Shown here in pieces: positions 1 through 64,000 of a stretch of DNA of 64,000 nt. Source of the stretch: Antarctobacter aquimaris (GTDB lineage Bacteria; Pseudomonadota; Alphaproteobacteria; Rhodobacterales; Rhodobacteraceae); the NCBI RefSeq assembly GCF_900184945.1, contig NZ_FXYF01000006.1, positions 1 to 64,000 on the forward strand, given 5' to 3'. How positions within the stretch are numbered: the first letter of the stretch is position 1; every line of letters begins with the position of its first letter. A model generated the notes under the pieces. It was not told the DNA's origin and did not search any database. It worked only from the letters and a program-made list of their open reading frames with translations. The position numbers and the translations under genes were made by a program.

Positions 1-121
1 CCCAACGCGCCCCAGTGGCAGGCGACACCTTCAGCCGCAACGCAGCCGCACGCCCGCTTAACCCTTCTTCAATCAATCTCTGAAACCGCGCCCGAAGAGC
101 TTCCGGTAAAGGTGCCGACAT
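1..121 (-). CDS. IS630 family transposase, N-terminal fragment (runs off the window)
   Basis: The minus strand from the ATG at 121 reads MSAPLPEALRARF, then QRLIEEGLSGRAAALRL, then KVSPATGARW, and continues past base 1. This is the helix-turn-helix start of IS630-type transposases, in which a Gly-(X)-Ala-Ala-rich recognition helix is followed by SP-T-ARW. Only about 40 residues are present, so the catalytic DDE part and the integrity of the element cannot be judged. It reads away from the LysR gene at 201-1046. Confidence 0.72.
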   Translation of the reverse strand, partial: MSAPLPEALRARFQRLIEEGLSGRAAALRLKVSPATGARW

Positions 122-203
122 GATCCATCCTCCCAAACAGGATGAATCACAATTCAGCTCTCATGGGAATCCCAACGATTCAGGTTTTTGGCGGGGTGCT
201 TTA
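1..203 (-). mobile_element. End of an IS630-type insertion sequence (rest lies outside the window)
   Basis: The segment holds the first 40 codons of an IS630-like transposase reading out of the window, plus about 80 bases of leader up to the neighbouring LysR stop codon. On the minus strand the outer end begins near AGCACCCCGCCAAAAACC, a plausible terminal repeat. IS630 elements insert at TA dinucleotides, and a TA lies at the presumed boundary (about 202-203). The other end is not visible, so the exact termini and the target duplication are inferred. Confidence 0.6.
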
Positions 204-1046
204 GAACGCAGTCATGCTCTGCCGGATGTCGGCGCAGAGCGCCTGCACATAGGCCGGCTGCCCTGTTCCGATGTAGAGGTTGATGAACTGCGTGCCGAGC
301 TCCGGCAGGCCCGGCCCGTCGATCGGCACCATGTAATCGGCGAAATGCCCCTCCAGACGCGCGGTGATGGCGAGATCGGCGCTGACCGTGGCGTCGATGG
401 TGGTGTCGCTGTCCGAATCGACCGCCAGTTCCCAATTCAGCCCCGCCGCGTCCAGCCGCCGCATCGCCTCTCCGCGAAAGCCGCAGGTGCGGGCAAAGGC
501 GATCCGCAGCGGTCTTTGCCGCCAGGCCTGCCCGTCTGGCGCGCCGATCCAGCGCAGCGGAACCTCCAGCAGGCTTTCACCGCCCGGCTCCACCCCGGTT
601 TCGGTGGTCAGGATGACGTCGATTTCGCCGCGCGCGAACTGTGCCTTCAGGACGCGGGTGAACGAGCTGACAAGTTGCACTTTGACTCGCGGGTGGTTGC
701 GCGCCATCCGCGACAGCACCTGCGGAATCACCGGGTAGACGATGTCCGACGGCACCCCCAGCGTGACCTCGCCCTCCCAGCTCTGGTCGGTCAGGCGGGT
801 GTAGACCTCGTCGTTCAATTCGACGATCTTCTGGGCGTAGCTCAGCAGCTGCGCCCCGGCCGGGGTCAGCGACACGCCCCGTCCGGTCCGGTCAAGCAAC
901 TGCTGGTCCAGCATCTCTTCCAGCCGCTTGATCTGCATCGACACGGCCGACTGCGTGAGGTTCAGAAAGCCCGCGGCCCGGGTCACGCCGCCGGATTGGG
1001 CGACCGCCACGAAAGAGCGCAGGGTGGTGACATCGAGATTTCGCAC
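201..1046 (-). CDS. LysR family transcriptional regulator, C-terminus abutting an IS element
   Basis: The 281-residue protein has an N-terminal winged helix-turn-helix (about residues 3-62, with the TQSAVSMQIKRLEE recognition region) and a LysR substrate-binding domain (about 90-280). LysR proteins bind T-N11-A sites as tetramers and respond to a small inducer; the inducer here is unknown. The protein is slightly short for the family (usually 290-310). Its TAA stop lies at the presumed edge of the IS630 element, so the native C-terminus may have been replaced by a few IS-derived codons (ending MTAF). It is divergent from a 59-codon ORF at 1172, a common LysR-target layout. Confidence 0.9.
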   Translation of the reverse strand: MRNLDVTTLRSFVAVAQSGGVTRAAGFLNLTQSAVSMQIKRLEEMLDQQLLDRTGRGVSLTPAGAQLLSYAQKIVELNDEVYTRLTDQSWEGEVTLGVPSDIVYPVIPQVLSRMARNHPRVKVQLVSSFTRVLKAQFARGEIDVILTTETGVEPGGESLLEVPLRWIGAPDGQAWRQRPLRIAFARTCGFRGEAMRRLDAAGLNWELAVDSDSDTTIDATVSADLAITARLEGHFADYMVPIDGPGLPELGTQFINLYIGTGQPAYVQALCADIRQSMTAF

Positions 1047-1171
1047 TGTTCACGTTCCGTGATGACTCGGGTCACATACATTCACTTCTCAAATCAATCA
1101 CAATCCCCCAAATTCATCAACGGAAAACATCTCTCCTGATCAACACATCACTCATTCCGAAGGAAGACATC
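1047..1171. promoter_or_regulatory. Divergent intergenic region between lysR and a small ORF
   Basis: The 125 bases are AT-richer than their surroundings and carry several T-N11-A-compatible segments around CACTTCTCAAATCAATC and CCCAAATTCATCAACGG. By analogy with other LysR systems it probably holds the promoters and LysR sites of both divergent genes. No single operator stands out. Confidence 0.4.
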
Positions 1172-1351
1172 ATGATCCGCGTCCTCGATCCGCTCTTCTC
1201 GCGGCTGGCCCGCCGCCGCCATTCAGACCGTGCCGGGACAAGGCTCGTCCCCGCCCTGATCGGCGCGCGGACTGCCGGACCCTGCGCCACGCAGGTCCGG
1301 CCACAGTGGAATGCCCCGGCGCATTGGGTCGAACCCGACAAGGATTGGTGA
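1172..1351 (+). CDS. Small protein of unknown function (59 aa), divergent from lysR
   Basis: The ORF opens with ATG at 1172, seven bases after a good ribosome site (AGGAAG), and ends with TGA at 1349-1351. The product is basic at the N-terminus (MIRVLDPLFSRLARRRHSD) and Trp-containing and acidic at the C-terminus (HWVEPDKDW). The arginine-rich start resembles small DUF1127-like proteins, but the match is too weak to assign. Support comes from the strong ribosome site and the divergent position beside a LysR regulator. Against it, the gene is short and unrecognised. Confidence 0.45.
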   Translation: MIRVLDPLFSRLARRRHSDRAGTRLVPALIGARTAGPCATQVRPQWNAPAHWVEPDKDW

Positions 1352-1478
1352 ATGCCCGAGTTATCTTTGTGCGGTTTCCGATCCCTTCGCGCCTTGAAAA
1401 ACGCGGCGAGCTTGCCAATATCGAACAGGAAAGTCCGGGCGAGACTGCCCGTTTTCGGAACCCAATACGGAGGCTTTT

Positions 1479-2264
1479 ATGGCAGAGTATCAATCGGTCC
1501 GGGCAGCTGGCGTCTCCGGCGCACGCGCTGCCCAGATTGACGAAGGGCTTCGCGCCCACATGAACAAGGTCTACGGCACGATGTCCGTAGGCACTTTCAT
1601 CACATTCCTGGCCGCCTGGGCGATCTCCGGCCTTGCCGTGACGACCGACCCGTCGGCAGGCGCGGTGATGTTCCGCGACGGCCAGTACCTGACCGGCCTG
1701 GGTCAGGCGCTGTACCTGTCGCCGCTCAAGTGGGTGATCATGTTCGCCCCGCTGGCGTTCATCTTCTTCGGGTTCGGCGCCGCCGTGAACCGCCTGAACG
1801 CCGCCGGCGTGCAGCTGGTGTTCTACGCCTTCGCCGTTCTGATGGGTCTGTCGCTCAGCTCGATCTTCCTGGTCTTTACCGGCCTGTCGATCATCCAGGT
1901 CTTTCTGACCACCTCGATCGCCTTCGCCGGCCTGTCGCTCTGGGGCTACACCACCAAGAAAGACATCTCGGGCTGGGGATCGTTCCTGATCATGGGCGTG
2001 ATCGGCCTGCTGGTCGCCTCGATCATCAACATCTTCCTCGGCAGCCCGGCGATCCAGTTCGCCGTGTCGATCCTTGGTGTGCTGATCTTCGCGGGCCTGA
2101 CCGCCTACGACACGCAGAACATCAAGAACACCTACATCCAGCACGCTGCGCATGGCGATCAGGACTGGCTGGGCAAGGCCGCCATCATGGGCGCGCTGAA
2201 CCTGTACCTCGACTTCATCAACATGTTCATGTTCCTGCTGCAACTGTTGGGCAACCGCGAGTGA
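1479..2264 (+). CDS. Bax inhibitor-1 / YccA family membrane protein
   Basis: The 261-residue protein has a short polar N-terminus (about 1-35) and seven predicted hydrophobic segments ending near residue 258, the architecture of the BI-1 (UPF0005) family. Recognisable features are the AHMNKVYGTMSVG entry into helix 1 and the AYDTQNIK motif near the last helices, where paired aspartates act as the pH and calcium sensor in characterised homologues. Family members are inner-membrane proteins linked to calcium leak and membrane-protein quality control with FtsH. The gene appears monocistronic, with a clear terminator at 2312. Confidence 0.93.
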   Translation: MAEYQSVRAAGVSGARAAQIDEGLRAHMNKVYGTMSVGTFITFLAAWAISGLAVTTDPSAGAVMFRDGQYLTGLGQALYLSPLKWVIMFAPLAFIFFGFGAAVNRLNAAGVQLVFYAFAVLMGLSLSSIFLVFTGLSIIQVFLTTSIAFAGLSLWGYTTKKDISGWGSFLIMGVIGLLVASIINIFLGSPAIQFAVSILGVLIFAGLTAYDTQNIKNTYIQHAAHGDQDWLGKAAIMGALNLYLDFINMFMFLLQLLGNRE

Positions 2265-2311
2265 CCTTTGGTTAACCGCGCGTACCAACACGCGCCAAAC
2301 ATGCTATAGGG

Positions 2312-2339
2312 AAAGGGCCGGTCGGGGGACCGGCCCTTT
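2312..2339 (+). terminator. Rho-independent terminator after the BI-1 gene
   Basis: A perfect 12-base-pair stem (AAAGGGCCGGTC / GACCGGCCCTTT) encloses a four-base loop and is followed by a short T run. It lies about 48 bases after the BI-1 stop codon. Confidence 0.9.
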
Positions 2340-2369
2340 TCTATTGGGGCAGGACGGCGGGGAGACGAC

Positions 2370-2828
2370 ATGCCAATCATCACCGAAGACACGGTCAAGC
2401 GCGAGGCGGGAGACGGCGCGCTGGGCGCCTACGAGGCCTTGCTGTTCAGCGACAGCGGCGGGCTGACGCAGTTCGGCGCCTTTGTCGAAATCCTGTCACC
2501 GGGTGCCGCGTCGAGCCATCCCCACTGGCACGCCGAAGAAGACGAGATGGTCTACATGCTGGAGGGCGAGGTCGTGCTGACCGAGGGCGAAACTGAAACG
2601 CCGCTGACCCCCGGCATGGCCGCGACCTTTGCCGCCGGGGTCGACATCGGCCACCGGCTGGAGAACCGTTCTGACAGCCCGGCCCGCTACCTGGTGATCG
2701 GCACACGCGCCCCGCGCGACCGGGTGCATTATCCCGGTCAGGACCGGGTGCTGCACGTGGACCGCCCCCATGACGAGCGCCGCTGGAGTTCCGAGAACGG
2801 CGCCCCGGCCGATCCGCTGCCGAAATAG
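2370..2828 (+). CDS. Cupin domain-containing protein
   Basis: The 152-residue protein is a single conserved cupin barrel. Motif 1 is visible as HPHWHAEEDEMVYMLEGE (two His plus Glu metal ligands, about residues 50-67) and motif 2 as the His in DIGHRLEN (about 91-98). The metal-binding set is complete, so a metal-dependent enzyme or a small-molecule binding role is possible. No HTH domain is present, and neither neighbour hints at a substrate. The start is the ATG after a GGGGAGACGAC ribosome site. Confidence 0.85.
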   Translation: MPIITEDTVKREAGDGALGAYEALLFSDSGGLTQFGAFVEILSPGAASSHPHWHAEEDEMVYMLEGEVVLTEGETETPLTPGMAATFAAGVDIGHRLENRSDSPARYLVIGTRAPRDRVHYPGQDRVLHVDRPHDERRWSSENGAPADPLPK

Positions 2829-2840
2829 GCGCTCGGCCGG

Positions 2841-3350
2841 TCAGCCAAGCGGCCGCACCATGAACACGGTCGGAAAAACGATCCCACCCGGAAGGGGCAC
2901 CGCCATGTCGCCTTGCGCGACAAACCCCATCGCCCTGTAGAAGGGCACGGCCGTCAGGGTGCTCTGGCAATGCATCCGCGCCATGCCGCTGTCCTCGGCC
3001 ACGCGCAGGATATGCTCCAGCAACAGCCGCCCGACCCCGCGCCGGGTGGCGTCGGGATCGGTGGCGACGTGGCGGATGTGGCCGATCCCGGGCTGCGCAG
3101 GCCGCCGCCCCGGCGCCCCCAGCGACCAGCCCCCCGCGCCCAGCACGCGCTGTTCAGAGTCCTCGACCACGTAGAACAGGCCGGACGCCAAGAGGTCGGG
3201 CTGCGCCCGGGCGATGGCCGGGACCGCGGTGACCAGCGTCGAAGGAGGATAGTCTGCTGCCAGCAACCGAGAGTAGCTGCGCCGGAACAGCCGGTCGAGC
3301 GCGGTGATGTCGGATTGCCGAGCGGTGCGGAGTAAGATGCCTGCGGTCAT
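2841..3350 (-). CDS. GNAT family N-acetyltransferase
   Basis: The product is 169 residues from the ATG at 3350; a longer frame to 3449 lacks protein-like character. The GNAT fold shows as the beta4 segment IGHIRHVATDPDATRRGVGRLLLEHIL (acetyl-CoA pyrophosphate loop R-R-G-V-G-R, about 95-112), followed by a C-terminal substrate segment AVPFYRAMGF. GNAT enzymes transfer acetyl from acetyl-CoA to an amine; the substrate is unknown. It is convergent with the cupin gene. Confidence 0.87.
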   Translation of the reverse strand: MTAGILLRTARQSDITALDRLFRRSYSRLLAADYPPSTLVTAVPAIARAQPDLLASGLFYVVEDSEQRVLGAGGWSLGAPGRRPAQPGIGHIRHVATDPDATRRGVGRLLLEHILRVAEDSGMARMHCQSTLTAVPFYRAMGFVAQGDMAVPLPGGIVFPTVFMVRPLG

Positions 3351-3510
3351 GGTCGGCCCTCTTGCGGGGCAGGTCGCGCGCGGGTCCGCGCCCTGCCGGC
3401 GGCACCTGCGCATTCCGCCCCGGCGGCCAGGAATCTGGGGCCGAGACACGACAAAGGCCGCGCCGGGTGTTCTCCCGCGCGGCCCTAGAAAGACGTTCAG
3501 CCGGGTCGGC

Positions 3511-3678
3511 TTACTTGATCTTGCCTTCCTTGTATTCCACGTGCTTGCGCGCGACGGGGTCGAACTTGCGGATGGTCATCTTCTCGGTCATGGTCCGCGC
3601 GTTTTTCTTGGTCACGTAGAAGTGGCCGGTGCCCGCGGTGGAGTTCAGGCGGATCTTGATGGTGGTGGGCTTCGCCAT
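3511..3678 (-). CDS. rpmG: 50S ribosomal protein L33
   Basis: The 55-residue basic protein starts [21 protein letters not shown], contains the [11 protein letters not shown] and [18 protein letters not shown] blocks, and matches bacterial L33 end to end. It is the cysteine-free (zinc-independent) form. L33 sits near the E site of the large ribosomal subunit. The start follows a GGAGACGAC ribosome site. The RNase P RNA gene lies just upstream on the same strand. Confidence 0.97.
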
Positions 3679-3784
3679 TTGTCGTCTCCTGCAACGCGAG
3701 GCGACCCCCCGCGTGAAATCGGTGTGAGGCCCGCCTTTTACCTCAGTCCGGCCCCGAGTCAACACGGGAAACCGGCAAAAGAGT

Positions 3785-4170
3785 TGCGCGGAAGGCCTGT
3801 AAGCCGGATTCTGGTCTTGGCCGGGTCGCCCCGGCCTCAGACGGCCATTCCTCTGGGCCGCGCGTTGCCGCGTGGCTCTAGCTGCCAACCCGGATCGCTC
3901 GGGCGGAAGCGGCCCTGCGCCCGGAGGCGCGCGTGATCCCTATTCGGCATTGCTCCCGGTGGGGCTTGCCATGCGGGTCCTGTTGCCAGTCCCCCGGTGG
4001 GCTCTTACCCCACCGTTTCACCCTTGCCGCGCCCGAAGGCGTGGCGGTCTGTTCTCTGTGGCGCTGTCCGTCAGGTTGCCCTGCCCGGGAGTTACCCGGC
4101 ACCGGTGCTTCGGTGAGTCCGGACTTTCCTCTCGCATCGCTGCAAGCGGCCGTCCGGCCTTCCGCGCCCG
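3785..4170 (-). ncRNA. rnpB: RNase P RNA (class A)
   Basis: On the minus strand the sequence begins with GCGCGGAAGGCCGGACGGCC, has the universally conserved AGGAAAGTCCGGACTC segment shortly after, and ends with AATCCGGCTTACAGGCCTTCCGCGC. The two ends pair through GCGCGGAAGG / CCTTCCGCGC to form helix P1. The length of about 386 bases is normal for an alphaproteobacterial class A RNA. RNase P cleaves 5' leaders from pre-tRNAs. Ends are placed from the P1 pairing and could be off by a few bases. Confidence 0.95.
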
Positions 4171-4231
4171 CCCGACATAGGCGGTGAAGGCGGGACGGTC
4201 AATGGCGTGCGCGCCGCGATCGGTGCGCGGC

Positions 4232-4275
4232 CAAGCGCGTTGCAACGCGCTTGCAAGGATTTTGCAAAATCCTTG
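4232..4275. repeat. Two adjacent 22-bp perfect palindromes
   Basis: Two perfect palindromes stand side by side with no gap: one with core GCGTTGCAACGC (4232-4253) and one with core ATTTTGCAAAAT (4254-4275). Both are flanked by CAAG/CTTG. They sit just after the stop codon of the alpha/beta-hydrolase gene (minus strand), and three similar clusters occur later in the window (31924, 41463, 44412). As RNA each would form a hairpin. A terminator or RNA-stabilising role is inferred. Confidence 0.75.
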
Positions 4276-4291
4276 GCCCCGGCCTTGCCGT

Positions 4292-5002
4292 TCAGCGCAA
4301 GAGCAGCGGCTGCCCCAGCCAGTCGCGCAGCGCCGTGGTGACTTCTTCGGGGCGTTCCAGCACCGGCAGGTGACCCGCGTCCTCGATCACCGTCAGCGTC
4401 GCCTTGGGGATCATCTCGGCCATGAAGGCGTGGCGTTTGACCGGGCAGAGCGTGTCCCCGGCGCCGCACAGCACCAGTGTCGGCACGCCGATGCGCCGCA
4501 GCGTGCCCTGCTGGTCGCGCCGCCGCTGCAACGCGCGCACCTGGCGGATGTAGGACTCGACCCCCAGCCCCAGCGCCATCTCGGCCACCAGCTCCAGCAC
4601 CTCCTTGCGCTGCGGGCCGGGGGCGAGGCAGGAACTGGGGAATTCCTCGGCCAGCACCTCGCGCAGGCGGCCCATGCGGGCGCGGATGATCCGCGGGTCG
4701 CGCAGCGCCGCCGCCTGCGGGGTGTCGGCGCTGGAATGGGTGGCGATCAACGCCAGCCGTGTCACCCGGTCCGGTGCGCGGCGGAACAGTTCCAGCGCCA
4801 CAATCCCGCCAAAGCCCAACCCTGCCAGCGCAAAGCGCCGCGGCGCCATGTCGAGCACGTTCGAGGCGATCTCCTCGATCCGCTCGCCCTGCGACACGGG
4901 CGCCGCCATGACCGCGTGGTCACGCGACAGATCGGCGATCTGCGGACCAAAGAGGCGGGCGTCGCACATCATCTCGGGCAGGAAGACGACGGTTTCGGGC
5001 AT
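4292..5002 (-). CDS. Alpha/beta-hydrolase fold protein lacking the nucleophile serine
   Basis: The 236-residue protein has the alpha/beta-hydrolase pattern: an N-terminal FLPEMMCDARLFGPQ oxyanion region, an acid in LCGAGDTLCP (about 179-188) and a His in DAGHLPVLERPEEV (about 213-226). The nucleophile elbow reads GLGFGG (residues 61-66), with glycine at position 63 where GxSxG serine is expected. The DNA reads GGGTTGGGCTTTGGCGGG, so this is not a translation error. The protein may be a non-hydrolytic family member or use another mechanism. Paired palindromes lie at its 3' end. Confidence 0.85.
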   Translation of the reverse strand: MPETVVFLPEMMCDARLFGPQIADLSRDHAVMAAPVSQGERIEEIASNVLDMAPRRFALAGLGFGGIVALELFRRAPDRVTRLALIATHSSADTPQAAALRDPRIIRARMGRLREVLAEEFPSSCLAPGPQRKEVLELVAEMALGLGVESYIRQVRALQRRRDQQGTLRRIGVPTLVLCGAGDTLCPVKRHAFMAEMIPKATLTVIEDAGHLPVLERPEEVTTALRDWLGQPLLLR

Positions 5003-5186
5003 TCAGGCGATGGTCTCGATTGAATGCAGCCTGCCGTGGCCGCTTCTGGCTGTGATGCTGCTCACCCTTTTGCCCCTGTCAGGTCGCGATTGGGCGCACC
5101 CTAACAGACCGGGCAGCGGTTGAAAGAGAGGCACGGCGGCACGGAAGAAACCCGCCCTGCGGCGTTTGACCCGGTCGCGCGGCATG

Positions 5187-5810
5187 TCAGGCGTCATCGG
5201 TGGCCGCAAGGCCCTTGTCGGCGACAGGGCGGCGGGCCAGCAGGAGAGAGTGACCCCGGCAGGACGGGTCTTCGGGCACGTATGCCTCGACCGGCGCGCC
5301 GGCCGCCGCCAGCAGCGCGGCGTAGTCCTCGGGGGCAAGCGAGGCGTGGTAGACCGCTTCGCCTTCCACCTGGCCCCAGGCTTCGCCCGCAGAAGGCCCG
5401 ACGGTCAGCAGCAGTCGTCCGCCGGGGGCGAGGTGGCGCGCGATCCGCGGCAAGGTCCGGCGCTGGTCGCGCGCATCAAGATGAAAGAAGCTGCCCCAGC
5501 CGACGATGGCATCGAAGCGCGCGTCCAACGCCAAGTCGCGCATGTCCGCCAGAACGACACAGGCCTCTGGCACGTGGCGGGCATAAAGGTCCAGCATGGC
5601 CGGGGCGGCATCGACGCCCGTCACCGCGTAGCCCTGCGCCGCGAGATACGCACCGATGGGCCGTCCCGAGCCGCAGCCGAGGTCCAGCACCTTGCCGCCC
5701 GGCGGGACATCAGCCAGCAGCCGGTCGAGCCAGGGTTTTTCGAACAGACTCTGGTCGCGCGACCGGTCATACCCCTCGGCAACGCGCTGGTAGACCTCGA
5801 TCGTGCTCAC
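5187..5810 (-). CDS. Class I SAM-dependent methyltransferase
   Basis: The 207-residue protein has SAM motif I as VLDLGCGSGRPIGAYLA (about 41-57), motif II acid in VTGVDAAPAML, motif III in FDAIVGWGSFFHL and motif IV in LAPGGRLLLTVG. It resembles small ubiquinone/tellurite-type methyltransferases; the substrate is not known. The GTG start at 5810 overlaps the stop of the upstream NTF2-fold gene (GTGA), so the two are translationally coupled. A longer upstream frame in the same phase has no coding character. Confidence 0.88.
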   Translation of the reverse strand: MSTIEVYQRVAEGYDRSRDQSLFEKPWLDRLLADVPPGGKVLDLGCGSGRPIGAYLAAQGYAVTGVDAAPAMLDLYARHVPEACVVLADMRDLALDARFDAIVGWGSFFHLDARDQRRTLPRIARHLAPGGRLLLTVGPSAGEAWGQVEGEAVYHASLAPEDYAALLAAAGAPVEAYVPEDPSCRGHSLLLARRPVADKGLAATDDA

Positions 5811-6772
5811 CCGGTCTGGGCCACGATCTGGGTCCAGACCGCCGCCTCGTCCCAGACCGTCCATTCGCGCCTGAGGCCCCAGGGGCCGAATTCGGCGTGG
5901 CTGATGCCCATCACATGCAGATCGGCCCCGCTTGGCCGGCCGAAGGCGCCCCAGCCCTCGTGCCGCCCGGTGAGCGACCAGCGCAGCGCCGCGCGCGGCG
6001 GCATCTGCGGCTCTTCCATGCCGATCTTGTGGTGGATCTCGAACCGCGCCGAGGGCAGCGCCGCCCTGAGGCCCAGCCAGAAGGCATCCGCCGCCGCCCA
6101 GCCGTGCGCCTCGACCCCGCCGGGATGGCACAGATGGCAGGCGCGGTCGTACTGGTCGCGGATGACCGACAGGTCGCCGTCCATGATCCGGCCCAGCAGG
6201 GTGGCATAGCCTTCGCCCCACTGGTCGGTGTTGCCCTGCCCGGTGTAGGGGCCGGTCACGTCCACGCGCGGCGTGAAGGGCTGCGTTTCGGGGTCGAGGC
6301 CCGGCACCAGGCGGCGCGCCCAGGCCTCGGCCGTCAGGCCCAGCTGGCGCAGGATCGCTCCGGTGTCGGTCACGGTCCAGACGTCGCAGATCTGGTCGCG
6401 CTTGGCATAGCTGTCGATGATCTCGCGGTAGCGCAGCACCCGGCCGGTCGGCGGCCCCAGCGGCCCCGCCCCGCCATGGGTGGCGACCGACAGGATGCGC
6501 TGCGAGCCCAGCATGCCGATCCTCGGGTTGCCGCTCCAGATCACGTCCTCGCCCAGCAGACGCCGGTCCGGCAGGCTGACCAGCGTCGCCATGGCCGAAG
6601 CCGCGACCGTCTGCGCGCCGAACTGGATGCCGTCGCCGGCGCGCAGGATGACCTCGGGGTGATACCAGGCGCGCGCGCGGGTGGTCAGGCCACGGCCCTC
6701 CCAGATCTCGCGCGTCGCGGTCAGCAGGAAATCCGGAAAGCTGCCAAAGGTCGGATCAAAGCCCTGCATCAT
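5807..6772 (-). CDS. NTF2-like / SnoaL-type cyclase-fold protein with two repeats
   Basis: The protein has about 321 residues from the ATG pair at 6769/6772. It contains two NTF2-like halves: an N-terminal half with ARAWYHPEVILRAGDGI and a C-terminal half with MGISHAEFGPWGLRREWTVWDE. Such SnoaL/ester-cyclase-like folds bind small hydrophobic ligands; no catalytic role is proven here. The frame stays protein-like further upstream (PVARPFPEGGRPLAG, up to about 6849), and a GGAGG lies at about 6851, but no normal start codon follows it in frame. The true start may therefore be earlier and non-canonical. It overlaps the methyltransferase by four bases. Confidence 0.75.
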   Translation of the reverse strand: MMQGFDPTFGSFPDFLLTATREIWEGRGLTTRARAWYHPEVILRAGDGIQFGAQTVAASAMATLVSLPDRRLLGEDVIWSGNPRIGMLGSQRILSVATHGGAGPLGPPTGRVLRYREIIDSYAKRDQICDVWTVTDTGAILRQLGLTAEAWARRLVPGLDPETQPFTPRVDVTGPYTGQGNTDQWGEGYATLLGRIMDGDLSVIRDQYDRACHLCHPGGVEAHGWAAADAFWLGLRAALPSARFEIHHKIGMEEPQMPPRAALRWSLTGRHEGWGAFGRPSGADLHVMGISHAEFGPWGLRREWTVWDEAAVWTQIVAQTG

Positions 6773-6908
6773 CTGCTGGCCCGCCAATGGGCGGCCTCCC
6801 TCGGGAAAAGGGCGCGCAACGGGCAGGTGCAGGTCTGGTCCAAGGGCTAACCTCCGGTTGTGAGTCCCGTGCAGGCTAGACGCCGCTCCCGGCGCTGTCC
6901 AGCGGCGG

Positions 6909-7538
6909 TCATGCCGGCAGGTCGAGGCCGCGAAACGGCGGAAAATCGGCGTAGCGGGCAGCCCGCGTCGCCGCGTTTTCAACGGGTTCCGCCCCTGCCT
7001 TCAACAGCGTGCCCCTGGGCGCGATGTAGCTGTCGATCCGCCGCTGCGGCACCGGTCGCCAGGCGATGTTGAAGGCGCAGAGCTTGGGGAAGAACCAGAG
7101 TTCGGAATGGTCCAGGTGATCGTGCAACCACCAGGCCAGGTCGCGCCAGTCGCGCCCCTGCGCGTAGCGGTCGGCGAACCAGGGGATGACGATGGAGGCG
7201 CCGGCAACAGGGCGGTCCGGCAGGTCCCAGATGTGGCATTCCAGCGGGTAGTCGTTGCGCGCGCAGTTCAGCCGGTGCGCATTGCCAAAGGCATTCAGCT
7301 GCGGCGAGCGGTAGCCGGAGCGGACAAAGACACGACCAAAGGTTTCCTCCAGCGGGTCCAGCAGCGTGGAGGCAAAGGCCCGCCCACGTTCAAGCGCAAG
7401 GTCAGGATCGTCCGGGATATTGCTGATTTCGTGAAAGTTTCCGATCTCGGAATACAGAAACTCGCGCATCCAGAAATGCCGCGACAGCCGTTCGCGCCCC
7501 AGCGTTTCCAGCGACCACATGGAGCGCGGCCGCCTCAT
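6909..7538 (-). CDS. Uncharacterised protein, distantly peptidase M15-like
   Basis: The 209-residue protein contains VRSGYRSPQLNAFGN (about 71-85), which resembles the SGYRSPxxN block of M15 D-Ala-D-Ala carboxypeptidases. The downstream zinc ligands (SxHxxGxAxD and ExxH) are not evident; the matching place reads LECHIWDLPD. No signal peptide is seen. The ATG overlaps the stop of the upstream hydrolase (ATGA), making it the last gene of a four-gene overlapping operon. The M15 link is a weak fold-level guess; the function is unknown. Confidence 0.6.
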   Translation of the reverse strand: MRRPRSMWSLETLGRERLSRHFWMREFLYSEIGNFHEISNIPDDPDLALERGRAFASTLLDPLEETFGRVFVRSGYRSPQLNAFGNAHRLNCARNDYPLECHIWDLPDRPVAGASIVIPWFADRYAQGRDWRDLAWWLHDHLDHSELWFFPKLCAFNIAWRPVPQRRIDSYIAPRGTLLKAGAEPVENAATRAARYADFPPFRGLDLPA

Positions 7539-8497
7539 CCCGGCAGGCTCCTGGCCCAGTCCAGCACCCGTGCCGCCACCGGGATCGACAGGCGCGGCGA
7601 CAGCACGTCGCCGGCGATCAGGTGGCGTGCTGGGTCATCCTCGGGACCCAGTGTCACCTCGTGCAGCGTCGCGGGCGCGCCCCAGCGCGCGGCCACCTTT
7701 CGGGTGATGCGGTGGTCGACGATCTGGTCACCGGGATCAAAGACGAACAGCGCCGGGGTGCGCACCGCCTCGTGCCGCCGCCGGTGCACCGCCCTGACCG
7801 CCGCTCCCATCGGCAGCACCGCGCGGCTGGGATAGCGCGTGGTCCAGAGCCGGCCGTGTTCCGCGTTGCGCGGCTCGAACCCGATCTCCCGCCCTGCCAT
7901 CCAGGGCAACCACCAGCGCGCGCCGGGCCAGGTGATCAGCGCCGACTTCGGGTCCGCCACGCGAAAGTTGGGCGATACCAGCACAATCCCCGTCACCCGG
8001 TCTGACATCGCCTCGTGCAGCGCCAGGGTGGCCAGCGTCGCCCCGGTGGAGGTGCCCATCAGCAGCACCCGGTCGCCCACCCGGCGGGCGATGGCCAGCG
8101 CTTCGGCGACGTCCATCATCCAGCCTTCGACCGTTGCCTCGGCCATGGCGGGGCCATCCTGCCCGTGCCCCTTGAGCCGGGTGAAGACGAGGTTCGCGCC
8201 CAGCCCCTCGGCCACCAGGTCCGGCACCGGGCGGATTTCGTCCGGAGCGGCAGAGAACCCGTGCACGTAGACCACCGCCCAGCCGCTGCGCGTCTCGGGC
8301 GTTTGCGCCCAGTGGACACGCTTGGCCGCGCCCGGGCGGAGGTTGGGCACGCGCGATTCGGTCACTGACAGCCAGGCGTCGATGCCGCCCTCCAGCAGGC
8401 TGTCGTCAAAGCGGATATTGGTCACCGCCGGTTCGCGCGGCGCCAGCAGCCATGCGCCCCCGGCCACGCCCAGCCCGGCCAGCGCCCAGCCCAGCAT
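7535..8497 (-). CDS. Alpha/beta-hydrolase, membrane-anchored carboxylesterase-like
   Basis: The 320-residue protein has an N-terminal hydrophobic helix (about 2-18, probably an inner-membrane anchor or uncleaved signal). The hydrolase core follows: VVYVHGFSA (oxyanion), nucleophile LLMGTSTGATL (G-T-S-T-G, about 146-156), acid in FVFDPGDQIVD and a His in the C-terminal ARHLIAGD region. It resembles lysophospholipase/carboxylesterase-type hydrolases. It overlaps the phosphatase upstream by one base (TGATG) and the M15-like gene downstream by four bases. Confidence 0.87.
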   Translation of the reverse strand: MLGWALAGLGVAGGAWLLAPREPAVTNIRFDDSLLEGGIDAWLSVTESRVPNLRPGAAKRVHWAQTPETRSGWAVVYVHGFSAAPDEIRPVPDLVAEGLGANLVFTRLKGHGQDGPAMAEATVEGWMMDVAEALAIARRVGDRVLLMGTSTGATLATLALHEAMSDRVTGIVLVSPNFRVADPKSALITWPGARWWLPWMAGREIGFEPRNAEHGRLWTTRYPSRAVLPMGAAVRAVHRRRHEAVRTPALFVFDPGDQIVDHRITRKVAARWGAPATLHEVTLGPEDDPARHLIAGDVLSPRLSIPVAARVLDWARSLPG

Positions 8498-9090
8498 CAG
8501 GCACCGCCCTCGGGCGACCAGGTTTCGATGCGCGTCCAGTCCTGCACCAGCCGCCAGTCCGGCAGGGTCACGATCATCAGGTGCCCGCCACCGCTGCCCG
8601 CGGGCTGGTCATGGCTGCGGTCGATCCCGACGCCTGTCAGATGCGCCCGGAACAGCGCCCCGACCCCGCCATGCGCCACCACGGCGATGTCGCCCTCTGG
8701 CGACTCTGCCACCACCTGCCGCAGCGCGCGCAGGATCCGGGCCTGCGCGTCCACCGCGCGTTCCCATCCCCGGACGCTTTCCTCGGGTTGGGCAAAGAAG
8801 GCATCGGCCGTCGCCTCGAACTCCGGTCCGCGCAGGTAGCCGGTGGCGGAGCGGTCATTCTCGTGCAGGGCGTGCAGGATCCGGGGCGTAACGCGCTGTA
8901 CGCCTGCCAGGCTCTCGGCCCCGTCGCGCGCCTTGCGTTCATCGCTGGACCAGATCGCCGCCAGCGGCGGGCAGACCTGCGCAAAGGCCGCGTGCCGCGC
9001 CCTGCCCCGTTCGGACAGGCGCCAGTCCGGCACCGGCACCTGCGGGTCGATCACCACGTCCGCATGGCTGATGTAGAACAGCCGCCTCAC
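8497..9090 (-). CDS. Histidine phosphatase family protein
   Basis: The 197-residue protein starts at GTG 9090, overlapping the upstream hydrolase stop (GTGA). The histidine-phosphatase fold is suggested by RRLFYISHADVV at the N-terminus, where a variant YISHAD replaces the usual RHG, a mid-region WSSDERKARDGAE, and VAHGGVGALFRAHL (second catalytic His, about 141-154). The degenerate first motif (S-H-A instead of R-H-G) means activity is uncertain. The substrate is unknown. It is the second gene of an overlapping four-gene operon. Confidence 0.82.
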   Translation of the reverse strand: MRRLFYISHADVVIDPQVPVPDWRLSERGRARHAAFAQVCPPLAAIWSSDERKARDGAESLAGVQRVTPRILHALHENDRSATGYLRGPEFEATADAFFAQPEESVRGWERAVDAQARILRALRQVVAESPEGDIAVVAHGGVGALFRAHLTGVGIDRSHDQPAGSGGGHLMIVTLPDWRLVQDWTRIETWSPEGGA

Positions 9091-9827
9091 GCCAGCACCT
9101 CGGCCAGCGCCGCCTCGATCGCGTCCAGGCAGCCGGGGGTGGAAAAGCGGTGGTCGGCCCCGCGGACCAGCATCAGCCGCACGTCCGGGCTGTCGATGTG
9201 GTCCAGCAGGCGCAGCGCGGTCGCGCGCGACACTGCCTCGTCCTCGGTTCCCTGCAACAGGCGGACGGGCCAGTCCATGACCAGCGGCGCGCGCAGGACA
9301 AGGTTCCGACGCCCGTCCTCGATCAGCTTGCGGGTGACAAGGTAGGGGTCCTCGTAGGCCGACGGCATCTCGAGATGGCCCTGTTCGATGACCTTTTGCC
9401 GCTCTGCCTCGGTAAAGCCGGCCCAAAAGCTGTCCTCGGTGAAATCCGGCGCGGCGGCGATGCCGACAAAGCCCCGGATGTCAGCCAGCCGCCGCGCCAG
9501 CAGACAGCCGATCCAGCCGCCCATGGACGAGCCGACCAGCACCACCGGACCGGGCGCGGCATGGCGGATCACCGCCTCGGCATCACCCGCCCAATCGCCG
9601 ATGCAGCCATGCTCGAACGCACCGCCCGACTGCCCGTGGCCAGAGTAGTCGAACCGCAGAAAGGCTCGCCCCGCCGATTCGGCCCAGGCCTCGAGGTGCA
9701 GCGCCTTGGTGCCCGTCATGTCGGAGCGGTAGCCCGACAGGAACACCACGCAGGGCCCCGCGCCCTCGGTCCGCGCATAGGCCAACGGCACGCCGTTCGG
9801 TCCCTCGATGTGTGAAATCGCCGCCAT
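9087..9827 (-). CDS. Alpha/beta-hydrolase (serine esterase/thioesterase-like)
   Basis: The 246-residue protein has VVFLSGYRSDMTG (oxyanion strand), FDYSGHGQS, the nucleophile VLVGSSMGGWIG (G-S-S-M-G, about 98-109), acid in LLQGTEDEAVS and His in VRGADHRFS. This pattern is close to the bacterial relatives of ABHD10 acyl-protein thioesterases. The ATG at 9827 was chosen because conservation begins there (MAAISHIEGPNG). It leads an operon of four overlapping genes, which suggests coordinated expression of hydrolases acting on related esters. Confidence 0.87.
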   Translation of the reverse strand: MAAISHIEGPNGVPLAYARTEGAGPCVVFLSGYRSDMTGTKALHLEAWAESAGRAFLRFDYSGHGQSGGAFEHGCIGDWAGDAEAVIRHAAPGPVVLVGSSMGGWIGCLLARRLADIRGFVGIAAAPDFTEDSFWAGFTEAERQKVIEQGHLEMPSAYEDPYLVTRKLIEDGRRNLVLRAPLVMDWPVRLLQGTEDEAVSRATALRLLDHIDSPDVRLMLVRGADHRFSTPGCLDAIEAALAEVLA

Positions 9828-9976
9828 GTCGCACGCCCTCCCTGCGCCCGGACCATAACGGCAAGCCACGGGTTCCAAAAGGCTTTCTTGAAATTCGTTC
9901 CACCAATTGGGTCATCCCCTGACCCACCTGCACCGACAGCGGCGCCCCGCGCACCGACAGCGGCCAAATGGCAAAT

Positions 9977-10012
9977 ACGTTACCCTATTGTCACGTTACT
10001 ATTGAGTAACGT
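9977..10012. promoter_or_regulatory. Operator with three ACGTTAC half-sites upstream of the ArsR-fusion gene
   Basis: ACGTTAC at 9977-9983 is repeated directly at 9993-9999 (16 bases apart) and inverted as GTAACGT at 10006-10012 with a six-base spacer. The final half-site runs into TATATT, a plausible -10 box. An autoregulatory site for the ArsR-type protein at 10099 is inferred from position and symmetry. Confidence 0.6.
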
Positions 10013-10098
10013 ATATTCACATCACACGGCCACGCCAAAAAGGAGCCTGGATGCCGCCCCCTTCACTCTCCCTGTCCGCCAATCACCGCTGACCTGCG

Positions 10099-10845
10099 AT
10101 GGACGCGATCTTCAAGGCCCTGAACGACCCGGCCCGCCGCGCCCTGCTGGACAGCCTGCGCCGGCAGGACGGGCAGACGCTGTCCGAACTGGAAGAGCAG
10201 ATCGACATGAGCCGCTTTGGCGTCATGAAGCACCTCAAGGTCCTCGAGGAGGCGCACCTGGTCACCACCCGCAAGGTGGGCCGGTTCAAGCATCACTACC
10301 TCAATCCGCTTCCCCTCAGGGAAGTCATCGACCGCTGGATCAACCCGTTGATCCAGCCGCAGACCCAGCTTTTGTCCACCCTCAAAGCCAGACTGGAGAC
10401 CCCCATGAAACCCGATCTCGTCATGTCCACCTTCATCAACTGCACCCAGGATGCGCTGTGGGAGGCGCTGACACAGGGTGAGTTGATCTCGGCCTATCAT
10501 TTCGCCTCGTCCAGGGTGACGGGCGACTACACCGCCCCCGGCGATCAGGTGGACATGCATTTCGACGCCGGTGGCGTGATGCTGTCGAACCGCGTGATTG
10601 CGATCGAGCCAAAGACCCGGATCGAGATGGCGTTCCTGCCGCAGTGGGGCGAGGACAGGACCGAGTCACGCTGCGTCTACCTGGTAGAGCCGCAGGCCAC
10701 AGGGATGAAGTTGACGGTCGAACATTACGGGCTGACCGGCGCGCAGCCCGGCATCGAGGACGGTTGGGCGCGCTACCTGTCGGGGCTCAAGACCTGGCTG
10801 GAAACCGGCAAGGCGCACCGCTTTGCACCGCAGATGGCGGAGTAA
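10099..10845 (+). CDS. ArsR-type HTH regulator fused to an AHSA1/SRPBCC domain
   Basis: The 248-residue protein has an N-terminal winged helix (about 1-85, MDAIFKALNDPARRALLDSL and SRFGVMKHLKVLEEAHLV) joined to a C-terminal AHSA1/START-like domain (about 95-245, beginning MSTFINCTQDALWEALT). In bacteria these two parts are often separate adjacent genes (ArsR then SRPBCC); here they form one chain. The HTH lacks the usual cysteine metal-sensing box, so a hydrophobic or other ligand bound in the SRPBCC cavity is the likely signal. It is probably autoregulated through the half-sites at 9977-10012. The ribosome site is weak. Confidence 0.85.
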   Translation: MDAIFKALNDPARRALLDSLRRQDGQTLSELEEQIDMSRFGVMKHLKVLEEAHLVTTRKVGRFKHHYLNPLPLREVIDRWINPLIQPQTQLLSTLKARLETPMKPDLVMSTFINCTQDALWEALTQGELISAYHFASSRVTGDYTAPGDQVDMHFDAGGVMLSNRVIAIEPKTRIEMAFLPQWGEDRTESRCVYLVEPQATGMKLTVEHYGLTGAQPGIEDGWARYLSGLKTWLETGKAHRFAPQMAE

Positions 10846-10898
10846 CCGCGGTTACGCCGTGTCTTCGGGCATGGAAAAGACGCCCTGCCAGGTGTCTT

Positions 10899-11570
10899 TC
10901 AGCCGTCGATGCTTTGCGCGAGGACCCGGCTGATCGTGGTCAGGCTCTCGCCGCTTTCCTCAGCCCAGGTGTTGAACGCCGCCTGCACCGCCGCCATGGC
11001 CTTTTTCGACGTTGGCGGTTTGTCCACCACGCCCTCGGCCTCCAGCCGCGCCACGACGGAGGACGACAGGATGTAGCTTTCCTTGCCCATGGAACGCATC
11101 ACGTAGGCCCCGGTCGTGCCGCCCAGCCGCGCGCCCTTGGTCTTGAGCCAGTCCAGCAGGCCGGCGAAATCCTCGGCCGGCCAGTCGCCCACCCGGCGCC
11201 CGAACGAGCCGAATTCCGCCGCCGTCTCCTGCACCAGCACCGCGTTCTGCTGGATCGCCTCCACCTTGGGCGGGCTGCGGATGATGCGGGGGTCCGACAG
11301 CAACTCGTCGAACCAGTCTTCGGACATCAGCGCCACGCGCCCAACGTCGAAGTTGTAAAAGGCTTCTTCGATGTCGGACCATTTCTTTTCGACCACGGTC
11401 CAGCTAATCCCGGCCTGAAAGACCGATTTCGCCATGCAGGACAGCCAGCGATCGTCGGGGATGGCGGCCAGGGCGTCCGGTGTTTTCGGCACGGGTGTAT
11501 CGGCAAATACGGCGTCCCGCCCGCCCTTGCGCTCTGCCGCGATGTCCAGAATTTCCGCAAACGTCCGCAT
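10899..11570 (-). CDS. DNA-3-methyladenine glycosylase I family protein
   Basis: The 223-residue protein matches the Tag-like HhH glycosylase family: DDRWLSCMAKSVFQAGISWTVVEKKW (about 39-64), followed by helical segments and RLGGTTGAYVMRSMGKESYILS. Tag enzymes excise 3-methyladenine from alkylated DNA. The zinc-binding Cys and His residues of classical Tag at both termini are absent, as in a divergent alphaproteobacterial subgroup, so substrate range may differ. It is convergent with the ArsR fusion gene. Confidence 0.85.
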   Translation of the reverse strand: MRTFAEILDIAAERKGGRDAVFADTPVPKTPDALAAIPDDRWLSCMAKSVFQAGISWTVVEKKWSDIEEAFYNFDVGRVALMSEDWFDELLSDPRIIRSPPKVEAIQQNAVLVQETAAEFGSFGRRVGDWPAEDFAGLLDWLKTKGARLGGTTGAYVMRSMGKESYILSSSVVARLEAEGVVDKPPTSKKAMAAVQAAFNTWAEESGESLTTISRVLAQSIDG

Positions 11571-11629
11571 CGCGCCCTCCTGTCAGGTTCCCGACCAGAG
11601 TGCGCCGCCACCCCGCCGGGCGCAACCCG

Positions 11630-12886
11630 TCACTGTTCCACTTCGTCGAGACCCAGCGCCAGCCAGCCGCCCAACAGGCTGAGACCGGCGAATCCGGCCA
11701 GCGCGACCAGCGGCCCAAGGGTGGCCAGCGCCGCCCCCAGCGCCCCCACGACCAGCAACAGAACGCCGATCGCCGTGTTCGCCAGCGCCGCGTAGGAGGA
11801 CCGGGCGTCCTCGGGCGCCATGTCCACCAGGTAGACGGACCGCCCCTGCCGTACACCGTGATACGCCACCATCAGGCCGAACAGGATGGCCGGGATGACC
11901 CAGGGCGCGGCAGTCCAGCCTGCCAGGTCGGCCTGCACGGCCAGCGTCATGAACCCGGCGCCCGCCAGTCCCGCCAGCGCCAGCACAAGGCGCGAGGAAC
12001 GGTCCGCCAGCCGCCCCCAGACGTAGGAACTGACGAACGAGGCCGCGGCCGAGGCCACCATCAGCGCGCCCAGCGCCTGCAACGCGCTTTGCCCGCCGCC
12101 CAACAGGACGAAATAGGGCGGCGCCAGCGCGGTGACCGTCAAGGCGCCGCGCGCGGCGATGAAGCGGCGGAACTGCGAGTCCTGCCACAGCGGTGTGAGG
12201 TCGATGGCCGGGCCAGTCTGCGGCCGAGACTTCTGTTCTTCGAGCCGCGAGAACAGCGCCGCCGCCAGCAGCCACAGGGCAGAGGCGGCCGAGATCGCCG
12301 CCAGCACCGGCCACAGCGCCTGCCCGCCGCCCAGGATCAGCGCGGCCGCGAACCCCAGCACCAACAGCGCCGAAGCGGACCCGGCGATCCCCGTCACCGC
12401 CCCGCGCCGGGTCTTTTCCACCGTCTTGCCCAGGATGTCCTTGTAGCTGACGGAACAGAGCGCGCGGCTCACCGCCAGCCCGGCCAGCGCCAGCGCCATG
12501 ACCACGCCCAGCGTCCAGCCCTCCAGCGTCAGCGCCGCCAGCACGATCAGCCCGGCGCCCAGGCCCTGCCCCACCGACCCGCCGACCCAGGCCCATTTGC
12601 GCCGCGGCATGGCCTGCACCCGCCCGGCCAGCAGGATCTGCGGCACCAGCGCCCCGGCCTCGCGGATCGGCACGAACAGCCCGACGATCCCGGCCGGTAC
12701 GCCCAGCGCCCCGCCCAGCCAGCTGAGCACCAGCTTGGGGTCGATCAGCCCGTCGGCCAGCTTGGTCATGGTCAGGGCGGCGGCGTGGCGCAGCCCGTTG
12801 CGGGCCTCGCGTGCGTCGACCTCCCCTGCCCCGGTCAGGGTCTCGAATACCGCCATGCGTGCTGTCGCCTCCCGTTCTCCAGTCAT
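11630..12886 (-). CDS. Major facilitator superfamily transporter
   Basis: The 418-residue protein has about 12 hydrophobic segments in two halves separated by a cytoplasmic loop (about 185-215, LEEQKSRPQTGP). The AALTMTKLADGLIDPKL start and the VWGRLADRSSRLVL loop (MFS motif A-like, second half) support an MFS fold. The substrate cannot be told from sequence. The ATG at 12886 was chosen over an upstream one because the intervening residues are cysteine/arginine-rich and unlike a membrane protein start. It is divergent from thrS. Confidence 0.85.
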   Translation of the reverse strand: MTGEREATARMAVFETLTGAGEVDAREARNGLRHAAALTMTKLADGLIDPKLVLSWLGGALGVPAGIVGLFVPIREAGALVPQILLAGRVQAMPRRKWAWVGGSVGQGLGAGLIVLAALTLEGWTLGVVMALALAGLAVSRALCSVSYKDILGKTVEKTRRGAVTGIAGSASALLVLGFAAALILGGGQALWPVLAAISAASALWLLAAALFSRLEEQKSRPQTGPAIDLTPLWQDSQFRRFIAARGALTVTALAPPYFVLLGGGQSALQALGALMVASAAASFVSSYVWGRLADRSSRLVLALAGLAGAGFMTLAVQADLAGWTAAPWVIPAILFGLMVAYHGVRQGRSVYLVDMAPEDARSSYAALANTAIGVLLLVVGALGAALATLGPLVALAGFAGLSLLGGWLALGLDEVEQ

Positions 12887-13064
12887 GGCAACGCCCGTGC
12901 GGCCGGAAAGGTTGCACCGCGCCCATGCGCGCCGCCGCCGACAGCCCGACCACGAAGCATGACAGCCGCTTGACACATTCCGCGCGTGCCTGCATCAAGC
13001 CGCGACACACCATACCCGCAACCGGGCGTTCCGTGGGCGCCGAACCGACGAGGAGACGAGGCCA

Positions 13065-15047
13065 ATGGCCCAGATTTCCCTGACCTTCCCCGATGGCTCC
13101 AAACGCGACTATGACCAGGGCGTGACCCCGGCGCAGGTCGCCGAGAGCATTTCCAAGTCCCTGTCGAAAAAGGCCATCTCGGCCAGCGTCGATGGCGCCC
13201 ACTGGGACCTGCAATGGCCGATCGACGGCGATGCCGCCATCGCCATCCACACCATGGCCGACGACGCGCCGGCGCTGGAACTGATCCGTCACGACCTCGC
13301 GCATATCATGGCGCGGGCCGTGCAGGAGATCTGGCCCGAGGTCAAAGTCACCATCGGCCCGGTGATCGAGAACGGCTGGTACTACGACTTTGACCGCAAG
13401 GAGCCGTTCACGCCCGAGGATCTCGGCCTCATCGAGAAGAAGATGAAGGAGATCATCAACAAGCGCGACCCGGTGACCACCGAGGTCTGGGAGCGCGAGC
13501 GGGCGATCAAGTATTACCAAGCCAACAACGAACCCTACAAGGTCGAGCTGATCGAGGCCATTCCGGGCAACGAGCCGATCCGCATGTACTGGCACGGCCA
13601 CTGGCAGGACCTGTGCCGCGGGCCGCACCTGCAACACACCGGCCAGGTGCCCGGCGACAGCTTCAAGCTGATGAGCGTGGCGGGGGCCTATTGGCGCGGC
13701 GACAGCAAGCGCCAGATGCTGCAACGGATCTACGGTGTCGCCTTCCGGAACAAGGAAGACCTGAAAAAGCACCTGCACAGGCTGGAGGAGGCCGCCAAGC
13801 GCGACCACCGCAAGCTGGGCCGCGAGATGGACCTGTTCCACATGCAGGAAGAGGCGCCCGGCCAGGTGTTCTGGCATCCCAACGGCTGGACGATCTACAC
13901 CCAGTTGCAGGACTACATGCGCCGCAAGCAGCGCGCCGGCGGCTACCGCGAGATCAACACCCCGCAGGTCGTCGACCGTAAACTGTGGGAGGCCTCGGGC
14001 CACTGGGACAAGTACCAGCACCACATGTTCGTCGTCGAAGTGGACGAAAGCCGCGACGGCGAGCACGATGACGCCGCCGTCAAGGACAAGTCCCAGACCC
14101 GCATCAACGCGCTGAAGCCGATGAACTGCCCCTGCCACGTGCAGGTGTTCAACCAGGGTCTGAAGTCCTACCGCGACCTGCCGCTGCGGCTGGCCGAATT
14201 CGGCTCCTGTGCGCGGTTCGAACCCTCGGGCGCGCTGCATGGCATCATGCGGGTGCGCGGATTCACGCAGGACGACGCGCATATCTTCTGCACCGAGGAT
14301 CAGATCCAGGCGGAATGCGCGCGCTTCATCGACTTCACTGCCGAAATCTACCGCGAGCTGGGCTTTCCCGAGTTCGAGATCCGCTTTGCCACCCGCCCCG
14401 AAAAGCGCGTCGGCAGTGAGGAAAGCTGGGACTACGTGGAAGGCGCGCTGGAAAACGCGATCAAGGCGGTGGGCCGCGACTACACGCTGGAGCCGGGCGA
14501 CGGGGCGTTCTACGGGCCCAAGCTGGACTTCTACCTGACCGACGCGATCGGGCGGGTCTGGCAGTGCGGCACCTTCCAGGTGGACCCGAACCTGCCGGAA
14601 CGGCTCGGGGCGTCCTATATCGCGCCCAACGGCGAAAAGACCCGGCCTTTCATGCTGCACCGCGCGACCCTGGGGTCGTTCGAACGCTTCATCGGCATCC
14701 TGATCGAGGAACACGCCGGCAAGCTGCCGTTCTGGCTGGCACCGCGGCAGGTGGTGGTGGGCTCCATCGTGTCCGAGGCGGACGACTACGTGGCCGAGGT
14801 GGTGGCGGCGCTGACCCGCGCGGGCGTCCGGGCCGAGGCCGACATCCGCAACGAAAAGATCAACTACAAGGTGCGCGAACACTCGGTCGGCAAGGTCCCG
14901 GTGATCCTGGCCATCGGCCACCGCGAACTCGAGGAACGCACCGTCACCGTGCGGCGGCTGGGCGAAAACCGGACCGAGGTCATGTCGCTGGAGGAGATCA
15001 CCGCCGCGCTGGCCGGTGAGGCGACACCGCCCGACCTGCGCGGCTGA
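13065..15047 (+). CDS. thrS: Threonine--tRNA ligase
   Basis: The 660-residue enzyme charges tRNA-Thr. It has an N-terminal TGS domain (about 1-62), an editing domain with [14 protein letters not shown] (about 75-90), a class II catalytic core with the zinc ligands in NCPCHVQVF, motif 2 in [17 protein letters not shown] and motif 3 in [14 protein letters not shown], and a C-terminal anticodon-binding domain starting near [12 protein letters not shown]. The length is standard. A GAGGAGACGAGGCC ribosome site precedes the ATG. A strong terminator follows. Confidence 0.98.
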
Positions 15048-15067
15048 GGTCTCGAACACGTTACTGT

Positions 15068-15101
15068 AAGGGCCGCGTCCTGCCGGGCGCGGCCCTTTTT
15101 T
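15068..15101 (+). terminator. Rho-independent terminator of thrS
   Basis: A 10-base-pair stem (AAGGGCCGCG / CGCGGCCCTT) with a 10-base loop is followed by six T residues, 20 bases after the thrS stop. Confidence 0.92.
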
Positions 15102-15423
15102 CATGCGCGCCCGGTGCCCCGGCCGCTGTCACATTTCGTGATCGGTGCGCCGCCGTCGTGCGCGCGCCGCGTGGCGGCTGAAACATTCTGCCCTGCAGCA
15201 TGGTGAATTCGGCGGGTTTCGTTACATCGACCGCCGGGAAATCGTCCCGGGTCAGGCTTTCCGGACCTTGAAACTTCACGGCATCGACACGGGGCCGCAC
15301 GGCCGCGTGATGCACGGGCCCGTGAGTCGCTTGTGGCACGGCGGGCCTGCACTCTGTGTCTACCGGATGGCCTGGACGCCACCGGCCAAGTTTCACAACA
15401 CCCAGTCCCTGAAAGGAACTCAC
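15102..15423 (+). promoter_or_regulatory. Non-coding region upstream of the bufferin operon
   Basis: No convincing gene was found in these 322 bases. The segment must carry the promoter of the DUF2282 operon. TGAAAC hexamers at 15179 and 15269 and a GTTACA at 15221 look like extracytoplasmic-function sigma -35 elements, but none has a matching -10 at the right distance. GAAAGGAACTCAC at the 3' end is the ribosome site for bufA. Confidence 0.35.
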
Positions 15424-15723
15424 ATGTCCTCCAAGATCAAGACCGCCGCTCTCGTTGGTATCGTCGCCGCCGCCGTTGCCGCCACGGGCGCGCATGCCGC
15501 CGACCAGGAAAAGTGCTTTGGCGTCTCGCTTGCCGGCGAGAACGACTGCGCCGCCGGTCCCGGCACCACCTGCGCCGGCACCTCGAAGGTCGACTACCAG
15601 GGCAACGCCTGGACGCTGGTCGACGCCGGCACCTGCGCCGAGATCGAACTGCCCGCCATGGCGGACGGCAGCGCGCGCATGGGGTCGCTCGAGGCGCTCG
15701 AGCGCGACCTGCCCCAGATGTGA
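15424..15723 (+). CDS. bufA: DUF2282 family bufferin precursor (BufA1-like RiPP metallophore)
   Basis: The 99-residue protein has a signal peptide (about 1-25, cleavage after GAHA) followed by four cysteines at 31, 42, 50 and 71 in [18 protein letters not shown] and [10 protein letters not shown] contexts. This is the DUF2282 pattern of the copper-sequestering bufferins, whose cysteines are modified by MNIO enzymes and which act in the periplasm. The MNIO enzyme, DUF2063 partner and DoxX protein follow in order, which makes the assignment firm at family level. A hairpin separates it from bufB, consistent with a higher yield of precursor. Confidence 0.9.
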
Positions 15724-15729
15724 CATGAC

Positions 15730-15764
15730 CCGGTCGGGGCGGGCCTTGCGCCTGCCCCTTCCGG
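15730..15764 (+). terminator. Stem-loop between precursor gene and maturation genes (possible attenuator)
   Basis: GGGGCGGG pairs with CCTGCCCC (one G-U pair) around CCTTGCG, extended outward by CCGG/CCGG. Only a TT follows, so it is a weak terminator or an mRNA-stabilising hairpin. It lies seven bases after the bufA stop and could raise the precursor-to-enzyme ratio. Confidence 0.55.
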
Positions 15765-15825
15765 CCTCCCCTCTCTCAGGACCGATCCGCCGCCCGCCCC
15801 ACGCCGCAACCCGACGAGGCCTCCC

Positions 15826-16674
15826 ATGTTCGACACCGCCAGGTCCCTGCCGCCGATGCCCGGAGTCGGCTACAAGCCGCAGCATTTCAAGGCGATCCTC
15901 GAGGATGCGGCCCCGGTCGGCTGGCTGGAGGTGCATGCCGAGAACTACATGGGCGAAGGCGGCCGCCCGCTGGCGCAGTTGCGCGCCCTGTCCGAGCGGT
16001 TTCCGATCTCCGTGCACGGCGTCGGCCTGTCGATCGGCGGCCCCGAGCCGCTGGATACAGACCACCTCGCCCGGCTGAAGCACCTTGTCGGCTGGCTCGA
16101 CCCGGCCAGCTTTTCCGAACACCTGGCCTGGTCGACCCATGACGGCCATTTCCTGAACGACCTGCTGCCCCTGCCCTATACCCCGGCCACGCTGGGCCGC
16201 GTCGCCTGCCACATCGACCAGGTACAGGAGGCGCTGGGGCGGCGGATGCTGCTGGAGAACCCTTCGTCCTACCTGGCTTTTGCCGAAAGCACGCTGGAAG
16301 AGACCGAGTTCCTGCACGAACTGACCCGCCGCACCGGCTGCGGCCTGCTGCTGGACGTCAACAACGTCTTCGTCTCGGCCACCAACCTTGGCTATTCCCC
16401 GCAGGACTACATCGCGCGGTTCCCGCTGGAGGCGGTGGGCGAGCTGCACATCGCCGGCCACGACGAGGATCAGGACGATTTCGGTGCGCCGCTGCTGATC
16501 GACAGCCATGGCCGCGAGACGGCCGAGCCGGTCTGGACGCTGCTCGATCTCGTGCTGTCGCGCGCAGGTGCGCTGCCCGTTCTGATCGAATGGGACACCG
16601 ACGTGCCGGACTGGCCGGTGCTGGCCGCCGAGGCGGCGCGGGCCGCGACGGCGCTGGCCCGGGTGCCGGCATGA
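15826..16674 (+). CDS. bufB: MNIO (DUF692) family multinuclear iron oxidative enzyme
   Basis: The 282-residue TIM-barrel protein shows the iron-ligand pattern of MNIO enzymes: [12 protein letters not shown] (about 33-44), [65 protein letters not shown] and [10 protein letters not shown]. Relatives modify cysteines of RiPP precursors, for example to oxazolone/thioamide in methanobactin (MbnB) or thiooxazole in bufferins. The substrate is probably the neighbouring DUF2282 protein. It overlaps the partner gene bufC by four bases (ATGA). Confidence 0.94.
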
Positions 16675-17522
16675 GCGGACGGGTCCCGGTGTTGGGGGCG
16701 CTGCCCCCGTCGCCTGCGGCGACTCCGCCGGGATGTTTTCCGCCAGAAGAAACCCTGCGCGCGGGCACAGGTGACATAGCAAGCGCCACGGAAACAGCGT
16801 TGCGCGCCGGGCTGCTGGATGCCGTAGTCCCGGTTCCCGAGGGGCTGACCGATGGCGCGGGACGCCCGGCGGGGCGAAGATATTCGGTCTATCGCAACAA
16901 CGTGGCGGTGGCCCTGCACGAGGCGCTGGAGGCCGGGTTTCCGGCGGTGGCGCGGCTGATCGGACCGGAGAACTTTTCTCGCGCGGCGGGGATCTACTTG
17001 CGCACAGAGCCACCCGCAACGCCGCTGATGATGCAGTATGGCGCGGGGTTTCCCGCATTTCTCGAAAGCATCGAAGCGCTGCGCCCGATCGGCTACCTGG
17101 GCGACGTGGCGCGGCTGGAGCTGGCCATGCGGCAAAGCTATCACGCCGCCGACGCGCCGGCGCTGGACCCTGTGCTGCTGGCCGGCCTGGACGAGGATGC
17201 CCTGCTGCGCGCGCGCCTGCGCCTCGCGCCTGCGACCCGGGTGCTGCGCTCGGCCTGGCCGGTGCTGTCGGTCTACCGCTACACGCTGGAGCCGGGCAGC
17301 CCCAAGCCGACTGCCCGCGCCGAGGAGGTGGTGATCACCCGACCCGGCCTCGACCCGCAGCCGCACCTGCTGCCGCCGGGCGGCGCGGATTTCCTGGCCG
17401 CCCTCGACGCGGGGGCCGCCTTTGGCGCGGCGCTGGAGCGGGCCGGCACGGATTTCGACCTGGGCGCCACGCTGCCCCTGCTGTTGCAGCAGGGCGCCTT
17501 TACCGACCTATTGACCGAGTGA
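16671..17522 (+). CDS. bufC: DUF2063 family MNIO partner protein with a repeat-derived N-terminal insert
   Basis: The 283-residue protein has the DUF2063 N-terminal domain recognisable by [23 protein letters not shown] (about 66-88), followed by [17 protein letters not shown] and a C-terminal domain. Relatives bind the RiPP precursor and present it to the MNIO enzyme. The start overlaps bufB by four bases. Residues about 8-27 ([15 protein letters not shown] and following) are encoded by a copy of the intergenic REP-like repeat (16694-16752) that has entered the reading frame between the start codon and the conserved domain. Other DUF2063 proteins normally begin near [11 protein letters not shown] (here about residue 40). 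Confidence 0.9.
16694..16752 (+). repeat. REP-like element embedded in the bufC coding sequence
   Basis: GGGGGCGCTGCCCCC, then GTCGCCTGCGGCGAC, then CCGGGATGTTTTCCGCCAG and AAGAAAC reproduce the intergenic element seen at 48491 and elsewhere. It is fully translated within bufC. Confidence 0.85.
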
Positions 17523-17533
17523 GGACCCCGACC

Positions 17534-18100
17534 ATGGACCGACTGCTATCCCTGCACCGCGCGCTGTTTGCCCCTGTCGAGCGGCTGGGCGACGCGCTGA
17601 TCCCCCTGCTCACCCGGTTGGTCTTTGCCGCGACGCTGTTGGGGTATTACTGGGCCTCCGCCGGCACCAAGGTCTGGGACCGCAAGGGAGAGGAAGGGCT
17701 GTTCGACGTCTTCACGCTGGAATCCGGGGTCTATGCGCAGATGTTCCCCAAGGCCTTCGAGGCGGCGAGCTACAACACCGACAACCTCGGCTTTGTCTAT
17801 GACCTGGTGGCCTATGCCGGGACGGTGGCGGAATGGCTGCTGCCGCTGCTGATCCTGCTGGGGCTGTTCACCCGCCTCGCAGCGCTGGGCATGATCGGCT
17901 TTGTCACCGTGCAGACCCTGGTCGACATGACCGGCCATGGCGCGGACCCGGGCGCGCTGTTCGATGCGCGCTACGGGCTGATCGACGAACGCACGCTCTG
18001 GATCTTTGCCCTGCTGTTGCTGGTGATCCGGGGGGCGGGCGCGCTGTCCATCGACAGGCTGCTGGGGCTGAACCCGCCGGCGCGGCCAGTCGCGGCCTGA
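17534..18100 (+). CDS. bufD: DoxX family membrane protein of the bufferin operon
   Basis: The protein is 188 residues from the ATG at 17534, preceded by GAGG. A GTG at 17519 overlapping the bufC stop is an alternative start adding five residues. It has four predicted membrane helices (about 20-40, 85-105, 110-130 and 155-175) with a periplasmic segment after helix 1, the DoxX layout. DoxX proteins accompany bufferin and other redox or metal operons; the exact role is not settled. It completes a bufABCD-like operon on one strand. Confidence 0.85.
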   Translation: MDRLLSLHRALFAPVERLGDALIPLLTRLVFAATLLGYYWASAGTKVWDRKGEEGLFDVFTLESGVYAQMFPKAFEAASYNTDNLGFVYDLVAYAGTVAEWLLPLLILLGLFTRLAALGMIGFVTVQTLVDMTGHGADPGALFDARYGLIDERTLWIFALLLLVIRGAGALSIDRLLGLNPPARPVAA

Positions 18101-18124
18101 GACTGCGCGGCAGGTGACCCAGGG

Positions 18125-18493
18125 TCAGAAATGCGCCTTGGGTTCGTCCGGCTTGCCCGCCGCCAGCGCCAGCACCCCGCCCAGCCCGGCAAAGGCGATC
18201 GGGAACATGGTGAAGACGTTGAAGCCGAAGCCATGCCAGAAGCCCGCCGCCGAGAGCAACAGCAGGATGCCGCCCCACAGCGCCCGCGCCTTGGCCATCG
18301 CGCCGCCGGCAATGGCCAGAAGCGGTGCGAGGATCGAGACGACGCGCACGGTCTGCGGGTCGTCGAACATGCCGAACATCTGTTCCACCTCGGACACGTT
18401 GCGCGCCAGCTCGGTGTAGCCGAAACCGAAAAAGCCCACGATCATGCCGAACACCCCGGCGATGATTCCCAATGTCAGTGCCGCGTTGCGCAT
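18125..18493 (-). CDS. Small membrane protein, DUF4064-like
   Basis: The 122-residue protein has four hydrophobic segments (about 5-25, 47-65, 70-88 and 92-112) starting MRNAALTLGIIAGVFGMIVGF. The pattern of glycine-rich first helix and paired central helices resembles the DUF4064 family of unknown function. It ends convergent with the bufferin operon and lies just downstream of the ArsC-like gene on the same strand (25 bases). Confidence 0.75.
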   Translation of the reverse strand: MRNAALTLGIIAGVFGMIVGFFGFGYTELARNVSEVEQMFGMFDDPQTVRVVSILAPLLAIAGGAMAKARALWGGILLLLSAAGFWHGFGFNVFTMFPIAFAGLGGVLALAAGKPDEPKAHF

Positions 18494-18518
18494 GGCTGTG
18501 TCTCCTTGATCTGTCCGG

Positions 18519-18836
18519 TCACGCCAGGCCCAGCGCCGATTGCGCGGCCTTGTCCCAGCCCAGCACCATGCGGTCGCCGTCCACGACCAGCGGGCGTTTC
18601 ATCAGCGCCGGATGCGCCGCAAGCAGCGCCTCGGGTGACTGCGCCCTTTCCGCCTCTGGCAGGCCGCGCCAGGTGGTCGAGCGGGTGTTCAGCAGGCGGT
18701 CTCCGAACGCCGCAAGCGCCGCATCGCGGACCGAGTCAGGCAGCCCATCCGCCCGCACGTCGACGAACTGTGCCTCTGGCAGGGCCTTTTGCGCCTTGCG
18801 GCAGGTGTCGCAGGTCTTCAACCCGTAGATGATCAT
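18519..18836 (-). CDS. ArsC/Spx family reductase-like protein
   Basis: The 105-residue thioredoxin-fold protein begins MIIYGLKTCDTCRKAQKAL, with a CxxC active site at residues 9-12 as in Spx and some ArsC-like YffB proteins. It also has LNTRSTTWRGL (about 50-60) and MKRPLVVDG (about 79-87), which are ArsC-family signatures. Genuine arsenate reductases also need an Arg triad, only partly visible, so the activity is uncertain. The ATG at 18836 fits the family start. Confidence 0.85.
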   Translation of the reverse strand: MIIYGLKTCDTCRKAQKALPEAQFVDVRADGLPDSVRDAALAAFGDRLLNTRSTTWRGLPEAERAQSPEALLAAHPALMKRPLVVDGDRMVLGWDKAAQSALGLA

Positions 18837-19039
18837 GCTCAATCCCTTGGCAGCGTGCCCTGATGACACCGAAATAGGCAAACTTTCCGCGAAATGCGAG
18901 GCTTGGACTCTTGTATTTCGGCGATCTGCGCTAATCTCAGCGGCGTCACCGAGACCGATCCTGTCCGGACCGGGCACGGTGGCCATCCCCGGCGCGCTTC
19001 GGGGATGCACGTGACGACTTGAATAGGAGCACGGGAAGT

Positions 19040-19246
19040 ATGCCGAATGGCACCGTGAAGTGGTTCAACACCACCAAAGGCTATGGGTTCATTGCACCGG
19101 AGGACGGCGGCAAGGATATCTTCGTCCACATCTCAGCCGTCGAACGCTCGGGGTTGACCGGGCTCGCCGACAACCAGAAGGTCAGCTTCGAGCTGCGCGA
19201 AGGCCGGGACGGCCGCACCATGGCCTCGGACCTGAAATTGCTCTGA
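19040..19246 (+). CDS. Cold-shock protein (CspA family)
   Basis: The 68-residue single cold-shock domain has RNP1 (KGYGFIAPE, about 13-21) and RNP2 (DIFVHIS, about 26-32). Such proteins bind single-stranded RNA and DNA and melt structure. The start at 19040 follows a GGGAAG site. The roughly 200-base region upstream is free of genes and may form the long leader common for csp mRNAs. Confidence 0.95.
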   Translation: MPNGTVKWFNTTKGYGFIAPEDGGKDIFVHISAVERSGLTGLADNQKVSFELREGRDGRTMASDLKLL

Positions 19247-19439
19247 GGCGCAGCCGGACGGCGCCGACGCGATGAAACGGGGGGACACGCCTCCTGTGCA
19301 TGGTCTGGCGGCCGGCCTGCTGTCAACTTGATGAAAATGCTTGGCGAACCGCGCTATGTGGATCGGCTGGCTCGCGCTATGCTCCCGCACTGCACCGCTC
19401 CCTCGGGGCGGTCGCAACAGGCAGATGCCGGAGGCGCTC

Positions 19440-19760
19440 ATGACCGCAACATGGCTGTCGTCAAGGCCCGTGATCTACGCCGCCAGCCTGGTCGGCATAG
19501 GGCTTCTCGTGATGGGGGTCCGGGTGTTCCCGCCCCTCACCCAGGGTGGCCTGCCGCGCAGCGGCCCGCCGCCGTTGGGCGCAGCGGCGGCCCCGGCCGA
19601 TCCGGCCGCCTGGTGCCGCGAAACCCTCAGCGGCGTGAATTGCGCCTGCTTTGCACAGAAGGCGACAGAGGTCATGAATGCGCCGCACCGCCCCGTGCGC
19701 GGCCTGGTCTACGCCGACCGGTGGGACCTGGCCCGCGCGCAGGCCAGCGAAAGCTGCTGA
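19440..19760 (+). CDS. Hypothetical exported or membrane-anchored small protein
   Basis: The 106-residue product starts at ATG 19440, five bases after a GGAGG site. It has one N-terminal hydrophobic helix (about 10-27, VIYAASLVGIGLLVMGVRVF), a proline/glycine/alanine linker (about 30-55), and a short C-terminal part with four cysteines (WCRETLSGVNCACFAQKA and a terminal SC). The cysteines would be periplasmic if the helix is a signal anchor. No family is recognised. It is convergent with metR. Confidence 0.65.
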   Translation: MTATWLSSRPVIYAASLVGIGLLVMGVRVFPPLTQGGLPRSGPPPLGAAAAPADPAAWCRETLSGVNCACFAQKATEVMNAPHRPVRGLVYADRWDLARAQASESC

Positions 19761-19769
19761 GGCGCAGGA

Positions 19770-20675
19770 TCAGGCCGCCTGAAGGCGCTGCGCCTCTTCA
19801 CCGGCCAGCCGGATCAGCAGCTGCATATAGGGTTTTTCCAGGTCCTCGGTCCGCACCGCGGCATACATGCGCCGGGTCAGCCCCGCCTCGGTCAGGGGCC
19901 GCGTGATGTAGTCCGAGTTGTACTTGACCTCGCGCACCACCCAGTCGGGCAGCACCGCGATGCCGCGGTTCGACGCCACCAGCAGCAGGATCACCGCCGT
20001 CAGCTCCACCTGCCGGATCGCGGCAGGCTCGACCTTGGCCGGGGTCAGCAACTGGCTGAAGATGTCCAGCCGCGACCGTTCCACCGGGTAGGTGATCAGC
20101 GTCTCGCCGCGGAAATCCTGCGCCTCGATGTAGGGCTTTTCGGCCAGCGGATGCGTGGCCGAAGCGACGAAGACAGGCTTGTAATCGAACAGCGGAACAA
20201 AGGTCACGCCGGCCAGGTCCTCGGGGTCGGACGAGATGACCACGTCGACCTCTTCCTTCATCAGCGCGGGCAGCGCGTCAAAGGCGAGGCCGGGCTTGAT
20301 GTCGACGTCCACGTCGCCGAACTTCTTGCGAAAGCCCTCCAGCACCGGGAACAGCCATTCGAAACAGGCGTGGCACTCGATGGCGATGTGCAGCCGCCCC
20401 GCCTTGCCCGAACGCAGGCCCTCGAATTCCTCCTGCAGGGCCTCGACCTGCGGCAGAATCTGTTCGGCCAGCCGCAGAAGGCGCATGCCCGCCGCCGACA
20501 GCTTCATCGGCTTGGACCGCCGAACGAACAGCTCGACCCCCGCCTGTTCCTCCAACCCCTTGATCTGGTGGGACAGCGCGGACTGGGTGATGTTCAGCTG
20601 GTCGGCGGCGCGCGCCACGCCGCCCGCCTCGTGAATCGCCTTGATGGTGCGCAGGTGCCGGAATTCGATGTGCAT
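19770..20675 (-). CDS. metR: LysR family regulator MetR
   Basis: The 301-residue protein has an N-terminal winged helix (about 1-60, RHLRTIKAIHEAGGVARAADQL and QSALSHQIKGLEE) and an inducer-binding domain with IAIECHACFEWLFP (about 95-108) and RGIAVLPDWVV, both typical of MetR. MetR uses homocysteine as co-regulator and activates methionine genes. It is divergent from metF with an inverted repeat between them. The ATG at 20675 was preferred to an in-frame TTG three codons earlier because the ribosome site GAGGG spaces better. Confidence 0.92.
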   Translation of the reverse strand: MHIEFRHLRTIKAIHEAGGVARAADQLNITQSALSHQIKGLEEQAGVELFVRRSKPMKLSAAGMRLLRLAEQILPQVEALQEEFEGLRSGKAGRLHIAIECHACFEWLFPVLEGFRKKFGDVDVDIKPGLAFDALPALMKEEVDVVISSDPEDLAGVTFVPLFDYKPVFVASATHPLAEKPYIEAQDFRGETLITYPVERSRLDIFSQLLTPAKVEPAAIRQVELTAVILLLVASNRGIAVLPDWVVREVKYNSDYITRPLTEAGLTRRMYAAVRTEDLEKPYMQLLIRLAGEEAQRLQAA

Positions 20676-20707
20676 GGGACCCAACCCTCATCTGGCTCAT
20701 GTTGATG

Positions 20708-20729
20708 TTGAGATTTATGAGTTTGTCTC
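20708..20729. promoter_or_regulatory. Probable MetR-binding inverted repeat
   Basis: TGAGA and TCTCA are separated by 12 bases within an AT-rich stretch (TTTATGAGTTTG) between metR and metF. The classical MetR box is TGAA-N5-TTCA, so this is a looser variant. The divergent position supports the call. Confidence 0.5.
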
Positions 20730-20779
20730 ACAATGCTGCGCGTGCAACAAGAGGGCAACTCATAAAGGACTCCCGTATC

Positions 20780-21646
20780 ATGCAGCGCCCCGAGATCTCC
20801 TACGAATTCTTCCCGCCGAAAAACATCGAGGCCACTTTCCGCCTCTGGGACGCGGTCCAGGTGCTGTCGCCGCTCAAGCCGCGTTTCGTTTCGGTCACCT
20901 ACGGCGCCGGGGGCACCACCCGTGACCTGACCCGCGATGTCGTGGCCACCCTGCACAAGCATTCCGGCCTGCGCACCGCCGCCCACCTGACCTGCGTCGA
21001 CGCCACCCGCGAAGAGACGCTGGCGATTGCCGACGACTTTGCCGCCGCTGGCGTGACCGACATCGTGGCGCTGCGCGGCGACCCGCCCAAGGGCTCGGCC
21101 GGGTTCGTCCCCCACCCCGAGGGCTTTGCCAATTCGATCGAGCTGATCGAGTCGCTGGCCGACACCGGCAAGTTCACCATCCGCGTCGGCGCCTACCCGG
21201 ACTGCCACCCCGAGGCCGGCTCGATGCAGGCCAACATCGACTGGCTCAAGCGCAAGCTGGACGCCGGTGCGACCGAAGCACTGACCCAGTTCTTCTTCGA
21301 GGCCGAGACCTTCTTCCGCTTCCGCGACTCCTGCGCCAAGGCCGGCATCGACAAGGCCGTGGTGCCGGGCATCCTGCCGATCGAGAACTGGAACGGTGCG
21401 CGCCGCTTTGCCGAGAGCTGCGGCACGCATATCCCCGCCTGGCTGATCGACGCCTTTGAGAAGGCCCAACGCGACGGCCGCGAGGACCTGCTGGCCACCG
21501 CCATCTGCACCGAGCTTTGTTCGGACCTGCTGGAAGGCGGCGTGGACAAGCTGCACTTCTACACGCTGAACCGCCCGGAGCTGACCCGCGACGTGTGTTT
21601 CGCGCTGGGCGTCACGCCCGAGGTGAAGTTCGAGCAGGTCGCCTGA
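20780..21646 (+). CDS. metF: Methylenetetrahydrofolate reductase
   Basis: The 288-residue TIM-barrel flavoprotein reduces 5,10-methylene-THF to 5-methyl-THF for methionine synthesis. Visible signatures are ISYEFFPPKN at the start (catalytic Glu region), the VSVTYGAGGTTR loop (about 39-51), HLTCVDATREE and DIVALRGDPPKG. The length is normal for the bacterial single-domain enzyme. The ATG at 20780 follows AAAGGAC. It is divergent from metR, its likely activator, and followed by a terminator. Confidence 0.97.
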   Translation: MQRPEISYEFFPPKNIEATFRLWDAVQVLSPLKPRFVSVTYGAGGTTRDLTRDVVATLHKHSGLRTAAHLTCVDATREETLAIADDFAAAGVTDIVALRGDPPKGSAGFVPHPEGFANSIELIESLADTGKFTIRVGAYPDCHPEAGSMQANIDWLKRKLDAGATEALTQFFFEAETFFRFRDSCAKAGIDKAVVPGILPIENWNGARRFAESCGTHIPAWLIDAFEKAQRDGREDLLATAICTELCSDLLEGGVDKLHFYTLNRPELTRDVCFALGVTPEVKFEQVA

Positions 21647-21667
21647 ACCTACGCAACACGGACATGG

Positions 21668-21696
21668 AAAGGGCCCGGCGTGATCGGTCGGGCCTT
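21668..21696 (+). terminator. Terminator after metF
   Basis: AAAGGGCCCGGC pairs with GTCGGGCCTTT around a short loop; the T run is short. It lies about 20 bases after the metF stop. Confidence 0.7.
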
Positions 21697-21850
21697 TGTG
21701 GATGAGTGGATTTTTGGGGTCAGGGTGCCATGTCCGCACTGAGCCCATCTCCCCTCCCGCTTTCGCCGTCGGTTTGGCAAAAGGTTTTTACTTTTTCCAA
21801 CACTTGGTTCAGCCTCTTAACCCTGAGGACATGTTCAAGAGTCGGTCAAT

Positions 21851-22435
21851 ATGAAGGTAGTCGCCGCCAATCCAGATCAATTCGAAGCCGCCATCAAGCT
21901 GATGGCTTATTGCTTTATTGACGACCCGGTGTGCCGATACCTTTACCCAAGCACGTCCCAGTATCTCGAGTTTTTTCCTGAATACGTGCGCATTTACGGA
22001 GAGAAGGGCGTGGACTGTGGAGGTGCACATGTTTGCGGTGACCGCGGTGCTGCACTCTGGGTTCCACCGGATGTCCATCCTGACGAGGAGGCGTTAGATG
22101 CCCTCTTGGAGCGGAGTGTTGCGCCTGATGCGAAGGCCGAACTCTTCGAAGTTTATGCTGAATTTGATCGTGCGCACCCATCAGAGCCTCATTGGTTCTT
22201 GCCGCTGATGGGTGTTGATCCGTTCATGAAGAAACAGGGAATCGGTGCGGCCCTGATGGCGCATGGATTGAATATGTGCGATGAGGACGGAACAATTGCC
22301 TATCTCGAGTCAACAAAGCTAGAGAATGTCCCGTTCTATGAGAGATTTGGTTTCAGACCGCACTACACGATAGATGTTGGCGGTCACCCAAAGGTCGTCA
22401 CGATGGTGAGACCAGCGAAGACCGCAAATCGCTAG
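21851..22435 (+). CDS. GNAT family N-acetyltransferase of lower GC content
   Basis: The 194-residue protein has a C-terminal GNAT core: LPLMGVDPFMKKQGIGAALM (about 117-136, acetyl-CoA loop K-Q-G-I-G-A), TIAYLEST and VPFYERFGFRP. The N-terminus (FIDDPVCRYLYPS) matches uncharacterised alphaproteobacterial acetyltransferases. Codon use is clearly less GC-rich (many TT, AA and AT third positions) than either neighbour, as is the 150-base leader. This suggests recent transfer. The substrate is unknown. Confidence 0.87.
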   Translation: MKVVAANPDQFEAAIKLMAYCFIDDPVCRYLYPSTSQYLEFFPEYVRIYGEKGVDCGGAHVCGDRGAALWVPPDVHPDEEALDALLERSVAPDAKAELFEVYAEFDRAHPSEPHWFLPLMGVDPFMKKQGIGAALMAHGLNMCDEDGTIAYLESTKLENVPFYERFGFRPHYTIDVGGHPKVVTMVRPAKTANR

Positions 22436-22659
22436 GAAGTTGGTCGACTAGCAGATTGTGCGAACGGCCGAAAAGCCCGCTGAGCGGACCGCCGACACCC
22501 AAGTCTTCGCAATGACAAGAGGTTTCGCCCAAGCCAGCCCAAGCGGCGGCAAAGGGGTGGAGTGCTCGAGGGTCTATTCACCCTATGGGGCCGGGCCCGC
22601 CCGTGTCGTTAGCGCGGACAGGCCCCGGATGTGTTCCGGGGCCCGGCCGACTGCGTTGC
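22436..22659. other. Non-coding stretch with a hairpin
   Basis: No gene is supported here. It begins with lower-GC sequence continuous with the acetyltransferase gene. A hairpin (GGCCCCGGA / TTCCGGGGCC, about 22621-22643) near the end probably terminates the minus-strand oxidoreductase operon. Confidence 0.5.
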
Positions 22660-23817
22660 TTACCGGAACATCGGCGGCCGCGCCTCGACCCAGGCCCCCT
22701 CGGCCTTGCCGCTCTCAGCCACGGCAAAGACCGCCGCCATCGACCGCAGTCCATCCTCGGCGCGCGGATAGAGATCCGCCGCCGGGTCCATCGCCCGCCC
22801 CTCCTTGCGCGCCCGGATCGCCTCGGCCAGGTCCGAATAGATGTTGCCAAAGGCAAGCGGCATGCCCTCGGCATGGCCCACCGTCACCCGGCTCGCGAGG
22901 TCGCCCTCGGGCGACAGCCCGCATTCGCCCCGCTCGATCACCTGCAGCCGCTGGCCCAGCGGCATCCAGAACAGCTGGTTCGGCTGCTCCTGCGCCCAGC
23001 GCATCCCGCCCTTTTCGCCGAACACCTGCAAGGTCAGCCCGTGCTGCCGCCCCAGCGCGATGGACGAGGTCCAGAGCCGCCCCACCGCGCCGCCGTCAAA
23101 CCGCAGGTTCACCTGGGCGTCATCCTCCAGCACCCTGCTCTCGATGCAGGACACCGTGTCGGCCGACAGCCGCGTCACCTCCTGCCCGATGACGAAAGAG
23201 GCCATGTGCAGCGCGTGAATGCCGCAATCGGCGAATTGCGCCGACACGCCCGCCTGCGCGGGATCGTAGCGCCAGCGCACGCGCGGGTTGTCCGCGTCAG
23301 CCGCGTTGGCATGGTGGCCATGGGCGAATTCCGCCACCACCATCCGCACCTTGCCCAGGTCGCCGCGCGCCACCATGGCCCGCATGTGCCGCACCAGCGC
23401 ATAGCCGGTGTAGCCGTAGTTGACCGCGCAGATGCGCCCCGTCTCACGCGCAAGGCCGACGATCTCCTCGCCCTCCTCGACCGTCATGGTCATCGGCTTT
23501 TCGCACAGCACGTGGAACCCGGCCTGCAAATAGGCCTTGGTGATCGCGAAATGCGTGGCGTTCGGCGTCGCCACGGTCACCAGGTCGATGCGGTCCTCGC
23601 GCGCCGTCTCGCCCGCCAGCATCTCTTGCCAGTCGCCATAGGCGCGGTCCGCCGCCAGCCCCAGCCGCTGCCCGTAGGCGCGCCCGGCCTCGGGCCGGTG
23701 GTCCAATGCCCCGGCGCGAAAGTCGAACGCCCCGTCCAGCCCCGCCGCCAGCCGGTGCGCCGGGCCGATCTGGCTGCCTTCGCCGCCGCCGATCAGGCCC
23801 CATCCCAGTTTCGCCAT
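22660..23817 (-). CDS. Gfo/Idh/MocA family oxidoreductase
   Basis: The 385-residue protein has an N-terminal Rossmann fold (GWGLIGGGEGSQIGPAH, about 5-21) and the EKP signature (LCEKPMTMTVEEGEE, about 92-106) of NAD(P)-dependent sugar or polyol dehydrogenases. The C-terminal half is the substrate domain. The start is the ATG at 23817 after AAAGGGAGACGTG. It lies 20 bases downstream of the BKACE gene in what looks like a four-gene operon. The substrate, perhaps a polyol or an inositol-like compound, cannot be told. Confidence 0.9.
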   Translation of the reverse strand: MAKLGWGLIGGGEGSQIGPAHRLAAGLDGAFDFRAGALDHRPEAGRAYGQRLGLAADRAYGDWQEMLAGETAREDRIDLVTVATPNATHFAITKAYLQAGFHVLCEKPMTMTVEEGEEIVGLARETGRICAVNYGYTGYALVRHMRAMVARGDLGKVRMVVAEFAHGHHANAADADNPRVRWRYDPAQAGVSAQFADCGIHALHMASFVIGQEVTRLSADTVSCIESRVLEDDAQVNLRFDGGAVGRLWTSSIALGRQHGLTLQVFGEKGGMRWAQEQPNQLFWMPLGQRLQVIERGECGLSPEGDLASRVTVGHAEGMPLAFGNIYSDLAEAIRARKEGRAMDPAADLYPRAEDGLRSMAAVFAVAESGKAEGAWVEARPPMFR

Positions 23818-23837
23818 CACGTCTCCCTTTGGCGCGC

Positions 23838-24749
23838 TCACACCGGCGCGCGCTTGACCAGTCCCAGTTTCTCGCGGACCTCGGCGGGGCCGATCACCCG
23901 CGCCCCCAGCCGTTCGATGATGCCCACCGCGCGGTCCACCAGCTGCGCATTGGTCGCCAGCACGCCCTTGTCAAGCCACAGGTTGTCCTCCAGCCCGACG
24001 CGCACGTTGCCGCCCGCCAGCACGGCCGCCGCCACGTAGGCCATCTGGTTACGCCCCAGCGCAAAGGCGCTGAAACACCACTCCTTCGGCACGTTGTTCA
24101 CCATGGCCATGAACGTGTTGATGTCGTCCGGCGCGCCCCAGGGCACGCCCATGCACAGCTGCACCAGCGCCGGGCCTTCCAGCACGCCTTCTTCCACCAG
24201 CTGCTTGGCAAACCACAGGTGCCCGGTGTCAAAGGCCTCGATCTCCGGCTTGACCCCCAGTGCGGTCATCCGCGCCCCCATGTCGCGCAACATGCCCGGC
24301 GTGTTGGTCATGACATAATCTGCTTCGGCAAAGTTCATCGTGCCGCAGTCCAGCGTGCAGATTTCCGGCAAACATTCAGCCACATGGGCCACGCGCTCCT
24401 CGGCACCCACCATGTCGGTGCCCGCCTCGCGGAGCGGCAGAGGCGCGGAGGTCGGGCCAAAGATGATGTCGCCGCCCATGCCGGCGGTCAGGTTCAGCAC
24501 CACGTCGACCTCGGCGTCACGGATCCGGTCCGTCACCTCGCGGTAATAGTCCAGCCGGCGCGATGGCTTGCCGGTCTCGGGGTCGCGCACGTGGCAATGC
24601 ACGACGGCGGCCCCCGCCTTGGCCGCGGCAATCGCGCTCTCGGCGATCTGTTTCGGTGAGCGCGGCACATGCGGGCTGCGGTCCTGCGTCCCGCCCGATC
24701 CGGTCACGGCACAGGTGATGAAAACCTCGCGGTTCATCTCAAGCGGCAT
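23838..24749 (-). CDS. Beta-keto acid cleavage enzyme (BKACE, DUF849), dehydrocarnitine-type candidate
   Basis: The 303-residue TIM-barrel protein begins with [17 protein letters not shown] after a short extension. It carries zinc ligands in [12 protein letters not shown] (about 49-60) and the catalytic Glu in [15 protein letters not shown] (about 258-272). BKACE enzymes exchange a beta-keto acid with acetyl-CoA to give acetoacetate and a shorter CoA ester. The sequence style recalls enzymes found in carnitine clusters that act on dehydrocarnitine; this is a family-level inference. It overlaps the ligase gene by 11 bases; the ATG at 24749 has a GGGAG site. Confidence 0.88.
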
Positions 24750-26850
24750 CTTCTTCTCCCTTGTCTTCGATTGTTCGCAAGCGGATCAGCGCATCCACCG
24801 CAACCGCGCGCCCGGGCGCGCAGAGCAGCGGGTTGACCTCGACTTCCTCGACCTGCGCGGCATGGTCGGTGACAAACCCCTGCACCGCAAGCACAGCCTG
24901 CACGATCGCTTCCATATCCGCCGCGGCCGCGCCGCGATACCCCGACAGCAGAGGCGCGATGCGCAGCCGGGCCAGCGCCTGGCGCAGGTCCTCATCCGTC
25001 ACCGGCAGCATCAGCGTCACTGTGTCCTGAAGGATCTCGGTCCAGACCCCGCCCGCCCCCAGCGTCAGCACGAATCCATGCGCCGGGTCGCGCAGCACGC
25101 CCACCAGCAGTTCCGCCACCGCGCCAGTCACCATCTCCTCGACCAGATAGCCCCGCGCGCCCATGGCCTCTGCCGCGGCCAGAACCTCTGCCGCCGAGCC
25201 AAGGCCCAGCTTCACCGCCCCGGCCTCGCTCTTGTGGGCAAAGCCCTCACCCTTCAGCACCACCGGAAAGCCGATCCCGGCCGCCGCCTGCGCCGCCGCC
25301 TCCGGCGTGGCACAGCGCACAAGGCGCGGCACGACCAGCCCATGCGCCCGCAACAGCGCCTTGGCCTCGCCTTCCGCGACCACGCCCATGGCATCTTTGG
25401 TCCCGAAATATCCCGGGGGAGTTGCCGCAGGCGACGGGGGCAGCGCCCCCACCTTCTCCGCCACCAGCACCGGCAGCGGGGCAACCTCCTGCCCCAGGAA
25501 GGCCGCCGCTGCAACCGCCTCCAAGGCGGCGGGAATGTCGCACAGCGGCACGATCCCCAGATCGACCAGCCGTGCCGCCACGTCCTCGGGCAGCGTCTCC
25601 ACCAGGCTCGACAGCACCGCCAGGGGCGCCTCTGCCTGCACCCCCGCCATGGCCTCGATCACCGGGTCCCAGTCGGCCGCCGAACAGCGGTCGCCGCGCG
25701 GGAAATCCAGCACCACGATGCCGAGGCCGATGTCCTCGCCCGCCATCAGCCCGGCGAAACAGGCCCGCATCGCCGCGACATTGCCCCAGATATAGGTGTG
25801 GTAATCCAGCGGGTTGGCCAGCGCCACCCTGGGCCCCAGGGCCTCTCTCAAGGCCCCGCGCTGCGCCGCGACCAACGGAGGAAACACCACCGCGTGGCGC
25901 AGCGCCGAATCCGCCATCAGGCTTGCCTCGCCGCCAGAACATGACGCCGACACCAGCCGGCCCGACCGCAACGGCCCGGCCACATGCAGGATCTTCAGGG
26001 TCTCCAGCAAGGCGCCCAAGGACGATACCTGCGCGATCCCGATCCGCCGCAGGAAGGCGCGCGCGCCTGCGTCACTCCCGGTCAGCGAGGCGGTGTGCGA
26101 CACCGCCGCAGCGTTGGCCTGCTCCGACGCCCCCAGCTTCAGCGCCACGATCCGCTTGCCCAGCGCCCGCGCCCGCGCCGCCAGCGCCTCGAAGCCGCGC
26201 ACATCGCGGATGCCCTCGATATAGAGCCCCAGCGCTGTGATCCGCTCGTCCTCCAGCAGCGCCATGCCCAGCGCCGACAGGTCGACCTGCGCCTGGTTGC
26301 CGGCCGTGCCCACAAAGGCAATCGGCAGGCCGCGCCGCTGCATCGTCAGGTTCAACGCCACGTTCGAGCTTTGCGACAGGATCGCCACGCCGCGCGTCAC
26401 AGGCACCAGCCCATGCTGGTCCGGCCACAGGGCCACCCGCCCCAGCGCATTCAGGAAACCGTAACAGTTCGGCCCCAGCAGCGGCATATCGCCCGCCGAT
26501 GCCAGCAGGCGGTCCTGCAAGGCTCCGCCATCCGCCAGTTCCGCCTGCGCCTCGGCAAAACCCGAGGCAAAGCAGACTGCCCCCCCCGCACCACGCGCCG
26601 CCAGGGCAGCCACCGCCTCGATAGTCGCCTCTCGGTTGATGCCGATGAAACTCGCGTCCGGCGCCTCGGGCAGCGCCTCGATCGAGGCGAAGCACGGCGC
26701 GCCGCCGATCTCGGCGCGTGACGGGTGTACCGGCCAGACCGCGCCGTCAAACCCGAACTTTCGGCACTCGCGGATCACGTTTGCGCACCATGCGCCGCCC
26801 CCGATCACGGCGATGGAGCGTGGGTTCAGCAGGCGACCCAGCCGACTCAT
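24739..26850 (-). CDS. ADP-forming acyl-CoA ligase (CoA-binding plus ATP-grasp) with a repeat-derived linker
   Basis: The 703-residue protein has a CoA-binding domain (about 1-130, [20 protein letters not shown]), a succinyl-CoA-ligase-like domain with the phosphohistidine segment [21 protein letters not shown] (His near 254) and a C-terminal ATP-grasp domain (about 490-700, [19 protein letters not shown]). Relatives convert an acid, ATP and CoA to acyl-CoA, ADP and phosphate. Residues about 467-487 ([15 protein letters not shown] and following) are encoded by a REP-like intergenic repeat (25392-25450) located at the linker before the ATP-grasp domain. It lies between the acyl-CoA dehydrogenase and BKACE genes. 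Confidence 0.88.
25392..25450 (-). repeat. REP-like element embedded in the acyl-CoA ligase gene
   Basis: On the minus strand GGGGGCGCTGCCCCC, GTCGCCTGCGGCAAC, CCCCCGGGATATTTCGGG and ACCAAAGATG follow each other as in the intergenic copies. The segment is translated in frame. Confidence 0.85.
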
Positions 26851-26873
26851 GACCGCCCTACCCGCCCCGGTAG

Positions 26874-26892
26874 GGTGGGTTTCCAACCCACC
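26874..26892. repeat. GGTGGGTT/AACCCACC hairpin between ligase and dehydrogenase genes
   Basis: An eight-base-pair perfect stem with a three-base loop lies in the 55-base gap. The TAGGGTGGGTTTCCAACCC type is a common short repeat in Rhodobacterales genomes. Confidence 0.6.
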
Positions 26893-26905
26893 GCCCCCGA
26901 CGCCA

Positions 26906-28069
26906 TCACGCCCCCAGCGGCCGGAAGATCTCCCGGCTGATGATGTGGCGCTGGATCTCGCTGGTGCCGTCCCAGATCCGTTCCACCCGCGCGTCGCGCC
27001 AAAAGCGTTCGATCGGGAAATCGTCCATCAGCCCCATGCCGCCGAAAATCTGCAAGGAGGTGTCGGTCACCCGCGCCAGCATCTCGGTGGCATAGAGCTT
27101 GGCCGAGGCGATCTCGCGGTTGGCGGGCAGCCCCTGGTCCAGCCGCCAGGCGGCGGCAAGGGTCAGCCAGTCGGCGGCGTCGATCTCGGTCACCATGTCG
27201 GCCACCTGAAAACTGACACCCTGGAACTTGGCGATGGCCTGGCCAAACTGCTCGCGCTGCGCGGCGTAGTCCACGGCCAGGTCGAAACAGCGCCGCGCCC
27301 GACCGATACTGAAGGCCGCCACCGTCAGCCGGGTCGCGTAGAGCCAGGTGTTCATCACGTCGAACCCGCCGTCCACCTGGCCCAGCACCTGCGCGTCCGG
27401 CAGGCGGCAGTCGGTGAATTCCAGGATGCAGTTCTTGTACCCCCGGTGCGAGACCGAGCGATAGCCGTCGCGCACCACGAATCCGGGGTGGCCGCGATCC
27501 ACCAGGAAACAGGTGATGCGCTTTTTCGGGCCTTTCGGCGTGTCGTCGATACCCGTGGCGATGAAGACGATGAAGAAATCCGCGTGATCGGCGCCGGAGA
27601 TGAAATGCTTGGTGCCGTTCACCACCCAGTCGCCGCCCTGCCGCACCGCCGCGCATTTCATGCCGCGCACGTCGGACCCGGCCCCCGGTTCGGTCATCGC
27701 CAGCGCATCCATCCGCTCGCCCCGCACGGCGGGCAGCAGGTAACGCTCGCGCTGCTCGCCCTCGCAGGCCATCAGGATGTTCTGCGGCCGGCCAAAGAAA
27801 TGCGTCAGCGCCATGCTGCCCCGCCCCAGCTCCCGCTCGACCAGTGTAAAGTCGAGATGCGACAGCCCCGCGCCGCCGACCTCCTCGGGAAAGTTGCAGG
27901 CGTAAAAGCCCAGCTCGATCACCTTGCGCTTGATCTCCTCGCCTAGCCCCGGCGGCACCTCGCCGGTGCGCTCGACCTCGGCCTCATGCGGGTAGATCTC
28001 GTTCTCGACAAAGCTGCGCACCGTCGAGACGATCATCTCCTGCTCTTCGCTCAATCCGAACTGCATCAC
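26906..28069 (-). CDS. Acyl-CoA dehydrogenase (CaiA-like candidate)
   Basis: The 387-residue flavoprotein shows the ACADM-type motifs: ALAMTEPGAGSDVRGMKCAA (about 118-137, FAD/substrate), WVVNGTKHFISGADHADFF, the GRARRCFDLAVDYAAQREQFG block and IFGGMGLMDDFPIERFWRDAR. The catalytic Glu is probably in RIWDGTSEIQRHIISREI (the TSE position). The closeness to CaiA/gamma-butyrobetainyl-CoA dehydrogenases is an impression from the first 100 residues. It begins a putative operon with the acyl-CoA ligase and BKACE and is divergent from a CdhR/GlxA-type regulator. Confidence 0.9.
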   Translation of the reverse strand: MMQFGLSEEQEMIVSTVRSFVENEIYPHEAEVERTGEVPPGLGEEIKRKVIELGFYACNFPEEVGGAGLSHLDFTLVERELGRGSMALTHFFGRPQNILMACEGEQRERYLLPAVRGERMDALAMTEPGAGSDVRGMKCAAVRQGGDWVVNGTKHFISGADHADFFIVFIATGIDDTPKGPKKRITCFLVDRGHPGFVVRDGYRSVSHRGYKNCILEFTDCRLPDAQVLGQVDGGFDVMNTWLYATRLTVAAFSIGRARRCFDLAVDYAAQREQFGQAIAKFQGVSFQVADMVTEIDAADWLTLAAAWRLDQGLPANREIASAKLYATEMLARVTDTSLQIFGGMGLMDDFPIERFWRDARVERIWDGTSEIQRHIISREIFRPLGA

Positions 28070-28114
28070 GCGCTCCCTTGCCTTGCCGCGTCACTTAAGG
28101 GTACATCGCCCGGC

Positions 28115-29074
28115 ATGACCGTGCAGAACGCCCCCCGAACCATGCCCGATGCGACACGCTCGGTCGCGCTGCTGCTGTTTCCGTCGTTCTCGAATCTCTG
28201 CCTTGCCAACGCGGTCGAGCCGCTGCGCGCCGCCAACACGCTGTCGCGCAAGCCGCTCTACAGCTGGCAATACCTGGGCCTGACGCGCGACACGCTGACC
28301 TCCTCCTCCGGCCTGCCGGTCACGCCCGAGGAAAGCCTGGCGCGTCACACGGGGGGCGACTACCTGCTGCTGCTGCCCAGCTATGGGACCGACGGGCTGG
28401 CCACCCCCGCCACCCTGCGCGCCCTGCGCGCGGCGCGCAAACGGTTTCGCACGCTGGTCGGGCTGGACATGGGCAGCTGGCTGATGGCCTCGGCGGGCCT
28501 GCTGGACGGGCGGCGCGCCACGCTGCACTGGGACGAGTTGGACCGCTTCGCCGAGACCTTTCCCGAGGTCGAGGCGCGGCCCGAACGGGTGGTGCATGAC
28601 GGCGACATCCTCAGCTGCGGCGGCGGCACCACCGCGCTGGAACTGATGCTGGACCTGATCGGCCGCCATCACGGCCCGCTGTTGCGGCTGGAGGTGGCCG
28701 CGCTCTTCATGCACGGCGAGCGGCCCGAACCGCGGGACATGCCGCCCCGCCTGGGCGAGGACCAGCTGGTCGAGGCGGCGGTGTCGATCATGCGCCGCCA
28801 CGTCGAGGCACCCTTGCCCGTCGCCGCCATCGCCCGCCGCCTGCACGTCACGCCCCGCGCGCTGGAGCGCCACTTCGGCGCTGTCCTGGGGCGCGGACCG
28901 GGCGCCACCTACCGCGCCCTGCGGCTGAACGCGGCGCGGCGGCTGGTGGAACAGACCCGCCTGTCAGTCAGCGAGATCGCGACCCGCTGCGGCTACGAGG
29001 ACGCCTCGGCCCTGACCCGCGCCTTTCGCGCGGCCTTTGGCACCACCCCGCGCGACCTGCGCAAACTCCCCTGA
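28115..29074 (+). CDS. GlxA/CdhR-type AraC family regulator
   Basis: The 319-residue protein has an N-terminal class I glutamine-amidotransferase-like (DJ-1/PfpI) domain (about 15-190, SVALLLFPSFSNLCLANAVEPL) and a C-terminal AraC HTH pair (about 215-315, RHVEAPLPVAAIARRLHV and ISEIATRCGYEDASAL-like). This layout is found in CdhR (carnitine) and GbdR (glycine betaine) regulators of quaternary-amine catabolism. The start could also be the ATG at 28142. It is divergent from the acyl-CoA dehydrogenase, so it probably controls that operon. Confidence 0.9.
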   Translation: MTVQNAPRTMPDATRSVALLLFPSFSNLCLANAVEPLRAANTLSRKPLYSWQYLGLTRDTLTSSSGLPVTPEESLARHTGGDYLLLLPSYGTDGLATPATLRALRAARKRFRTLVGLDMGSWLMASAGLLDGRRATLHWDELDRFAETFPEVEARPERVVHDGDILSCGGGTTALELMLDLIGRHHGPLLRLEVAALFMHGERPEPRDMPPRLGEDQLVEAAVSIMRRHVEAPLPVAAIARRLHVTPRALERHFGAVLGRGPGATYRALRLNAARRLVEQTRLSVSEIATRCGYEDASALTRAFRAAFGTTPRDLRKLP

Positions 29075-29128
29075 CGTCACCTTCGCTCTTGCCCCGGCGC
29101 GGGTTCGCGGTGATACAAGGCGCACCAA

Positions 29129-29140
29129 CTGATATATCAG
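29129..29140. promoter_or_regulatory. CTGATATATCAG palindrome upstream of the split transketolase
   Basis: A perfect 12-base palindrome lies 18 bases before the transketolase ATG, immediately followed by a GGGAGGAGGG ribosome site. It differs from the TGGTATACCA sites nearby. Such a placement would let a repressor block elongation or initiation; the regulator is unknown. Confidence 0.5.
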
Positions 29141-29158
29141 AATGGGAGGAGGGACACG

Positions 29159-30001
29159 ATGACTGTCCAAGCGGGCTCCAACGTGAGCCTCGCCCGCCGC
29201 GCCTGGTCGATCCGGCGGCTGGCCTTGCGCATGGCCGAGGTCCAGGGCCAGGGCTACATCGGGCAGGCGCTCGGCGTCGCCGACGTGCTGGCCGTCAGCC
29301 ATTTCCACGCGCTGAAATACCGTCCGGGCGAGCCTGACTGGGAGGGGCGCGACCGCTTTTACCTGTCGATCGGCCACTACGCCATCGCGCTCTATTCCGC
29401 GATGATCGAGGCCGGCATCCTGCCCGAGTCCGAGCTCGAGACCTACGGCATGGACGACAGCCGGATGCCCATGTCGGGCATGGCGGCCTATACGCCGGGG
29501 ATGGAGATCACCGGCGGCTCGCTGGGCCACGGCCTCGGCATCGCCGTCGGCGCCTGCCTGGGGCTGAAGCGCAAGGGCAACCCCGCCTTCGTCTACAACA
29601 TGATGTCGGACGGCGAGCTGGGCGAAGGATCGACCTGGGAGGCGGTCATGGCCGCCCGCGCGCATCACCTCGACAACCTGATCTGCATCGTCGATTTCAA
29701 CGACCAGCAGGCCGACGGGCCGACGACGCAGGCGCTGGCGCAGGGCGCCGAGGCACCCAAGTGGGCGGCCTTCGGCTGGCACGCGCAGGAGGTCGACGGC
29801 AACGATCTGGACGCGCTGGTGGCGGCCTTCGACACCGCCCGCCAATTGGCCGAGCCGCGCCCGCGCGTCATCATCTGCCGCACCCAGATGTGCAAGGGCG
29901 TGCCCTTTCTCGAAGAGCGCGAGATCACCCACTTCGTGCGCGTCGCACCCGAGGAATGGGCCCGCGCCATCGCCCTCCTCGACGCCGACATTCCCGCCTG
30001 A
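29159..30001 (+). CDS. Transketolase, N-terminal subunit
   Basis: The 280-residue protein is the thiamine-diphosphate-binding half of a split transketolase: the catalytic pocket His in LSIGHYAIALYSAM, GGSLGHGLGIAVGACLG (about 120-136), the ThDP magnesium motif in SDGELGEGSTWEAV (about 150-163) and NLICIVDFNDQQADG. The C-terminal half is the next gene, 14 bases on. Split transketolases in alphaproteobacteria often serve catabolism of unusual sugars rather than the core pentose pathway. Confidence 0.94.
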   Translation: MTVQAGSNVSLARRAWSIRRLALRMAEVQGQGYIGQALGVADVLAVSHFHALKYRPGEPDWEGRDRFYLSIGHYAIALYSAMIEAGILPESELETYGMDDSRMPMSGMAAYTPGMEITGGSLGHGLGIAVGACLGLKRKGNPAFVYNMMSDGELGEGSTWEAVMAARAHHLDNLICIVDFNDQQADGPTTQALAQGAEAPKWAAFGWHAQEVDGNDLDALVAAFDTARQLAEPRPRVIICRTQMCKGVPFLEEREITHFVRVAPEEWARAIALLDADIPA

Positions 30002-30015
30002 GCCGGAGAGCCGCC

Positions 30016-31071
30016 ATGCAAGAAGCCCCCATCGGCGCCACCTCGCGCCGCAAGTCGAAATACACCGCCCGCCGCGTCCCCGTCACCGAAAGCGGCGAGC
30101 GCCTGACCACCTCCGCCATGATCGCCTCCTTGGACGCGGAGGGCCGGCAGACCGTGGCTGCGCCCTTCGGACAGGCGCTGTGCGACCTCGCAAAAACCCG
30201 CGACGACATCGTCGGCCTGACCGCCGACCTGTCGAAATACACCGACCTGCACGTCTTCGCCAAGGCCTACCCGGACCGTTTCTACCAGATGGGCATGGCC
30301 GAGCAGGTGATGATCTCCACCGCCGCCGGTCTGGCGCGAGAAGGCTTTACCCCCTTCGCCACCACCTACGCGGTCTTTGCCTCGCGCCGCGCCTACGACT
30401 TCATCTTCATGGCGATCGCCGAGGAGAACCTGCCGGTCAAGATCGTCTGCGCCCTGCCCGGCCTGACCACCGGCTACGGCCCCTCGCACCAGGCGACCGA
30501 GGACCTGGCCATCTTTCGCGGGATGCCGAACCTGACCATCGTCGACCCCTGCTGCGCGACCGACATCACCCAGGCCACCCACGCCATCGCGGACCACCCC
30601 GGCCCGGTCTACATGCGCCTGCTGCGCGGCCAGGTGCCGGACGTGCTGGGCGACTACGGCTATCGCTTTCAGCTGGGCAAGGCACAGGTGATCCACGGCG
30701 GCAGCGACGTGCTGTTCATCTCCACCGGCTTCATGACCATGCGCGCGCTGGATGCGGCCAAGGCGCTGAAGGCCGACGGAACGGACTGCGCCGTGCTGCA
30801 CGTGCCGACGATCAAGCCGCTCGACACCGCGACCATCCGCGCCGAAGCGGCGAAGACCGGCCGCCTCGTCGTGACGCTGGAGAACCATACCATCGTCGGC
30901 GGCCTGGGTGAGGCGGTCGCGGCGGACCTGATGCGCGCGGGCATCCACCCCGCCTTCCACTCCATCGCACTGCCCGACGAATTCCTTGACGCCGGCGCCC
31001 TGCCCACCCTGCACGATCAATATGGACTCTCGGTGAGATCCATCACCGCCCGCGTCAAATCGAGGCTCTGA
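30016..31071 (+). CDS. Transketolase, C-terminal subunit
   Basis: The 351-residue protein carries the pyrimidine-binding domain (about 45-200, with FYQMGMAEQVMISTAAGLA and the catalytic-type Glu) and the transketolase C-terminal domain (about 215-345). The first 40 residues are a basic extension (TSRRKSKYTARR). It pairs with the preceding gene to form a full enzyme that moves two-carbon ketol units. A REP-like repeat separates it from the SDR downstream. Confidence 0.93.
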   Translation: MQEAPIGATSRRKSKYTARRVPVTESGERLTTSAMIASLDAEGRQTVAAPFGQALCDLAKTRDDIVGLTADLSKYTDLHVFAKAYPDRFYQMGMAEQVMISTAAGLAREGFTPFATTYAVFASRRAYDFIFMAIAEENLPVKIVCALPGLTTGYGPSHQATEDLAIFRGMPNLTIVDPCCATDITQATHAIADHPGPVYMRLLRGQVPDVLGDYGYRFQLGKAQVIHGGSDVLFISTGFMTMRALDAAKALKADGTDCAVLHVPTIKPLDTATIRAEAAKTGRLVVTLENHTIVGGLGEAVAADLMRAGIHPAFHSIALPDEFLDAGALPTLHDQYGLSVRSITARVKSRL

Positions 31072-31080
31072 CTCCCCGGC

Positions 31081-31141
31081 TTCTTTGGTTTCAAAAATAC
31101 CTCGGGGGGAGTTGCGGCACGCAACGGGGGGCAGCGCCCCC
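31081..31141 (-). repeat. REP-like intergenic element
   Basis: TTCTTTGGTTTCAAAAATAC and CTCGGGGGGA, an inverted repeat (GTTGCGGCACGCAAC) and GGGGGGCAGCGCCCCCT follow in order. It shares this layout with copies at 45265, 48563, 55650 and 62015. It sits between the transketolase and SDR genes. Confidence 0.8.
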
Positions 31142-31166
31142 TCCCCGGCCAACCACAGGAAATCCA

Positions 31167-31919
31167 ATGCTCTTGAAAGACAAGATCGCCGTCATCACCG
31201 GCGCCGCCAGCCCCCGCGGCCTCGGCAAGGCCACCGCGCGCCTCTTCGCCGACCACGGCGCGCGGGTCGCCATCCTCGACCTCGACGCCGCAGCCGCCCA
31301 GGCGGCCGCGACCGACCTGCCCGGGACGGGCCACATCGGGCTGGCCTGCGATGTCACCGACAAAGCGGCCTGCCAGGCAGCCGCCGAAGCCGCCCTCACC
31401 GCCTTCGGCCAGGTCGACATCCTGGTGAACAACGCCGGCATCACCCAGCCGCTGAAGCTGATGCAGATCGAGCCGCAGAACTACGACGCCGTGCTCGACG
31501 TCAATCTGCGCGGCACGCTCTACATGAGCCAGGCGCTGATCCCGCACATGCGGTCACGCAAGTCCGGCGCCATCGTCAACATCTCGTCGGTCTCGGCGCA
31601 GCGCGGCGGCGGCATCTTCGGCGGACCGCATTACTCGGCGGCCAAGGCCGGCATCCTCGGGCTGACCAAGGCCATGGCGCGCGAACTGGCGCCCGATGGC
31701 ATCCGCGCCAACGCGGTCTGCCCCGGCTTCATCGCCACCGACATCACGGCGGGCAAGCTGACGCCGGAAATGATGGAGCAGATCCTGGCCGGCATCCCGA
31801 TGGCCCGCGCGGGCGAGGCCTCGGACGTGGCGGGCTGCTGCCTGTTCCTCGCATCCGACCTCGCGGCCTATGTCACCGGCTCCGAGGTGGACGTGAATGG
31901 CGGCTCGCTGATCCACTGA
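31167..31919 (+). CDS. SDR family oxidoreductase
   Basis: The 250-residue classical short-chain dehydrogenase has a nucleotide motif TGAASPRGLGKA (about 10-21), NNAGIT (about 89-94), a catalytic Ser in ISSVSAQRG and YSAAK (about 154-158). TGAASPRGLG has two residues more than the standard TGxxxGxG loop. Position after the split transketolase suggests a sugar- or polyol-derived substrate. The 3' end is followed by five palindromes shared with a convergent FAH-family gene. Confidence 0.9.
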   Translation: MLLKDKIAVITGAASPRGLGKATARLFADHGARVAILDLDAAAAQAAATDLPGTGHIGLACDVTDKAACQAAAEAALTAFGQVDILVNNAGITQPLKLMQIEPQNYDAVLDVNLRGTLYMSQALIPHMRSRKSGAIVNISSVSAQRGGGIFGGPHYSAAKAGILGLTKAMARELAPDGIRANAVCPGFIATDITAGKLTPEMMEQILAGIPMARAGEASDVAGCCLFLASDLAAYVTGSEVDVNGGSLIH

Positions 31920-31923
31920 GCGG

Positions 31924-32039
31924 GAAAGGGCCTTCGAAGGCCCTTTCAAACCGTTTTGGGAAAACGGTTGAAGCGGCTTCGAAGCCGCTTCAAAGCCCCT
32001 TGCAAGGGGCTTGGGAAAGGCGTTTCGAAACGCCTTTCC
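31924..32039. repeat. Five consecutive perfect palindromes between convergent genes
   Basis: Five inverted repeats follow almost without spacers: 31924-31947 (core CCTTCGAAGG), 31949-31969 (AACCGTTTT-GGG-AAAACGGTT), 31970-31991 (core GCTTCGAAGC), 31993-32012 (core CCTTGCAAGG) and 32014-32039 (core GTTTCGAAAC). Each of the 20-26-base units is perfectly or near-perfectly symmetric. TTCGAA and TTGCAA cores alternate. The unit set lies between the convergent SDR and FAH-family stop codons and could serve as a bidirectional terminator. Confidence 0.85.
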
Positions 32040-32046
32040 TCCTGGC

Positions 32047-32892
32047 TCAGGACGCCGCGACCGCCTCCTGCCGTTGCTCGCCCAGCCCTTCGACCCGCAC
32101 CACCATCACGTCGCCGGGTTTCAGGAACCGCTGCGGCTTCATCCCCATGCCCACGCCCGACGGCGTGCCGGTGGCGATGATGTCACCCGGCACCAGCTTC
32201 ATGAAGCGCGACATGTAGGACACGATCGTCGCCACGCCAAAGATCATGTCCGATGTATCGCTGTCCTGCACCGTCGCGCCGTTCAGGTCGAGCGACAGCT
32301 TCAGCGCCTGCGGATCGGGCACCTCGTCCGCCGTCACCAGCCAGGGGCCGGTCGGACCGAAGGTCGGCGCCGACTTGCCCTTGATCCACTGGCCGCCCTT
32401 TTCCAGCTGGAATTCCCGCTCGCTCATGTCGTTGATCACGCAGTAACCCGCCACATGCGACAGCGCGTCGGCCTCGGAGACGTAAAGCGCCTCCTTGCCG
32501 ATCACCACGCCCAGTTCGACCTCCCAGTCGGCCTTGGCCGAGTTGCGCGGGATCACCACCGGGTCAAATGGACCAGACAGCGCCGAGGTCGCCTTGGAGA
32601 ACAGGATCGGCTCGGCCGGGATCGCCATGTTGCTCTCGGCGGCATGCTTGGCGTAGTTCAGCCCGACGCAGTAGAAATTCGGCACCGAGGCAAGGCAGGA
32701 CCCGATCCGGCCCGGCTCGGCCACCACCGGCAGGCTGGACAGGTCCAACGCCCGAATCCGGTCCAGCGCCTCCAGCGACACGCCCTCTCCGGCGAAATCC
32801 GCCACATGGGCGGACAGGTCGCGCACCTGCCCATCCTTGTCCAACATGCCGGGCTTTTCCTGGCCCGCGGCTCCGAAACGCAACAGTTTCAT
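32047..32892 (-). CDS. Fumarylacetoacetate hydrolase family protein
   Basis: The 281-residue protein has the FAH core from about residue 75: FYCVGLNYAKHAAES, metal-binding Glu pair in WEVELGVVIGKE (about 119-130), DMSEREFQLEKGGQW and GTPSGVGMGMKP. Members cleave or hydrate beta-diketo-type sugar-acid or aromatic intermediates, for example 2,4-diketo-3-deoxy-L-rhamnonate/fuconate hydrolase. The neighbouring sugar-acid genes favour that kind of role. A GntR regulator lies 40 bases upstream on the same strand. Confidence 0.9.
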   Translation of the reverse strand: MKLLRFGAAGQEKPGMLDKDGQVRDLSAHVADFAGEGVSLEALDRIRALDLSSLPVVAEPGRIGSCLASVPNFYCVGLNYAKHAAESNMAIPAEPILFSKATSALSGPFDPVVIPRNSAKADWEVELGVVIGKEALYVSEADALSHVAGYCVINDMSEREFQLEKGGQWIKGKSAPTFGPTGPWLVTADEVPDPQALKLSLDLNGATVQDSDTSDMIFGVATIVSYMSRFMKLVPGDIIATGTPSGVGMGMKPQRFLKPGDVMVVRVEGLGEQRQEAVAAS

Positions 32893-32932
32893 CTCTGTCC
32901 CTATCCTTCTTCCAGGGTCTTCTCTTGAATGC

Positions 32933-33616
32933 TCAGTCCGGCGATGGTGCGGCCGGCTGCTCCTTGCCGCCGGCCTCGGTGTCGAAGAAATCGGCCACGT
33001 TGACCAGCAGGTGATCCAGGTGCGCCTGCACCTGCGCCGCCACGGCGACGGCATCGCGCGCCCGCAACGCGGCGACGATCTGCGCGTGCTGGTTCAGCAC
33101 CCGATCACGCGAGCGTTTGCGGCTGGCCGACAGGTAGCGCGCCCGCCACAGCCGCGCCAGCAGCGCCTGGTGCATCTCGGCCAGCACAGGGTTGCCGGCG
33201 GCCGCGGCGATGGCGCGGTGAAACCCCATGTCCAGTTCGAACACGTCCAGCATGTCGAGCGCGTCGTACTCGCGCTCCATCCGCTCGGCGACTGTGGCGA
33301 TTTCGTCGATCTGCTCGTCACTTGCCCGTTCGCAGGCCAGCCGGGCCGAAAGCACTTCCAGCGCCGACATCACCTCGATGTTGTACGCCACCTCCTCGAA
33401 GCTGGGCCGCGCCACGATGGGCGAGCGCGCCGGGCGCAGCTGCACCAGCCCCTCCTTGGCGAGGATTCGAATCGCCTCGCGCAGCGGTGTCCGGCTGACG
33501 CCGAGGCCGGCGGCATGGTCCCGCTCCTTCACCGGGGTGCCGGGCGGCAGCACGCCGCGCAGAATGTCCCTGCGCAGCTGCGTCGCGATCTTGTCCGGCA
33601 AGCTGGACTCGGGCAT
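32933..33616 (-). CDS. GntR family regulator, FadR/FCD subfamily
   Basis: The 227-residue protein has an N-terminal winged helix (about 8-70, LRRDILRGVLPPGTPVKERD and VSRTPLREAIRILAKEGLV) and an all-helical FCD ligand domain (about 80-210) with the metal-ligand residues D-x3-H (ELDMGFHRAI) and two later His residues. FCD-type GntR proteins sense organic or sugar acids. It is divergent from the TRAP transporter with two palindromes between them (TGGTATACCA type), and the same site recurs at 47195, 51677 and 60059. Control of the whole sugar-acid island is inferred. Confidence 0.9.
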   Translation of the reverse strand: MPESSLPDKIATQLRRDILRGVLPPGTPVKERDHAAGLGVSRTPLREAIRILAKEGLVQLRPARSPIVARPSFEEVAYNIEVMSALEVLSARLACERASDEQIDEIATVAERMEREYDALDMLDVFELDMGFHRAIAAAAGNPVLAEMHQALLARLWRARYLSASRKRSRDRVLNQHAQIVAALRARDAVAVAAQVQAHLDHLLVNVADFFDTEAGGKEQPAAPSPD

Positions 33617-33682
33617 CCGGCCCCACCTCTCTGGTTTGCAACCGTTTTTCCCGCGATCCCGGGCGGCGTCCCCTGAGCGGGA

Positions 33683-33753
33683 TTTGGTATACCAAAAAAC
33701 CTTGCCTGTCGACATGGCTTTGGTTAGCTTGCCTTCACCGGATGGCATACCAT
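33683..33753. promoter_or_regulatory. GntR-type operator pair in the gntR-dctP intergenic region
   Basis: A perfect TTTGGTATACCAAA palindrome (33683-33696) and a second ATGGCATACCAT (33742-33753) lie 58 bases apart. They sit between the FCD regulator and the TRAP substrate-binding gene. A pair on the promoter would permit cooperative repression of both divergent units. Confidence 0.75.
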
Positions 33754-33816
33754 CCCACACAGGGGGCTCACCCCCGATCGTACAACGGCGGGACCACCCG
33801 TCGAAGGGAGGAACAG

Positions 33817-34827
33817 ATGAAGAATCTTCTGACAACGGCGGCCGCCGTTGCCATTGCCGCATCCGCGGCTCAGGCGCAGGACGTGACCCTGCGCATCCAG
33901 ACCCACTATGCCTCCGAGCATCCCTCGGGCCAGTTGGCGGCGATGTTCATCGACGACGTGCAGACCATGTCCGGCGGCGAGATCGCCATCGAGATGTTCT
34001 ATTCGTCCTCCGTCGTCGCCACGACCGAGACCTTCGACGCTGCCATCAACGGCATCCTCGACTGCGACATGACCGGTGGCGCCTACCAGACGGGCAAGAA
34101 CCCGGCGTTCCAGTTCGTCGGCGACATCATGGGCGGCTACGACACCCCGTGGCAGCAGATCTCCTGGCTGTACTACGGCGGCGGCTACGATGCCGCGCAG
34201 GAACTCTACAACTCGCAGAACATGCAGCTGATCGGCTGGTGGCTCTACGGCCAGGAATCGCTGTCCTCGTCCAAGCCGCTCGCCGGCCCCGAGGACCTGA
34301 AGGGCTGGAAGTTCCGTTCGCCTCCGGGCCTCGAGACCGAGATCTTCACCGAGCTGGGCGCAACCCCGATCGTGATGGACTTCACCGAGATCTTCACCGC
34401 GCTGGAAACCGGCATCATCGACGGCGCGGACGCCTCGGGCCTGTACAACAACGTGGGCCTGGGCCTCTATGACATCGTCAAGCACGCCACCTATCCCGGC
34501 TTCCACTCGATGCCGTCGGACCACCTGGCCTGCAACAAGGACATCTGGGACGGCCTGAGCGAAAAGCACCGCCGGATCATCGACACCGCGATGCAGAAGC
34601 TGACGCTGCACACCGCCCTGTCGAACGAGAAGAAGAACGCCGAAGCCGCGGCCGAGCTGACCGCCAAGGGCGTGACGCTGTACAACTGGTCGGAAAAGGA
34701 CCGCGCCGACTTCCGCAAGGCCGCGCAAAAGGCATGGGACGGCTGGGCCGCCAAGACCCCGGAGGCTGCCGCCCTTGTCGCCAGCCACCGAGAGTACCTG
34801 AGCGCCCTCGGCCTCGTCGCCAAGTGA
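33817..34827 (+). CDS. dctP: TRAP transporter substrate-binding protein (DctP family)
   Basis: The 336-residue periplasmic protein has a signal peptide (about 1-20, cleavage at AQA) and the DctP fold, with LKGWKFRSPPGLE (about 166-178) carrying the arginine that anchors the substrate carboxylate. The IDGADAS loop follows. TRAP SBPs bind organic or sugar acids and pass them to DctQM; the following permeases confirm the role. The DctP gene has its own GGGAGGAACAG site and is followed by a hairpin terminator before dctQ, so it probably makes more transcript than the permease genes. Confidence 0.95.
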   Translation: MKNLLTTAAAVAIAASAAQAQDVTLRIQTHYASEHPSGQLAAMFIDDVQTMSGGEIAIEMFYSSSVVATTETFDAAINGILDCDMTGGAYQTGKNPAFQFVGDIMGGYDTPWQQISWLYYGGGYDAAQELYNSQNMQLIGWWLYGQESLSSSKPLAGPEDLKGWKFRSPPGLETEIFTELGATPIVMDFTEIFTALETGIIDGADASGLYNNVGLGLYDIVKHATYPGFHSMPSDHLACNKDIWDGLSEKHRRIIDTAMQKLTLHTALSNEKKNAEAAAELTAKGVTLYNWSEKDRADFRKAAQKAWDGWAAKTPEAAALVASHREYLSALGLVAK

Positions 34828-34855
34828 TTGCCGGGCTAGTCGCCTCGTGACGACG

Positions 34856-34886
34856 CGGCGAGCCTTTCGCGAGGCTCGCCGTTTTT
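34856..34886 (+). terminator. Internal hairpin/T-run between dctP and dctQ
   Basis: CGGCGAGCCT pairs perfectly with AGGCTCGCCG around TTCGCG and is followed by TTTTT. It lies 29 bases after the dctP stop. Partial termination there would favour the binding protein over the permease. Confidence 0.85.
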
Positions 34887-34985
34887 GTACCTGCAGCGCC
34901 CACGCGCGGCCCGCGCGCCCGGTTCCGGGTGCGTTCCGTCCCGGCGCCGCTGGCCAACCCATCCGCGACACCGGGGAACCCGTCC

Positions 34986-35789
34986 ATGGAACAGCAGCAC
35001 AGCGTCTGGCTGGGATCGCTCAGAAAGCCGGTCCGCGCCGCGATGATCGGCTTTTCTGGCCTGACCATTGCCCTCTCGATCTACCTGATCTTCAACTCCT
35101 CCATCGGCATGCACGAGATGATCCGCCCGCAGGGCAAGCCGATCGTGATCGTCACGCTGATCAGTTTCGCGCTCGCCCTGCTGTTTGCCTCGCTCTACCT
35201 CAGCGATGACCGTGGCCTGATCGAGCCCGAACGCACCGGCCCCTTCGACATCCTGTCGCTGGTCTGCTCGCGCCTGGCCATGCTGTCGATCGCCATCGTG
35301 GTGATCGTCATGTTCTACGAGGTCGTCTCGCGCTATGCCTTCAACGCACCGACCATGTGGGCAAACGAATTGTCGCTGTGGATCGCGGCCTTCCTGTTCA
35401 TGCTGGCGGGTCTCTACGCCATGCAGCAGCGCAGCCACATCCGCATCTACGTCATCTATGACATCATGCCCCGCTGGATGCAGAAGGCCTCGGACTGCAT
35501 GTCGGTCTTCCTGATCTGGGTGTTTACCGCCTGCCTGATCTACGGCGGCTACAACGACGCAGTGCGCCGGATGCTGCGGATGGAGACCTTTGGCACGGCC
35601 TGGGATCCGCCGCTGCCCGGCACGGTCAAGCCGATGATCCTGATCGTCATCCTGCTGGTGGCCATCCAGGCGCTGTCGAACCTGATCGCCGACTGGAACA
35701 AGGCCCCCGAACACCACAGCCCGGCCGACGAGATCGACGAACACGAGATCGAGCTGATCCGCCGCACCCTCGAACAGGACAAGAAGTAA
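34986..35789 (+). CDS. dctQ: TRAP transporter small permease (DctQ) with an extended N-terminus
   Basis: The 267-residue inner-membrane protein is longer than the usual DctQ of about 160-190. It has two added N-terminal helices (about 20-40 and 50-70) before the DctQ core of four helices, in which FYEVVSRYAFNAPTMWANELSLWIAAFLF is recognisable. The C-terminus is acidic and cytosolic. It overlaps dctM by one base (TAATG). DctQ helps gate the DctM carrier. Confidence 0.9.
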   Translation: MEQQHSVWLGSLRKPVRAAMIGFSGLTIALSIYLIFNSSIGMHEMIRPQGKPIVIVTLISFALALLFASLYLSDDRGLIEPERTGPFDILSLVCSRLAMLSIAIVVIVMFYEVVSRYAFNAPTMWANELSLWIAAFLFMLAGLYAMQQRSHIRIYVIYDIMPRWMQKASDCMSVFLIWVFTACLIYGGYNDAVRRMLRMETFGTAWDPPLPGTVKPMILIVILLVAIQALSNLIADWNKAPEHHSPADEIDEHEIELIRRTLEQDKK

Positions 35790-37534
35790 TGGTCGATATC
35801 GGCACCCTCTCCCTCATCCTGCTGCTGGCGATGTTCGCGTTGCTGGCCATCGGGATGCCGCTCGGCTTTGCTTCGGCCTTCCTCGCCGTCGTGACGCTGG
35901 TGCTCAAGTTCGACGTGGACGTGCTGTTCCGCACCTGGGGCCAGGGCCCGTTCAACGTGCTGGGCCAGGCGGTCTACCGGCAGATGACCAACTACGTGCT
36001 GATCTCGGTGCCGTTGTTCATCTTCATGGCGGCGCTGCTGGAACGATCCGGCATCGCACGCGACATGTATTCCTCGCTCAACGTCTGGCTCAGCCGGACA
36101 CGCGGCGGCATCGCCATCGTGACGAGCGTCATGGCCGTCATCATGGCCGCCATGTCCGGCATCATCGGCGGCGAAGTGGTCCTGCTGGGCCTGATCGCGC
36201 TGCCGCAGATGCTGCGGCTGGGCTACAACCAGAACCTGGCCATCGGCACCATCTGCGCCTCGGGCAGCCTGGGCACCATGATCCCGCCGTCGATCGTGCT
36301 GATCTTCTACGGGCTGGTGACCGAAACCTCGATCAAGGCGCTGTTCACCGCGTCGTTCCTGCCCGGCTTCATGCTGGCCTCGTTCTTCATCCTCTACATC
36401 ATCATCACCACCCGTCTGAACCCGGAAAAGGCCCCCCTGCCCAAGGAACCCGAGGATTTCAGCGGCTTCGGCACCAGCCTGCCGGCCAAGGTGATCTTTG
36501 CCCTGCTGCTGGTGCTGGCGGCGGTGAACTTCGTCATGGCGGTGTCGGCGGGCGGCGGCTGGATCGGCGCCTTTGTCAACCTGGTCTTTGCCGCCGTGCT
36601 GCTGTGGCTGACCTTTGCGCCCAAGGGGACGCTGTTCCTGACCTTCCTCTTCGTCATCTTCTCAGGTTTCTTTGCCCTGATGTTCCTGCGGGCGCTCTAC
36701 TTCACCCTGACCGGGCAGAACAACCTGAGCGAAGGCACCGACCCGATCGTCATGGGCATGACCTCTGACCTGCCCTGGCTGGGCGGCACGCTGGTCTTCG
36801 CGCTGCTGTTGCTGGTCTTCGTCTTCGGCAAGTCGCGGATCGAAACCTCGTGGTCGATGGGCCGCGGCCTGGTGGCGCCGATCATCGTGATCGGCGTGGT
36901 GCTGGGGTCGATCTACGGTGGCATCACCGGCATCACCGAGGCGGCCGGCATGGGCGCGGTGGCGGTCTTCGTCATCGGCATGGTGCGGCGCGAGATGACC
37001 TGGGACATCGTCTGGGACAGCCTGATGCGCACGCTGAAGTCGACCGGCACCATCATCTGGGTGACGATCGGCGCGGCGGCCCTTGCGGCGGCCTACACCC
37101 TGGCGGGTGGCCCGCAGTACGTGGCCAACATGATCGTCGGCGCCGACATGCCGACCATGGGCGTCATCCTGGTGATGATGGTGATCTTTCTCATCATGGG
37201 CATGTTCATGGACTGGGTCGGCATCGTGCTGCTGGTCATGCCGGTGTTCCTGCCCATCGTCGTACGGCTTCCGGCCGAAGAGATCGGCTGGCTGGGCCAT
37301 GTCGATGCGCGCTACATCCCGATCTGGTTCGGCGTGGTGTTCTGCATGAACATGCAGGTCAGCTTTCTGTCGCCGCCGTTCGGTCCGGCCGCCTTCTACC
37401 TCAAGTCGGTGGCCCCGCCACACATCTCGCTGACCGACATCTTCCGCGGCTTCCTGCCCTTCATCGCGCTGCAACTCTGTGCGCTGGCGGTGCTGCTGGC
37501 CTGGCCGCCGATGATCACGCTCTTCCTCGACTGA
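35789..37534 (+). CDS. dctM: TRAP transporter large permease (DctM family)
   Basis: The 581-residue protein is the ion-coupled permease with a first conserved block MPLGFASAFLAVVTL, a central IIGGEVVLLGLIALPQML segment, ASGSLGTMIPPSIVLIFYG (the DctM signature, about 168-186) and about 12-13 helices. It is longer than typical DctM (about 430) because of extra helices in the middle (about 225-340), as in the larger TRAP subgroup. With dctP and dctQ it forms the sodium-driven uptake system. Confidence 0.94.
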   Translation: MVDIGTLSLILLLAMFALLAIGMPLGFASAFLAVVTLVLKFDVDVLFRTWGQGPFNVLGQAVYRQMTNYVLISVPLFIFMAALLERSGIARDMYSSLNVWLSRTRGGIAIVTSVMAVIMAAMSGIIGGEVVLLGLIALPQMLRLGYNQNLAIGTICASGSLGTMIPPSIVLIFYGLVTETSIKALFTASFLPGFMLASFFILYIIITTRLNPEKAPLPKEPEDFSGFGTSLPAKVIFALLLVLAAVNFVMAVSAGGGWIGAFVNLVFAAVLLWLTFAPKGTLFLTFLFVIFSGFFALMFLRALYFTLTGQNNLSEGTDPIVMGMTSDLPWLGGTLVFALLLLVFVFGKSRIETSWSMGRGLVAPIIVIGVVLGSIYGGITGITEAAGMGAVAVFVIGMVRREMTWDIVWDSLMRTLKSTGTIIWVTIGAAALAAAYTLAGGPQYVANMIVGADMPTMGVILVMMVIFLIMGMFMDWVGIVLLVMPVFLPIVVRLPAEEIGWLGHVDARYIPIWFGVVFCMNMQVSFLSPPFGPAAFYLKSVAPPHISLTDIFRGFLPFIALQLCALAVLLAWPPMITLFLD

Positions 37535-37541
37535 GCCTTGC

Positions 37542-37573
37542 CCGGACCGGCCGCCGTTGGCGGGCCGGTCCGG
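37542..37573 (+). terminator. Hairpin after the TRAP genes
   Basis: CCGGACCGGCC pairs with GGCCGGTCCGG around a 10-base loop. The T run behind it is broken (ATCTCCCTTT), so termination may be partial. It is eight bases after the dctM stop. Confidence 0.6.
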
Positions 37574-37587
37574 ATCTCCCTTTCCCC

Positions 37588-37637
37588 CGGGTTTCGTCTG
37601 ACCGAGAATGCCCCGGGGAGTCGCGGCAGCGCCCCAG
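37588..37637 (-). repeat. Degenerate REP-like element
   Basis: CCCGGGTTTCGTCTGACCG, then AGAATGCCCCGGGGAGTCG and GGCAGCGCCCC keep the general layout of the intergenic element, but the TTTGGTTTGAAAAATACC part is mutated. It sits between dctM and the enolase-superfamily gene. Confidence 0.5.
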
Positions 37638-37654
37638 GCCCACGGAACAGACCC

Positions 37655-38740
37655 ATGCCCGCCATCGACCGCATCCAGACCGACCATTACCTGCTGCCCC
37701 TGCCCCGCGCGCTGAAGGATTCCATGCACGGGGTGATGACCGGTTTTGAAGTCGTGACCGCCCGCGTGACCGATGCCGAGGGCGCGACGGGCACCGGCTA
37801 CACCTTCACCTGCGGCGTCAACGGCGGCGCCATCGCAGACATCCTGCGGCGCGAGATGACGCCGCGCGCGCTGGGCCGCGACGCCGACCTTGTCGAGGCG
37901 CTGTGGCGCGACCTGTGGTGGGATTTCCACTACGGCGGGCGCGGCGGGCCGACGGTGCTGGCGCTGTCGGCACTGGACATGGCGCTGTGGGACCTCAAGG
38001 CACGCCGCGCCGGGCTGCCGCTGTATCGCCTGCTGGGCGGCTTCGACCCTGCGGTGCCCTGCTACGCCGGCGGCATCGACATCGACCTGTCCCCGGCGGA
38101 ACTGGTCGACCAGACCCATGCCAACCTGGCCAAGGGGCACCGCGCGATCAAGATGAAGGTCGGGCGCGACCGGCTGTCCGAGGACGTGGCCAAGCTGGCC
38201 GCGCTGCGCGACGCCTTTGACCCCGACATGCCGCTGATGGCCGACGCCAACATGAAATACACCGTCGACGGCGCCATCCGCGCCGCCCGCGCCTTTGCCG
38301 ATTTCGACCTGACCTGGTTCGAGGAACCCATCGTGCCGGAACACCCCGAGGGCCACGCCCGCGTCGCGGCCGAAGGCGGCATCCCGGTGGCCAGCGGCGA
38401 AAACCTCCGCTCGGTCTGGGAGTTCCGCCAGGCCATCCTGGGCGGTGTCACCTTTCCCGAGCCGGACGTCACCAACTGCGGCGGCGTCACGCCGTTCCTC
38501 AAGATCGCCCACCTGGCCGAGGCCTTTCACCTGCCGGTCACCAGCCACGGCGCGCACGACATCACCGTGCACCTGCTGGCCGCCGTGCCCAACCGCAGCT
38601 ACCTCGAGGCGCATGGCTTTGGCCTGGAGGCCTATGTCGAGACGCCCTTGCAGATCGTCGAAGGACGGGCCCTGGCCCCCGAGCGGCCGGGACACGGCAT
38701 CGCCTTTGACTGGGACCGGCTGGAGCGGCTGCGCGCATGA
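37655..38740 (+). CDS. Mandelate racemase/muconate lactonizing enzyme (enolase) superfamily protein
   Basis: The 361-residue protein has a capping domain and a TIM barrel. Visible active-site features are the K-x-K pair in AIKMKVGRD (about 165-173), metal ligands in MADANMKY (Asp), WFEEPIVPE (Glu) and ASGENLRS (Glu), and SHGAHDITVHLL (His/Asp dyad). This is the pattern of the mandelate racemase subgroup of acid-sugar dehydratases. The substrate cannot be assigned, but a sugar acid imported by the TRAP system is likely. Confidence 0.9.
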   Translation: MPAIDRIQTDHYLLPLPRALKDSMHGVMTGFEVVTARVTDAEGATGTGYTFTCGVNGGAIADILRREMTPRALGRDADLVEALWRDLWWDFHYGGRGGPTVLALSALDMALWDLKARRAGLPLYRLLGGFDPAVPCYAGGIDIDLSPAELVDQTHANLAKGHRAIKMKVGRDRLSEDVAKLAALRDAFDPDMPLMADANMKYTVDGAIRAARAFADFDLTWFEEPIVPEHPEGHARVAAEGGIPVASGENLRSVWEFRQAILGGVTFPEPDVTNCGGVTPFLKIAHLAEAFHLPVTSHGAHDITVHLLAAVPNRSYLEAHGFGLEAYVETPLQIVEGRALAPERPGHGIAFDWDRLERLRA

Positions 38741-38769
38741 CCTGGTGGCCGGACTTGTGGCAGACTGCG

Positions 38770-38824
38770 GGAGCGAGGGGCCAGCCCCTCGCGCTCCCCG
38801 GGATACTTGTGGCCAGAAGAAACC
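38770..38824 (+). repeat. REP-like element variant
   Basis: GGGAGCGAGGGGCCAGCCCC and TCGCGCTCCCCGGGATACTT are followed by GTGGCCAGAAGAAACC. The layout matches the forward copies at 16694 and 48491, but with a longer first hairpin. It lies between the enolase-superfamily and PhyH genes. Confidence 0.7.
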
Positions 38825-38851
38825 TGACCCGTCTTGCAAGGAGATGACACA

Positions 38852-39802
38852 ATGCCCCTGATGCTGACCCCGGAGCAGGTCCGGCAGTTCGAGTCGGAGG
38901 GTTACCTTGTCGTGGAGGATGTGCTTGACCCGGCGGTTCTGGACGCCGTAAAGGCCGAGTTTGCCGCGCTTCTCGACGATCTTTACGCCGGCTGGCAGGC
39001 CGAGGGCCGCGTGCCGCCCGCCGAAGGCAGGGATTTCTGGCAAAAGCTGCTGGTCGCCTACCAGGCCGGGTGCGACTGGTTCCAGCCGATGGACATCTCG
39101 CTGCCCGGCGGCGAGATCGCGCCGGACACGCCGTTCCACTTCGGCCCGGCGGTATTCGACATGCTGACCGCGCCGCGGCTGCTGGACATGGTCGAGGACC
39201 TGATCGGGCCGGAACTGACCTCGAACCCGATCCAGCACGTCCGGCTGAAGCCGCCCGCGACTGCCCTGCACGCCGACGAGGTCCGCGCCCACATCACCGC
39301 CACCGACTGGCACCAGGACCGCGCCGTCGCGCATGAAGGCGCGGACAAAACGCGGATGGTCACCGTCTGGCTCGCCGTGGGCGACGCGACGGTCGAGAAC
39401 GGCTGCCTGCAGGTGGTGCCCGGCAAGCCGCGGATGTACCCGCATTGCCCACAGAAACAGACCGCGATCGCGCCCGGTTTCCTGGACGAGGAGGCCGCCC
39501 TGCCGCTGCCGGTCAGGGCCGGCGGCGCGGTGCTGTTCCACCCGCTGACGCCGCACGCCTCGCTGGTCAACCGCAGCGCGGCCTTCCGCTGGAGTTTTGA
39601 CATCCGCTTCAACGTCACCGGGCAATCGACCGGCCGTGAGCATTTTCCCAGCTTCGTCGCCCGCTCGCGCGCGGCGCCGGAGACCGAACTGCGCGACTGG
39701 CAGGCGTGGAAGGCGATGTGGGAGGCCACCCGCGCCCGCCTCGCCCTGAAGCCGCACATCCCGATCCACCGCTGGCAGGCCGACAGCCCGGTCTGCGCCT
39801 GA
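38852..39802 (+). CDS. Phytanoyl-CoA dioxygenase family protein
   Basis: The 316-residue protein belongs to the Fe(II)/2-oxoglutarate oxygenases (PhyH). The iron ligands are probably His and Asp in TDWHQDRAV (about 155-163) and His in FHPLTPHAS (about 228-236), and the oxoglutarate Arg is downstream (RWSFDIRFN). PhyH enzymes hydroxylate diverse small molecules. AAGGAGATGACACA precedes the ATG at 38852. It follows the enolase gene in the sugar-acid island; the substrate is unknown. Confidence 0.88.
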   Translation: MPLMLTPEQVRQFESEGYLVVEDVLDPAVLDAVKAEFAALLDDLYAGWQAEGRVPPAEGRDFWQKLLVAYQAGCDWFQPMDISLPGGEIAPDTPFHFGPAVFDMLTAPRLLDMVEDLIGPELTSNPIQHVRLKPPATALHADEVRAHITATDWHQDRAVAHEGADKTRMVTVWLAVGDATVENGCLQVVPGKPRMYPHCPQKQTAIAPGFLDEEAALPLPVRAGGAVLFHPLTPHASLVNRSAAFRWSFDIRFNVTGQSTGREHFPSFVARSRAAPETELRDWQAWKAMWEATRARLALKPHIPIHRWQADSPVCA

Positions 39803-39803
39803 C

Positions 39804-39873
39804 ACGGGTGCGTCGACACCCGTCCCGGACCTGATCCGGGACCCCGCCACAGGAGGCTCCGGATCAGGTCCGG
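39804..39873. repeat. Hairpin plus inverted CCGGACCTGATCCGGG repeats
   Basis: ACGGGTGCGTCGACACCCGT forms a hairpin (39804-39823). CCCGGACCTGATCCGGGA (39824-39841) then meets its reverse complement, CTCCGGATCAGGTCCGGGG (39856-39874), so the pair can fold on each other or alone. It lies between PhyH and the UxaA-type gene. Confidence 0.65.
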
Positions 39874-39902
39874 GGCGCGCGTATGAGACCCCGAGGACCC
39901 AG

Positions 39903-41396
39903 ATGAGCACCGTTCGCCTTTCCGACGCCGACAACGTCGTCACCGCCGTCACCCCGCTCCAGATCGGGCAGGAGGGCGCCACCCAGATGATCCCGCGCGG
40001 TCACAAGCTGGCCACGCAGGACATCCCCATGGGGGCGCCCGTCATCAAGTACGCCCAGGTCATCGGCTATGCCGCCGAGGACATCGCCGCGGGGTCGCAT
40101 GTCCACACCCACAACCTCGAATTCCGCAACGTGGACATGGCCTACGAGTTCGGCACCAACCTGCGCCCGGCGAAACCGGCCGCCAAGCCTGACACCTTCA
40201 TGGGTTATCGCCGCGCCTCGGGTCGGGTCGGTACGCGCAACTACATCGCCGTGCTGACCTCGGTGAACTGCTCGGCAACCGCCGCGCGCATGATCGCCGG
40301 GCATTTCACTCCGGAAAAGCTGGCCGCCTACCCCAACGTCGATGGCGTCGTCGCCTTTGTCCACGGCACCGGCTGCGGCATGGCCGGTCAGGGGTCGGAG
40401 GGGTTCGAGGCGTTGCAGCGGGTGATGTGGGGCTATGCCCGCAACCCCAACGTCGGCGGCGTGCTGATGGCGGGCCTCGGCTGCGAGATGAACCAGATCG
40501 ACTGGCTGGTCGAGGCATACGGGCTGAAACCGGGCCCGCTGTTCCAGTCGATGAACATCCAGGACGTCGGTGGCCTGCGCAAGACTATCGAACTGGGCAT
40601 CCGCAAGATCGAGGCCATGCTGCCGATCGTGAACGAGGCGCAGCGCACGGAATGCCCGGCCTCGGACCTGATGGTCGCCCTGCAATGCGGCGGTTCGGAT
40701 GCCTGGTCGGGCATCACCGCCAACCCCGCCGTCGGCTACGCCTGCGACCTGCTGGTGGCGCAGGGCGGCACCGGGGTGCTGGCCGAAACACCCGAGATCT
40801 ACGGCGCCGAACACCTGCTGACGGCTCGCGCGGTCAATCGCGAGGTGGGCGAAAAGCTGGTCGGCCTGATCCGCTGGTGGGAGGACTACACCGCCCGCAA
40901 CAAGGGATCCATGGACAACAACCCCAGCCCCGGCAACAAGAAGGGCGGGCTGACGACGATCCTGGAAAAATCGCTGGGCGCGGCGGCCAAGGGTGGGACG
41001 ACACCGCTGACCGGCGTCTACAAATACGCCGAGCCGGTCACCGCCAAGGGCTTCACCTTCATGGACAGCCCGGGCTACGATCCGGCCAGCGTGACCGGGC
41101 AGATCGCCAGCGGCTGCACGCTGGTGTGTTTCACCACCGGTCGCGGCTCGGCCTTCGGGGCGAAACCCTCGCCGTCGATGAAGGTCGCCACCAACACCGA
41201 GATGTACACCCGCATGACCGAGGACATGGACGTCAACGCCGGCACCATCCTCAGCGAAGGCAAGACCGTCGAGGACGTCGGCCGCGAGATCTATGCGATG
41301 TGGCTGCGCATGGCCTCGGGGGAGAAATCGAAATCCGAGGCGCAGGGTCTGGGCGATTTCGAGTTCGTGCCCTGGCAGATCGGCGCGGTGATGTGA
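39903..41396 (+). CDS. UxaA/GarD family sugar-acid dehydratase (altronate dehydratase-like)
   Basis: The 497-residue protein has an N-terminal SAF domain (about 1-95, DSIP-like segment with LATQDIPMGAPVIKY) and the UxaA core (about 105-490) with RTNY-type entry (GRVGTRNYIAVLTSVNCSATAARMI), FVHGTGCGMAGQG, GLGCEMNQIDWL and QCGGSDAWSGITANPAVG. Altronate and galactarate dehydratases of this family use an iron or a metal cofactor and give 2-keto-3-deoxy acids. The usual split UxaA1/UxaA2 halves are here one chain. Confidence 0.92.
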   Translation: MSTVRLSDADNVVTAVTPLQIGQEGATQMIPRGHKLATQDIPMGAPVIKYAQVIGYAAEDIAAGSHVHTHNLEFRNVDMAYEFGTNLRPAKPAAKPDTFMGYRRASGRVGTRNYIAVLTSVNCSATAARMIAGHFTPEKLAAYPNVDGVVAFVHGTGCGMAGQGSEGFEALQRVMWGYARNPNVGGVLMAGLGCEMNQIDWLVEAYGLKPGPLFQSMNIQDVGGLRKTIELGIRKIEAMLPIVNEAQRTECPASDLMVALQCGGSDAWSGITANPAVGYACDLLVAQGGTGVLAETPEIYGAEHLLTARAVNREVGEKLVGLIRWWEDYTARNKGSMDNNPSPGNKKGGLTTILEKSLGAAAKGGTTPLTGVYKYAEPVTAKGFTFMDSPGYDPASVTGQIASGCTLVCFTTGRGSAFGAKPSPSMKVATNTEMYTRMTEDMDVNAGTILSEGKTVEDVGREIYAMWLRMASGEKSKSEAQGLGDFEFVPWQIGAVM

Positions 41397-41462
41397 TGGT
41401 CCTGCGCATCGGTCTCTTCCGCGCCACGCCAGGGGCAGCCCGGGCCGATCGCCACGGAGCGG

Positions 41463-41507
41463 GCAAGAATTTTCGAAAATTCTTGCAAATTTCCGTGCGG
41501 AAATTTG
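41463..41507. repeat. Two palindromes after the UxaA-type gene
   Basis: A perfect 24-base palindrome (core AATTTTCGAAAATT, 41463-41486) is followed by CAAATTTCCG-TG-CGGAAATTTG (41486-41507). The second arm plus GGCCGCCC is nearly the same as at 44433. The cluster lies between the UxaA-type and Gfo/Idh stop/start codons. Confidence 0.75.
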
Positions 41508-41529
41508 GCCGCCCGGTGGCACCGGTTTC

Positions 41530-42600
41530 ATGACCTCGGCGCTGCCGCTCTGCATCATCGGCGCAGGCTCGATCGGCCGTCGACACATCCAGATGGCGAC
41601 CGAATCCCCGGCGATCCAGCTGACCGCCGTGGTTGAACCCCATCCAGAAACACGCGCCGCGCTGGCCGGGCAAGGCCTGCCCATGGTCGCCAGTATTGAC
41701 GACGTGCCAACGGACACCCGCGCCTGCATCGTCGCCACGCCGACGCCCGACCATTGCCCGACCAGCCTCGCCGCGCTGGACAGAGGCTGGGCGGTGCTTG
41801 TCGAGAAACCCATCGCCGACACGCTGGACAACGCCCGCGCGGTCGCAAGGACCGCCGCAGACAAGGGCCTGCCGCTGATCACCGGCCACCACCGACGATG
41901 CCACCCCTTCGTGCAGGCGGCGCGCGAGGCGCTGCGCGAGATCGGCCCGCTGGTCGGCCTTCAGGGCCTTTGGTCCCTGCGCAAGCACGACAGTTACTAC
42001 GATGTGCCCTGGCGCCGCCTGCCCGGCGCCGGCCCGCTCGCCACCAACCTCAGCCATGAGATCGACCTGCTGAACGTCTTCGCTGGCCTGCCGGTCGAGG
42101 TGACCGCGCTGACCTCAAGCGCCGCCCGGGGGCTGGAGATCGAAGACACCGCGTCGCTGGCCTTCCGCTTCGAAAGCGGCGCGCTCGGCTCTTTCCTGAT
42201 CTCGGACGCCGGTGCCTCGCCCTGGGCCTTCGAGGCCGCCACAGCCGAGAACCCGGCCATCGCGCCCTCGGGCGAAGATTACATCCGCATCACCGGCACC
42301 CTGGGCGCGCTGGCTTTCCCCTCGCTCACCCGCTGGGGGGCCTCCGGCCCGGGCGAGGTGGAGTGGTCCAGACCGCTGCTGCGCCACGATGCGCCGACCT
42401 TCCCCAGGGTCGACCCGCTGCGGGTGCAGATCGACCGCTTTGCCGCCTGTCTCGACAGTGGCGCGGACGACGTCCTGTGCCAGCCGCGCGACGCGATCGC
42501 GGCGCTCGAGATGACATTGGCCACCGCCCTGTCGGGACTGACGCAGCGACCCGTGAGGCGCGGCGAGGTACCGGGACATTTCAAAGGAGTACTGACATGA
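41530..42600 (+). CDS. Gfo/Idh/MocA family oxidoreductase
   Basis: The 356-residue dehydrogenase has a Rossmann motif (CIIGAGSIGRRHIQM, about 8-22) and the VEKPIADT signature (about 94-101), with His residues in GHHRRCHPFVQAA (about 119-131). Its substrate domain follows. It overlaps the SDR gene by four bases (ATGA). In the sugar-acid island it probably oxidises a sugar or sugar acid with NAD(P). Confidence 0.9.
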   Translation: MTSALPLCIIGAGSIGRRHIQMATESPAIQLTAVVEPHPETRAALAGQGLPMVASIDDVPTDTRACIVATPTPDHCPTSLAALDRGWAVLVEKPIADTLDNARAVARTAADKGLPLITGHHRRCHPFVQAAREALREIGPLVGLQGLWSLRKHDSYYDVPWRRLPGAGPLATNLSHEIDLLNVFAGLPVEVTALTSSAARGLEIEDTASLAFRFESGALGSFLISDAGASPWAFEAATAENPAIAPSGEDYIRITGTLGALAFPSLTRWGASGPGEVEWSRPLLRHDAPTFPRVDPLRVQIDRFAACLDSGADDVLCQPRDAIAALEMTLATALSGLTQRPVRRGEVPGHFKGVLT

Positions 42601-43319
42601 GACTGACGGGCAAGAGCGCCTTCATCACCGCCGCCGGCCAGGGCATCGGCCGCGCCATCGCCGAGGCCTATGCGCGCGAGGGCGCCACGGTGACCGCAAC
42701 CGACCTGCGCGCCGACCTGCTGGAGGGCCTGGACGGCACCACCTTTGCGCTGGACGTGACCGACAAGGCAGCCCTGACAACCGCCATCCAGGACGCCGCG
42801 CCGGACATCCTGGTCAACTGCGCGGGCTTCGTCCACGCCGGCCCCCTGCTGGACGCGACGGACGCGGAATTCGACTTTGCCATGACGCTGAACGTCCGCT
42901 CGCAGTTCCACGCCATGCAGGCGGCGGTGCCGGGGATGATCGCCCGCGGCGGCGGCTCCATCGTCAACATCGCCTCGATCGCGGGCAGCATCGTCGCGGC
43001 ACCCAATCGGTGCATCTACGGCACCTCCAAGGCGGCCGTCATCGGCCTGACGAAATCCGTGGCGCTGGACTACGTGACCAAGGGCATCCGGGTGAACTGC
43101 ATCTGCCCGGGCACCGTGGACAGCCCCTCGCTGCATGATCGTTTGCGCGCCATGGGCGACTACGAGGCCGCGCTGAAGGCCTTCAACGCCCGCCAGCCGA
43201 TGGGCCGCATCGGCACACCGCAGGAGATCGCCCACCTGGCGGTCTACCTCGGCTCGGACGAAAGCGCCTTCACCACCGGGCAGGCGCATGTGATCGACGG
43301 GGGATGGGCCACCGGCTGA
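42597..43319 (+). CDS. SDR family dehydrogenase, 2-keto-3-deoxy-L-fuconate dehydrogenase-like
   Basis: The 240-residue protein has TAAGQGIGRA (about 10-19), VNCAGF, the catalytic Ser in IASIAGSIV, YGTSK (about 143-147), and PNRCIYGTSKAAVIGLTKSV with CPGTVDSPSL, which is the pattern of the DHRS6 / 2-keto-3-deoxy-L-fuconate dehydrogenase group. Those enzymes oxidise 2-keto-3-deoxy acids at C4, giving the diketo acid that FAH-family hydrolases cleave; such a hydrolase is encoded at 32047. It overlaps the oxidoreductase by four bases. Confidence 0.9.
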   Translation: MRLTGKSAFITAAGQGIGRAIAEAYAREGATVTATDLRADLLEGLDGTTFALDVTDKAALTTAIQDAAPDILVNCAGFVHAGPLLDATDAEFDFAMTLNVRSQFHAMQAAVPGMIARGGGSIVNIASIAGSIVAAPNRCIYGTSKAAVIGLTKSVALDYVTKGIRVNCICPGTVDSPSLHDRLRAMGDYEAALKAFNARQPMGRIGTPQEIAHLAVYLGSDESAFTTGQAHVIDGGWATG

Positions 43320-43330
43320 CCCTGGCTCAA

Positions 43331-43356
43331 GGACCGGCGCACCGCTGCGCCGGTCC
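43331..43356 (+). terminator. GGACCGGCGCA hairpin after the SDR gene
   Basis: An 11-base-pair stem (GGACCGGCGCA / TGCGCCGGTCC) with a CCGC loop lies 11 bases after the stop. No T run follows, so it is only a possible terminator. Confidence 0.5.
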
Positions 43357-43485
43357 TCGCTGGCACAACCGCCCGGATGAGGCGCCCCGCCACTCCTGGC
43401 GGGACGTGTGTTTACCGTCACTTTGCCGATGACCGAACCCATCGGGCCCTCTTGACCTCCCCCCGCCCTGCCCCGACAAGACCCC

Positions 43486-44394
43486 ATGGCCCAAGCCCAA
43501 CCTCGCGAAGACAAGACCGCCGCCGGCGTCCTGCTGATGGCGCTGGCCGTGGTGTTCTTTACCTGCATCGACAGTTCCGCCAAGTGGCTGATCGTGGCAG
43601 GCCTGCCGGCGCTGCAGGTCGTCTTTGCCCGCTACACCGGGCACTTCCTCGTGGCGCTGCTGCTCTACGGGCTGCGTGATCCGGGGGCTTTCCGATCGAA
43701 TGCGCCGGGACGGCAACTGTTGCGCTCGCTGTTCCTGCTGGGCAGCACCATCCTCAACTTCACCGCGCTGCAATACCTGCCGATCACGGTGACCACGACG
43801 ATCATGTTCGCAGGTCCGGTCGTGGTCACGCTGCTGGCCATCCCGATCCTGGGCGAGACGGTGGGCCTGCGCCGCATCCTCGCCGTCTGTTCAGGCTTCC
43901 TCGGCGTCATCGTGGTGATGCAGCCCTGGGGGGCCGAGTTCCACCCGGCGATGTTCCTGTGCCTGGCCGCGCTGACCTGCGCCTCGCTCTATTTCCTGAT
44001 GACCCGCCTGCTGGCCGGGATCGAGGCGAACGCCACGCACCAGCTGTGGTCCTCCGGCATCGCCGCGGCCACGCTGCTGCCCTTCGTGCTGTCGGGCTGG
44101 GCCTGGCCCACGGGCGGCGACTGGATCCCCTTCGTGCTGATCGGCATCTTTGGCGCGGTGGGGCACATCGCGGTGACCACGGCGCACCGCTGGGCGGATG
44201 CCTCCATCCTGGCGCCGGTGATCTACATCCAGATCTTCCTGGCCGCCTTTGCCGGCTGGCTGCTGTTCGACACGCTGCCCACGGTCTGGACGCTGGGCGG
44301 CGGCGCGATCATCATCGCCTCGGGCCTCTACATCTGGCAGCGCGAACGCAAGCTTCGCAAGGACGTGGTCCGCCCGGAACCGTCCCCCCGCTGA
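43486..44394 (+). CDS. DMT family transporter (EamA)
   Basis: The 302-residue protein has ten hydrophobic segments in two EamA halves (about 12-130 and 150-285) and a basic C-terminus. The DMT entry is GVLLMALAVVFFTCIDSSAKW, and FLGSTILNF-like helices follow. Such carriers export metabolites or amino acids. It follows the SDR of the sugar-acid island after 166 bases; the substrate is unknown. It ends at palindromes shared with the convergent SDR gene. Confidence 0.88.
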   Translation: MAQAQPREDKTAAGVLLMALAVVFFTCIDSSAKWLIVAGLPALQVVFARYTGHFLVALLLYGLRDPGAFRSNAPGRQLLRSLFLLGSTILNFTALQYLPITVTTTIMFAGPVVVTLLAIPILGETVGLRRILAVCSGFLGVIVVMQPWGAEFHPAMFLCLAALTCASLYFLMTRLLAGIEANATHQLWSSGIAAATLLPFVLSGWAWPTGGDWIPFVLIGIFGAVGHIAVTTAHRWADASILAPVIYIQIFLAAFAGWLLFDTLPTVWTLGGGAIIIASGLYIWQRERKLRKDVVRPEPSPR

Positions 44395-44411
44395 GTACGG
44401 CGCGCGCCAAA

Positions 44412-44454
44412 AAAAATCGTCCACGATTTTTGCAAATTCCGTCCACGGAATTTG
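44412..44454. repeat. Two palindromes between the DMT transporter and a convergent SDR
   Basis: AAAAATCGT-CC-ACGATTTTT (44412-44431) and CAAATTCCGT-CC-ACGGAATTTG (44433-44454) stand in succession, followed by GCCGCCCC. The second unit closely resembles the unit at 41486. Confidence 0.75.
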
Positions 44455-44510
44455 GCCGCCCCACCCCGACGGCGCGCGCGGACGGGCCGCGCCCGACAAG
44501 GCCGCCGGCC

Positions 44511-45248
44511 TCAGCCGCGCCCGATGTAGGGCATCGCCGAGGCCATGACGGTCATGAACTGCACGTTCGCCCCCAGCGGCAAAGAGGCCATGTGCAGCAC
44601 CGAGGAGGCCACATGCGCCACGTCCATCACCGGCTCGACCGCGATGGAGCCGTCCGCCTGTGGCACGCCCTTGGTCATCTTCTGCGCCATGTCGGTCAGC
44701 GCGTTGCCGATGTCGATCTGCCCGCAGGCGATGTTGTAGGGCCGCCCGTCCAGCGACAGCGAGCGGGTCAGCCCGGTGATCGCGTGTTTCGACGCGGTAT
44801 AGGGGGCCGAGCCCCAGCGCGGCACATAGGCCGAGACCGAGCCGTTGTTGATGATCCGCCCGCCCATCGGATCCTGCCGGCGCATCCGGGCAAAGGCCGC
44901 GCGGGCACAGATGAACGACCCGGTCAGGTTGATGTCGATGCAACGCCGCCAGTCGGCCACGCTGATCTCGTCCACCGGAGCCCCCATGACCGACACGCCG
45001 GCGTTGTTGAACAGGGCGTCGATCCGGCCCCATTCTGCAACGGCCTTGTCAAAGGCCGCATCCACCTGCGCCTCGTCGACCACGTCGCAGGGCAGCGCCA
45101 GCGCGTTATCGTGGCTGTCCGCCATCTCGGCCACGCTCTCGGGCGTCCGCCCGACGATGCCGACGCGCCAGCCGGCGTCCAGAAAGACCTGAGCGCAGGC
45201 CTTGCCGATACCGCGGGCGCCGCCGGTGATGATGATGCTCTGACCCAT
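44511..45248 (-). CDS. SDR family oxidoreductase
   Basis: The 245-residue protein has TGGARGIGKA (about 8-17), NNAGVS (about 81-86), the catalytic Ser in NGSVSAYVPRWGSAPYTASK and Tyr/Lys in YTASK. The C-terminal segment FMTVMASAMPYIGRG differs from classical SDR ends. It is downstream of the IlvD/Edd gene on the minus strand with a REP-like element between. A sugar or sugar-acid dehydrogenase role fits the island. Confidence 0.88.
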   Translation of the reverse strand: MGQSIIITGGARGIGKACAQVFLDAGWRVGIVGRTPESVAEMADSHDNALALPCDVVDEAQVDAAFDKAVAEWGRIDALFNNAGVSVMGAPVDEISVADWRRCIDINLTGSFICARAAFARMRRQDPMGGRIINNGSVSAYVPRWGSAPYTASKHAITGLTRSLSLDGRPYNIACGQIDIGNALTDMAQKMTKGVPQADGSIAVEPVMDVAHVASSVLHMASLPLGANVQFMTVMASAMPYIGRG

Positions 45249-45264
45249 GTCCCTGCGTCTCCTG

Positions 45265-45322
45265 TCTTCTTTGGTTTTGAAAATACCTCGGGGGGGGCCG
45301 CAGGCGGGGGGCAGCGCCCCCC
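45265..45322 (-). repeat. REP-like intergenic element
   Basis: TCTTCTTTGGTTTTGAAAAT and ACCTCGGGGGGG, a shortened inverted repeat and GGGGGGCAGCGCCCCCC follow in order. The second hairpin is reduced compared with the 62015 copy. Confidence 0.75.
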
Positions 45323-45347
45323 TCCGACCTTGCCACCGGGCACGGCC

Positions 45348-47129
45348 TCAGTGGTTGTCGCGCGGCAGGTCCTTGCGGATGCGCTGGTAGGCGGTCGCCA
45401 GTTCCAGGCAGCCGCCATTGGCCAACTGCCCGACATGCGCGCGGTAGATCTCCTGCCAGGGGGTCTGGTTGACGATCACCGGCGCGGTCCAGGCCGCCTT
45501 GCGCGCCTCCCACTCGTCCTCCGGCACCAGCGCGTCCATGCGCGAGACATTGAGGTCCAGCCGCACCCGGTCCCCGGTCTTCAGGAACGCCAAGCCGCCG
45601 CCCACCACCGACTCGGGTGAGGCGTTCAGGATCGACGGGCTCTCCGAGGTGCCGGACTGCCGCCCGTCGCCCACCGTCGGCAGGTGGGTGATGCCGGCCT
45701 TCACCAGCGCGTCCGGCGGCTGCATGTTCACCACCTCGGCCGATCCCGGGTAGCCCACGCAACCCACGCCGCGGATGAACAGCACCGTGTGATCGTCGAT
45801 GCCCAGGTCAGGGTCGTTGATCCGGTCGTGGTAGTCCTCCGGCCCCTCGAAGACCACGGCGCGCGCCTCGAACACGCCCTCGTTGCCGGGCTCGGACAGG
45901 AACCGCTTGCGGAACTCGGCCGAGATCACGCTGGTCTTCATCAGTGCCGAGTCGAACAGGTTGCCCGTCAGCACCTTGAAGCCCGCCTTGGTGCGCATCG
46001 GCGCGTCGTAGCGCTTGATGACGTCGGTATCCAGGCTGTCGACCCCGGCCAGGTTGGCGCCCAGGGTGTTGCCGGTCGCGGTCATCACCTCGGTGTGCAG
46101 CCGCCCGGCGGCCATCAACTCGCCCATCACGGCGGGCACGCCGCCGGCGCGGAAAAAGCTTTCGCCCAGGTATTCACCGGCCGGCTGCATGTTGACCAGC
46201 AGCGGCACGTCGTAACCCACCGTCTCCCAGTCCTTGACGTCCAGCTGCACCCCCGCGTGCCGCGCGATGGCCTGCAAATGCGGCGGTGCGTTGGTCGAGC
46301 CGCCGATGGCCGAGTTCACCACGATAGCATTCTCGAAGGCCTCGCGGGTAAGGATGTCCGACGGCTTGAGATCCTCGTAGACCATCTCGACGATACGCTG
46401 CCCGGTCTCGTAGGCCATGGCCATACGCTCACGGAACGGCGCGGGAATCGCGCTGTTGCCGGTCAGCGACATGCCCAGCGCCTCGGCCATGGCGTTCATG
46501 GTGCTGGCGGTGCCCATGGTGTTGCAATGGCCCAGCGAGGGCGCCGAGGAACAGACCCGCGCCATGAACTCCTCGTAGTCGATCTTGCCCTCGGCCAGCA
46601 GGCGGCGCGATTCCCAGACGATGGTGCCGCTGCCCGCGCGCTTGCCCTTCCACCAGCCGTCCAGCATCGGCCCGCCGTTCAGCGCGATGGCCGGCAGGTC
46701 GACCGTGGCCGCGCCCATCAGCATGGCCGGCGTGGTCTTGTCGCAGCCGGTGGTCAGCACCACCCCGTCGATGGGATAGCCATGCAGCACCTCGACAAGG
46801 CTCAGGTAGGCCAGGTTGCGGTCCAGCGCGGCGGTCGGCCGCTTGCCGGTCTCCTGGATCGGGTGGACCGGGAATTCCATCGGGATGCCGCCCGCCTCGC
46901 GGATGCCCGCCTTGATCCGGTCCATCAGAAAGACGTGGATCTTGTTGCAGGGGGCAATGTCGCTGCCGGTGTTGGCGATGCCGATGATCGGCTTTTCACC
47001 CTGCAACTCGTCGCGGGTAAAGGCCTGGTTCTGATAACGCTCGACATAGAGCGCGGTCATGCCCGGATTGTTGGGATTGTCGAACCACTCCTGCGAGCGG
47101 AAGCGCTTGTTGGCGCGCGTGTCGGACAT
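45348..47129 (-). CDS. IlvD/Edd family sugar-acid dehydratase
   Basis: The 593-residue protein matches [2Fe-2S] pentonate-type dehydratases (xylonate/arabonate/fuconate). The cluster-type cysteines lie in SDIAPCNKIH, LTTGCDKTTPAMLM and SLGHCNTMGTAST, and the VVNSAIGGSTN and RGVGCVGYPGSAE blocks are present. These enzymes dehydrate sugar acids to 2-keto-3-deoxy acids. Start at ATG 47129 after GGGGAGGAAGACC. The TGGTATACCA-type operator at 47195 lies 66 bases upstream. Confidence 0.93.
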   Translation of the reverse strand: MSDTRANKRFRSQEWFDNPNNPGMTALYVERYQNQAFTRDELQGEKPIIGIANTGSDIAPCNKIHVFLMDRIKAGIREAGGIPMEFPVHPIQETGKRPTAALDRNLAYLSLVEVLHGYPIDGVVLTTGCDKTTPAMLMGAATVDLPAIALNGGPMLDGWWKGKRAGSGTIVWESRRLLAEGKIDYEEFMARVCSSAPSLGHCNTMGTASTMNAMAEALGMSLTGNSAIPAPFRERMAMAYETGQRIVEMVYEDLKPSDILTREAFENAIVVNSAIGGSTNAPPHLQAIARHAGVQLDVKDWETVGYDVPLLVNMQPAGEYLGESFFRAGGVPAVMGELMAAGRLHTEVMTATGNTLGANLAGVDSLDTDVIKRYDAPMRTKAGFKVLTGNLFDSALMKTSVISAEFRKRFLSEPGNEGVFEARAVVFEGPEDYHDRINDPDLGIDDHTVLFIRGVGCVGYPGSAEVVNMQPPDALVKAGITHLPTVGDGRQSGTSESPSILNASPESVVGGGLAFLKTGDRVRLDLNVSRMDALVPEDEWEARKAAWTAPVIVNQTPWQEIYRAHVGQLANGGCLELATAYQRIRKDLPRDNH

Positions 47130-47194
47130 GGTCTTCCTCCCCTGGGACGCGCCCGCCGATTCTGGCGGGTCTGGTGTCTTGTACGAGCATTTCA

Positions 47195-47210
47195 ATTTGG
47201 TATACCAAAT
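47195..47210. promoter_or_regulatory. TGGTATACCA-type palindrome upstream of the IlvD/Edd gene and the 47274 gene
   Basis: ATTTGGTATACCAAAT is a perfect 16-base palindrome in the divergent gap. It has the same core as the sites beside the GntR gene at 33683. Confidence 0.75.
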
Positions 47211-47273
47211 GCAAGCCGCTCGGGACAAACCGGGCGCGACGGGCGCACGGCGCCCAGCCCTGGGAGGACCTTC

Positions 47274-47795
47274 ATGATCCGCAGCCTGGCCGCCTGTGCG
47301 GTGCCCCTTGCCCTGCTCCTTGCGGCCCCCGCCGGGGCCGAGGGCCGTCTCGACATCACGACGGTCAACGCCTGTGTCGCCACCTCGACAGAACTTGGCA
47401 CCTCACCCAACGGCTGCGTCGACCAGGCCCATGCCCCGTGTTTGCAGGTGGACAGTGAAACGCCCGCCGTGGCGACGCTCTGTTTCGAAGAGACCCGCGC
47501 CGACTGGTCCGCCGCCATCTCCGCCCGCATGGCCACCCTGTCAGCGACCGCGCCCGAGCGGCTGGCCGCGCTGGCCGGGATCGAACTGAAATACGACCTG
47601 CTGACCGCGCTGGTGCAATGCGACCGGATGGAGGAACTGGCCCAGCTGCGCGAGATTGCCGCCGAGGATACCTTGCTGCAAAAGACCCGCTGCGCCGCCA
47701 CCGCCTCGGGGCTGGCCTATGTCCGCCTGCTCTGGCGCCTGCCCGACCCCGAAACCGCCCCACAATCGCCCCCCGCCCAGGAGAAAGACCAATGA
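47274..47795 (+). CDS. Hypothetical periplasmic protein, LprI-like
   Basis: The 173-residue protein has a signal peptide (about 1-22, AAPAGA cleavage) and six cysteines (VNACVATS, NGCVDQAHAPCLQ, TLCFEET, VQCDRM, KTRCAAT) in a mostly helical mature part. The cysteine spacing and DUF1311-like helices recall the LprI/lysozyme-inhibitor group, but the match is weak. GGGAGGACCTTC precedes the ATG. It overlaps the RraA-type gene by four bases (ATGA), so the two are co-translated. Confidence 0.7.
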   Translation: MIRSLAACAVPLALLLAAPAGAEGRLDITTVNACVATSTELGTSPNGCVDQAHAPCLQVDSETPAVATLCFEETRADWSAAISARMATLSATAPERLAALAGIELKYDLLTALVQCDRMEELAQLREIAAEDTLLQKTRCAATASGLAYVRLLWRLPDPETAPQSPPAQEKDQ

Positions 47796-48490
47796 TCGGA
47801 GAACCGCCCAAGCTGACGCTGATCAAGGGCACACCGCGCCCGACGGCCGCGCAGATCGCCGCCTTCCAGGGGGTCGAGACCGCGTTTCTCTGCGACGCCA
47901 TGGGCGGCCTCGGCGCCATGCACACCAGCATCGGCCCCATCGGCTTTGGCCGCGACCTCGACTGCCGCGCGGCCGGCCCGGCCCTGGTGGCCGACAGCGG
48001 CCCCGGCGACATCATCGCGACCCTTGCCGCCGTGCACCGGCTGACGCCCGGCGACATCCTGGTGCACGCGGCCCACGGCCACCAGGGCTGCGCCACCATC
48101 GGCGACCAGCTCTCGGGGATGTTGAAGAACGCAGGTGCCGCAGGCTTCGTCACCGATGGTCCGATGCGCGACTACGCGGGCATCGTCGCCGCCGGCCTGC
48201 CCTCCTGGTGCACTGGGCTGAACCCCAACTCGCCCTTCACCTCCGGCCCCGGCACGCTGGGCGGCAGCGCGGTTGTCGGCGGCTGCCAGATCGCCACCGG
48301 CGACATGATCGTTGCCGACCGCAATGGCGTGGTGGTGATCCCCTTCGCACAGATCGACAAGGTGCTGGCCCGGTTGAAGGATGTGGCCCGGCTGGAGGCC
48401 GAACTGGAAGCCAAGGTCAAGGCGGGCTTCCGCGATCCGCTGGACCTGGACGCCATGTTGGCCGACGGCACTGCGGTGGAGATCGGGTAA
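47792..48490 (+). CDS. RraA family protein (aldolase/4-carboxy-4-hydroxy-2-oxoadipate aldolase-like)
   Basis: The 232-residue protein has the RraA fold with DILVHAAHGHQGCATIGDQLS, GAAGFVTDGPMRDYAGI (the metal-binding/active site D-G-x-x-R-D, about 118-127) and GDMIVADRNGVVVIP (about 170-184). Family enzymes are class II aldolases for 4-hydroxy-2-oxo acids or pyruvate-forming splits, and RNase E regulators. In this island an aldolase for a 2-keto acid is the better guess. It is coupled to the preceding small protein. Confidence 0.88.
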   Translation: MIGEPPKLTLIKGTPRPTAAQIAAFQGVETAFLCDAMGGLGAMHTSIGPIGFGRDLDCRAAGPALVADSGPGDIIATLAAVHRLTPGDILVHAAHGHQGCATIGDQLSGMLKNAGAAGFVTDGPMRDYAGIVAAGLPSWCTGLNPNSPFTSGPGTLGGSAVVGGCQIATGDMIVADRNGVVVIPFAQIDKVLARLKDVARLEAELEAKVKAGFRDPLDLDAMLADGTAVEIG

Positions 48491-48627
48491 GGGGGCGCTG
48501 CCCCCGTCGCCTGCGGCGACTCCCCCGGAGGTATTTGCGCAGAGAAGAAACACGGGCTTGCGCTTCTTCTTTGTGAAAATACTCCCGGGGTGAATGGTCC
48601 GCAGGACCAGAGGGGCAGCGCCCCTCG
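48491..48627. repeat. Two REP-like elements in face-to-face arrangement
   Basis: A forward copy (48491-48550, GGGGGCGCTGCCCCC ... CAGAGAAGAAAC) is followed 12 bases later by a reverse copy (48563-48627, CTTCTTCTTTGTGAAAATAC ... AGGGGCAGCGCCCCT). The pair can fold into one large stem and lies between convergent RraA and PhyH genes. Confidence 0.8.
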
Positions 48628-48652
48628 GCTTTCCCGATGTATCTGCAAATGG

Positions 48653-49543
48653 TCAGGCAAAGGCGCTCTTCGCACCTGCGCTCATCTGCGTCTTGAAGAT
48701 CGAGGTGTTGTCCGGTGCCGGCGGCAGTGGCAGGGTCACGGGCACATTCTCGAGCCTCGGCGTCAGACAGGGCACCCCGGAGATCATCCGGTCCTGGAAA
48801 TCCGCCCAGAACCTGCGCTGGCCGAGCGAATGAATGTAGCTCGACCCGCCGAGCAAGGGCCAGGCGTCGGCGGCCGCGCATTCGTAGAACAGGATCTTGC
48901 GGGCGCGGTCCGACAGGTTGGGCGCCGATCCGTGCAACAGGCGCACATGATGCACCGTCATGTCCCCCGCCTTGCCGGTCAGGGTGACGATGCGCTCCTT
49001 CTCGAACAGCGTGTCGTCCGGGTCGATTGCGCCGGCAAAGACGCCGTTCACATGGTGGCTCAGAACCGGTCCCCTGTGCGACCCGGGGATCACCATCAGC
49101 GGGCCGTTTTCCGGGGTCACGTCCTCCAGCATCAACCCGAAGGCCAGCAGCGAGTCGTTGGTGGCCGGGTAGAAGGCCCAATCCTGGTGCCACTCCACCG
49201 CCGCGCCACCGCCCGGCGCCTTGCAGTTCAGCTTGGCGGTGTTCAGCACCGTGTCCGGGCCGAGAAGGTCGTTCAGCACCTCGGTCACGCCGGAATGTTT
49301 CAGAATGCGGTCGTAGACCGGGTGTTGCTTGTGCGGCAGCTTGATCCGGGTCAGGCGCGGGGCGGCGGCCGAATGCCCCTTGTCCAGGTCGAAGCGGTCG
49401 TCGCTTTCAATGACCTGGCGCGAGGCCTCGATCAGGTCGTTGGTGACCTGCTGGAGCTCCGCCAGTTCGGCCGGTGTCACCACCTGCTCGACCTTGAGGT
49501 AGCCGTTTTCGGCGTAGAACGTTCTTTGATCCTGGCTCAGCAT
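48653..49543 (-). CDS. Phytanoyl-CoA dioxygenase family protein
   Basis: The 296-residue Fe(II)/2-oxoglutarate oxygenase has iron ligands in VEWHQDWAFYPA (about 113-124) and a later His (VHHVRLLHGSAPNLS, about 198-212), with the oxoglutarate Arg in SDRARKILFYE. AAGCAGGAGGACAGG precedes the ATG at 49543. It is divergent from a LacI regulator with a shared operator, so it is probably that regulator's target. The second PhyH enzyme in the island (38852) is different in sequence. Confidence 0.88.
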   Translation of the reverse strand: MLSQDQRTFYAENGYLKVEQVVTPAELAELQQVTNDLIEASRQVIESDDRFDLDKGHSAAAPRLTRIKLPHKQHPVYDRILKHSGVTEVLNDLLGPDTVLNTAKLNCKAPGGGAAVEWHQDWAFYPATNDSLLAFGLMLEDVTPENGPLMVIPGSHRGPVLSHHVNGVFAGAIDPDDTLFEKERIVTLTGKAGDMTVHHVRLLHGSAPNLSDRARKILFYECAAADAWPLLGGSSYIHSLGQRRFWADFQDRMISGVPCLTPRLENVPVTLPLPPAPDNTSIFKTQMSAGAKSAFA

Positions 49544-49560
49544 TGCCTGTCCTCCTGCTT

Positions 49561-49576
49561 ATGGTATCGATACCAT
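49561..49576. promoter_or_regulatory. ATGGTATCGATACCAT operator in the lacI-phyH intergenic region
   Basis: This is a perfect 16-base palindrome with the central CG typical of LacI-family operators. It sits 18 bases before the PhyH ATG (minus strand) and 33 bases before the lacI ATG. Its ATGGTA half-sites resemble the GntR sites, but the arms are four bases further apart. Confidence 0.75.
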
Positions 49577-49608
49577 CGCAGGATCGAAGCTGTCAAACGG
49601 AGGCAGGG

Positions 49609-50619
49609 ATGAGCGGTCAGCGCAGATGGGTGACGATGGGCGACGTGGCGCGCGCCGCCGGGGTCGGCAAGATCACCGTCAGCCGCGCCCTGCGCACGCC
49701 GTCCAGGGTCAGCCCCGAGACGCTGGAAAAGGTGCAGAAGGCCGTGATGGACCTGGGCTATGTCCGGGACGAAACCGCCGGGGCGCTGTCCTCGCAGCGC
49801 TCGCGCGTCGTCGGTGCGCTGGTCTCGACGCTGGAACAGCCGGTCTTTGCCACCACGATTCGCGGGCTGGAGGAGGGCCTGAGTGCAGGCGGTTTGCAAC
49901 TGTTGCTGGGCAGCACGCGCTACGAGCCGGGAAAGGAGGCCCTGATGGTCTCCACCCTGCTGGGGCGCCGCCCCGACGCCCTGATCCTGACCAGCACCGA
50001 ACATACCGAGGCCACCCGCCGCCTGCTGGACAATGCCCGGCTCCCGGTGATCGAGCTGTGGGAACTGCCGGACCGGCCGATCCACGCCGCGGTCGGCTTT
50101 TCCAACCGGGCGGCGGGGTTCGACATGGCGCGGCACCTGATCGGCAGCGGGCGCCAGCGCCTCGCCTTCCTGCGCACAAGGCGCGGCGCCGACACCCGCG
50201 CGGACCTGCGCCAGAAGGGCTATCTCGATGCGCTGGGCGGGCGGTCGCCGCGCATCCTTGCGATCCCGACGGGCGACGACCTCAGCGGGCCGGACTACGG
50301 CGCACGCGGGCTGACGCAGCTGCTCGACCGCTGGCCGGACACCGACGCCGTGGTCTGCGTTTCGGACGGGCTGGCGGTGGGCGCGCTGTGCGAGGCGCGG
50401 CGGTGCGGGCTGTCGGTGCCGGGCGACCTGGCGGTCACCGGCTTCGGCGACATCGACGTGGCGGGTGACGCGGCGCTGGCGCTGACCACCGTGCGCATCG
50501 ACGGCGAGGCGATCGGCCGCGAGGCCGCGCGCCTGACCCTTGCCGCCACCTCGGGCGAGGACATCAGGGGCCAGCGCATCGACCTCGGTTACACCCTGAT
50601 GCGCCGCGCGACCGGCTAG
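49609..50619 (+). CDS. LacI family transcriptional regulator
   Basis: The 336-residue repressor has an N-terminal HTH (about 8-30, VTMGDVARAAGVGKITVSRAL) with the hinge before RSRVVGALVST, and a periplasmic-binding-protein-like sugar domain (about 62-335). The ATG at 49609 follows GGAGGCAGGG. An earlier in-frame ATG at 49543 lies inside the operator region. It sits beside the PhyH gene with a LacI operator and adjoins an NAD-binding 2-hydroxyacid dehydrogenase at its 3' end; the inducer is probably a sugar or sugar acid. Confidence 0.92.
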   Translation: MSGQRRWVTMGDVARAAGVGKITVSRALRTPSRVSPETLEKVQKAVMDLGYVRDETAGALSSQRSRVVGALVSTLEQPVFATTIRGLEEGLSAGGLQLLLGSTRYEPGKEALMVSTLLGRRPDALILTSTEHTEATRRLLDNARLPVIELWELPDRPIHAAVGFSNRAAGFDMARHLIGSGRQRLAFLRTRRGADTRADLRQKGYLDALGGRSPRILAIPTGDDLSGPDYGARGLTQLLDRWPDTDAVVCVSDGLAVGALCEARRCGLSVPGDLAVTGFGDIDVAGDAALALTTVRIDGEAIGREAARLTLAATSGEDIRGQRIDLGYTLMRRATG

Positions 50620-51539
50620 CCGCGCCCCTTTTTCGCCTCCTCCTCGAGGTCGAGCCCGTTCATCCGCGCGATGTGATCGGCGATCCAGGGCACGTAGTCC
50701 TCGGCATGTCCCTGCGCCTCGACCTGGGTGAAATACTGCCGCGTGGCGGACAGCATCAGGGTCAGCGCGCCCGCCTCCGCCGCCATGGCATTGGCATAGC
50801 GCACGTCCTTCGACGCATTGGCGATCGAGAACATGTGCGCGTCACGGTTGCGGTCTACCGCGTAGCTCATGAAGGTGTCGAAGAACCCGTTACCCATTCG
50901 GGATGAGCCGATCACCCGCTGGATCGTCGCCGGCGGGATACCCACCTTGGCGCCCAGCGCCGTCACCTCCGCATAGAGCGCGGCATAGCTCATGGCGATG
51001 GAGTTCATGATCAGCTTCATCTTGTGCCCCGCGCCGACCGGGCCCACGTGGTTGATGTTGCCCGCCCAGCACTGGATCACCGGCAGGATGCACTCGTAGA
51101 CCTCCGGGTCCGCGCCCACCATGGCGTCCAGCGTGCCGGCCTCGGCCTCCTTGGGCGTACGGCCCAGCGGCGCGTCGACCAGGTGTCCGCCCTTCTCCGA
51201 CAACTCCGCCGCCAGCGCCAGCGTCACGTTCGGATCGGAGGTCGAGCAGTCGACCACGATCAGCCCCGCCTTTGCGCCCGCCAGGATACCATCCGGGCCG
51301 TGAAAGACGCCCTGCACCTGCGGCGCGTTCGACAGGCAGATGTGGATGACGCCGCAGCGTTCGGCCATCTCGCGTGGGGTCGTGACCTCCTCGGCGCCGC
51401 GCGCCACCAGGTCCTCGACGGGCGCGCGGTTGCGGTTGCCCTTCACCACCAGCGGATGCCCCTTTTCCAGCAGGTTCTTGGCCATCCCGTGGCCCATCAG
51501 GCCCACCCCGATAAAGCCAACTGTCACCTTGTCGCTCAT
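50616..51539 (-). CDS. NAD-dependent 3-hydroxyisobutyrate/2-hydroxy-3-oxopropionate dehydrogenase family protein
   Basis: The 307-residue protein has the dinucleotide motif VTVGFIGVGLMGHGMAKNL (about 6-24), the DCSTSDP segment, GRTPKEAEAG (about 129-138, family-signature region) and the catalytic Lys in GAGHKMKLIMNSIAMSY (about 171-187). Members are beta-hydroxyacid dehydrogenases such as tartronate semialdehyde reductase. Its 3' end overlaps the lacI stop by four bases on opposite strands. A GntR-type operator lies in its upstream gap with the LysE/oxidase operon. Confidence 0.9.
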   Translation of the reverse strand: MSDKVTVGFIGVGLMGHGMAKNLLEKGHPLVVKGNRNRAPVEDLVARGAEEVTTPREMAERCGVIHICLSNAPQVQGVFHGPDGILAGAKAGLIVVDCSTSDPNVTLALAAELSEKGGHLVDAPLGRTPKEAEAGTLDAMVGADPEVYECILPVIQCWAGNINHVGPVGAGHKMKLIMNSIAMSYAALYAEVTALGAKVGIPPATIQRVIGSSRMGNGFFDTFMSYAVDRNRDAHMFSIANASKDVRYANAMAAEAGALTLMLSATRQYFTQVEAQGHAEDYVPWIADHIARMNGLDLEEEAKKGRG

Positions 51540-51676
51540 GCTCACCCCTCCCGGTCAAAGCGCCGGGGGTGGGACGGCGGGCGGGGCGATGCGGACCAAG
51601 GGGCCGCGAGCGGCGTCCCGGCGTCCACGGCCCTGCCAGACCGTTGACATTCCCGCCCCGGCTGGTTTCATTGCAA

Positions 51677-51688
51677 ATGGTATACCAA
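51677..51688. promoter_or_regulatory. TGGTATACCA-type palindrome between divergent genes
   Basis: ATGGTATACCAA (core TGGTATACCA) lies between the hydroxyacid dehydrogenase on the minus strand and the LysE operon on the plus strand. The centre matches the other copies in the window. Confidence 0.7.
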
Positions 51689-51741
51689 ACGGACCGCCAC
51701 GCAAGCAGGTCCGGACCGCCGCAAACCCTGGGAGGACGATC

Positions 51742-51774
51742 ATGCCAGCGACACGGGCCTGCGCCCCATGCTGA
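51742..51774 (+). CDS. Possible 10-codon leader peptide MPATRACAPC overlapping the LysE start
   Basis: An ATG at 51742 preceded by GGGAGGACGATC opens a 10-codon frame that stops at TGA 51772-51774, overlapping the LysE ATG at 51768 by seven bases. The strong ribosome site belongs to the leader, while the LysE ATG has none of its own. LysE translation may therefore depend on leader translation. No attenuation hairpin was identified. Confidence 0.4.
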   Translation: MPATRACAPC

Positions 51775-52373
51775 CCTTCGCGCTTGCGGTGCTGTTCCTG
51801 ATCATCACCCCCGGCCCCGGCGTGCTGTCCACCGCCGGGCTGGGCGCGGCCTACGGGTTCCGCCCCGGCCTTGCCTATGTCACCGGACTGTTCATCGGCA
51901 CGAACCTGGTGGCGCTGGCGGTGATCTCCGGCCTCGCCGCCGTGGTACTGAGCGTCCCGGTCATCCGCACCGTGCTGATGGTCGCCTCCATCGCCTACCT
52001 GGTCTACCTCGCTTCCCGCATCGCCTTTGCCGGCAGCCGCATCGCCTTTATCGAGGCCAAGGCCCCGCCCGCGGTCCTGTCGGGCATCCTGTTGCAGGCG
52101 ATCAACCCAAAGGCCTATGCCGTCAACACCACGCTCTTTGCCGGCTTTCCCTTTGCGCCGGACAACCTGGCGTTTGAAACCCTCGCCAAGCTGGTCATCG
52201 TCAACGCGATCTGGATTCCCATCCACCTCGGCTGGCTCTTTGCCGGGGCAACCCTGCACCGCCTGAACCTGCCGCAACAGACCCAACGCCGGATCAACTA
52301 CGCCATGGCCGCCTCGATGCTGGCGGTGGTCGCCCTTGCCATCCATGCCGCCGGAGGCCGCAATGCCCAATGA
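51768..52373 (+). CDS. LysE/RhtB family exporter
   Basis: The 201-residue protein has six predicted membrane helices and the family's entry FALAVLFLIITPGPGVLSTAG (about 4-24), with conserved Pro-Gly in the first helix and QAINPKAY (about 105-112). LysE exporters pump amino acids or related metabolites. It overlaps the oxidase gene by 11 bases. The ATG at 51768 is coupled to a 10-codon leader. Confidence 0.9.
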   Translation: MLTFALAVLFLIITPGPGVLSTAGLGAAYGFRPGLAYVTGLFIGTNLVALAVISGLAAVVLSVPVIRTVLMVASIAYLVYLASRIAFAGSRIAFIEAKAPPAVLSGILLQAINPKAYAVNTTLFAGFPFAPDNLAFETLAKLVIVNAIWIPIHLGWLFAGATLHRLNLPQQTQRRINYAMAASMLAVVALAIHAAGGRNAQ

Positions 52374-53757
52374 CGCCGCCATCGCCGAACTGAAAGCGTT
52401 GCTGGGCGACCGCCTGTCTACCTCCACCGCCGAACGCACCCAGCACGGCCGGAACGAGACCTGGTATCCCGTCACCCCGCCCGAGGCGGTGGCCTGGCCG
52501 GACACCACGCAGGAGGTGTCGGAGATCCTGAAGATCTGTCACCGCCACCGCTGCCCGGTGACCGCCTACGGCGCGGCCAGCTCGCTCGAGGGCCAGCACC
52601 TCGCCCTGCATGGTGGCATCAGCCTCGACATGACGCGCATGAACCGCGTGCTGGCGATCCAGCCCGAGGACCTGACCTGCGTCGTGCAGCCCGGCCTCAC
52701 CCGCAAGGCGCTGAACGCGGCGCTGCGCGATACCGGGCTGTTCTTCTCGGTCGATCCCGGGGCGGATGCCAGCATCGGCGGCATGGCGGCCACCCGCGCC
52801 TCCGGCACCACCGCCGTGCGCTACGGCACCATCCGTGACAACGTGCTGGCGGTCGAGGCGGTGATGGCCGACGGCACGGTGATCCGCTCGGGCACCCGCG
52901 CGCGCAAATCCGCCACCGGCTATGACCTGACGCACCTGATGATCGGCTCCGAAGGGACGCTGGGCATCCTGACCGAACTCACGCTGAAACTGCATGGGCA
53001 ACCGGAGTGCATCACCGCCGCCACCTGCCGGTTCGAGGACGTGCAGCAGGCGGTGGCCTGCGTCATTGCCACGATCCAGTGCGGCATCCTGATGGCGCGG
53101 ATCGAACTGCTGGACCACATGATGGTGCGCGGCTTCAACGCCTATGCCAACGCCGGCCTGCCGGAAGAGCCGCACCTGTTCCTGGAATTCCACGGCGCCC
53201 CGGCCGCCGTGGCCGAACAGATGGCCAGCTTCGAGGAGATTGCGCAGGATCACGGCGGGCGCGGCTGGCGCACCGCGACCACCACCGAGGACCGCACCGC
53301 GCTCTGGGCGATGCGCCACAACGCGCATTACGCCTCGGCCGCGCTGGGCAAGGGCAAGCACATCCTGCCCACCGATGTCTGCGTGCCGATCTCGCACCTG
53401 GCCGAGGCCATCGCCCAGTCACAGGCGGATGCGCAGCGGCTGGGACTGACAGCCACCATCGTCGGCCATGTCGGCGACGGCAATTTCCACGCCGGCCTGT
53501 CGGTCGACCCGAACGACCCGGGCGAAATGGCGCGCGCACAGGCCTTCACCCACGCGCTGGGCGAAACCGCGCTGCGGCTGGGCGGCACGGTGTCCGGCGA
53601 ACACGGCATCGGCATCGGCAAACAGGATTTCATGACCGCCGAACACGGCCCCGCGCTGGCCTACATGCGCGCGATCAAGCAGGCCTTCGACCCGCTTGGC
53701 ATCCTCAACCCGGGCAAGCTGCTGCCCCCCGAACACGTTGCGAGGGCCGCCGAATGA
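52363..53757 (+). CDS. FAD-linked oxidase (GlcD/D-lactate dehydrogenase family)
   Basis: The 464-residue protein has an FAD-binding PCMH domain (about 40-215: ASSLEGQHLALHGGISLDMTRM, SIGGMAATRASGTTAVRYGT, TGYDLTHLMIGSEGTLGILTELTLK) and a C-terminal FAD-oxidase domain (about 220-460: IVGHVGDGNFHAG, GEHGIGIGKQ). Members oxidise D-2-hydroxy acids such as D-lactate, glycolate and 2-hydroxyglutarate. Its substrate is probably a sugar-derived hydroxy acid. It is coupled to LysE upstream and to the kinase downstream. Confidence 0.93.
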   Translation: MPNDAAIAELKALLGDRLSTSTAERTQHGRNETWYPVTPPEAVAWPDTTQEVSEILKICHRHRCPVTAYGAASSLEGQHLALHGGISLDMTRMNRVLAIQPEDLTCVVQPGLTRKALNAALRDTGLFFSVDPGADASIGGMAATRASGTTAVRYGTIRDNVLAVEAVMADGTVIRSGTRARKSATGYDLTHLMIGSEGTLGILTELTLKLHGQPECITAATCRFEDVQQAVACVIATIQCGILMARIELLDHMMVRGFNAYANAGLPEEPHLFLEFHGAPAAVAEQMASFEEIAQDHGGRGWRTATTTEDRTALWAMRHNAHYASAALGKGKHILPTDVCVPISHLAEAIAQSQADAQRLGLTATIVGHVGDGNFHAGLSVDPNDPGEMARAQAFTHALGETALRLGGTVSGEHGIGIGKQDFMTAEHGPALAYMRAIKQAFDPLGILNPGKLLPPEHVARAAE

Positions 53758-54677
53758 CCCGCTTTCTTTCCCTAGGCGAAATCATGGTCGAAATGGCCCC
53801 CGCCCCCGACCATCCGGGCCTGTTCCGGCTGGGCTATGCCGGGGACACCTTCAACTGTGCCTGGTACGCCCGCCGCCTTCTGCCCGCCTCCTGGACGGTG
53901 AGCTACGGCACCGTGCTGGGCGCGGACCCGATGTCCGACGACCTCGCGCGCTTCGTCACCGCGCAGGGCATCGCGGGCGACGCGCTGCGGCGCGATGCCA
54001 CGCGCACCGTCGGCCTCTACATGATCCAGACGCGCGACGGCGAACGCAGCTTTTCCTATTGGCGCGGCCAGTCGGCGGCCAGGACGCTCGCGGACGATCC
54101 CACCTGGCTCGACGCCACGCTGGCCGACCGCAGCGTGATCCAGTTCTCCGGCATCACCCTGGCGATCCTCGCCCCCGAGGCGCGCAAGACCCTGTGTGCC
54201 GCGCTGGGCCGCGCCCGCGCCCACGGCACGCACATCGCCTTTGACACCAACCTGCGCCCGCGCCTCTGGGACAGCGCCGAGGCGATGCGCTCGGGCCTGC
54301 TGATGGGCGCCAGCGTCGCCGACACCGTGCTGCCCAGCTTTGACGAGGAACAGCTGGCCTTTCACGATGCCACGCCCGAGGACACCCTGCGCCGCTACCG
54401 CGCCGCCGGCGCCTCCTGCGTGGTGATCAAGAACGGCGCCGCCACCTTCCAGGGCTGGACCGAGGAGACCGGCAGCGTCACCTGCACCCCGCCGACCGTT
54501 TCGCAGGTCGTCGACAGCACCGCCGCCGGCGACAGCTTTGCCGCCGGGTTCCTGGCTGCCCGCGCCATGGGCGAAAGCCTAGCCACCGCCATGACCCGCG
54601 CCGCCACCCTGGCCTCGCAGGTCATCCAGCATCCCGGCGCGCTCGCGCCCCAGATCTTTGACGGAGAAACGCAATGA
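53754..54677 (+). CDS. kdgK: 2-dehydro-3-deoxygluconokinase (PfkB family)
   Basis: The 307-residue ribokinase-like protein begins MTRFLSLGEIMVEMAPAPDH, shows the substrate block GYAGDTFNCAWYARRL (about 27-42), and has the PfkB second signature DSTAAGDSFAAGF (about 250-262, with the catalytic Asp). KDG kinase phosphorylates 2-keto-3-deoxy-gluconate, joining hexuronate-type pathways to the ED pathway. ATGA couples it to the oxidase and another overlaps the downstream DenD-like gene. Confidence 0.92.
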   Translation: MTRFLSLGEIMVEMAPAPDHPGLFRLGYAGDTFNCAWYARRLLPASWTVSYGTVLGADPMSDDLARFVTAQGIAGDALRRDATRTVGLYMIQTRDGERSFSYWRGQSAARTLADDPTWLDATLADRSVIQFSGITLAILAPEARKTLCAALGRARAHGTHIAFDTNLRPRLWDSAEAMRSGLLMGASVADTVLPSFDEEQLAFHDATPEDTLRRYRAAGASCVVIKNGAATFQGWTEETGSVTCTPPTVSQVVDSTAAGDSFAAGFLAARAMGESLATAMTRAATLASQVIQHPGALAPQIFDGETQ

Positions 54678-55636
54678 ACATCCTGATCCTCGGCGGCGCC
54701 GGCCTCATCGGCCAGAAACTCGCCCGCGCGCTGGCCGCCCGCGGCACCCTGCGCGACAAGCCGATCAGCCGCCTGACCCTGGCCGACGTCACCACCCCGG
54801 CCGAGGTCGACGCGCCCTTCGATGTCCAATACCGGACCTGCGACATCACCAGCGCCGCCTCGATGGAGGAAACCATCGCGGCCGACACCGATGTGATCTA
54901 CCTGCTCGCCGCCGTCGTCTCGGCCCATGCCGAACAGGACTTCGACTTCGGCTACAAGGTCAACATGCACGGCACGCTGAACGTGCTGGACCGCGCCCGC
55001 GCGCTGGGCACGCAACCGGTGCTGGTCTTCACCTCCTCCATCGCCGTGTTCGGCGGCGAGACCCCGCAGCCCTTCGACGATTTCTCGCTGCCCAACCCGC
55101 AGATCAGCTACGGCGCCCAAAAGGCCATCGGCGAGATCCTGGTCAACGACTACTCGCGCCGCGGTTTCATCGACGGGCGCGGCTTCCGCCTGCCCACCAT
55201 CTCGGTCCGGCCGGGCAAGCCCAACCGCGCCGCCTCGGGCTTCATGTCGTCGATCTTCCGCGAGCCGCTGCAAGGCCAAGCCGCCAACTGCCCGGTCGAC
55301 GAGGATTTCCCGCATTTCTACCTCTCGCCGCGCAAATGCGTCGAGAACCTGATCAAGGGCGCCGAGATCCCGCGCGACGCCCTCGGCCTGAACCACTGCA
55401 TGACCATGCCCGGCCGGGTCTGGACCATCCGCCAGATGATCGACGCCATGACCGCCGTCGCCGGCCCCGGCCCGGCAAAGCTGATCACCTGGGAGCCGCA
55501 GCCCGAACTCGACTCCATCCTGAACGGATGGCGCATGGACATCCGCCCGCAAAAGGCCGCCCGCCTCGGCCTGGAACCCGACGCCAGCTTCGAGGACAAC
55601 ATCCGCTACTTCCTCGAGGACGACCTGCCGCAGTAG
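54674..55636 (+). CDS. denD: NAD-dependent epimerase/dehydratase family protein (D-erythronate dehydrogenase DenD-like)
   Basis: The 320-residue protein has an extended-SDR Rossmann fold with MNILILGGAGLIGQKLARAL (about 1-20), YLLAAVVSAHAEQDFDFGYKVN, and the catalytic YGAQK (about 142-146), plus PVDEDFPHFYLSPRKCVENLI. The pattern is that of DenD, which oxidises D-erythronate (and D-threonate) in tetronate catabolism. Partners such as OtnK/OtnC are not present nearby, so the tetronate assignment is provisional. The gene overlaps kdgK by four bases. Confidence 0.85.
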   Translation: MNILILGGAGLIGQKLARALAARGTLRDKPISRLTLADVTTPAEVDAPFDVQYRTCDITSAASMEETIAADTDVIYLLAAVVSAHAEQDFDFGYKVNMHGTLNVLDRARALGTQPVLVFTSSIAVFGGETPQPFDDFSLPNPQISYGAQKAIGEILVNDYSRRGFIDGRGFRLPTISVRPGKPNRAASGFMSSIFREPLQGQAANCPVDEDFPHFYLSPRKCVENLIKGAEIPRDALGLNHCMTMPGRVWTIRQMIDAMTAVAGPGPAKLITWEPQPELDSILNGWRMDIRPQKAARLGLEPDASFEDNIRYFLEDDLPQ

Positions 55637-55649
55637 GCCCGGCCTTTCC

Positions 55650-55714
55650 CTTCTTTGGTTTGAAAAATACCTCGGGGGGAGCCTGCCACAGGCAGGCGGG
55701 GGGCGGCGCCCCCC
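55650..55714 (-). repeat. REP-like intergenic element
   Basis: TTCTTTGGTTTGAAAAATAC and CTCGGGGGGA, then GCCTGCCACAGGCAGGC and GGGGGGCGGCGCCCCCC follow. It lies in the 105-base gap between the DenD-like and xylose-dehydrogenase-like genes. Confidence 0.8.
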
Positions 55715-55741
55715 CTTCCTCCCCAAAACAGGAGCACAGAC

Positions 55742-56497
55742 ATGTCGACCTTCGCACTCTATCCCAGCCTCAAGGGCAAGACCGTGCTGATCACCGGCGG
55801 CGCCTCCGGCATCGGCGAGGACATGGTCCGCGCCTTTGCCGCGCAAGGCGCCCGCACCGGATTCGTCGATTTCAACCGCGAGGCAGGCGAGACGCTGGCC
55901 GCCGAGGTCGAGGGCGACGTGGCCTTCGAATACTGCGACCTGCGCGACATCGACCAGCTGCGCGCCGCCTTTGCCGCGCTGGCCGACCGGCTGGGCCCGG
56001 CCACCGTGCTGGTCAACAACGCCGCCCGCGACGACCGCCACGGCTGGCAGGACGTGACGCCGGAATACTGGGACGAGCGCATGGCCACCAACATCCGCCA
56101 CATGTTCTTTGCCATCCAGGCGGTGGCACCGGGGATGATCGCCGCCGGCGGCGGGTCGATCATCAACATGGGATCGAACAGCTGGTGGGAGGCCGGCGGC
56201 AACATGCCCGCCTACACCACCGCCAAATCCGCCGTGCACGGGCTGACCCGCACCATGGCCCGCGACCTCGGACCGCACCGCATCCGCGTCAACTGCATCG
56301 TGCCGGGCTGGATCATGACCCAGCGGCAGAAGGATCTCTGGGTCACGCCGGAAGCGATCGAGAAGCACCGCCAGCGCCAGTGCCTGCCCGACCTGATCGA
56401 ACCGGTCTACCTGGCCCGCATGGCGCTGTTCCTGGCCAGCGACGACAGCGCCATGTGTTCGGCCAGCAACTACATGGTCGAGGCCGGCTCGATCTGA
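55742..56497 (+). CDS. SDR family sugar dehydrogenase (D-xylose 1-dehydrogenase-like)
   Basis: The 251-residue protein has TGGASGIGEDM (about 17-27), NNAARDDRHGWQDVTPEYWDERM, the catalytic Ser in NMGSNSWW and YTTAK (about 159-163). Blocks such as YPSLKGKTVLITGG, DDRHGWQDVT and RQRQCLPDLI match the Caulobacter D-xylose dehydrogenase group in layout. Such enzymes convert aldoses to lactones for the non-phosphorylated Weimberg/Dahms routes. The IlvD/Edd and KdgK genes in the island would act downstream. Confidence 0.88.
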   Translation: MSTFALYPSLKGKTVLITGGASGIGEDMVRAFAAQGARTGFVDFNREAGETLAAEVEGDVAFEYCDLRDIDQLRAAFAALADRLGPATVLVNNAARDDRHGWQDVTPEYWDERMATNIRHMFFAIQAVAPGMIAAGGGSIINMGSNSWWEAGGNMPAYTTAKSAVHGLTRTMARDLGPHRIRVNCIVPGWIMTQRQKDLWVTPEAIEKHRQRQCLPDLIEPVYLARMALFLASDDSAMCSASNYMVEAGSI

Positions 56498-56504
56498 CGG
56501 TTTC

Positions 56505-56621
56505 GGATCGCGTGCCGCGATCCGACCGGCCGGGGGCTCTGCCCCCGGACCCCCGGGATATTTCGGGCCAGAAGAAGACTGGGCGCGCGCGGCACCGGGC
56601 GGAGCGTCGACCTCCGCCCGG
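56505..56621. repeat. Hairpins and a REP-like variant between the SDR and cysK
   Basis: GGATCGCG / CGCGATCC (56505-56523) comes first, then a GGGGGCTCTGCCCCCGGACC and CCGGGATATTTCGGGCCAGA and AGAAGAC REP-like unit (about 56532-56579), then CCGGGCGGAG / CTCCGCCCGG (56595-56621). The last hairpin is 10 bases past the cysK stop on the minus strand and can terminate that gene. Confidence 0.65.
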
Positions 56622-56630
56622 AGGGCAAGT

Positions 56631-57707
56631 CTATTCCGCCGCCATCTGACCGTAGGGGGTGGACAGCGAGATCGCACGCTCTTCGTCGGTCATGTTCTCG
56701 GCCACGCCTTCGAACAGCGGCGTCGAGAGATACCGTTCGCCGGTGTCGGGCAGCATGACCAGCATCACCGATCCGGCGGGCGCCTTTTCGGCCACCTGCA
56801 TCGCCACGGCAAAGCTGGCGCCGCCGGAAATCCCGGTGAAGATCCCCTCTTCGGCCGCCAGGCGTTTCGACCAGGCGATCCCGTCCGGCCCCGCCACCGG
56901 CAGCAATTCGTCGTAGAAGCCGTTGTCGATGCTTTCCTGGAGCACCCAGGGGATGAAGTCCGGCGTCCAGCCCTGGATCGGGTGCGGATTGAAGTCGGGG
57001 TGGCCCTCGGTCGGCTGGTGGGCGGCGTTGCGGGTGTTGACGTAGCCCGAGCCGACGATGGCCGCGTTGGCGGGTTCGCTGAGAATGATCCTGGTGTCGG
57101 GGCGTTCCTTGCGCAGCAGCCGCGCCACCCCGGTGACGGTCCCGCCGGTGCCGTAGCCGGTCACGAAGTAATCCAGCTTTTCGCCGGCGAAATCGGCCAG
57201 GATCTCGCGCGCGGTGGTGCTTTCGTGGATGTCAGCGTTGGCGGCAGTCTCGAACTGGCTGGCCAGGAACCAGCCGTTCGCCTCGGCCAGTTCCTTGGCC
57301 TTGGTGTACATGCCGAAGCCCTTCAGCCCCTTGGGCGTCAGCACAACCTTGGCGCCGAGAAAGCGCATCAGGCGGCGCCGCTCGATCGAGAAGCTTTCGG
57401 CCATGGTGACCACCAGCGGATAGCCCTTGGCGGCGCAGACCATGGCCAGCCCGATGCCGGTGTTGCCGGAGGTCGCCTCGACCACCGTCTGGCCGGGTTT
57501 CAGCGTGCCGTCCCGCTCGGCCGCCTCGATGATGCCGATGGCGAGGCGGTCCTTGACCGAGGCCGCCGGGTTGAAGGCCTCGGCCTTGACGTAGACCGTG
57601 ACGTGTTCGGGCGCGATGCGGTTGATGCGGATCACCGGCGTGTCGCCGATGGTGTCAAGCACGTTGTCGTAGCGGCGTCCGCGCCCTGAAGTGGTGCGTT
57701 GTGTCAT
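56631..57707 (-). CDS. cysK: Cysteine synthase (O-acetylserine sulfhydrylase)
   Basis: The 358-residue PLP enzyme has the lysine-containing AFNPAASVKDRLAIG (about 45-59), the substrate loop EATSGNTGIGLAM (about 78-90) and GYGTGGTVTGVARLL. It makes cysteine from O-acetylserine and sulfide. The N-terminus MTQRTTSGRGRRYDNVL is slightly longer than the E. coli enzyme. The gene does not fit the sugar-acid theme and appears monocistronic. Confidence 0.92.
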   Translation of the reverse strand: MTQRTTSGRGRRYDNVLDTIGDTPVIRINRIAPEHVTVYVKAEAFNPAASVKDRLAIGIIEAAERDGTLKPGQTVVEATSGNTGIGLAMVCAAKGYPLVVTMAESFSIERRRLMRFLGAKVVLTPKGLKGFGMYTKAKELAEANGWFLASQFETAANADIHESTTAREILADFAGEKLDYFVTGYGTGGTVTGVARLLRKERPDTRIILSEPANAAIVGSGYVNTRNAAHQPTEGHPDFNPHPIQGWTPDFIPWVLQESIDNGFYDELLPVAGPDGIAWSKRLAAEEGIFTGISGGASFAVAMQVAEKAPAGSVMLVMLPDTGERYLSTPLFEGVAENMTDEERAISLSTPYGQMAAE

Positions 57708-57834
57708 GGTCGTCTCCCTGTTCCTGGCGGTCCGCTGGAAACGACGTATCGACGCCGCCCCGCGGAGCCCCGCGCGACAACAGCCTAACCGATTCTTTCA
57801 CCCGGTGCAGATCTCTTCGGACGGCGGAACGCGC

Positions 57835-57866
57835 GCGGGGCGGCAGGGCTTCCCCTACCGCCCCGC
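57835..57866 (-). terminator. GC-rich hairpin downstream of the hydroxyacid dehydrogenase gene
   Basis: A 14-base-pair arm pair (GCGGGGCGG / CCGCCCCGC with one inner mismatch) encloses a short CTTC-type loop. It is 26 bases beyond the stop of the minus-strand gene at 57892. No T run follows. Confidence 0.5.
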
Positions 57867-57891
57867 GCCAGCACGCGCCCATCGGCGCCGG

Positions 57892-58839
57892 TCAGTTGAC
57901 CGGCGTGACCAGCGGTTTGCCCTCGAGGAAGGCCGAGATGTTGGCCAGTTGCAGCTCGGCCATGGCGCGCCGCGTCTCGACCGTGCCCGATCCCTGGTGC
58001 GGTTGCAGCACCACGTTGGCCAGCTTCAGGAAACGCGGGTCGATGTTGGGCTCATTCTCGTACACGTCCAGCCCGGCGCCGGCGATGGCGCCCGACTCCA
58101 GCGCATCCAGCAGCGCGCCCTCGTCGATTGTCGACCCGCGCGAGATGTTGATCACCACGCCGCGCGGCCCCAGCGCCTGAATTGCCTCACGCGTGACATA
58201 GCCCTTGGTCGCCGGGCCGCCGACCAGCGCGATGACCAGGAAATCCACCGCCGTCGCCAGCGAGACCACGTCGCCGTGCCAGGTCCAGCCGGGCGTCTCC
58301 TTTTCGCTGCGCGAATTGTAGTGGATCTCGCACTTGAAGGCGGCCAGCCGGTCGGCGATCTCGCGGCCGATGCGGCCGAGGCCGACGATGCCCACCGTCG
58401 AGCCGGACACCTTGCGGCTGAGCGGCATCTCGCCCTCCTGCGCCCAGCGTCCCGAGGCGACATGCGCGTGACCGCGGATCATCGTGCGGGCCTGCGCGAC
58501 CATCAGCGCCACGGCCAGGTCCGCCACGTCGTCCGACAGCACGTCCGGCGTGTTGGTCACCCCGATGCTGCGGGTACTGGCTGCCGCCACGTCGATGGCA
58601 TCGTAGCCGACGCCGTAGTTCGCGATCACCCCCAGCCGCGGGAACAGGTCCATTTCGTCGCCGCCAAAGGGCTTGTGGCCTTTGAAGGCGATCGCCTTGA
58701 TCCCCGACCGCAGGCCCAGGTCCAGGTCGGCCATGCCGGCCGGGCCGGACACGAAGGCCGACGGCCAGGCGCTGCTCAGCCGGTCACGCTCTTCGGGGTT
58801 GAAGGCGTCGCCGCAGATCAGAAGGGGTGTCTCGCTCAT
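57892..58839 (-). CDS. D-2-hydroxyacid dehydrogenase
   Basis: The 315-residue protein has the NAD motif TVGIVGLGRIGREIADRL (about 149-166), the substrate-binding Arg in NISRGSTIDEGALLDAL, the Glu in DVYENEPN (about 262-269) and the catalytic His in LQPHQGSGTVETR. Family members include hydroxypyruvate and glyoxylate reductases. Start at ATG 58839. It is 13 bases downstream of the aminotransferase gene, so they form an operon, probably under the TGGTATACCA site at 60059. Confidence 0.92.
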   Translation of the reverse strand: MSETPLLICGDAFNPEERDRLSSAWPSAFVSGPAGMADLDLGLRSGIKAIAFKGHKPFGGDEMDLFPRLGVIANYGVGYDAIDVAAASTRSIGVTNTPDVLSDDVADLAVALMVAQARTMIRGHAHVASGRWAQEGEMPLSRKVSGSTVGIVGLGRIGREIADRLAAFKCEIHYNSRSEKETPGWTWHGDVVSLATAVDFLVIALVGGPATKGYVTREAIQALGPRGVVINISRGSTIDEGALLDALESGAIAGAGLDVYENEPNIDPRFLKLANVVLQPHQGSGTVETRRAMAELQLANISAFLEGKPLVTPVN

Positions 58840-58852
58840 GTCTTGGCCTCGC

Positions 58853-60022
58853 TCACAGGAGTTTGCGGATGCGCGACAGCGCTTCCAGGATGTTCTCGGT
58901 CGAATTGGCGTAGGAAAACCGCAGGTAGCCTTCGCCCCAGGCGCCAAAGGAGGTGCCGGCGACGGTGGCCACGCCCGCCTCTTCGAGGAAGCGCGTCTCG
59001 GCCTGCTTTGACGTCAGCCCGGTGCCCTCGATGTTGGGGAAGGCGTAGAAGGCCCCGCCCGCATCGGCGCAGCGCACACCCGGCAGGGCGTTAAGCCCGG
59101 ACACGATCACCTGTCGGCGTTCGTCGAAGGCGGCGACCATGTCGCGCACCGCGTCCTGCGAGCCTTCCAGCGCCGCGATGGCGGCATGTTGCGTCGCCGC
59201 GTTGACGCAGGAATGGTCATTGATGCAGAGCCGCGTCGCATGGTCCACCAGCGCATCGGGCCAGACCGCGTAGCCGATCCGCCAGCCGGTCATGGCGTAG
59301 GTCTTGGACCAGCCGTCCAGCAGGATCAGCCGGTCGCGGATCTCGGGGTAGTTCAACAGCGAGACATGCTCGCGCCCGCCGTAGAGCATGTTGGAATAGA
59401 TCTCGTCCGACATCAGCGCCACCTGCGGGTGGTCCGCCAGCCCGGCAACCAGCCTGTCGATCTCTTCCTTGGGCGTGACGCCGCCGGTGGGGTTGGCGGG
59501 CGAGTTGATGATGATCAGCCGGGTTTTCGGGGTGATCTGCGCCAACACTTCTTCGGCGTTGAAGGCAAAGCCGTTCTCTTCCTTCAGCGCGATCGGCACC
59601 GGGGTCGCGCCCGAATACTTGATGACCGACTCGTAGATCGGAAAGCCCGGGTTGGGATACATGATCTCCGCGCCCGGTTCGCCGAACATCAGCACGGCAA
59701 AGAACATCGTCGGCTTGCCGCCCGGCACCACCACCACGTTGTCGGGGTTCACCTCGGCGCCGTGCCGGCGGTGCAGGTCCGCCGCTACCGCCTGCCGCAG
59801 CCTCGGCAGGCCGTTGGCGGGGGTATAGCCGTGGTGGCCGTCGCGCAGCGCCTTGATCCCGGCCTCGACGATATGCTCGGGCGTGCGGAAATCCGGCTGG
59901 CCGATGCCAAGGTTGATGATGTCGCGCCCCTCGGCCGCCAGCTTGCCCGCCCGCGCCAGCACCATGAAGGCCGATTCCGTCCCCAGCCGCGACATGCCCG
60001 CCGCGAGTTTCAGTTGCGTCAT
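58853..60022 (-). CDS. PLP-dependent aminotransferase (class I/II)
   Basis: The 389-residue enzyme shows the fold type I pattern: NLGIGQPDFRTPEHI (about 37-51), GYTPANGLPRLRQAV, NSPANPTGGVTP (about 173-184), MSDEIYSNML (Asp and Tyr ligands) and the Schiff-base Lys in DGWSKTYAMTGWRIGY (about 239-254). The substrate is not fixed. It leads a two-gene operon with a 2-hydroxyacid dehydrogenase, so an amino acid/2-oxo acid/2-hydroxy acid conversion is likely. Confidence 0.93.
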   Translation of the reverse strand: MTQLKLAAGMSRLGTESAFMVLARAGKLAAEGRDIINLGIGQPDFRTPEHIVEAGIKALRDGHHGYTPANGLPRLRQAVAADLHRRHGAEVNPDNVVVVPGGKPTMFFAVLMFGEPGAEIMYPNPGFPIYESVIKYSGATPVPIALKEENGFAFNAEEVLAQITPKTRLIIINSPANPTGGVTPKEEIDRLVAGLADHPQVALMSDEIYSNMLYGGREHVSLLNYPEIRDRLILLDGWSKTYAMTGWRIGYAVWPDALVDHATRLCINDHSCVNAATQHAAIAALEGSQDAVRDMVAAFDERRQVIVSGLNALPGVRCADAGGAFYAFPNIEGTGLTSKQAETRFLEEAGVATVAGTSFGAWGEGYLRFSYANSTENILEALSRIRKLL

Positions 60023-60058
60023 GATCCCTCCCGCACCGCCGTCCAGCGTTTCCCGATC

Positions 60059-60068
60059 TGGTATACCA
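60059..60068. promoter_or_regulatory. TGGTATACCA palindrome between aminotransferase and crotonase
   Basis: The 10-base core TGGTATACCA lies 37 bases before the aminotransferase ATG and 130 bases before the crotonase ATG. Flanks are less symmetric than at 47195 (TCTGG / CCAAA). Confidence 0.65.
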
Positions 60069-60197
60069 AACCCCCAACAAGGAAAAGCGCCAATGGCGGC
60101 GCGGCGCCCGGGTGCATCTCCGTTGACTTGCGCGCCGGGTATTGTTTACGTGGAAACGAAAACGGGCCGGAAAGGCCGCAGCGAGGAGCATACCGCC

Positions 60198-61007
60198 ATG
60201 ACGGTCCCGCCAGAGACCATGGGCGACGGGTTGATCACCTATGCGCGTGAGGGGGACGTGGCGCTGATCGGGCTGAACCGCCCGGACAAGCGCAACGCGC
60301 TGTCGGACCGTTTCATCCTTGCCCTGGGACAGGCTGTGGCGCGCGCCACGTCAGAGGCCCGCGCCGCCGTGCTGCACGGCCACGGCGCGCATTTCTGCGC
60401 CGGGCTGGACCTGGCGGAGCATTCCGAAAAGCCGCTGTTCGAGGCGATCAAGGGTTCGCGCCTCTGGCACCGCACCTTCGCAACCATCGAACTGGGCGAG
60501 ATCCCGGTGATCTCGGCAATCACCGGCGCGGCTGTGGGCGGCGGATTTGAACTCGCCGCCAGCACGCACATCCGCGTGGCCGAGCACAGCGCCTTCTTCG
60601 CCCTCCCCGAGGGCCAGCGGGGGATCTTCGTGGGCGGCGGCGGCTCGGTCCGCATCGCCCGGCTGATCGGTCCCGCGCGCATGGGTGACATGATGCTGAC
60701 CGGCCGCTCTGTCGGCGCCGCCGAGATGGAGCGCTGGGGCGGCGTGTCCTACGTGGTGCCGGATGGCGAGGCGCTGACCCGCGCGACGGAGATCGCCGCG
60801 CGGGTAGCGCAGAACGCCCCCTTCACCAACTACGCCGTGCTGAACGCCCTGCCCCGCATCGCCGGCATGTCCTCGGACGACGGGCTGTTTACCGAGGCGA
60901 TGGTTGCCTCGCTGGCGACGATGACGGACGAGGCGAAACAGCGCCTGCGCGATTTCCTGGACAAGCGCGCCGCCAAGGTACAGGCGCCGCCGCGCGCCGA
61001 TGGCTGA
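60198..61007 (+). CDS. Enoyl-CoA hydratase/isomerase (crotonase) family protein
   Basis: The 269-residue protein has the crotonase core with LNRPDKRNALSDRF, oxyanion-forming HGHGAHFCAGLDL (about 60-72) and AITGAAVGGGFELAASTHIRVA (about 113-134), and LPEGQRGIFVGGGGSVRIARL where the usual catalytic Glu positions differ. It acts on a CoA thioester. It is co-directional with the following small ORF, the amidohydrolase and the FAD monooxygenase, so a CoA-dependent aromatic or side-chain route is plausible. Confidence 0.9.
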   Translation: MTVPPETMGDGLITYAREGDVALIGLNRPDKRNALSDRFILALGQAVARATSEARAAVLHGHGAHFCAGLDLAEHSEKPLFEAIKGSRLWHRTFATIELGEIPVISAITGAAVGGGFELAASTHIRVAEHSAFFALPEGQRGIFVGGGGSVRIARLIGPARMGDMMLTGRSVGAAEMERWGGVSYVVPDGEALTRATEIAARVAQNAPFTNYAVLNALPRIAGMSSDDGLFTEAMVASLATMTDEAKQRLRDFLDKRAAKVQAPPRADG

Positions 61008-61125
61008 CGGTCGCCCCCGCGCCACGCCCCGGGTGGCGGTGAACCCGCTGGGCGACAGACCCGGCTATCCGAAACGCCCGCCGCGCAATCCGCCCATCCG
61101 CATGCCCCAAGGAGGACCGTCATGA
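61000..61125 (+). CDS. Hidden 41-residue Pro/Arg-rich ORF overlapping both neighbours
   Basis: An ATG at 61000 sits inside the crotonase stop region (overlap eight bases) and the frame ends at TGA 61123-61125, overlapping the amidohydrolase ATG by four bases. The 41 residues are basic and proline-rich (MADGRPRATPRVAVNPLGDR at the start, IRMPQGGPS at the end) with no membrane or signal segment. Both overlaps suggest translational coupling, but the ribosome site is weak and the composition could come from GC-rich noise. Confidence 0.4.
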   Translation: MADGRPRATPRVAVNPLGDRPGYPKRPPRNPPIRMPQGGPS

Positions 61126-61997
61126 ACGCCGACGACCTGATCGCCATCGACATCCACACCCACGCCGAAGAACCCTGCTGCGGCCCCCGCGACGACGGTT
61201 ACGACGATTTCCAGGCCGGCATGGCCAAGTACTTCAAGAACCCCGCCGGCGCCTCCGGCATGCTGCCCTCGGTGCAGCAGACGGCGGACTATTTCCGCGA
61301 ACGCAAGATCGGCGCGGTGATCTTCCCCGTCGACGCCGAGCGCGAGACCGGCTTTCGCCGCTACTCGAACGAGGAAGTCGCCCAGATCGCCGCCGACAAC
61401 AGCGACATCCTGATCCCCTTCGCCAGCATCGACCCGGCCAAGGGCAAGGCCGGCGCCCGCGAGGCGCGCCGCCTGGTCAGGGACTTCGGCGTGCGCGGGT
61501 TCAAGTTCCACCCGACCATGCAGGGCTTCTACCCGAACGACCGCTGGGCCTACCCGCTTTACGAGGCCATCGCCGAGGAAGGCGCGATCATGCTGTTCCA
61601 CTCCGGCCAGACCGGGGTCGGCAGCGGCATGAGGGGCGGCATGGGAATGCGTCTGAAATACTCGAACCCGGTGCATGTCGACGACGTCGCCGTCGACTTC
61701 CCCGACACGCCGATCATCCTGGCCCACCCCTCTTTTCCCTGGACCGAAGAGGGGCTGATGGTCGCCCAGCACAAGCCCAACGTCTACATCGACATGTCCG
61801 GCTGGAGCCCAAAATACTTCCCGCCGCTGTTCGTGCACTACGCCAACACGATCCTGCGCAAGAAGATGCTGTTCGGCTCCGACTGGCCCGCCATCACCCC
61901 GGATCGCTGGCTGAAGGACTTCGAAGAGATCGACATCCGCGACGAGGTGCGCCCCCTGATCCTCAAGGACAACGCCCGCCGCCTGCTGAAGATCTGA
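61122..61997 (+). CDS. Amidohydrolase family protein, 4-hydroxyphenyl-beta-ketoacyl-CoA hydrolase-like
   Basis: The 291-residue TIM-barrel metalloenzyme has the HxH motif in AIDIHTHAEEP (about 8-18), His in GFKFHPTMQGF (about 126-136), His in IILAHPSFPW (about 201-210) and Asp in LFGSDWPAITP (about 248-258). The whole sequence style resembles the amidohydrolase group that acts on beta-keto acyl-CoA of hydroxycinnamates, but the substrate is not proven. The AAGGAGGACCGTC site precedes the ATG. It lies between the crotonase and the FAD monooxygenase. Confidence 0.85.
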   Translation: MNADDLIAIDIHTHAEEPCCGPRDDGYDDFQAGMAKYFKNPAGASGMLPSVQQTADYFRERKIGAVIFPVDAERETGFRRYSNEEVAQIAADNSDILIPFASIDPAKGKAGAREARRLVRDFGVRGFKFHPTMQGFYPNDRWAYPLYEAIAEEGAIMLFHSGQTGVGSGMRGGMGMRLKYSNPVHVDDVAVDFPDTPIILAHPSFPWTEEGLMVAQHKPNVYIDMSGWSPKYFPPLFVHYANTILRKKMLFGSDWPAITPDRWLKDFEEIDIRDEVRPLILKDNARRLLKI

Positions 61998-62014
61998 CCC
62001 GCGCCCGGCCCCCG

Positions 62015-62079
62015 GCTTCTTTGGTTTGAAAAATACCTCGGGGGAGTCGGCCGCAGGCCGACGGGGGCAGCGCCCCCTC
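62015..62079 (-). repeat. REP-like intergenic element (full-length copy)
   Basis: CTTCTTTGGTTTGAAAAATA and CCTCGGGGGA, then GTCGGCCGCAGGCCGAC and GGGGGCAGCGCCCCCTC form a canonical copy in the gap between the amidohydrolase and the monooxygenase genes. Confidence 0.85.
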
Positions 62080-62107
62080 CTAACCCTCACGACACCGGAG
62101 CGCGCCC

Positions 62108-63400
62108 ATGACCCAATCCCGAGTCCTCATCGCCGGCGGCGGCATCGGCGGACTGGTGACGGCGCTGACGCTGCACCAGGTCGGCGTGCCCTGCACCGTC
62201 TACGAGTCCGTACGCGCGCTGAAACCGCTGGGTGTCGGCATCAACCTTCAGCCCAACGCCGTGCGCGAGCTGATCGACCTCGGTCTCGGACCGGAGGTGC
62301 TGGACAAGGTCGGCCTGCCCGCCCGCGAATGGGCGCTGGTGGGTCTCAGCGGCGCCGACATCCATGCCGAGCCGCGCGGGCTCGACGCCGGGTATCTCTG
62401 GCCGCAATACGCCGTGCACCGCGGCCGCTTTCACATGGCGCTGCATGACGCGGTGATCGAACGGCTCGGTCCCGAGGCCGTGCGCACCGGCTGCCGGGCC
62501 ACCGGATACACGCAGACGGACCAGGGCGTGACCCTCCACCTTGACGGACCGGAGGGCGCTTTCACCAACACCGGCGATCTGCTGATCGGCGCCGAGGGCA
62601 TCCATTCGCCGATCCGCGCGCAGATGCACCCCGATCAGCCGCCGATCCACTGGGGCGGCGCGCTGATGTGGCGCGGCACGACGCGGGCAAAGCCGATCCG
62701 CACCGGCTCCAGCTTCATCGGTCTCGGCACCGCGCGCCACCGCATGGTGATCTACCCGATCTCCCGTCCCGACAGCGACGGGCTGGCCGAGGTCAACTGG
62801 ATTGCCGAACGGACGCTGGACGCGGGCGAGGACTGGACCAGGGCCGGCTGGTTCCGCGAGGTGCCGATCGACAGCTTCGTGCATCACTTCGAGGCCTTCC
62901 GCTACGACTGGCTCGACGTGCCTGCGCTGATCCGCGGCGCGGACCGCGCCTTTGAGAACCCGATGATCGACCGCGACCCGGTGCCCACCTGGGTCGACGA
63001 GCGCGTGGCCCTGCTGGGTGACGCGGCGCACGCGATGTATCCCACCGGCTCGAACGGGGCGAGCCAGGCGGTGGTCGACGCGCGCACGCTGGGCGCCTGC
63101 CTGATCGCCCACGGCGTGACGCCCGACGCCCTGCGCGCCTATGATGACCGCCTCTGCGGGCCGGTGTCGAACCTGGTGCTGCGCAACCGCGGCGCCGGGC
63201 CCTTTGGCCTGCTCGACATCGTCGATCAACGCTGCGGCGGCGTCTTCGACGACATCGACAGCGTGATCCCGGCCGCAGAGCGCGCCGCCTTCCTGGCCGA
63301 CTACAAGGCCGCCGCCGGTTTCGCGATCGAGACCCTGAACGCCGCGCCGCCGATCATCGCGCCCGGGGCAAGGATAAAAGACGAAACCCCGAATAAATGA
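62108..63400 (+). CDS. FAD-dependent monooxygenase (salicylate hydroxylase-like)
   Basis: The 430-residue flavoprotein of the PHBH/UbiH group has the FAD GxGxxG motif in VLIAGGGIGGLVTAL (about 6-20), GAEGIHSPIRAQM (about 157-169, in place of the DG motif) and the GD motif in ALLGDAAHAMYPTGSNGASQAV (about 301-322). Such enzymes hydroxylate aromatic rings using NAD(P)H and oxygen. The substrate is unknown. Its neighbours suggest an aromatic-acid pathway. A REP-like element precedes it. Confidence 0.9.
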   Translation: MTQSRVLIAGGGIGGLVTALTLHQVGVPCTVYESVRALKPLGVGINLQPNAVRELIDLGLGPEVLDKVGLPAREWALVGLSGADIHAEPRGLDAGYLWPQYAVHRGRFHMALHDAVIERLGPEAVRTGCRATGYTQTDQGVTLHLDGPEGAFTNTGDLLIGAEGIHSPIRAQMHPDQPPIHWGGALMWRGTTRAKPIRTGSSFIGLGTARHRMVIYPISRPDSDGLAEVNWIAERTLDAGEDWTRAGWFREVPIDSFVHHFEAFRYDWLDVPALIRGADRAFENPMIDRDPVPTWVDERVALLGDAAHAMYPTGSNGASQAVVDARTLGACLIAHGVTPDALRAYDDRLCGPVSNLVLRNRGAGPFGLLDIVDQRCGGVFDDIDSVIPAAERAAFLADYKAAAGFAIETLNAAPPIIAPGARIKDETPNK

Positions 63401-63492
63401 TGTAATGCCATCATCCGGCATGGCACGCCCTCTCAAGGATGACAGAATTCCCCGCCGTCCCCCTGCTCTTTCTCGACGGACATCCTGCGAGT

Positions 63493-63506
63493 CGTTAGCG
63501 ATAACG
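63493..63506. promoter_or_regulatory. CGTTAGCGATAACG near-palindrome upstream of the sugar-binding protein gene
   Basis: A 14-base near-perfect palindrome (12 of 14 positions) with a central GCGA lies about 155 bases before the ATG at 63662. It resembles LacI-family operators. The regulator is not in the window. Confidence 0.5.
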
Positions 63507-63661
63507 CCATCCGCCGAGGGGTCCCGGGAGGAGGCAGGTTTTCTTTGCTGACAAGACCCTGAGGCGTTGTTAGGCTCGGCCCCGGAACAAGGCCCGGGAC
63601 AGGGCCCATCCAAACAATAACCGCTTGAACATCAGGCGGAACGTCCAATGGAGGAGACCAC

Positions 63662-64000
63662 ATGAAGAAGATTTTCCTGGCCGCCACGGCCCTCGCCGCG
63701 CTGACCGCACCGGCCTTTGCCGAGCGTTACGTGGTGATCACGCACACCCAGGGCACGGACCCCTTCTGGCCGGTGGTGGAAAAGGGCGCCAAGGATGCCG
63801 GGGCCGCCATCGGCGCGGACATCGAATACAACTTCGACCCCTCGGGTGACATGTCCGGCATGGCCAAGCTGATCGAGGCCGCCACCGCGACCGAGCCCGA
63901 TGGCATCATCGTCTCGCTGCCCGACGCCGACGCGCTTGGCGGCGCCATCCGGTCCGCCGTCGACGCGGGCATCCCGGTTGTCACCATCAACTCCGGCCTC
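63662..64000 (+). CDS. Sugar-binding periplasmic protein of an ABC transporter (partial, runs off the window)
   Basis: The first 113 residues are visible. They include a signal peptide (about 1-20, TAPAFA cleavage) and the RbsB/LacI-like fold: RYVVITHTQGTDPFWPVVEKG (about 22-42), DMSGMAKLIEAATATEPDGIIVSLPDADAL and GIPVVTINSG. It is a periplasmic sugar-binding protein of the ABC type. GGAGGAGACCAC precedes the ATG. The permease and ATPase are expected beyond the window end. Confidence 0.88.
   Translation, partial: MKKIFLAATALAALTAPAFAERYVVITHTQGTDPFWPVVEKGAKDAGAAIGADIEYNFDPSGDMSGMAKLIEAATATEPDGIIVSLPDADALGGAIRSAVDAGIPVVTINSGL

Follow-up and report, generated by a model that had tools for sequence, protein, structure and literature searches.

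The copper-binding bufferins form a large, recently described class of modified peptides; the catalogue of MNIO-PME1 loci exceeds 24,000 entries (PMC13097082). Bufferins carry 5-thiooxazole groups, and copper binding by the modified products has been described (PMC13097082). According to PMC13097082, which cites Leprevost et al., thiooxazoles were assigned in bufferin 1, and copper binding by DUF2282 products is ordered. The two central cysteines of Buf1 precursors carry the modification, the outer pair is disulphide-linked, and recognition involves the signal peptide (PMC12452194; for the signal peptide also PMC13419390). Our literature search found no modification or metal tests of a bufferin operon in the Roseobacter group, in agreement with the caution expressed in the initial annotation.

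Here, we describe an operon at 15424-18100 of the window, i.e., the whole stretch of 64,000 nucleotides that was analysed. With high confidence, we assign it to the Buf1-type bufferins (captophorins), as a chromosomal operon from a member of the Roseobacteraceae near Mameliella; it would encode a copper-buffering peptide modified by BufBC, with transcription probably controlled via a palindrome. The operon is a fresh example of a known, recently published family; new here are a conserved palindromic site, which stands in for the sigma-factor switch best known from this family, and a repeat at the start of bufC.

Gene content, conservation and proposed function

The operon comprises four plus-strand open reading frames in a row, bufA-bufB-bufC-bufD, and, as given in the initial annotation, their products are DUF2282, MNIO, DUF2063 and DoxX proteins in that order, with all Pfam matches (DUF2282, MbnB_TglH_ChrH, DUF2063 and DoxX) above the curated cut-offs. 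The gene bufA (15424-15723) encodes the DUF2282 (Buf1) precursor of 99 amino acids (PF10048, 84.2 bits, cut-off 22.4, E-value 6e-24), bufB (15826-16674) an MNIO bufferin maturase of 282 amino acids (PF05114, E-value 3e-104), bufC (16671-17522) a DUF2063 partner (PME type 1) of 283 amino acids when read from ATG 16671 (PF09836, 75.5 bits, E-value 4e-21), and bufD (17534-18100) a DoxX-family membrane protein (PF07681, 25.9 bits, cut-off 23.6). The overlapping starts that had been claimed are present only between bufB and bufC, which share an ATGA (16671-16674), with the bufC start itself being uncertain. The genes bufA and bufB lie 102 nt apart (15724-15825), a spacer that may favour synthesis of precursor over that of enzyme, and bufD, whose reading frame is open from an overlapping GTG at 17519, probably starts at ATG 17534, which has TGAGGA upstream.

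In a profile search of the window's genome, the DUF2282 and MNIO families gave one match each, and DUF2282 was present in 24 of 41 sampled genomes. Since the gene order bufA-bufB-bufC-bufD is kept in nearly all 48 annotated related loci, chance cannot account for the four-gene arrangement. Among the closer loci, the operon mostly stands between thrS and a block of ArsC-family and cold-shock genes, suggesting long vertical retention at that place. The neighbours (thrS, DUF4064, ArsC-family, cold-shock and MetR-like genes) are housekeeping genes and the context therefore gives no pointer to the metal. Also, in one locus (L031, genome G007; 3700-5530) a tandem pair of bufA copies was observed ahead of a single bufB, and an unrelated open reading frame of 340 codons, Hint-like by eye, lies there between thrS and bufA.

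By eye, the N-terminus of BufA is of the Sec type, with a positively charged start (MSSKIK), a hydrophobic stretch and the motif AHA/AD, giving a putative signal peptide of about residues 1-25. Exactly four cysteines follow (C31, C42, C50 and C71), all of them invariant in 23 aligned precursors, and the segment around the central two is almost fixed. This bears out the earlier description of a four-cysteine precursor, probably with a signal peptide. By the rule that the central cysteines are modified (PMC12452194), modification is expected at C42 and C50. The BufA sequence contains no EGKCG repeat, and its AlphaFold model is poor (pLDDT 58.5) and uninformative on the disulphide.

BufB scored 372.7 bits on the NCBIfam equivalog NF050167 ('MNIO family bufferin maturase'; cut-off 310), matches 3BWW, and stayed below the NCBIfam cut-offs of HvfB (236.9 vs. 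360 bits), MbnB, ApyH and ChrH. An oxazolin or methanobactin-type system was rejected on these NCBIfam cut-offs. Twelve residues are invariant among 21 BufB sequences (H64, E98, H99, E144, D177, N179, N180, H208, H212, D226, H228 and E255), as are the motifs around N180, D226 and H228. In HvfB, exchange of N175, D242 or H244 for alanine abolished activity (PMC13419390), and according to our own mapping via the close HvfB relative 3BWW, these residues appear to correspond to N180, D226 and H228 of BufB. For BufC, an AlphaFold model based on a 34-sequence alignment reached a mean pLDDT of 90; Foldseek matched it best to TglI (8hci, 8hi7), further to NGO1945 (3dee) and weakly to MbnC, all known partners of MNIO enzymes, and BufC stayed below the NCBIfam cut-off of HvfC (32 vs. 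142 bits). The bufferin-type assignment made at the outset is supported by the NF050167 score of BufB, the DUF2282 family being Buf1, and the predicted fold of BufC being that of the known MNIO partners.

By analogy with the published relatives, BufA would be made with a Sec signal peptide, and BufB together with BufC as recognition and cofactor-tuning subunit would oxidise C42 and C50 to 5-thiooxazoles before export. After export, a disulphide would form between C31 and C71, and the thiooxazole thiolates would bind periplasmic copper, thereby buffering excess metal under stress. BufD (DoxX), a membrane protein, may have some accessory role. That the modified peptide mainly targets another metal or stress (gold, cadmium, chromate, mercury, oxidants) instead of copper is conceivable, albeit unlikely: Legionella relatives respond to gold and copper (PMC5413113), Caulobacter relatives to chromate and cadmium (PMC3511200), DUF2282-MerC fusions exist (PMC12452194), and the operator described below is unlike the sigma-F promoter, so that the inducing signal may differ. 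However, the thiooxazoles of bufferin 1 and the ordered copper binding of DUF2282 products described in PMC13097082 (citing Leprevost et al.) argue for copper, as does the retention of the same four invariant cysteines in BufA.

The bufC start and the interspersed repeat

The 5′ end of bufC, at about residues 6-33, contains an interspersed palindromic repeat (16687-16768, plus strand). The DNA following the bufC ATG has at least 34 matches in the window's genome and 6-25 matches in each of five related genomes; further copies within the window are located at 25406-25451, 31105-31141, 45279-45321, 48491-48551 and 62030-62077. The repeat family is present in several related genera and lies mostly at gene boundaries, but in the window it lies inside the 5′ end of bufC. 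In a coding-potential test of fetched copies, which was coarse, the repeats appeared non-coding and were mostly positioned where the coding frame or strand changes. A literature search for comparable in-gene repeats returned no useful match.

Since the repeat makes up approximately the first 35 codons of bufC, the start of this gene is ambiguous, with ATG 16671, ATA 16773 and TTG 16800 as candidates. Read from ATG 16671, BufC has 283 amino acids vs. mostly 243-263 in relatives, in which the protein starts at or near the bufB stop, and the repeat would add about 35 predicted-disordered residues to its N-terminus; in the AlphaFold model, residues 1-33 are predicted to be disordered and helix 1 begins at residue 34. 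In Mameliella sp. MMSF_3455 (L055), about 100 nt lie between bufB and a new bufC ATG with a ribosome site (2956-3054), and the window has ATA at the position aligned to this ATG (GACATGACCAGC / GACATAGCAAGC). In another genome (G002; locus L027, 3978-4062), the bufB/bufC junction has a copy of the repeat on its bufB side, which adds a C-terminal tail to BufB. The history of the junction may be either one old insertion resolved in three ways or several hits on the junction. In Salipiger mucosus (L080, 2840-3013), an N-terminal BufC extension of about 55 residues with a duplicated segment was observed.

The position of the repeat exactly at the bufC start, the ATA in place of the Mameliella ATG, the folding of the repeat RNA into adjacent hairpins and the leucine that BufC carries at the nearly invariant F44 would all suit a decaying operon, in which the repeat destroyed the native bufC start, production of BufC is low and most BufA escapes modification. 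We consider this improbable, as bufC has an uninterrupted frame from ATG 16671 to its end, the catalytic and fold residues are retained, and the extension is a predicted disordered tail ahead of helix 1. Also, BufC is 74% identical to its Mameliella counterpart, matching its usual faster divergence in comparison to BufB, and the genome with the repeat on the bufB side of the junction retains all four genes. The repeat at the start and the exchange of F44 for leucine may nevertheless reduce BufC function. The bufB/bufC junction is an example of a short, dispersed palindrome altering protein termini within an operon with no obvious damage to it.

The control region upstream of bufA

An intrinsic terminator (15068-15101, plus strand; 13-pair stem with 10 G-C pairs, followed by a T run) separates thrS from the buf operon, and because of this strong terminator the operon requires its own promoter. 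The sequence upstream of bufA (CACGGCCGCGTGATGCACGGGCCCGTGAGTCGC) contains a putative operator at 15297-15330 (plus strand), 93 nt before bufA, which consists of the tandem palindromes CACGGCCGCGTG and CACGGGCCCGTG and an AGTCGC tail. The pattern was first seen in an alignment of 19 upstream regions and has the consensus TCACG-N4-CGTGA-N2-CACG-N4-CGTGA, to which the window site conforms at 21 of 22 positions vs. at most 17 in its own shuffles. Among 50 regions upstream of bufA, 37 reached a score of at least 17 of 22 (most 19-21; shuffle maxima 14-17), which are not 37 independent cases since the consensus was built partly from the scored set and many Marivita are included. In the BufB tree, most palindrome carriers fall into one large group and the label needs three changes. 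A genome scan identified the buf site as the only perfect palindrome site in the window's genome and in two others (G005, G020), and most of the other matches look like coding sequence by eye.

Five of the 50 regions have a sigma-F-type promoter (GTAAC and CGAA separated by the published 16 bases, with one mismatch) at a distance of 48-82 nt to bufA, and all five lack the palindrome. In four of the genomes concerned, NrsF lies next to the operon (G006, G010, G016 and G028); the fifth region is that of locus L061. The rest of the 50 regions contain neither element, and likewise neither the palindromic operator nor a sigma-F-type promoter was found upstream of the tandem bufA copies of L031. Sigma-F control was ruled out for the window's genome, in which no NrsF gene was found and for which the best match to the promoter GTAACC-N16-CGAA has four mismatches. 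A scan for the sigma-70 consensus gave no match.

Transcription would be expected to begin at the operon's own promoter, downstream of the thrS terminator and upstream of bufA, with a DNA-binding protein acting at the palindromic operator instead of sigma-F/NrsF. Changes in the palindrome are never compensatory (0 of 9 pairs), which fits a protein-bound DNA site, and the putative operator thus appears to behave as DNA rather than as an RNA hairpin. Although each inverted repeat could form a stem of 4-5 bp with a 4-base loop, an RNA element of two leader hairpins is very improbable and RNA hairpins or a riboswitch were rejected, as the compensatory changes were lacking across 30 sequences with every shuffle reaching the observed score, non-stem bases (GTGAGTGGC) are conserved too, and no Rfam family matched at threshold upstream of bufA.

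For the putative operator, no earlier description was found in the literature searched, to which subscription papers mostly did not belong. We see about an even chance that a near-dedicated transcription factor reading the tandem TCACG-N4-CGTGA operator has taken over from the sigma-F/NrsF switch of bufferin operons in many Roseobacteraceae and related bacteria. If so, the bufferin-inducing signal in these bacteria would differ from that of Caulobacter. The triggers of bufferins outside the sigma-F group are hardly known, and the conserved operator could serve as bait for the regulator and the sensed metal.

Comparison with known systems

The Buf1 operon of Caulobacter vibrioides (CC3254-CC3257, sigma-F regulon, bufferin 1) shares the order DUF2282-MNIO-DUF2063-DoxX with the operon of the window, and a four-cysteine precursor is common to both, the one in the window with a putative signal peptide. 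In contrast to C. vibrioides, the window's genome lacks NrsF and a sigma-F-type promoter and has the tandem palindrome instead, its bufC carries the repeat-derived N-terminal extension, and its operon adjoins thrS. The GIG (gold-induced genes) operon of Cupriavidus metallidurans and Legionella pneumophila, a bufferin cluster named in the literature, contains the same core genes. In Legionella it is located on an integrative element, whereas the window's operon has a conserved chromosomal context. Induction by gold or copper is a feature of GIG.

The oxazolin/HvfABC(X) and fontiphorin systems (captophorins with EGKCG repeats) likewise combine an MNIO enzyme with a DUF2063 partner and are alike in thiooxazole chemistry, with a DoxX-like protein present in Hvf. 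Their precursors differ from that of the window, which is a DUF2282 protein in place of one with EGKCG repeats, and BufB, BufC and BufD stay below the cut-offs of HvfB, HvfC and HvfX (25.6 vs. 80 bits for BufD on HvfX). In TglHI (pearlin) and MbnBC (methanobactin), an MNIO enzyme works with a structurally related partner, as in the window, whereas precursor and product differ, the partner in the window being a DUF2063 protein and the precursor bearing, by eye, a Sec signal.

Follow-up and report, generated by a model that had tools for sequence, protein, structure and literature searches.

A three-gene locus in the stretch of DNA analysed here (64,000 nucleotides, referred to as the window) raises the question of how a dispersed palindromic repeat came to lie in the reading frame of a protein N-terminus. 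The locus encodes a bufferin-type precursor, an MNIO enzyme (BufB) and a DUF2063 protein (BufC) (Table 1). DUF2063 proteins are known partners of MNIO enzymes (PMC12452194), and bufC, which contains the PF09836 domain and adjoins the MNIO gene, falls into the partner class defined by DUF2063 plus RRE. The ATG of bufC at 16671 overlaps the stop codon of bufB (TGA, 16672-16674) as ATGA, and in this longest reading residues 8-29 of BufC are encoded by the repeat. Very probably, a non-coding, REP-like element found throughout the family was at first intergenic at this junction, and the reading frame of bufC appears to have slid back over it. Nothing suggests that the element is relevant to copper-peptide modification.

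Table 1. Genes, candidate start codons and copies of the repeat element in the window
Feature	Position	Strand	Basis
bufA-like precursor gene (DUF2282, bufferin-type)	15268..15723	+	Pfam PF10048, E 1.6e-23; gene caller
bufB, MNIO enzyme (MbnB_TglH_ChrH)	15826..16674	+	Pfam PF05114, E 2.9e-104
bufC, DUF2063 partner, longest reading from ATGA; alternative start TTG 16800	16671..17522	+	PF09836 from residue 43; ATGA is the usual family junction
REP-like element copy, bufB/bufC junction	16693..16757	+	nhmmer, E 2e-12; multiple alignment of copies
Stem-loop A, GGGGGC-GCT-GCCCCC (GGGGGCGCTGCCCCC)	16694..16708	+	sequence inspection; fold
Stem-loop B, GTCGCC-TGC-GGCGAC (GTCGCCTGCGGCGAC)	16709..16723	+	sequence inspection; fold
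ATA in place of the ATG that starts bufC in three Mameliella species (L226-L228)	16776..16778	+	alignment
TTG at the conserved Phe position; the one standard in-frame start 3' of the element close to the conserved domain	16800..16802	+	alignment
ADP-forming acyl-CoA ligase with in-frame element insert	24742..26847	-	PF13607, PF13380, PF13549; insert alignment
Element copy in the ligase gene, in the linker that immediately precedes ATP-grasp_5 (from residue 488)	25385..25451	-	nhmmer, E 2e-13
Intergenic element copy	31073..31142	-	nhmmer
Tail-only remnant, CCGGGATACTT..CCAGAAGAAACC	38795..38826	+	nhmmer, weak (E 0.007)
Intergenic element copy	45261..45321	-	nhmmer
Intergenic element copy, directly 3' of a TAA stop; left half of inverted dimer	48490..48557	+	nhmmer
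Right half of inverted dimer	48558..48624	-	nhmmer
Intergenic element copy	55648..55713	-	nhmmer
Shortened element copy	56532..56583	+	nhmmer
Intergenic element copy	62009..62078	-	nhmmer

The element is approximately 65 nucleotides long and consists of two GC hairpins followed by a tail (TATTT..CCAGAAGAA); in the junction copy, the tail 3' of stem B is TCCGCCGGGATGTTTTCCGCCAGAAGAA, of the type CCCCCGGGATATTT..GCCAGAAGAA. The stem A pattern has 11 matches in the window versus 2.1 expected, so the element and peptide shared between genes are not due to chance. An earlier note on this DNA had proposed that one repeat encodes both the N-terminus of BufC and a segment of an acyl-CoA ligase, and both translations agree with it: 13 element-encoded residues are identical, followed by C in BufC and Y in the ligase. 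The inverted dimer folds with z = -8.4, and single copies fold little better than shuffled sequences (z -0.3 to -2.7). Tail-only remnants (CCGGGATATTT..CCAGAAGAAAC) without hairpins occur at 38795-38826 of the window and at several other sites in the genome. The window also has a pair of AT-rich palindromic repeats of another kind (AAGAATTTTCGAAAATTCTTGCAAATTTCCGTGCGGAAATTTGGCCGCCC, at 41465-41514 and 44412-44461), not related to the REP-like element.

A profile of the element (nhmmer), run on 2.06 Mb of the 5.3 Mb genome, gave 91 hits, 78 of them at E<1e-6, as befits the dispersed, REP-like palindrome that the earlier note had recognised; by extrapolation, the whole genome contains roughly 200 copies. 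The core of stem A has 91 exact copies in the genome and 254 copies at two or fewer mismatches, compared to 102 for a reversed control. Of the 249 genera of the family that were sampled, 177 contain this core, for which the reversed-pattern control was close to zero. With genes called by a hexamer model, which called bufB and the ligase correctly, 73 of the 78 copies in the 2.06 Mb are intergenic: 28 between convergent genes, 40 between tandem genes and 5 between divergent genes, for which the available space is 30, 108 and 68 kb, respectively (convergent excess p ~6e-7, divergent deficit p ~1e-7; binomial, by bases). The median distance from the element to the 3' end of a gene is 15 nucleotides, and 60 of 68 distances are 35 nucleotides or less; the junction copy, about 18 nucleotides 3' of the bufB stop codon, has the spacing typical of the family. 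In genome G129, the full list of copies shows mixed orientation. One called gene (G000 C32:86122-86391) ends within an element (..IFRQGALPPSP*), another overlap of an element with a gene end.

Stem A is nearly constant among the copies, and stem B has about 40 different pairs of arms. In the ligase of the Mameliella species L233 and among genome-wide copies, variants of stem B are swapped; one of them, GTCTCCCTTCGGTCGAC, resembles a hybrid of two perfect palindromes, GTCTCCCTGCGGGAGAC and GTCGACCTGCGGTCGAC, both of which are present in the genome. The pattern of variants suggests that stem B is swapped by conversion or by template switching at the hairpin tip.

The location of the element resembles that of the REPs of the GTAG and CGTC superfamilies, which are short, high-copy palindromes situated mostly between convergent or tandem genes, less than 20 bp from their 3' ends, and rarely between divergent genes, and which form inverted dimers (De Gregorio et al. 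2013, PMC3733652). Some REPs lie inside ORFs or at ORF ends, and the N-terminal cases may be extragenic (PMC3733652). The element of the window is likewise palindromic, present in high copy number, extragenic and close to 3' ends, with inverted dimers and with copies in ORFs or at their ends, but it differs from REPs in having two adjacent hairpins and a conserved tail. Its consensus lacks the GTAG tag, and the RAYT-type transposase (Y1_Tnp, PF01797) expected in the genome for GTAG REPs or REPINs is absent from the 99.99% complete genome, in which control families were detected. CGTC REPs have an unpaired CGTC tag, a stem of 8-9 bp that starts with AT pairs, and a CCA tail, whereas here GTC is part of stem B, the first pairs are G-C and T-A, there is no CCA end, and many copies lack the string CGTC. 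Inverted pairs of units such as 48490-48624 recall BIMEs and REPINs, but only 3 close inverted pairs are found among the 91 hits, and no transposase partner was found. MITEs are defined by terminal inverted repeats and target-site duplication; the two ends of single units of the element are unlike. A search of Rfam with the element gave no match. The Roseobacter-group genera looked for in PMC3733652 are not named there, and no description of the element was found among REPs of Rhodobacteraceae or Roseobacter in the literature searched. Thus, it appears to be a new and apparently undescribed REP-like family, doing what REPs and the rickettsial palindromic elements (RPEs) are known to do.

RPEs are also palindromic repeats tolerated as in-frame protein inserts; they encode a conserved peptide, nearly half of the copies in R. 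conorii are in genes (review PMC10969869), and N-terminal tails encoded by RPE-1 are reported as expressed (PMC3733652). The element differs from them in length (~65 nucleotides versus ~150 bp), in being about 94% intergenic and in having no preferred frame: only 2 of the 78 copies are clearly internal and in frame, and the captured peptides use three different frames. A rickettsial-like invasion of genes, as the earlier note envisaged, is at odds with 73 of the 78 sampled copies being intergenic and close to stop codons. The proposal that the element is built with one privileged open frame was rejected also, as each of the three forward frames is open in 86-95% of copies (63, 66 and 69 of 73 for the three phases). 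On average, 2.71 of 3 forward frames are open per copy; first-order Markov shuffles have 1.97 open, and randomly chosen intergenic 68-mers 2.03. The element is stop-poor in every frame, so that the ends of neighbouring genes can slide across it. In 25 of the 49 genes located just 3' of intergenic copies, the frame stays open across the entire element, and 9 of these have a start codon upstream. Open frames are so common by chance that one alone is no evidence of capture, and that of BufC counts for little by itself.

The claim of two in-frame captures in the window held for the ligase, in which alignment with relatives reveals the predicted clean insertion; for bufC it did not, as the element there was intergenic first. 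Compared to most other genera, the ligase of the window is longer by about 18 residues at an interdomain linker just before the ATP-grasp domain. The insert is in frame there and in five of six Mameliella species, and is reduced to its tail in the sixth (L236); of 29 other genera, nearly all lack it, and L064 has a few extra residues at the site. The ligase of L233 has a different stem B and still keeps the frame. Purifying selection on the insert is not evident from comparison of the window with L221 (10 identical, 5 synonymous and 9 nonsynonymous of 24 codons, versus 321, 193 and 162 in the rest of the gene). A third in-frame copy is found in cobN (G000 C16:568281), where it encodes GGGPSAPHAPAARPPEDICGQKK in another frame. 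This insert is present in four Mameliella species, with a related form in G002 and G087. G302 and G025 lack it and, to judge from split matches, so do G303 and G053. Judged by these alignments, the copies in the ligase and cobN are true internal in-frame insertions. It is a tentative and rather doubtful extension that the family is a recurrent source of expressed protein tails and linkers in Roseobacteraceae, kept in frame over the long term though hairpin variants are replaced, as in the ligase of L233.

The bufB/bufC junction was compared among 61 relatives, the genus of the window being represented by one genome. An ATGA overlap of bufB and bufC, or something close to it, is found in most of them, with bufC beginning a few residues ahead of an invariant Phe. 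The junction element is present in the window, in four other members of the same family (L038, L039, L042 and L044) and, intact (L229, L230 and L231) or as remnants (L226-L228), in all six Mameliella species. The ATG of bufC is 3' of the element in all six of these species; in L226-L230 it follows a separate bufB stop codon, and L226, L227, L228 and L230 have no in-frame overlapping start. In L231, the bufB frame continues across the element to a C-terminus of GALPPSPSGRLPRDIFGQKKPGGGAHA* and overlaps the ATG of bufC, and L044 has an analogous element-encoded BufB tail in another frame. In a tree of BufB plus BufC, the window is nested among Mameliella (98/93 with L226-L229 and L192; 100/99 with all Mameliella), L042, which also has the junction element, is the next outward row, and L039 with L044, and L038, are placed elsewhere. 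Nested as it is among relatives that carry the element at this site, the window species must be younger than the junction copy; across the family, more than one insertion is possible.

The start codon in use in the window is less certain than the history of the junction. The sequence ATG GCC AGC CAT GCC GAG ACA GGT TTT of L226 aligns with ATA GCA AGC GCC ACG GAA ACA GCG TTG at 16776-16802 of the window, where the downstream start of bufC is thus absent. In-frame starts remain on both sides of the element: ATG 16671, GTG 16689 and TTG 16692 precede it or lie at its border, and TTG 16800 follows it. Since the ATG of the relatives is ATA here, bufC now probably starts at the ATGA at 16671 and is translated through the element, or else starts at TTG 16800, with the element only intergenic, never translated, and the long ORF a matter of accident, an alternative that we regard as possible but unlikely. 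TTG 16800 is the choice of the hexamer gene caller, and it occupies the position of the otherwise invariant Phe (61 of 61 relatives; Leu in the window alone), as a newly arisen start codon might. It is also compatible with the poor codon adaptation of 16758-16799 (CAI 0.30, versus an in-frame median of 0.61), with the frequency of frames open through the element by chance, and with the caution expressed about REPs at the N-termini of ORFs (De Gregorio et al., PMC3733652). However, there is no good ribosome-binding site ahead of this TTG, and the window retains, in frame, the ATGA overlap from which bufC starts in most relatives. In addition, the 8 codons following ATA 16776 are protein-like in comparison with relatives, differing mostly at third positions (1/1/7 versus L229; 0/1/4 versus L033), which indicates that the stretch has been translated and favours a start upstream of 16800, although much of this signal may come from the branches of the relatives.

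Insertion of the element in frame after the start of an existing bufC ORF, as the earlier note had it, with the element built for translation in one frame, would account for the frame that is open from ATG 16671, for the same peptide in the ligase and for the ATGA start of bufC in most other genera. This model is already largely refuted by the Mameliella junctions, in which the nearest relatives have the element or its remnant before the bufC start, several of them with no in-frame overlapping start, and the openness of three forward frames in most copies and the use of three frames by the captures also speak against it; it is very improbable. Somewhat less so, though still quite unlikely, is the explanation that the element is mainly a device of RNA 3' ends (a terminator or stabiliser) under selection and not a dispersed selfish repeat. 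The placement 3' of stop codons, the two strong hairpins and the pairing of stem B arms, which is modestly better with their own partners than with arms of other copies (5.27 versus 4.55 of 6), accord with such a role. An intrinsic terminator, however, has a GC hairpin followed by a T run and is oriented with the gene, whereas the element has only weak tail matches and no long T run directly 3' of the hairpins, and its orientation between tandem genes is unbiased (22 copies in the direction of the genes, 18 opposite). The near-random folding of single copies and the lack of an Rfam match count against this role as well.

Under the preferred reading, in which the bufC frame slid back over an intergenic copy, an element that normally lies just 3' of stop codons was present between bufB and bufC before the window species split from Mameliella. 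In the window, bufC would then have lost its own start codon (ATG to ATA, 16776), and its translation would most likely begin at the earlier ATGA overlap (16671), adding an element-encoded N-terminal tail; in one Mameliella species (L231), bufB would have lost its stop codon and gained an element-encoded C-terminal tail. The copies in the ligase and cobN are tolerated in linkers. The locus offers a datable example of a palindromic repeat behind a stop codon becoming protein sequence: in five species the same junction copy is intergenic, in another it encodes a tail of BufB, and in the window it probably encodes a tail of BufC. A further lesson is that a long N-terminus annotated in one of these genomes can be the product of repeat read-through.

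Two other relatives have extended BufC N-termini. The extension in L033 (G053) is of similar length to that of the window and contains no recognisable element; its last residues, SASATENAF, resemble IASATETAL in the window. In Salipiger mucosus (L215), BufC has an N-terminal extension of ~60 residues from a different repeat (GTACGG..CGTACGACCGGTACGG), with the ATGA kept and the frame open, a possible capture of another, unrelated repeat at this junction.

Follow-up and report, generated by a model that had tools for sequence, protein, structure and literature searches.

What does a row of five palindromes do in the short space between two converging genes? The question is raised by a locus of Antarctobacter aquimaris at 31924-32039 of the window, by which we mean the whole stretch of DNA that was analysed (64,000 nucleotides).

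Architecture of the Locus

A short-chain dehydrogenase (SDR) gene and a fumarylacetoacetate-hydrolase (FAH)-family gene converge on a gap of 127 bp, of which 116 bp are occupied by five abutting inverted repeats with arms of 9-13 bp, four of them without a loop:

31167-31919, plus strand: SDR gene (Pfam adh_short_C2, E=1.2e-67)
31924-31947: palindrome 1, 12-bp arms, no loop
31949-31969: palindrome 2, 9-bp arms, 3-nt loop GGG
31968-31993: palindrome 3, 13-bp arms, no loop
31993-32012: palindrome 4, 10-bp arms, no loop
32014-32039: palindrome 5, 13-bp arms, no loop
32047-32892, minus strand: FAH-family gene (Pfam FAA_hydrolase, E=7.9e-73)

The array begins 4 nt past the SDR stop (31919, plus strand) and finishes 7 nt short of the end of the FAH-family gene (32047, minus strand), and its adjacent units either overlap by 1-2 nt or are separated by 1 nt. 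The predicted folding energy is -76.8 kcal/mol for one strand (z -7.6) and -74.2 kcal/mol for the other (z -7.4), in both cases equalled by 0 of 200 shuffles. The initial annotation had described 116 bases in five inverted repeats, symmetric on both strands and lying between convergent SDR and FAH-family genes, and coordinates, Pfam assignments and folding (z about -7.5 on each strand) bear this out, one unit having a loop.

Inverted repeats with arms of at least 9 bp and loops of at most 4 nt number 19 across the window, against 3-6 in five shuffles. Besides the array at 31924-32039 there are three two-unit arrays in related styles:

4232-4275: two-unit array, 16 nt from the stop of a minus-strand gene and near the RNase P RNA gene
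41463-41507: two-unit array, AT-rich dialect
44412-44454: two-unit array, AT-rich dialect, between convergent genes

The RNase P RNA gene close to the first of these (RF00010, 3784-4165, minus strand) was the only Rfam hit over the gathering score in the 64-kb window, and no Rfam family was found for the arrays. Distant blastn at E<=1e-3 gave no match to the array in the plasmid collection.

A Family of Arrays in the A. aquimaris Genome

The core of palindrome 5 recurs elsewhere in the genome, and the pattern AAGNNNNTTNNAANNNNCTT, which only some units of arrays fit, has 114 matches in the 5.3 Mb (reversed control: 0). A sample of 464 kb, made up of the window and 20 stretches taken at fixed intervals along six contigs with blast matches to the array, holds 15 arrays of at least two units and 39 loop-free palindromes with arms of at least 9 bp, compared to 7 in one shuffle. 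Altogether 36 arrays of two (n=20), three (n=6), four (n=7) or five units (n=3) were collected from this genome, many of them chosen because the pattern was present, so that no density can be derived from their number. The array at 31924-32039 had been called the largest copy of its family, which is correct within the window; in the genome it is not the largest, as the 36 arrays include two further ones of five units (117 and 114 bp).

Unit centres lie 21-26 bp apart and unit edges -5 to +4 nt apart, as is expected of units that are simply packed. A common frame, AAG....TT.NN.AA....CTT with favoured centres CG/GC, can be recognised, and 43 different half-cores occur among 101 units, even though unlinked arrays share unit order. 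Identical units within one array were not seen (0 versus 3.2 expected, P=0.034), a weak avoidance at best. The centre is self-complementary in 70 of 96 even-symmetry units (convergent 39/50, tandem 31/46); a hairpin loop does not need such a centre, which counts against a plain terminator reading. According to passages of PMC13155455, the commonest spacer of bacterial inverted repeats in general is four.

Several other repeats were noted alongside the family. A further double-hairpin dialect (TCG...CGA, then CCGGGGGC...GCCCCCGG) follows convergent genes at 56503-56548 and at L119 3472-3515, and is also present in Mameliella sp. CS4, at the orthologue of the 44412 array. Palindromes or palindrome pairs recur at a distance of 107-108 bp (L106 6544-6695; L104 15329-15458; G000 C18:40644 and 40751) in what looks like segment duplication, CS4 having a single pair at the L106 site, and in CS4 itself one unit occurs twice, 109 bp apart (C263:54576 and 54685). 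A second dispersed repeat is built around AAATACCTCGGGGGG, with five matches in the window at up to 2 mismatches versus 0.17 expected (31095-31109, 45281-45295, 48522-48536 on the minus strand, 55665-55679 and 62031-62045); the sites at 31095 and 55665 are intergenic, upstream of a gene and followed by a G-run/C-run stretch, and their CS4 orthologues carry similar text.

Placement Relative to Genes

Placement was counted on codon-usage gene calls made in this analysis. Of the 39 loop-free palindromes of the 464-kb sample, convergent gaps account for 18, tandem gaps for 12 and divergent gaps for none; the other 9 fall within called genes, which is about chance level. Divergent gaps make up 27% of the intergenic bases, and measured against such shares the convergent excess has p=5e-8 and the divergent deficit p=1e-4, values that are optimistic because the units of one array are not independent. 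Counted per gap of at least 40 bp, loop-free palindromes are found in 8/31 convergent, 5/158 tandem and 0/63 divergent gaps (convergent vs. tandem p=2e-4, convergent vs. divergent p=7e-5), the difference between tandem and divergent gaps being small. Four looped repeats were found in divergent gaps of the same sample.

The 36 own-genome arrays are distributed over convergent (19) and tandem (17) gaps, with none in a divergent gap. The distance to the upstream stop is at most 31 nt for 15 of the 17 tandem arrays (66 and 138 nt for the remaining two), and 16 of the 19 convergent arrays are no more than 32 nt from a stop. This position just after stop codons, rich in convergent gaps, is that of 3'-end signals. 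Of the 19 arrays examined in CS4, 8 are convergent, 9 tandem and 2 called divergent; in G323, a genome of another genus, the 23 arrays comprise 10 convergent, 11 tandem, 1 called divergent and 1 at a locus edge. The divergent calls (2/19 and 1/23) count against a reading as transcript ends.

The Same Junction in Relatives

The best 80 of 561 SDR-relative loci were compared (537 kb). Arrays were found in two of them (L024 and L082; shuffles 0), hence most relatives do without. A convergent FAH gene lies within 400 bp of the SDR gene in seven of the 80. The SDR/FAH junction of Mameliella sp. CS4 (L024) carries three palindromes, two of which share the inner arms of window palindromes 1 and 3, and that of Marivita XM-24bin2 (L082) carries two units. 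One ordinary hairpin is present in four of the seven junctions (L025, L026, L032, L044), belonging to Mameliella MMSF_3455, Marimonas lutisalis, a Rhodobacteraceae MAG (L032) and Thalassobacter stenotrophicus; the L025 hairpin is terminator-like, flanked by AAAAAA/TTTT. The junction of an uncultured member of the Rhodobacteraceae (L027) has no fold beating shuffles (z -1.3 and -0.3), and the window and the other six junctions fold on both strands (z -2.6 to -7.8). The SDR/FAH junction thus usually holds something that folds, its form being free.

In CS4, palindrome 1 has arms identical to those of the window and a centre CA instead of CG, palindrome 2 differs by two base pairs changed on both sides, and palindrome 3 has the inner arms of the window, again with CA in place of CG at the centre; palindromes 4 and 5 are missing. 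The stretches of A. aquimaris and CS4 have 75 neighbouring gene pairs in common. At five orthologous junctions 14 units were matched by eye, counting inner arm pairs and leaving out outer flanking pairs: the inner arms are mostly identical, with five pairs changed on both sides and one on one side (G-U in the sense RNA), and the centres differ in 9 of the 14. Automatic matching gave 15 units with 12 of 141 pairs changed on both sides, a set that includes a looped terminator (window 2312), a doubtful homologue (41463) and at least two wrong matches (L191 8555, L197 10729).

In orthologous arrays, then, arms persist, centres drift and whole units are present in one genome only (L111/L178: 4 vs. 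2). The CS4 orthologue of the 41463 array has two units of different sequence, that of the 44412 array two hairpins of another type, and at L106 a unit pair occurs twice in A. aquimaris and once in CS4. CS4 lacks the array at 4232-4275 and has one, in a gap called divergent, that A. aquimaris lacks. Arrays are flanked by G-rich sequence on the left and C-rich sequence on the right. A closing outer stem around the arrays was considered and rejected, as true flank partners pair no better than swapped ones in A. aquimaris, CS4 and G323.

Distribution Among Genomes

A genome was termed array-rich if it had at least 20 matches to AAGNNNNTTNNAANNNNCTT and a count at least four times that of the control. 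This applies to 21 of 395 genomes of the family including A. aquimaris, with up to 165 matches; a few genomes are intermediate (e.g., 18 vs. control 0; 15 vs. control 1), with most of the rest at background. Species of one genus can differ completely (g50: 124 vs. 0; g80: 0 vs. 31) or agree, as in two g3 species (72 and 73). In a further sample of 42 genomes reached through named loci among the 80 SDR loci, the highest counts belong to Mameliella CS4 (48), Marivita XM-24bin2 (40), Alloyangia pacifica (33) and Tropicibacter naphthalenivorans (21), and all others have 0-5 matches (3 in Mameliella MMSF_3455). G323 also has pairs built on CCGG..TGCGCA..CCGG; the pattern AAGNNNNTTNNAANNNNCTT sees one dialect, so that a low count is no proof that a species lacks hairpin pairs. 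Palindrome pairs of near-equal spacing and wholly different styles were noted in G323 as well (L207 2255-2299, L218 3788-3831, L215 160-203).

For nucleases and transposases, 20 array-rich genomes (of the 21; G309 was left out) were compared with 20 hand-picked array-poor ones (0-3 matches). Loss of a hairpin nuclease does not separate the groups, SbcD (TIGR00619) scoring over the cut-off in 0/20 array-rich and 2/20 array-poor genomes.

Terminator Features

The initial annotation proposed that the array might act as a two-way terminator, and this is supported in part. In its favour are the position at 3' ends, the convergent excess, the hairpins formed on both strands and the looped hairpins at the junction in four of seven relatives; against it stands the absence of the canonical intrinsic T-tail. 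The GC-rich hairpin of a canonical (L-shaped) Rho-independent terminator is present (median unit energy -12.6 kcal/mol), but its U-rich tail (at least 5 T in 8) was found at 0 sites in 31600-32400, compared to 0.7 in shuffles, so that a canonical U-tract terminator was rejected. In 156 array unit/strand cases the mean T-tail score is 2.06 and 19% reach 2.5; 46 isolated hairpins have a mean of 1.79 (22% reach 2.5) and random places one of 0.86 (2%). Array T-tails are therefore enriched but weak. The locus does have the stable hairpins shortly past a stop that define I-shaped terminators and hairpin clusters, for which no tail is required, and, as in a bidirectional terminator, both strands form a hairpin between two convergent genes. 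The missing canonical tail would leave termination of a tail-poor or hairpin-cluster sort, or hairpins that protect 3' ends made by Rho.

Bidirectional intrinsic terminators shared by convergent genes form the "X-shaped" class of the GeSTer scheme. The array resembles these in being one element between convergent stops with a hairpin on both strands and a symmetric A side and T side (AAAGG...CCTTT), but consists of several abutting, mostly loop-free hairpins rather than one, with a T-run of 2-3. Hairpin clusters near stop codons have been reported as terminators (Sci Rep 2021, PMC8355165), and passages of that report describe hairpins near the stop, spaced by fewer than 15 bases, with two-hairpin clusters the commonest, as here; the commonest loop there is 6 bases, whereas the arrays are mostly loop-free palindromes in one sequence style that recur across one genome and are patchy between species. 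In the high-GC alphaproteobacterium Methylosinus sporium 5, I-shaped (tail-poor) ends account for 78% of strongly structured ends according to sections of PMC12403871, and share with the arrays high GC, a stable hairpin and few U; tandem perfect palindromes like those of the arrays do not come up in these sections. A description of such arrays in Rhodobacteraceae was not found among the top-ranked matches in open-licence PMC papers, nor in passages of PMC13155455, PMC12306157, PMC12207403, PMC3733652, PMC8355165 and PMC12403871, which does not prove their absence from print.

Perfection of Pairing

Pairing was surveyed in 722 gaps of three genomes. The minimum was 8 matched pairs for an array unit (9 for a perfect one) and 10 pairs with a 3-4 nt loop for an isolated hairpin, and stems with a mismatch beyond a core of at least 9 perfect pairs were scored as perfect, so that the two classes are not measured wholly alike. 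Of units beside another palindrome, 186 are perfect and 6 mismatched, two of the six looking unrelated to the family. In tandem gaps the array units comprise 92 perfect, 1 G-U, 1 A-C and 1 other, and the isolated looped hairpins 13 perfect, 9 G-U, 1 A-C and 10 other (ten shuffles pooled: 0 G-U, 2 A-C); isolated looped hairpins in convergent gaps comprise 3 perfect, 2 G-U, 5 A-C and 1 other. The excess of G-U over A-C in tandem isolated hairpins is a mark of selection on the RNA of one strand. Near-perfect array units after tandem genes count against a plain RNA terminator, in which G-U should be tolerated; either both strands matter, or a correcting process acts on the palindromes, or a wobble is too much for short stems.

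Possible Copying of Arrays and Comparison With REP Elements

Among the 16 own arrays with at least three units, 4 pairs share at least three units and 20 share at least two, in the same order, compared to means of 0.08 and 5.0 in 1000 permutations. Sharing of ordered units between unlinked arrays beyond chance points to copying of whole arrays. In G323 one core pair recurs in five arrays, once in reverse order.

A RAYT (Y1 transposase, PF01797) as the mover of the arrays was rejected: it was not found in the A. aquimaris genome (5 of 14 control genomes were positive), and with carriers in 2/20 array-rich and 1/20 array-poor genomes it does not track arrays among the 40. At 72 array ends (-8 to +4) there was no GTAG, CTAC or CGTC, and GACG occurred twice; with neither tag nor RAYT, assignment to GTAG/CGTC-tagged REPs was rejected as well. 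As described in passages of PMC3733652, GTAG- and CGTC-tagged REP/BIME elements are, like the arrays, clustered palindromes of 20-40 bp that adjoin the 3' ends of convergent and co-directional genes, and CGTC repeats are said to be without a dedicated transposase. Compared with the elements in those passages, the arrays have no tag, no RAYT and varied unit sequences, and they hardly have the G-T pairs that are said there to be frequent in REPs.

Interpretation of the Arrays

The array is a variant of known 3'-end hairpins. From its sequence we interpret it as a bidirectional transcript-end element of clustered hairpins with very short U-tails, a reading to which we assign a probability of roughly two in three and which draws on position, predicted folding of both strands, the family, conserved pairing in orthologues and the hairpins of relatives. 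Each palindrome, transcribed from either side, would give a 9-13 bp RNA hairpin just past the stop, and the row of hairpins would halt RNA polymerase coming from both genes, in the manner of a tail-poor "I-shaped" or clustered-hairpin intrinsic terminator; it would probably block 3' exonucleases as well. Several short-tailed hairpins in series might add up to the effect of one strong U-tract terminator, and the differences between units may serve to let each fold alone.

Rho-made transcript ends are trimmed back to hairpins, and position and both-strand folding would also fit if Rho ended transcripts further on and 3'-5' exonucleases trimmed them to the array, which would then be a barrier and not a terminator. 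The weak U-tails are in line with such protection, as are the many two-unit arrays of G323 in which a terminal CCTTG leads into C-rich DNA, U being almost absent. Protection alone does not account for as many as five units, and the hairpin at the L025 junction looks like a terminator, two objections of little weight; we regard this reading as rather unlikely. We think it quite improbable that the arrays are a dispersed BIME/REP-like element, i.e., a palindromic repeat, selfish or domesticated, that spreads by copying, is tolerated at 3' ends and perhaps acts on DNA (gyrase, cruciform). Ordered unit sharing between unlinked arrays in A. aquimaris and G323, the patchy spread within g50 and g80 and the near-perfect pairing agree with such an element, but RAYT is absent from the genome and about as rare in array-rich as in array-poor genomes, the array ends carry no GTAG, CTAC or CGTC, and the units are varied. 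A gyrase- or BIME-like role of the arrays at the DNA level may nevertheless exist.

The initial annotation had also suggested a supercoiling- or nucleoid-linked element, for which we found no positive support. We give next to no credence to an array of sites for a dimeric protein, be it an operator or a nucleoid-protein site: the common frame and the favoured CG/GC centres could be expected of it, but within a unit the variable arm letters complement each other, and a few have changed pairwise; base pairing accounts for this, whereas a fixed specificity of binding would not. In addition, none of the 36 own arrays lies in a divergent gap, and the scattered spacing of 21-26 bp, which follows packing, rules out strict helical phasing (10.5 bp).

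It is also conceivable, if doubtful, that the arrays represent a new class of dispersed 3'-end module, in which strings of mutually different perfect palindromes would be copied between gene ends without RAYT, with units gained and lost singly and perfection maintained on both DNA strands through correction (e.g., hairpin template switching) or because both strands must fold, letting a lineage swap its ordinary terminators for palindrome strings genome-wide within one genus. Near-perfect pairing and transposase-free sharing of unit order are the features that call for explanation.

If the interpretation as a bidirectional transcript-end element is true, A. aquimaris and its array-rich relatives offer a clear, countable case of a lineage with a GC-rich genome that ends transcripts with several weak hairpins in place of a single U-tract terminator, and natural experiments at the same junction, such as the array of Mameliella CS4 versus the single hairpin of Mameliella MMSF_3455. 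The arrays pose the question of how palindromes spread and stay perfect without a known REP transposase.
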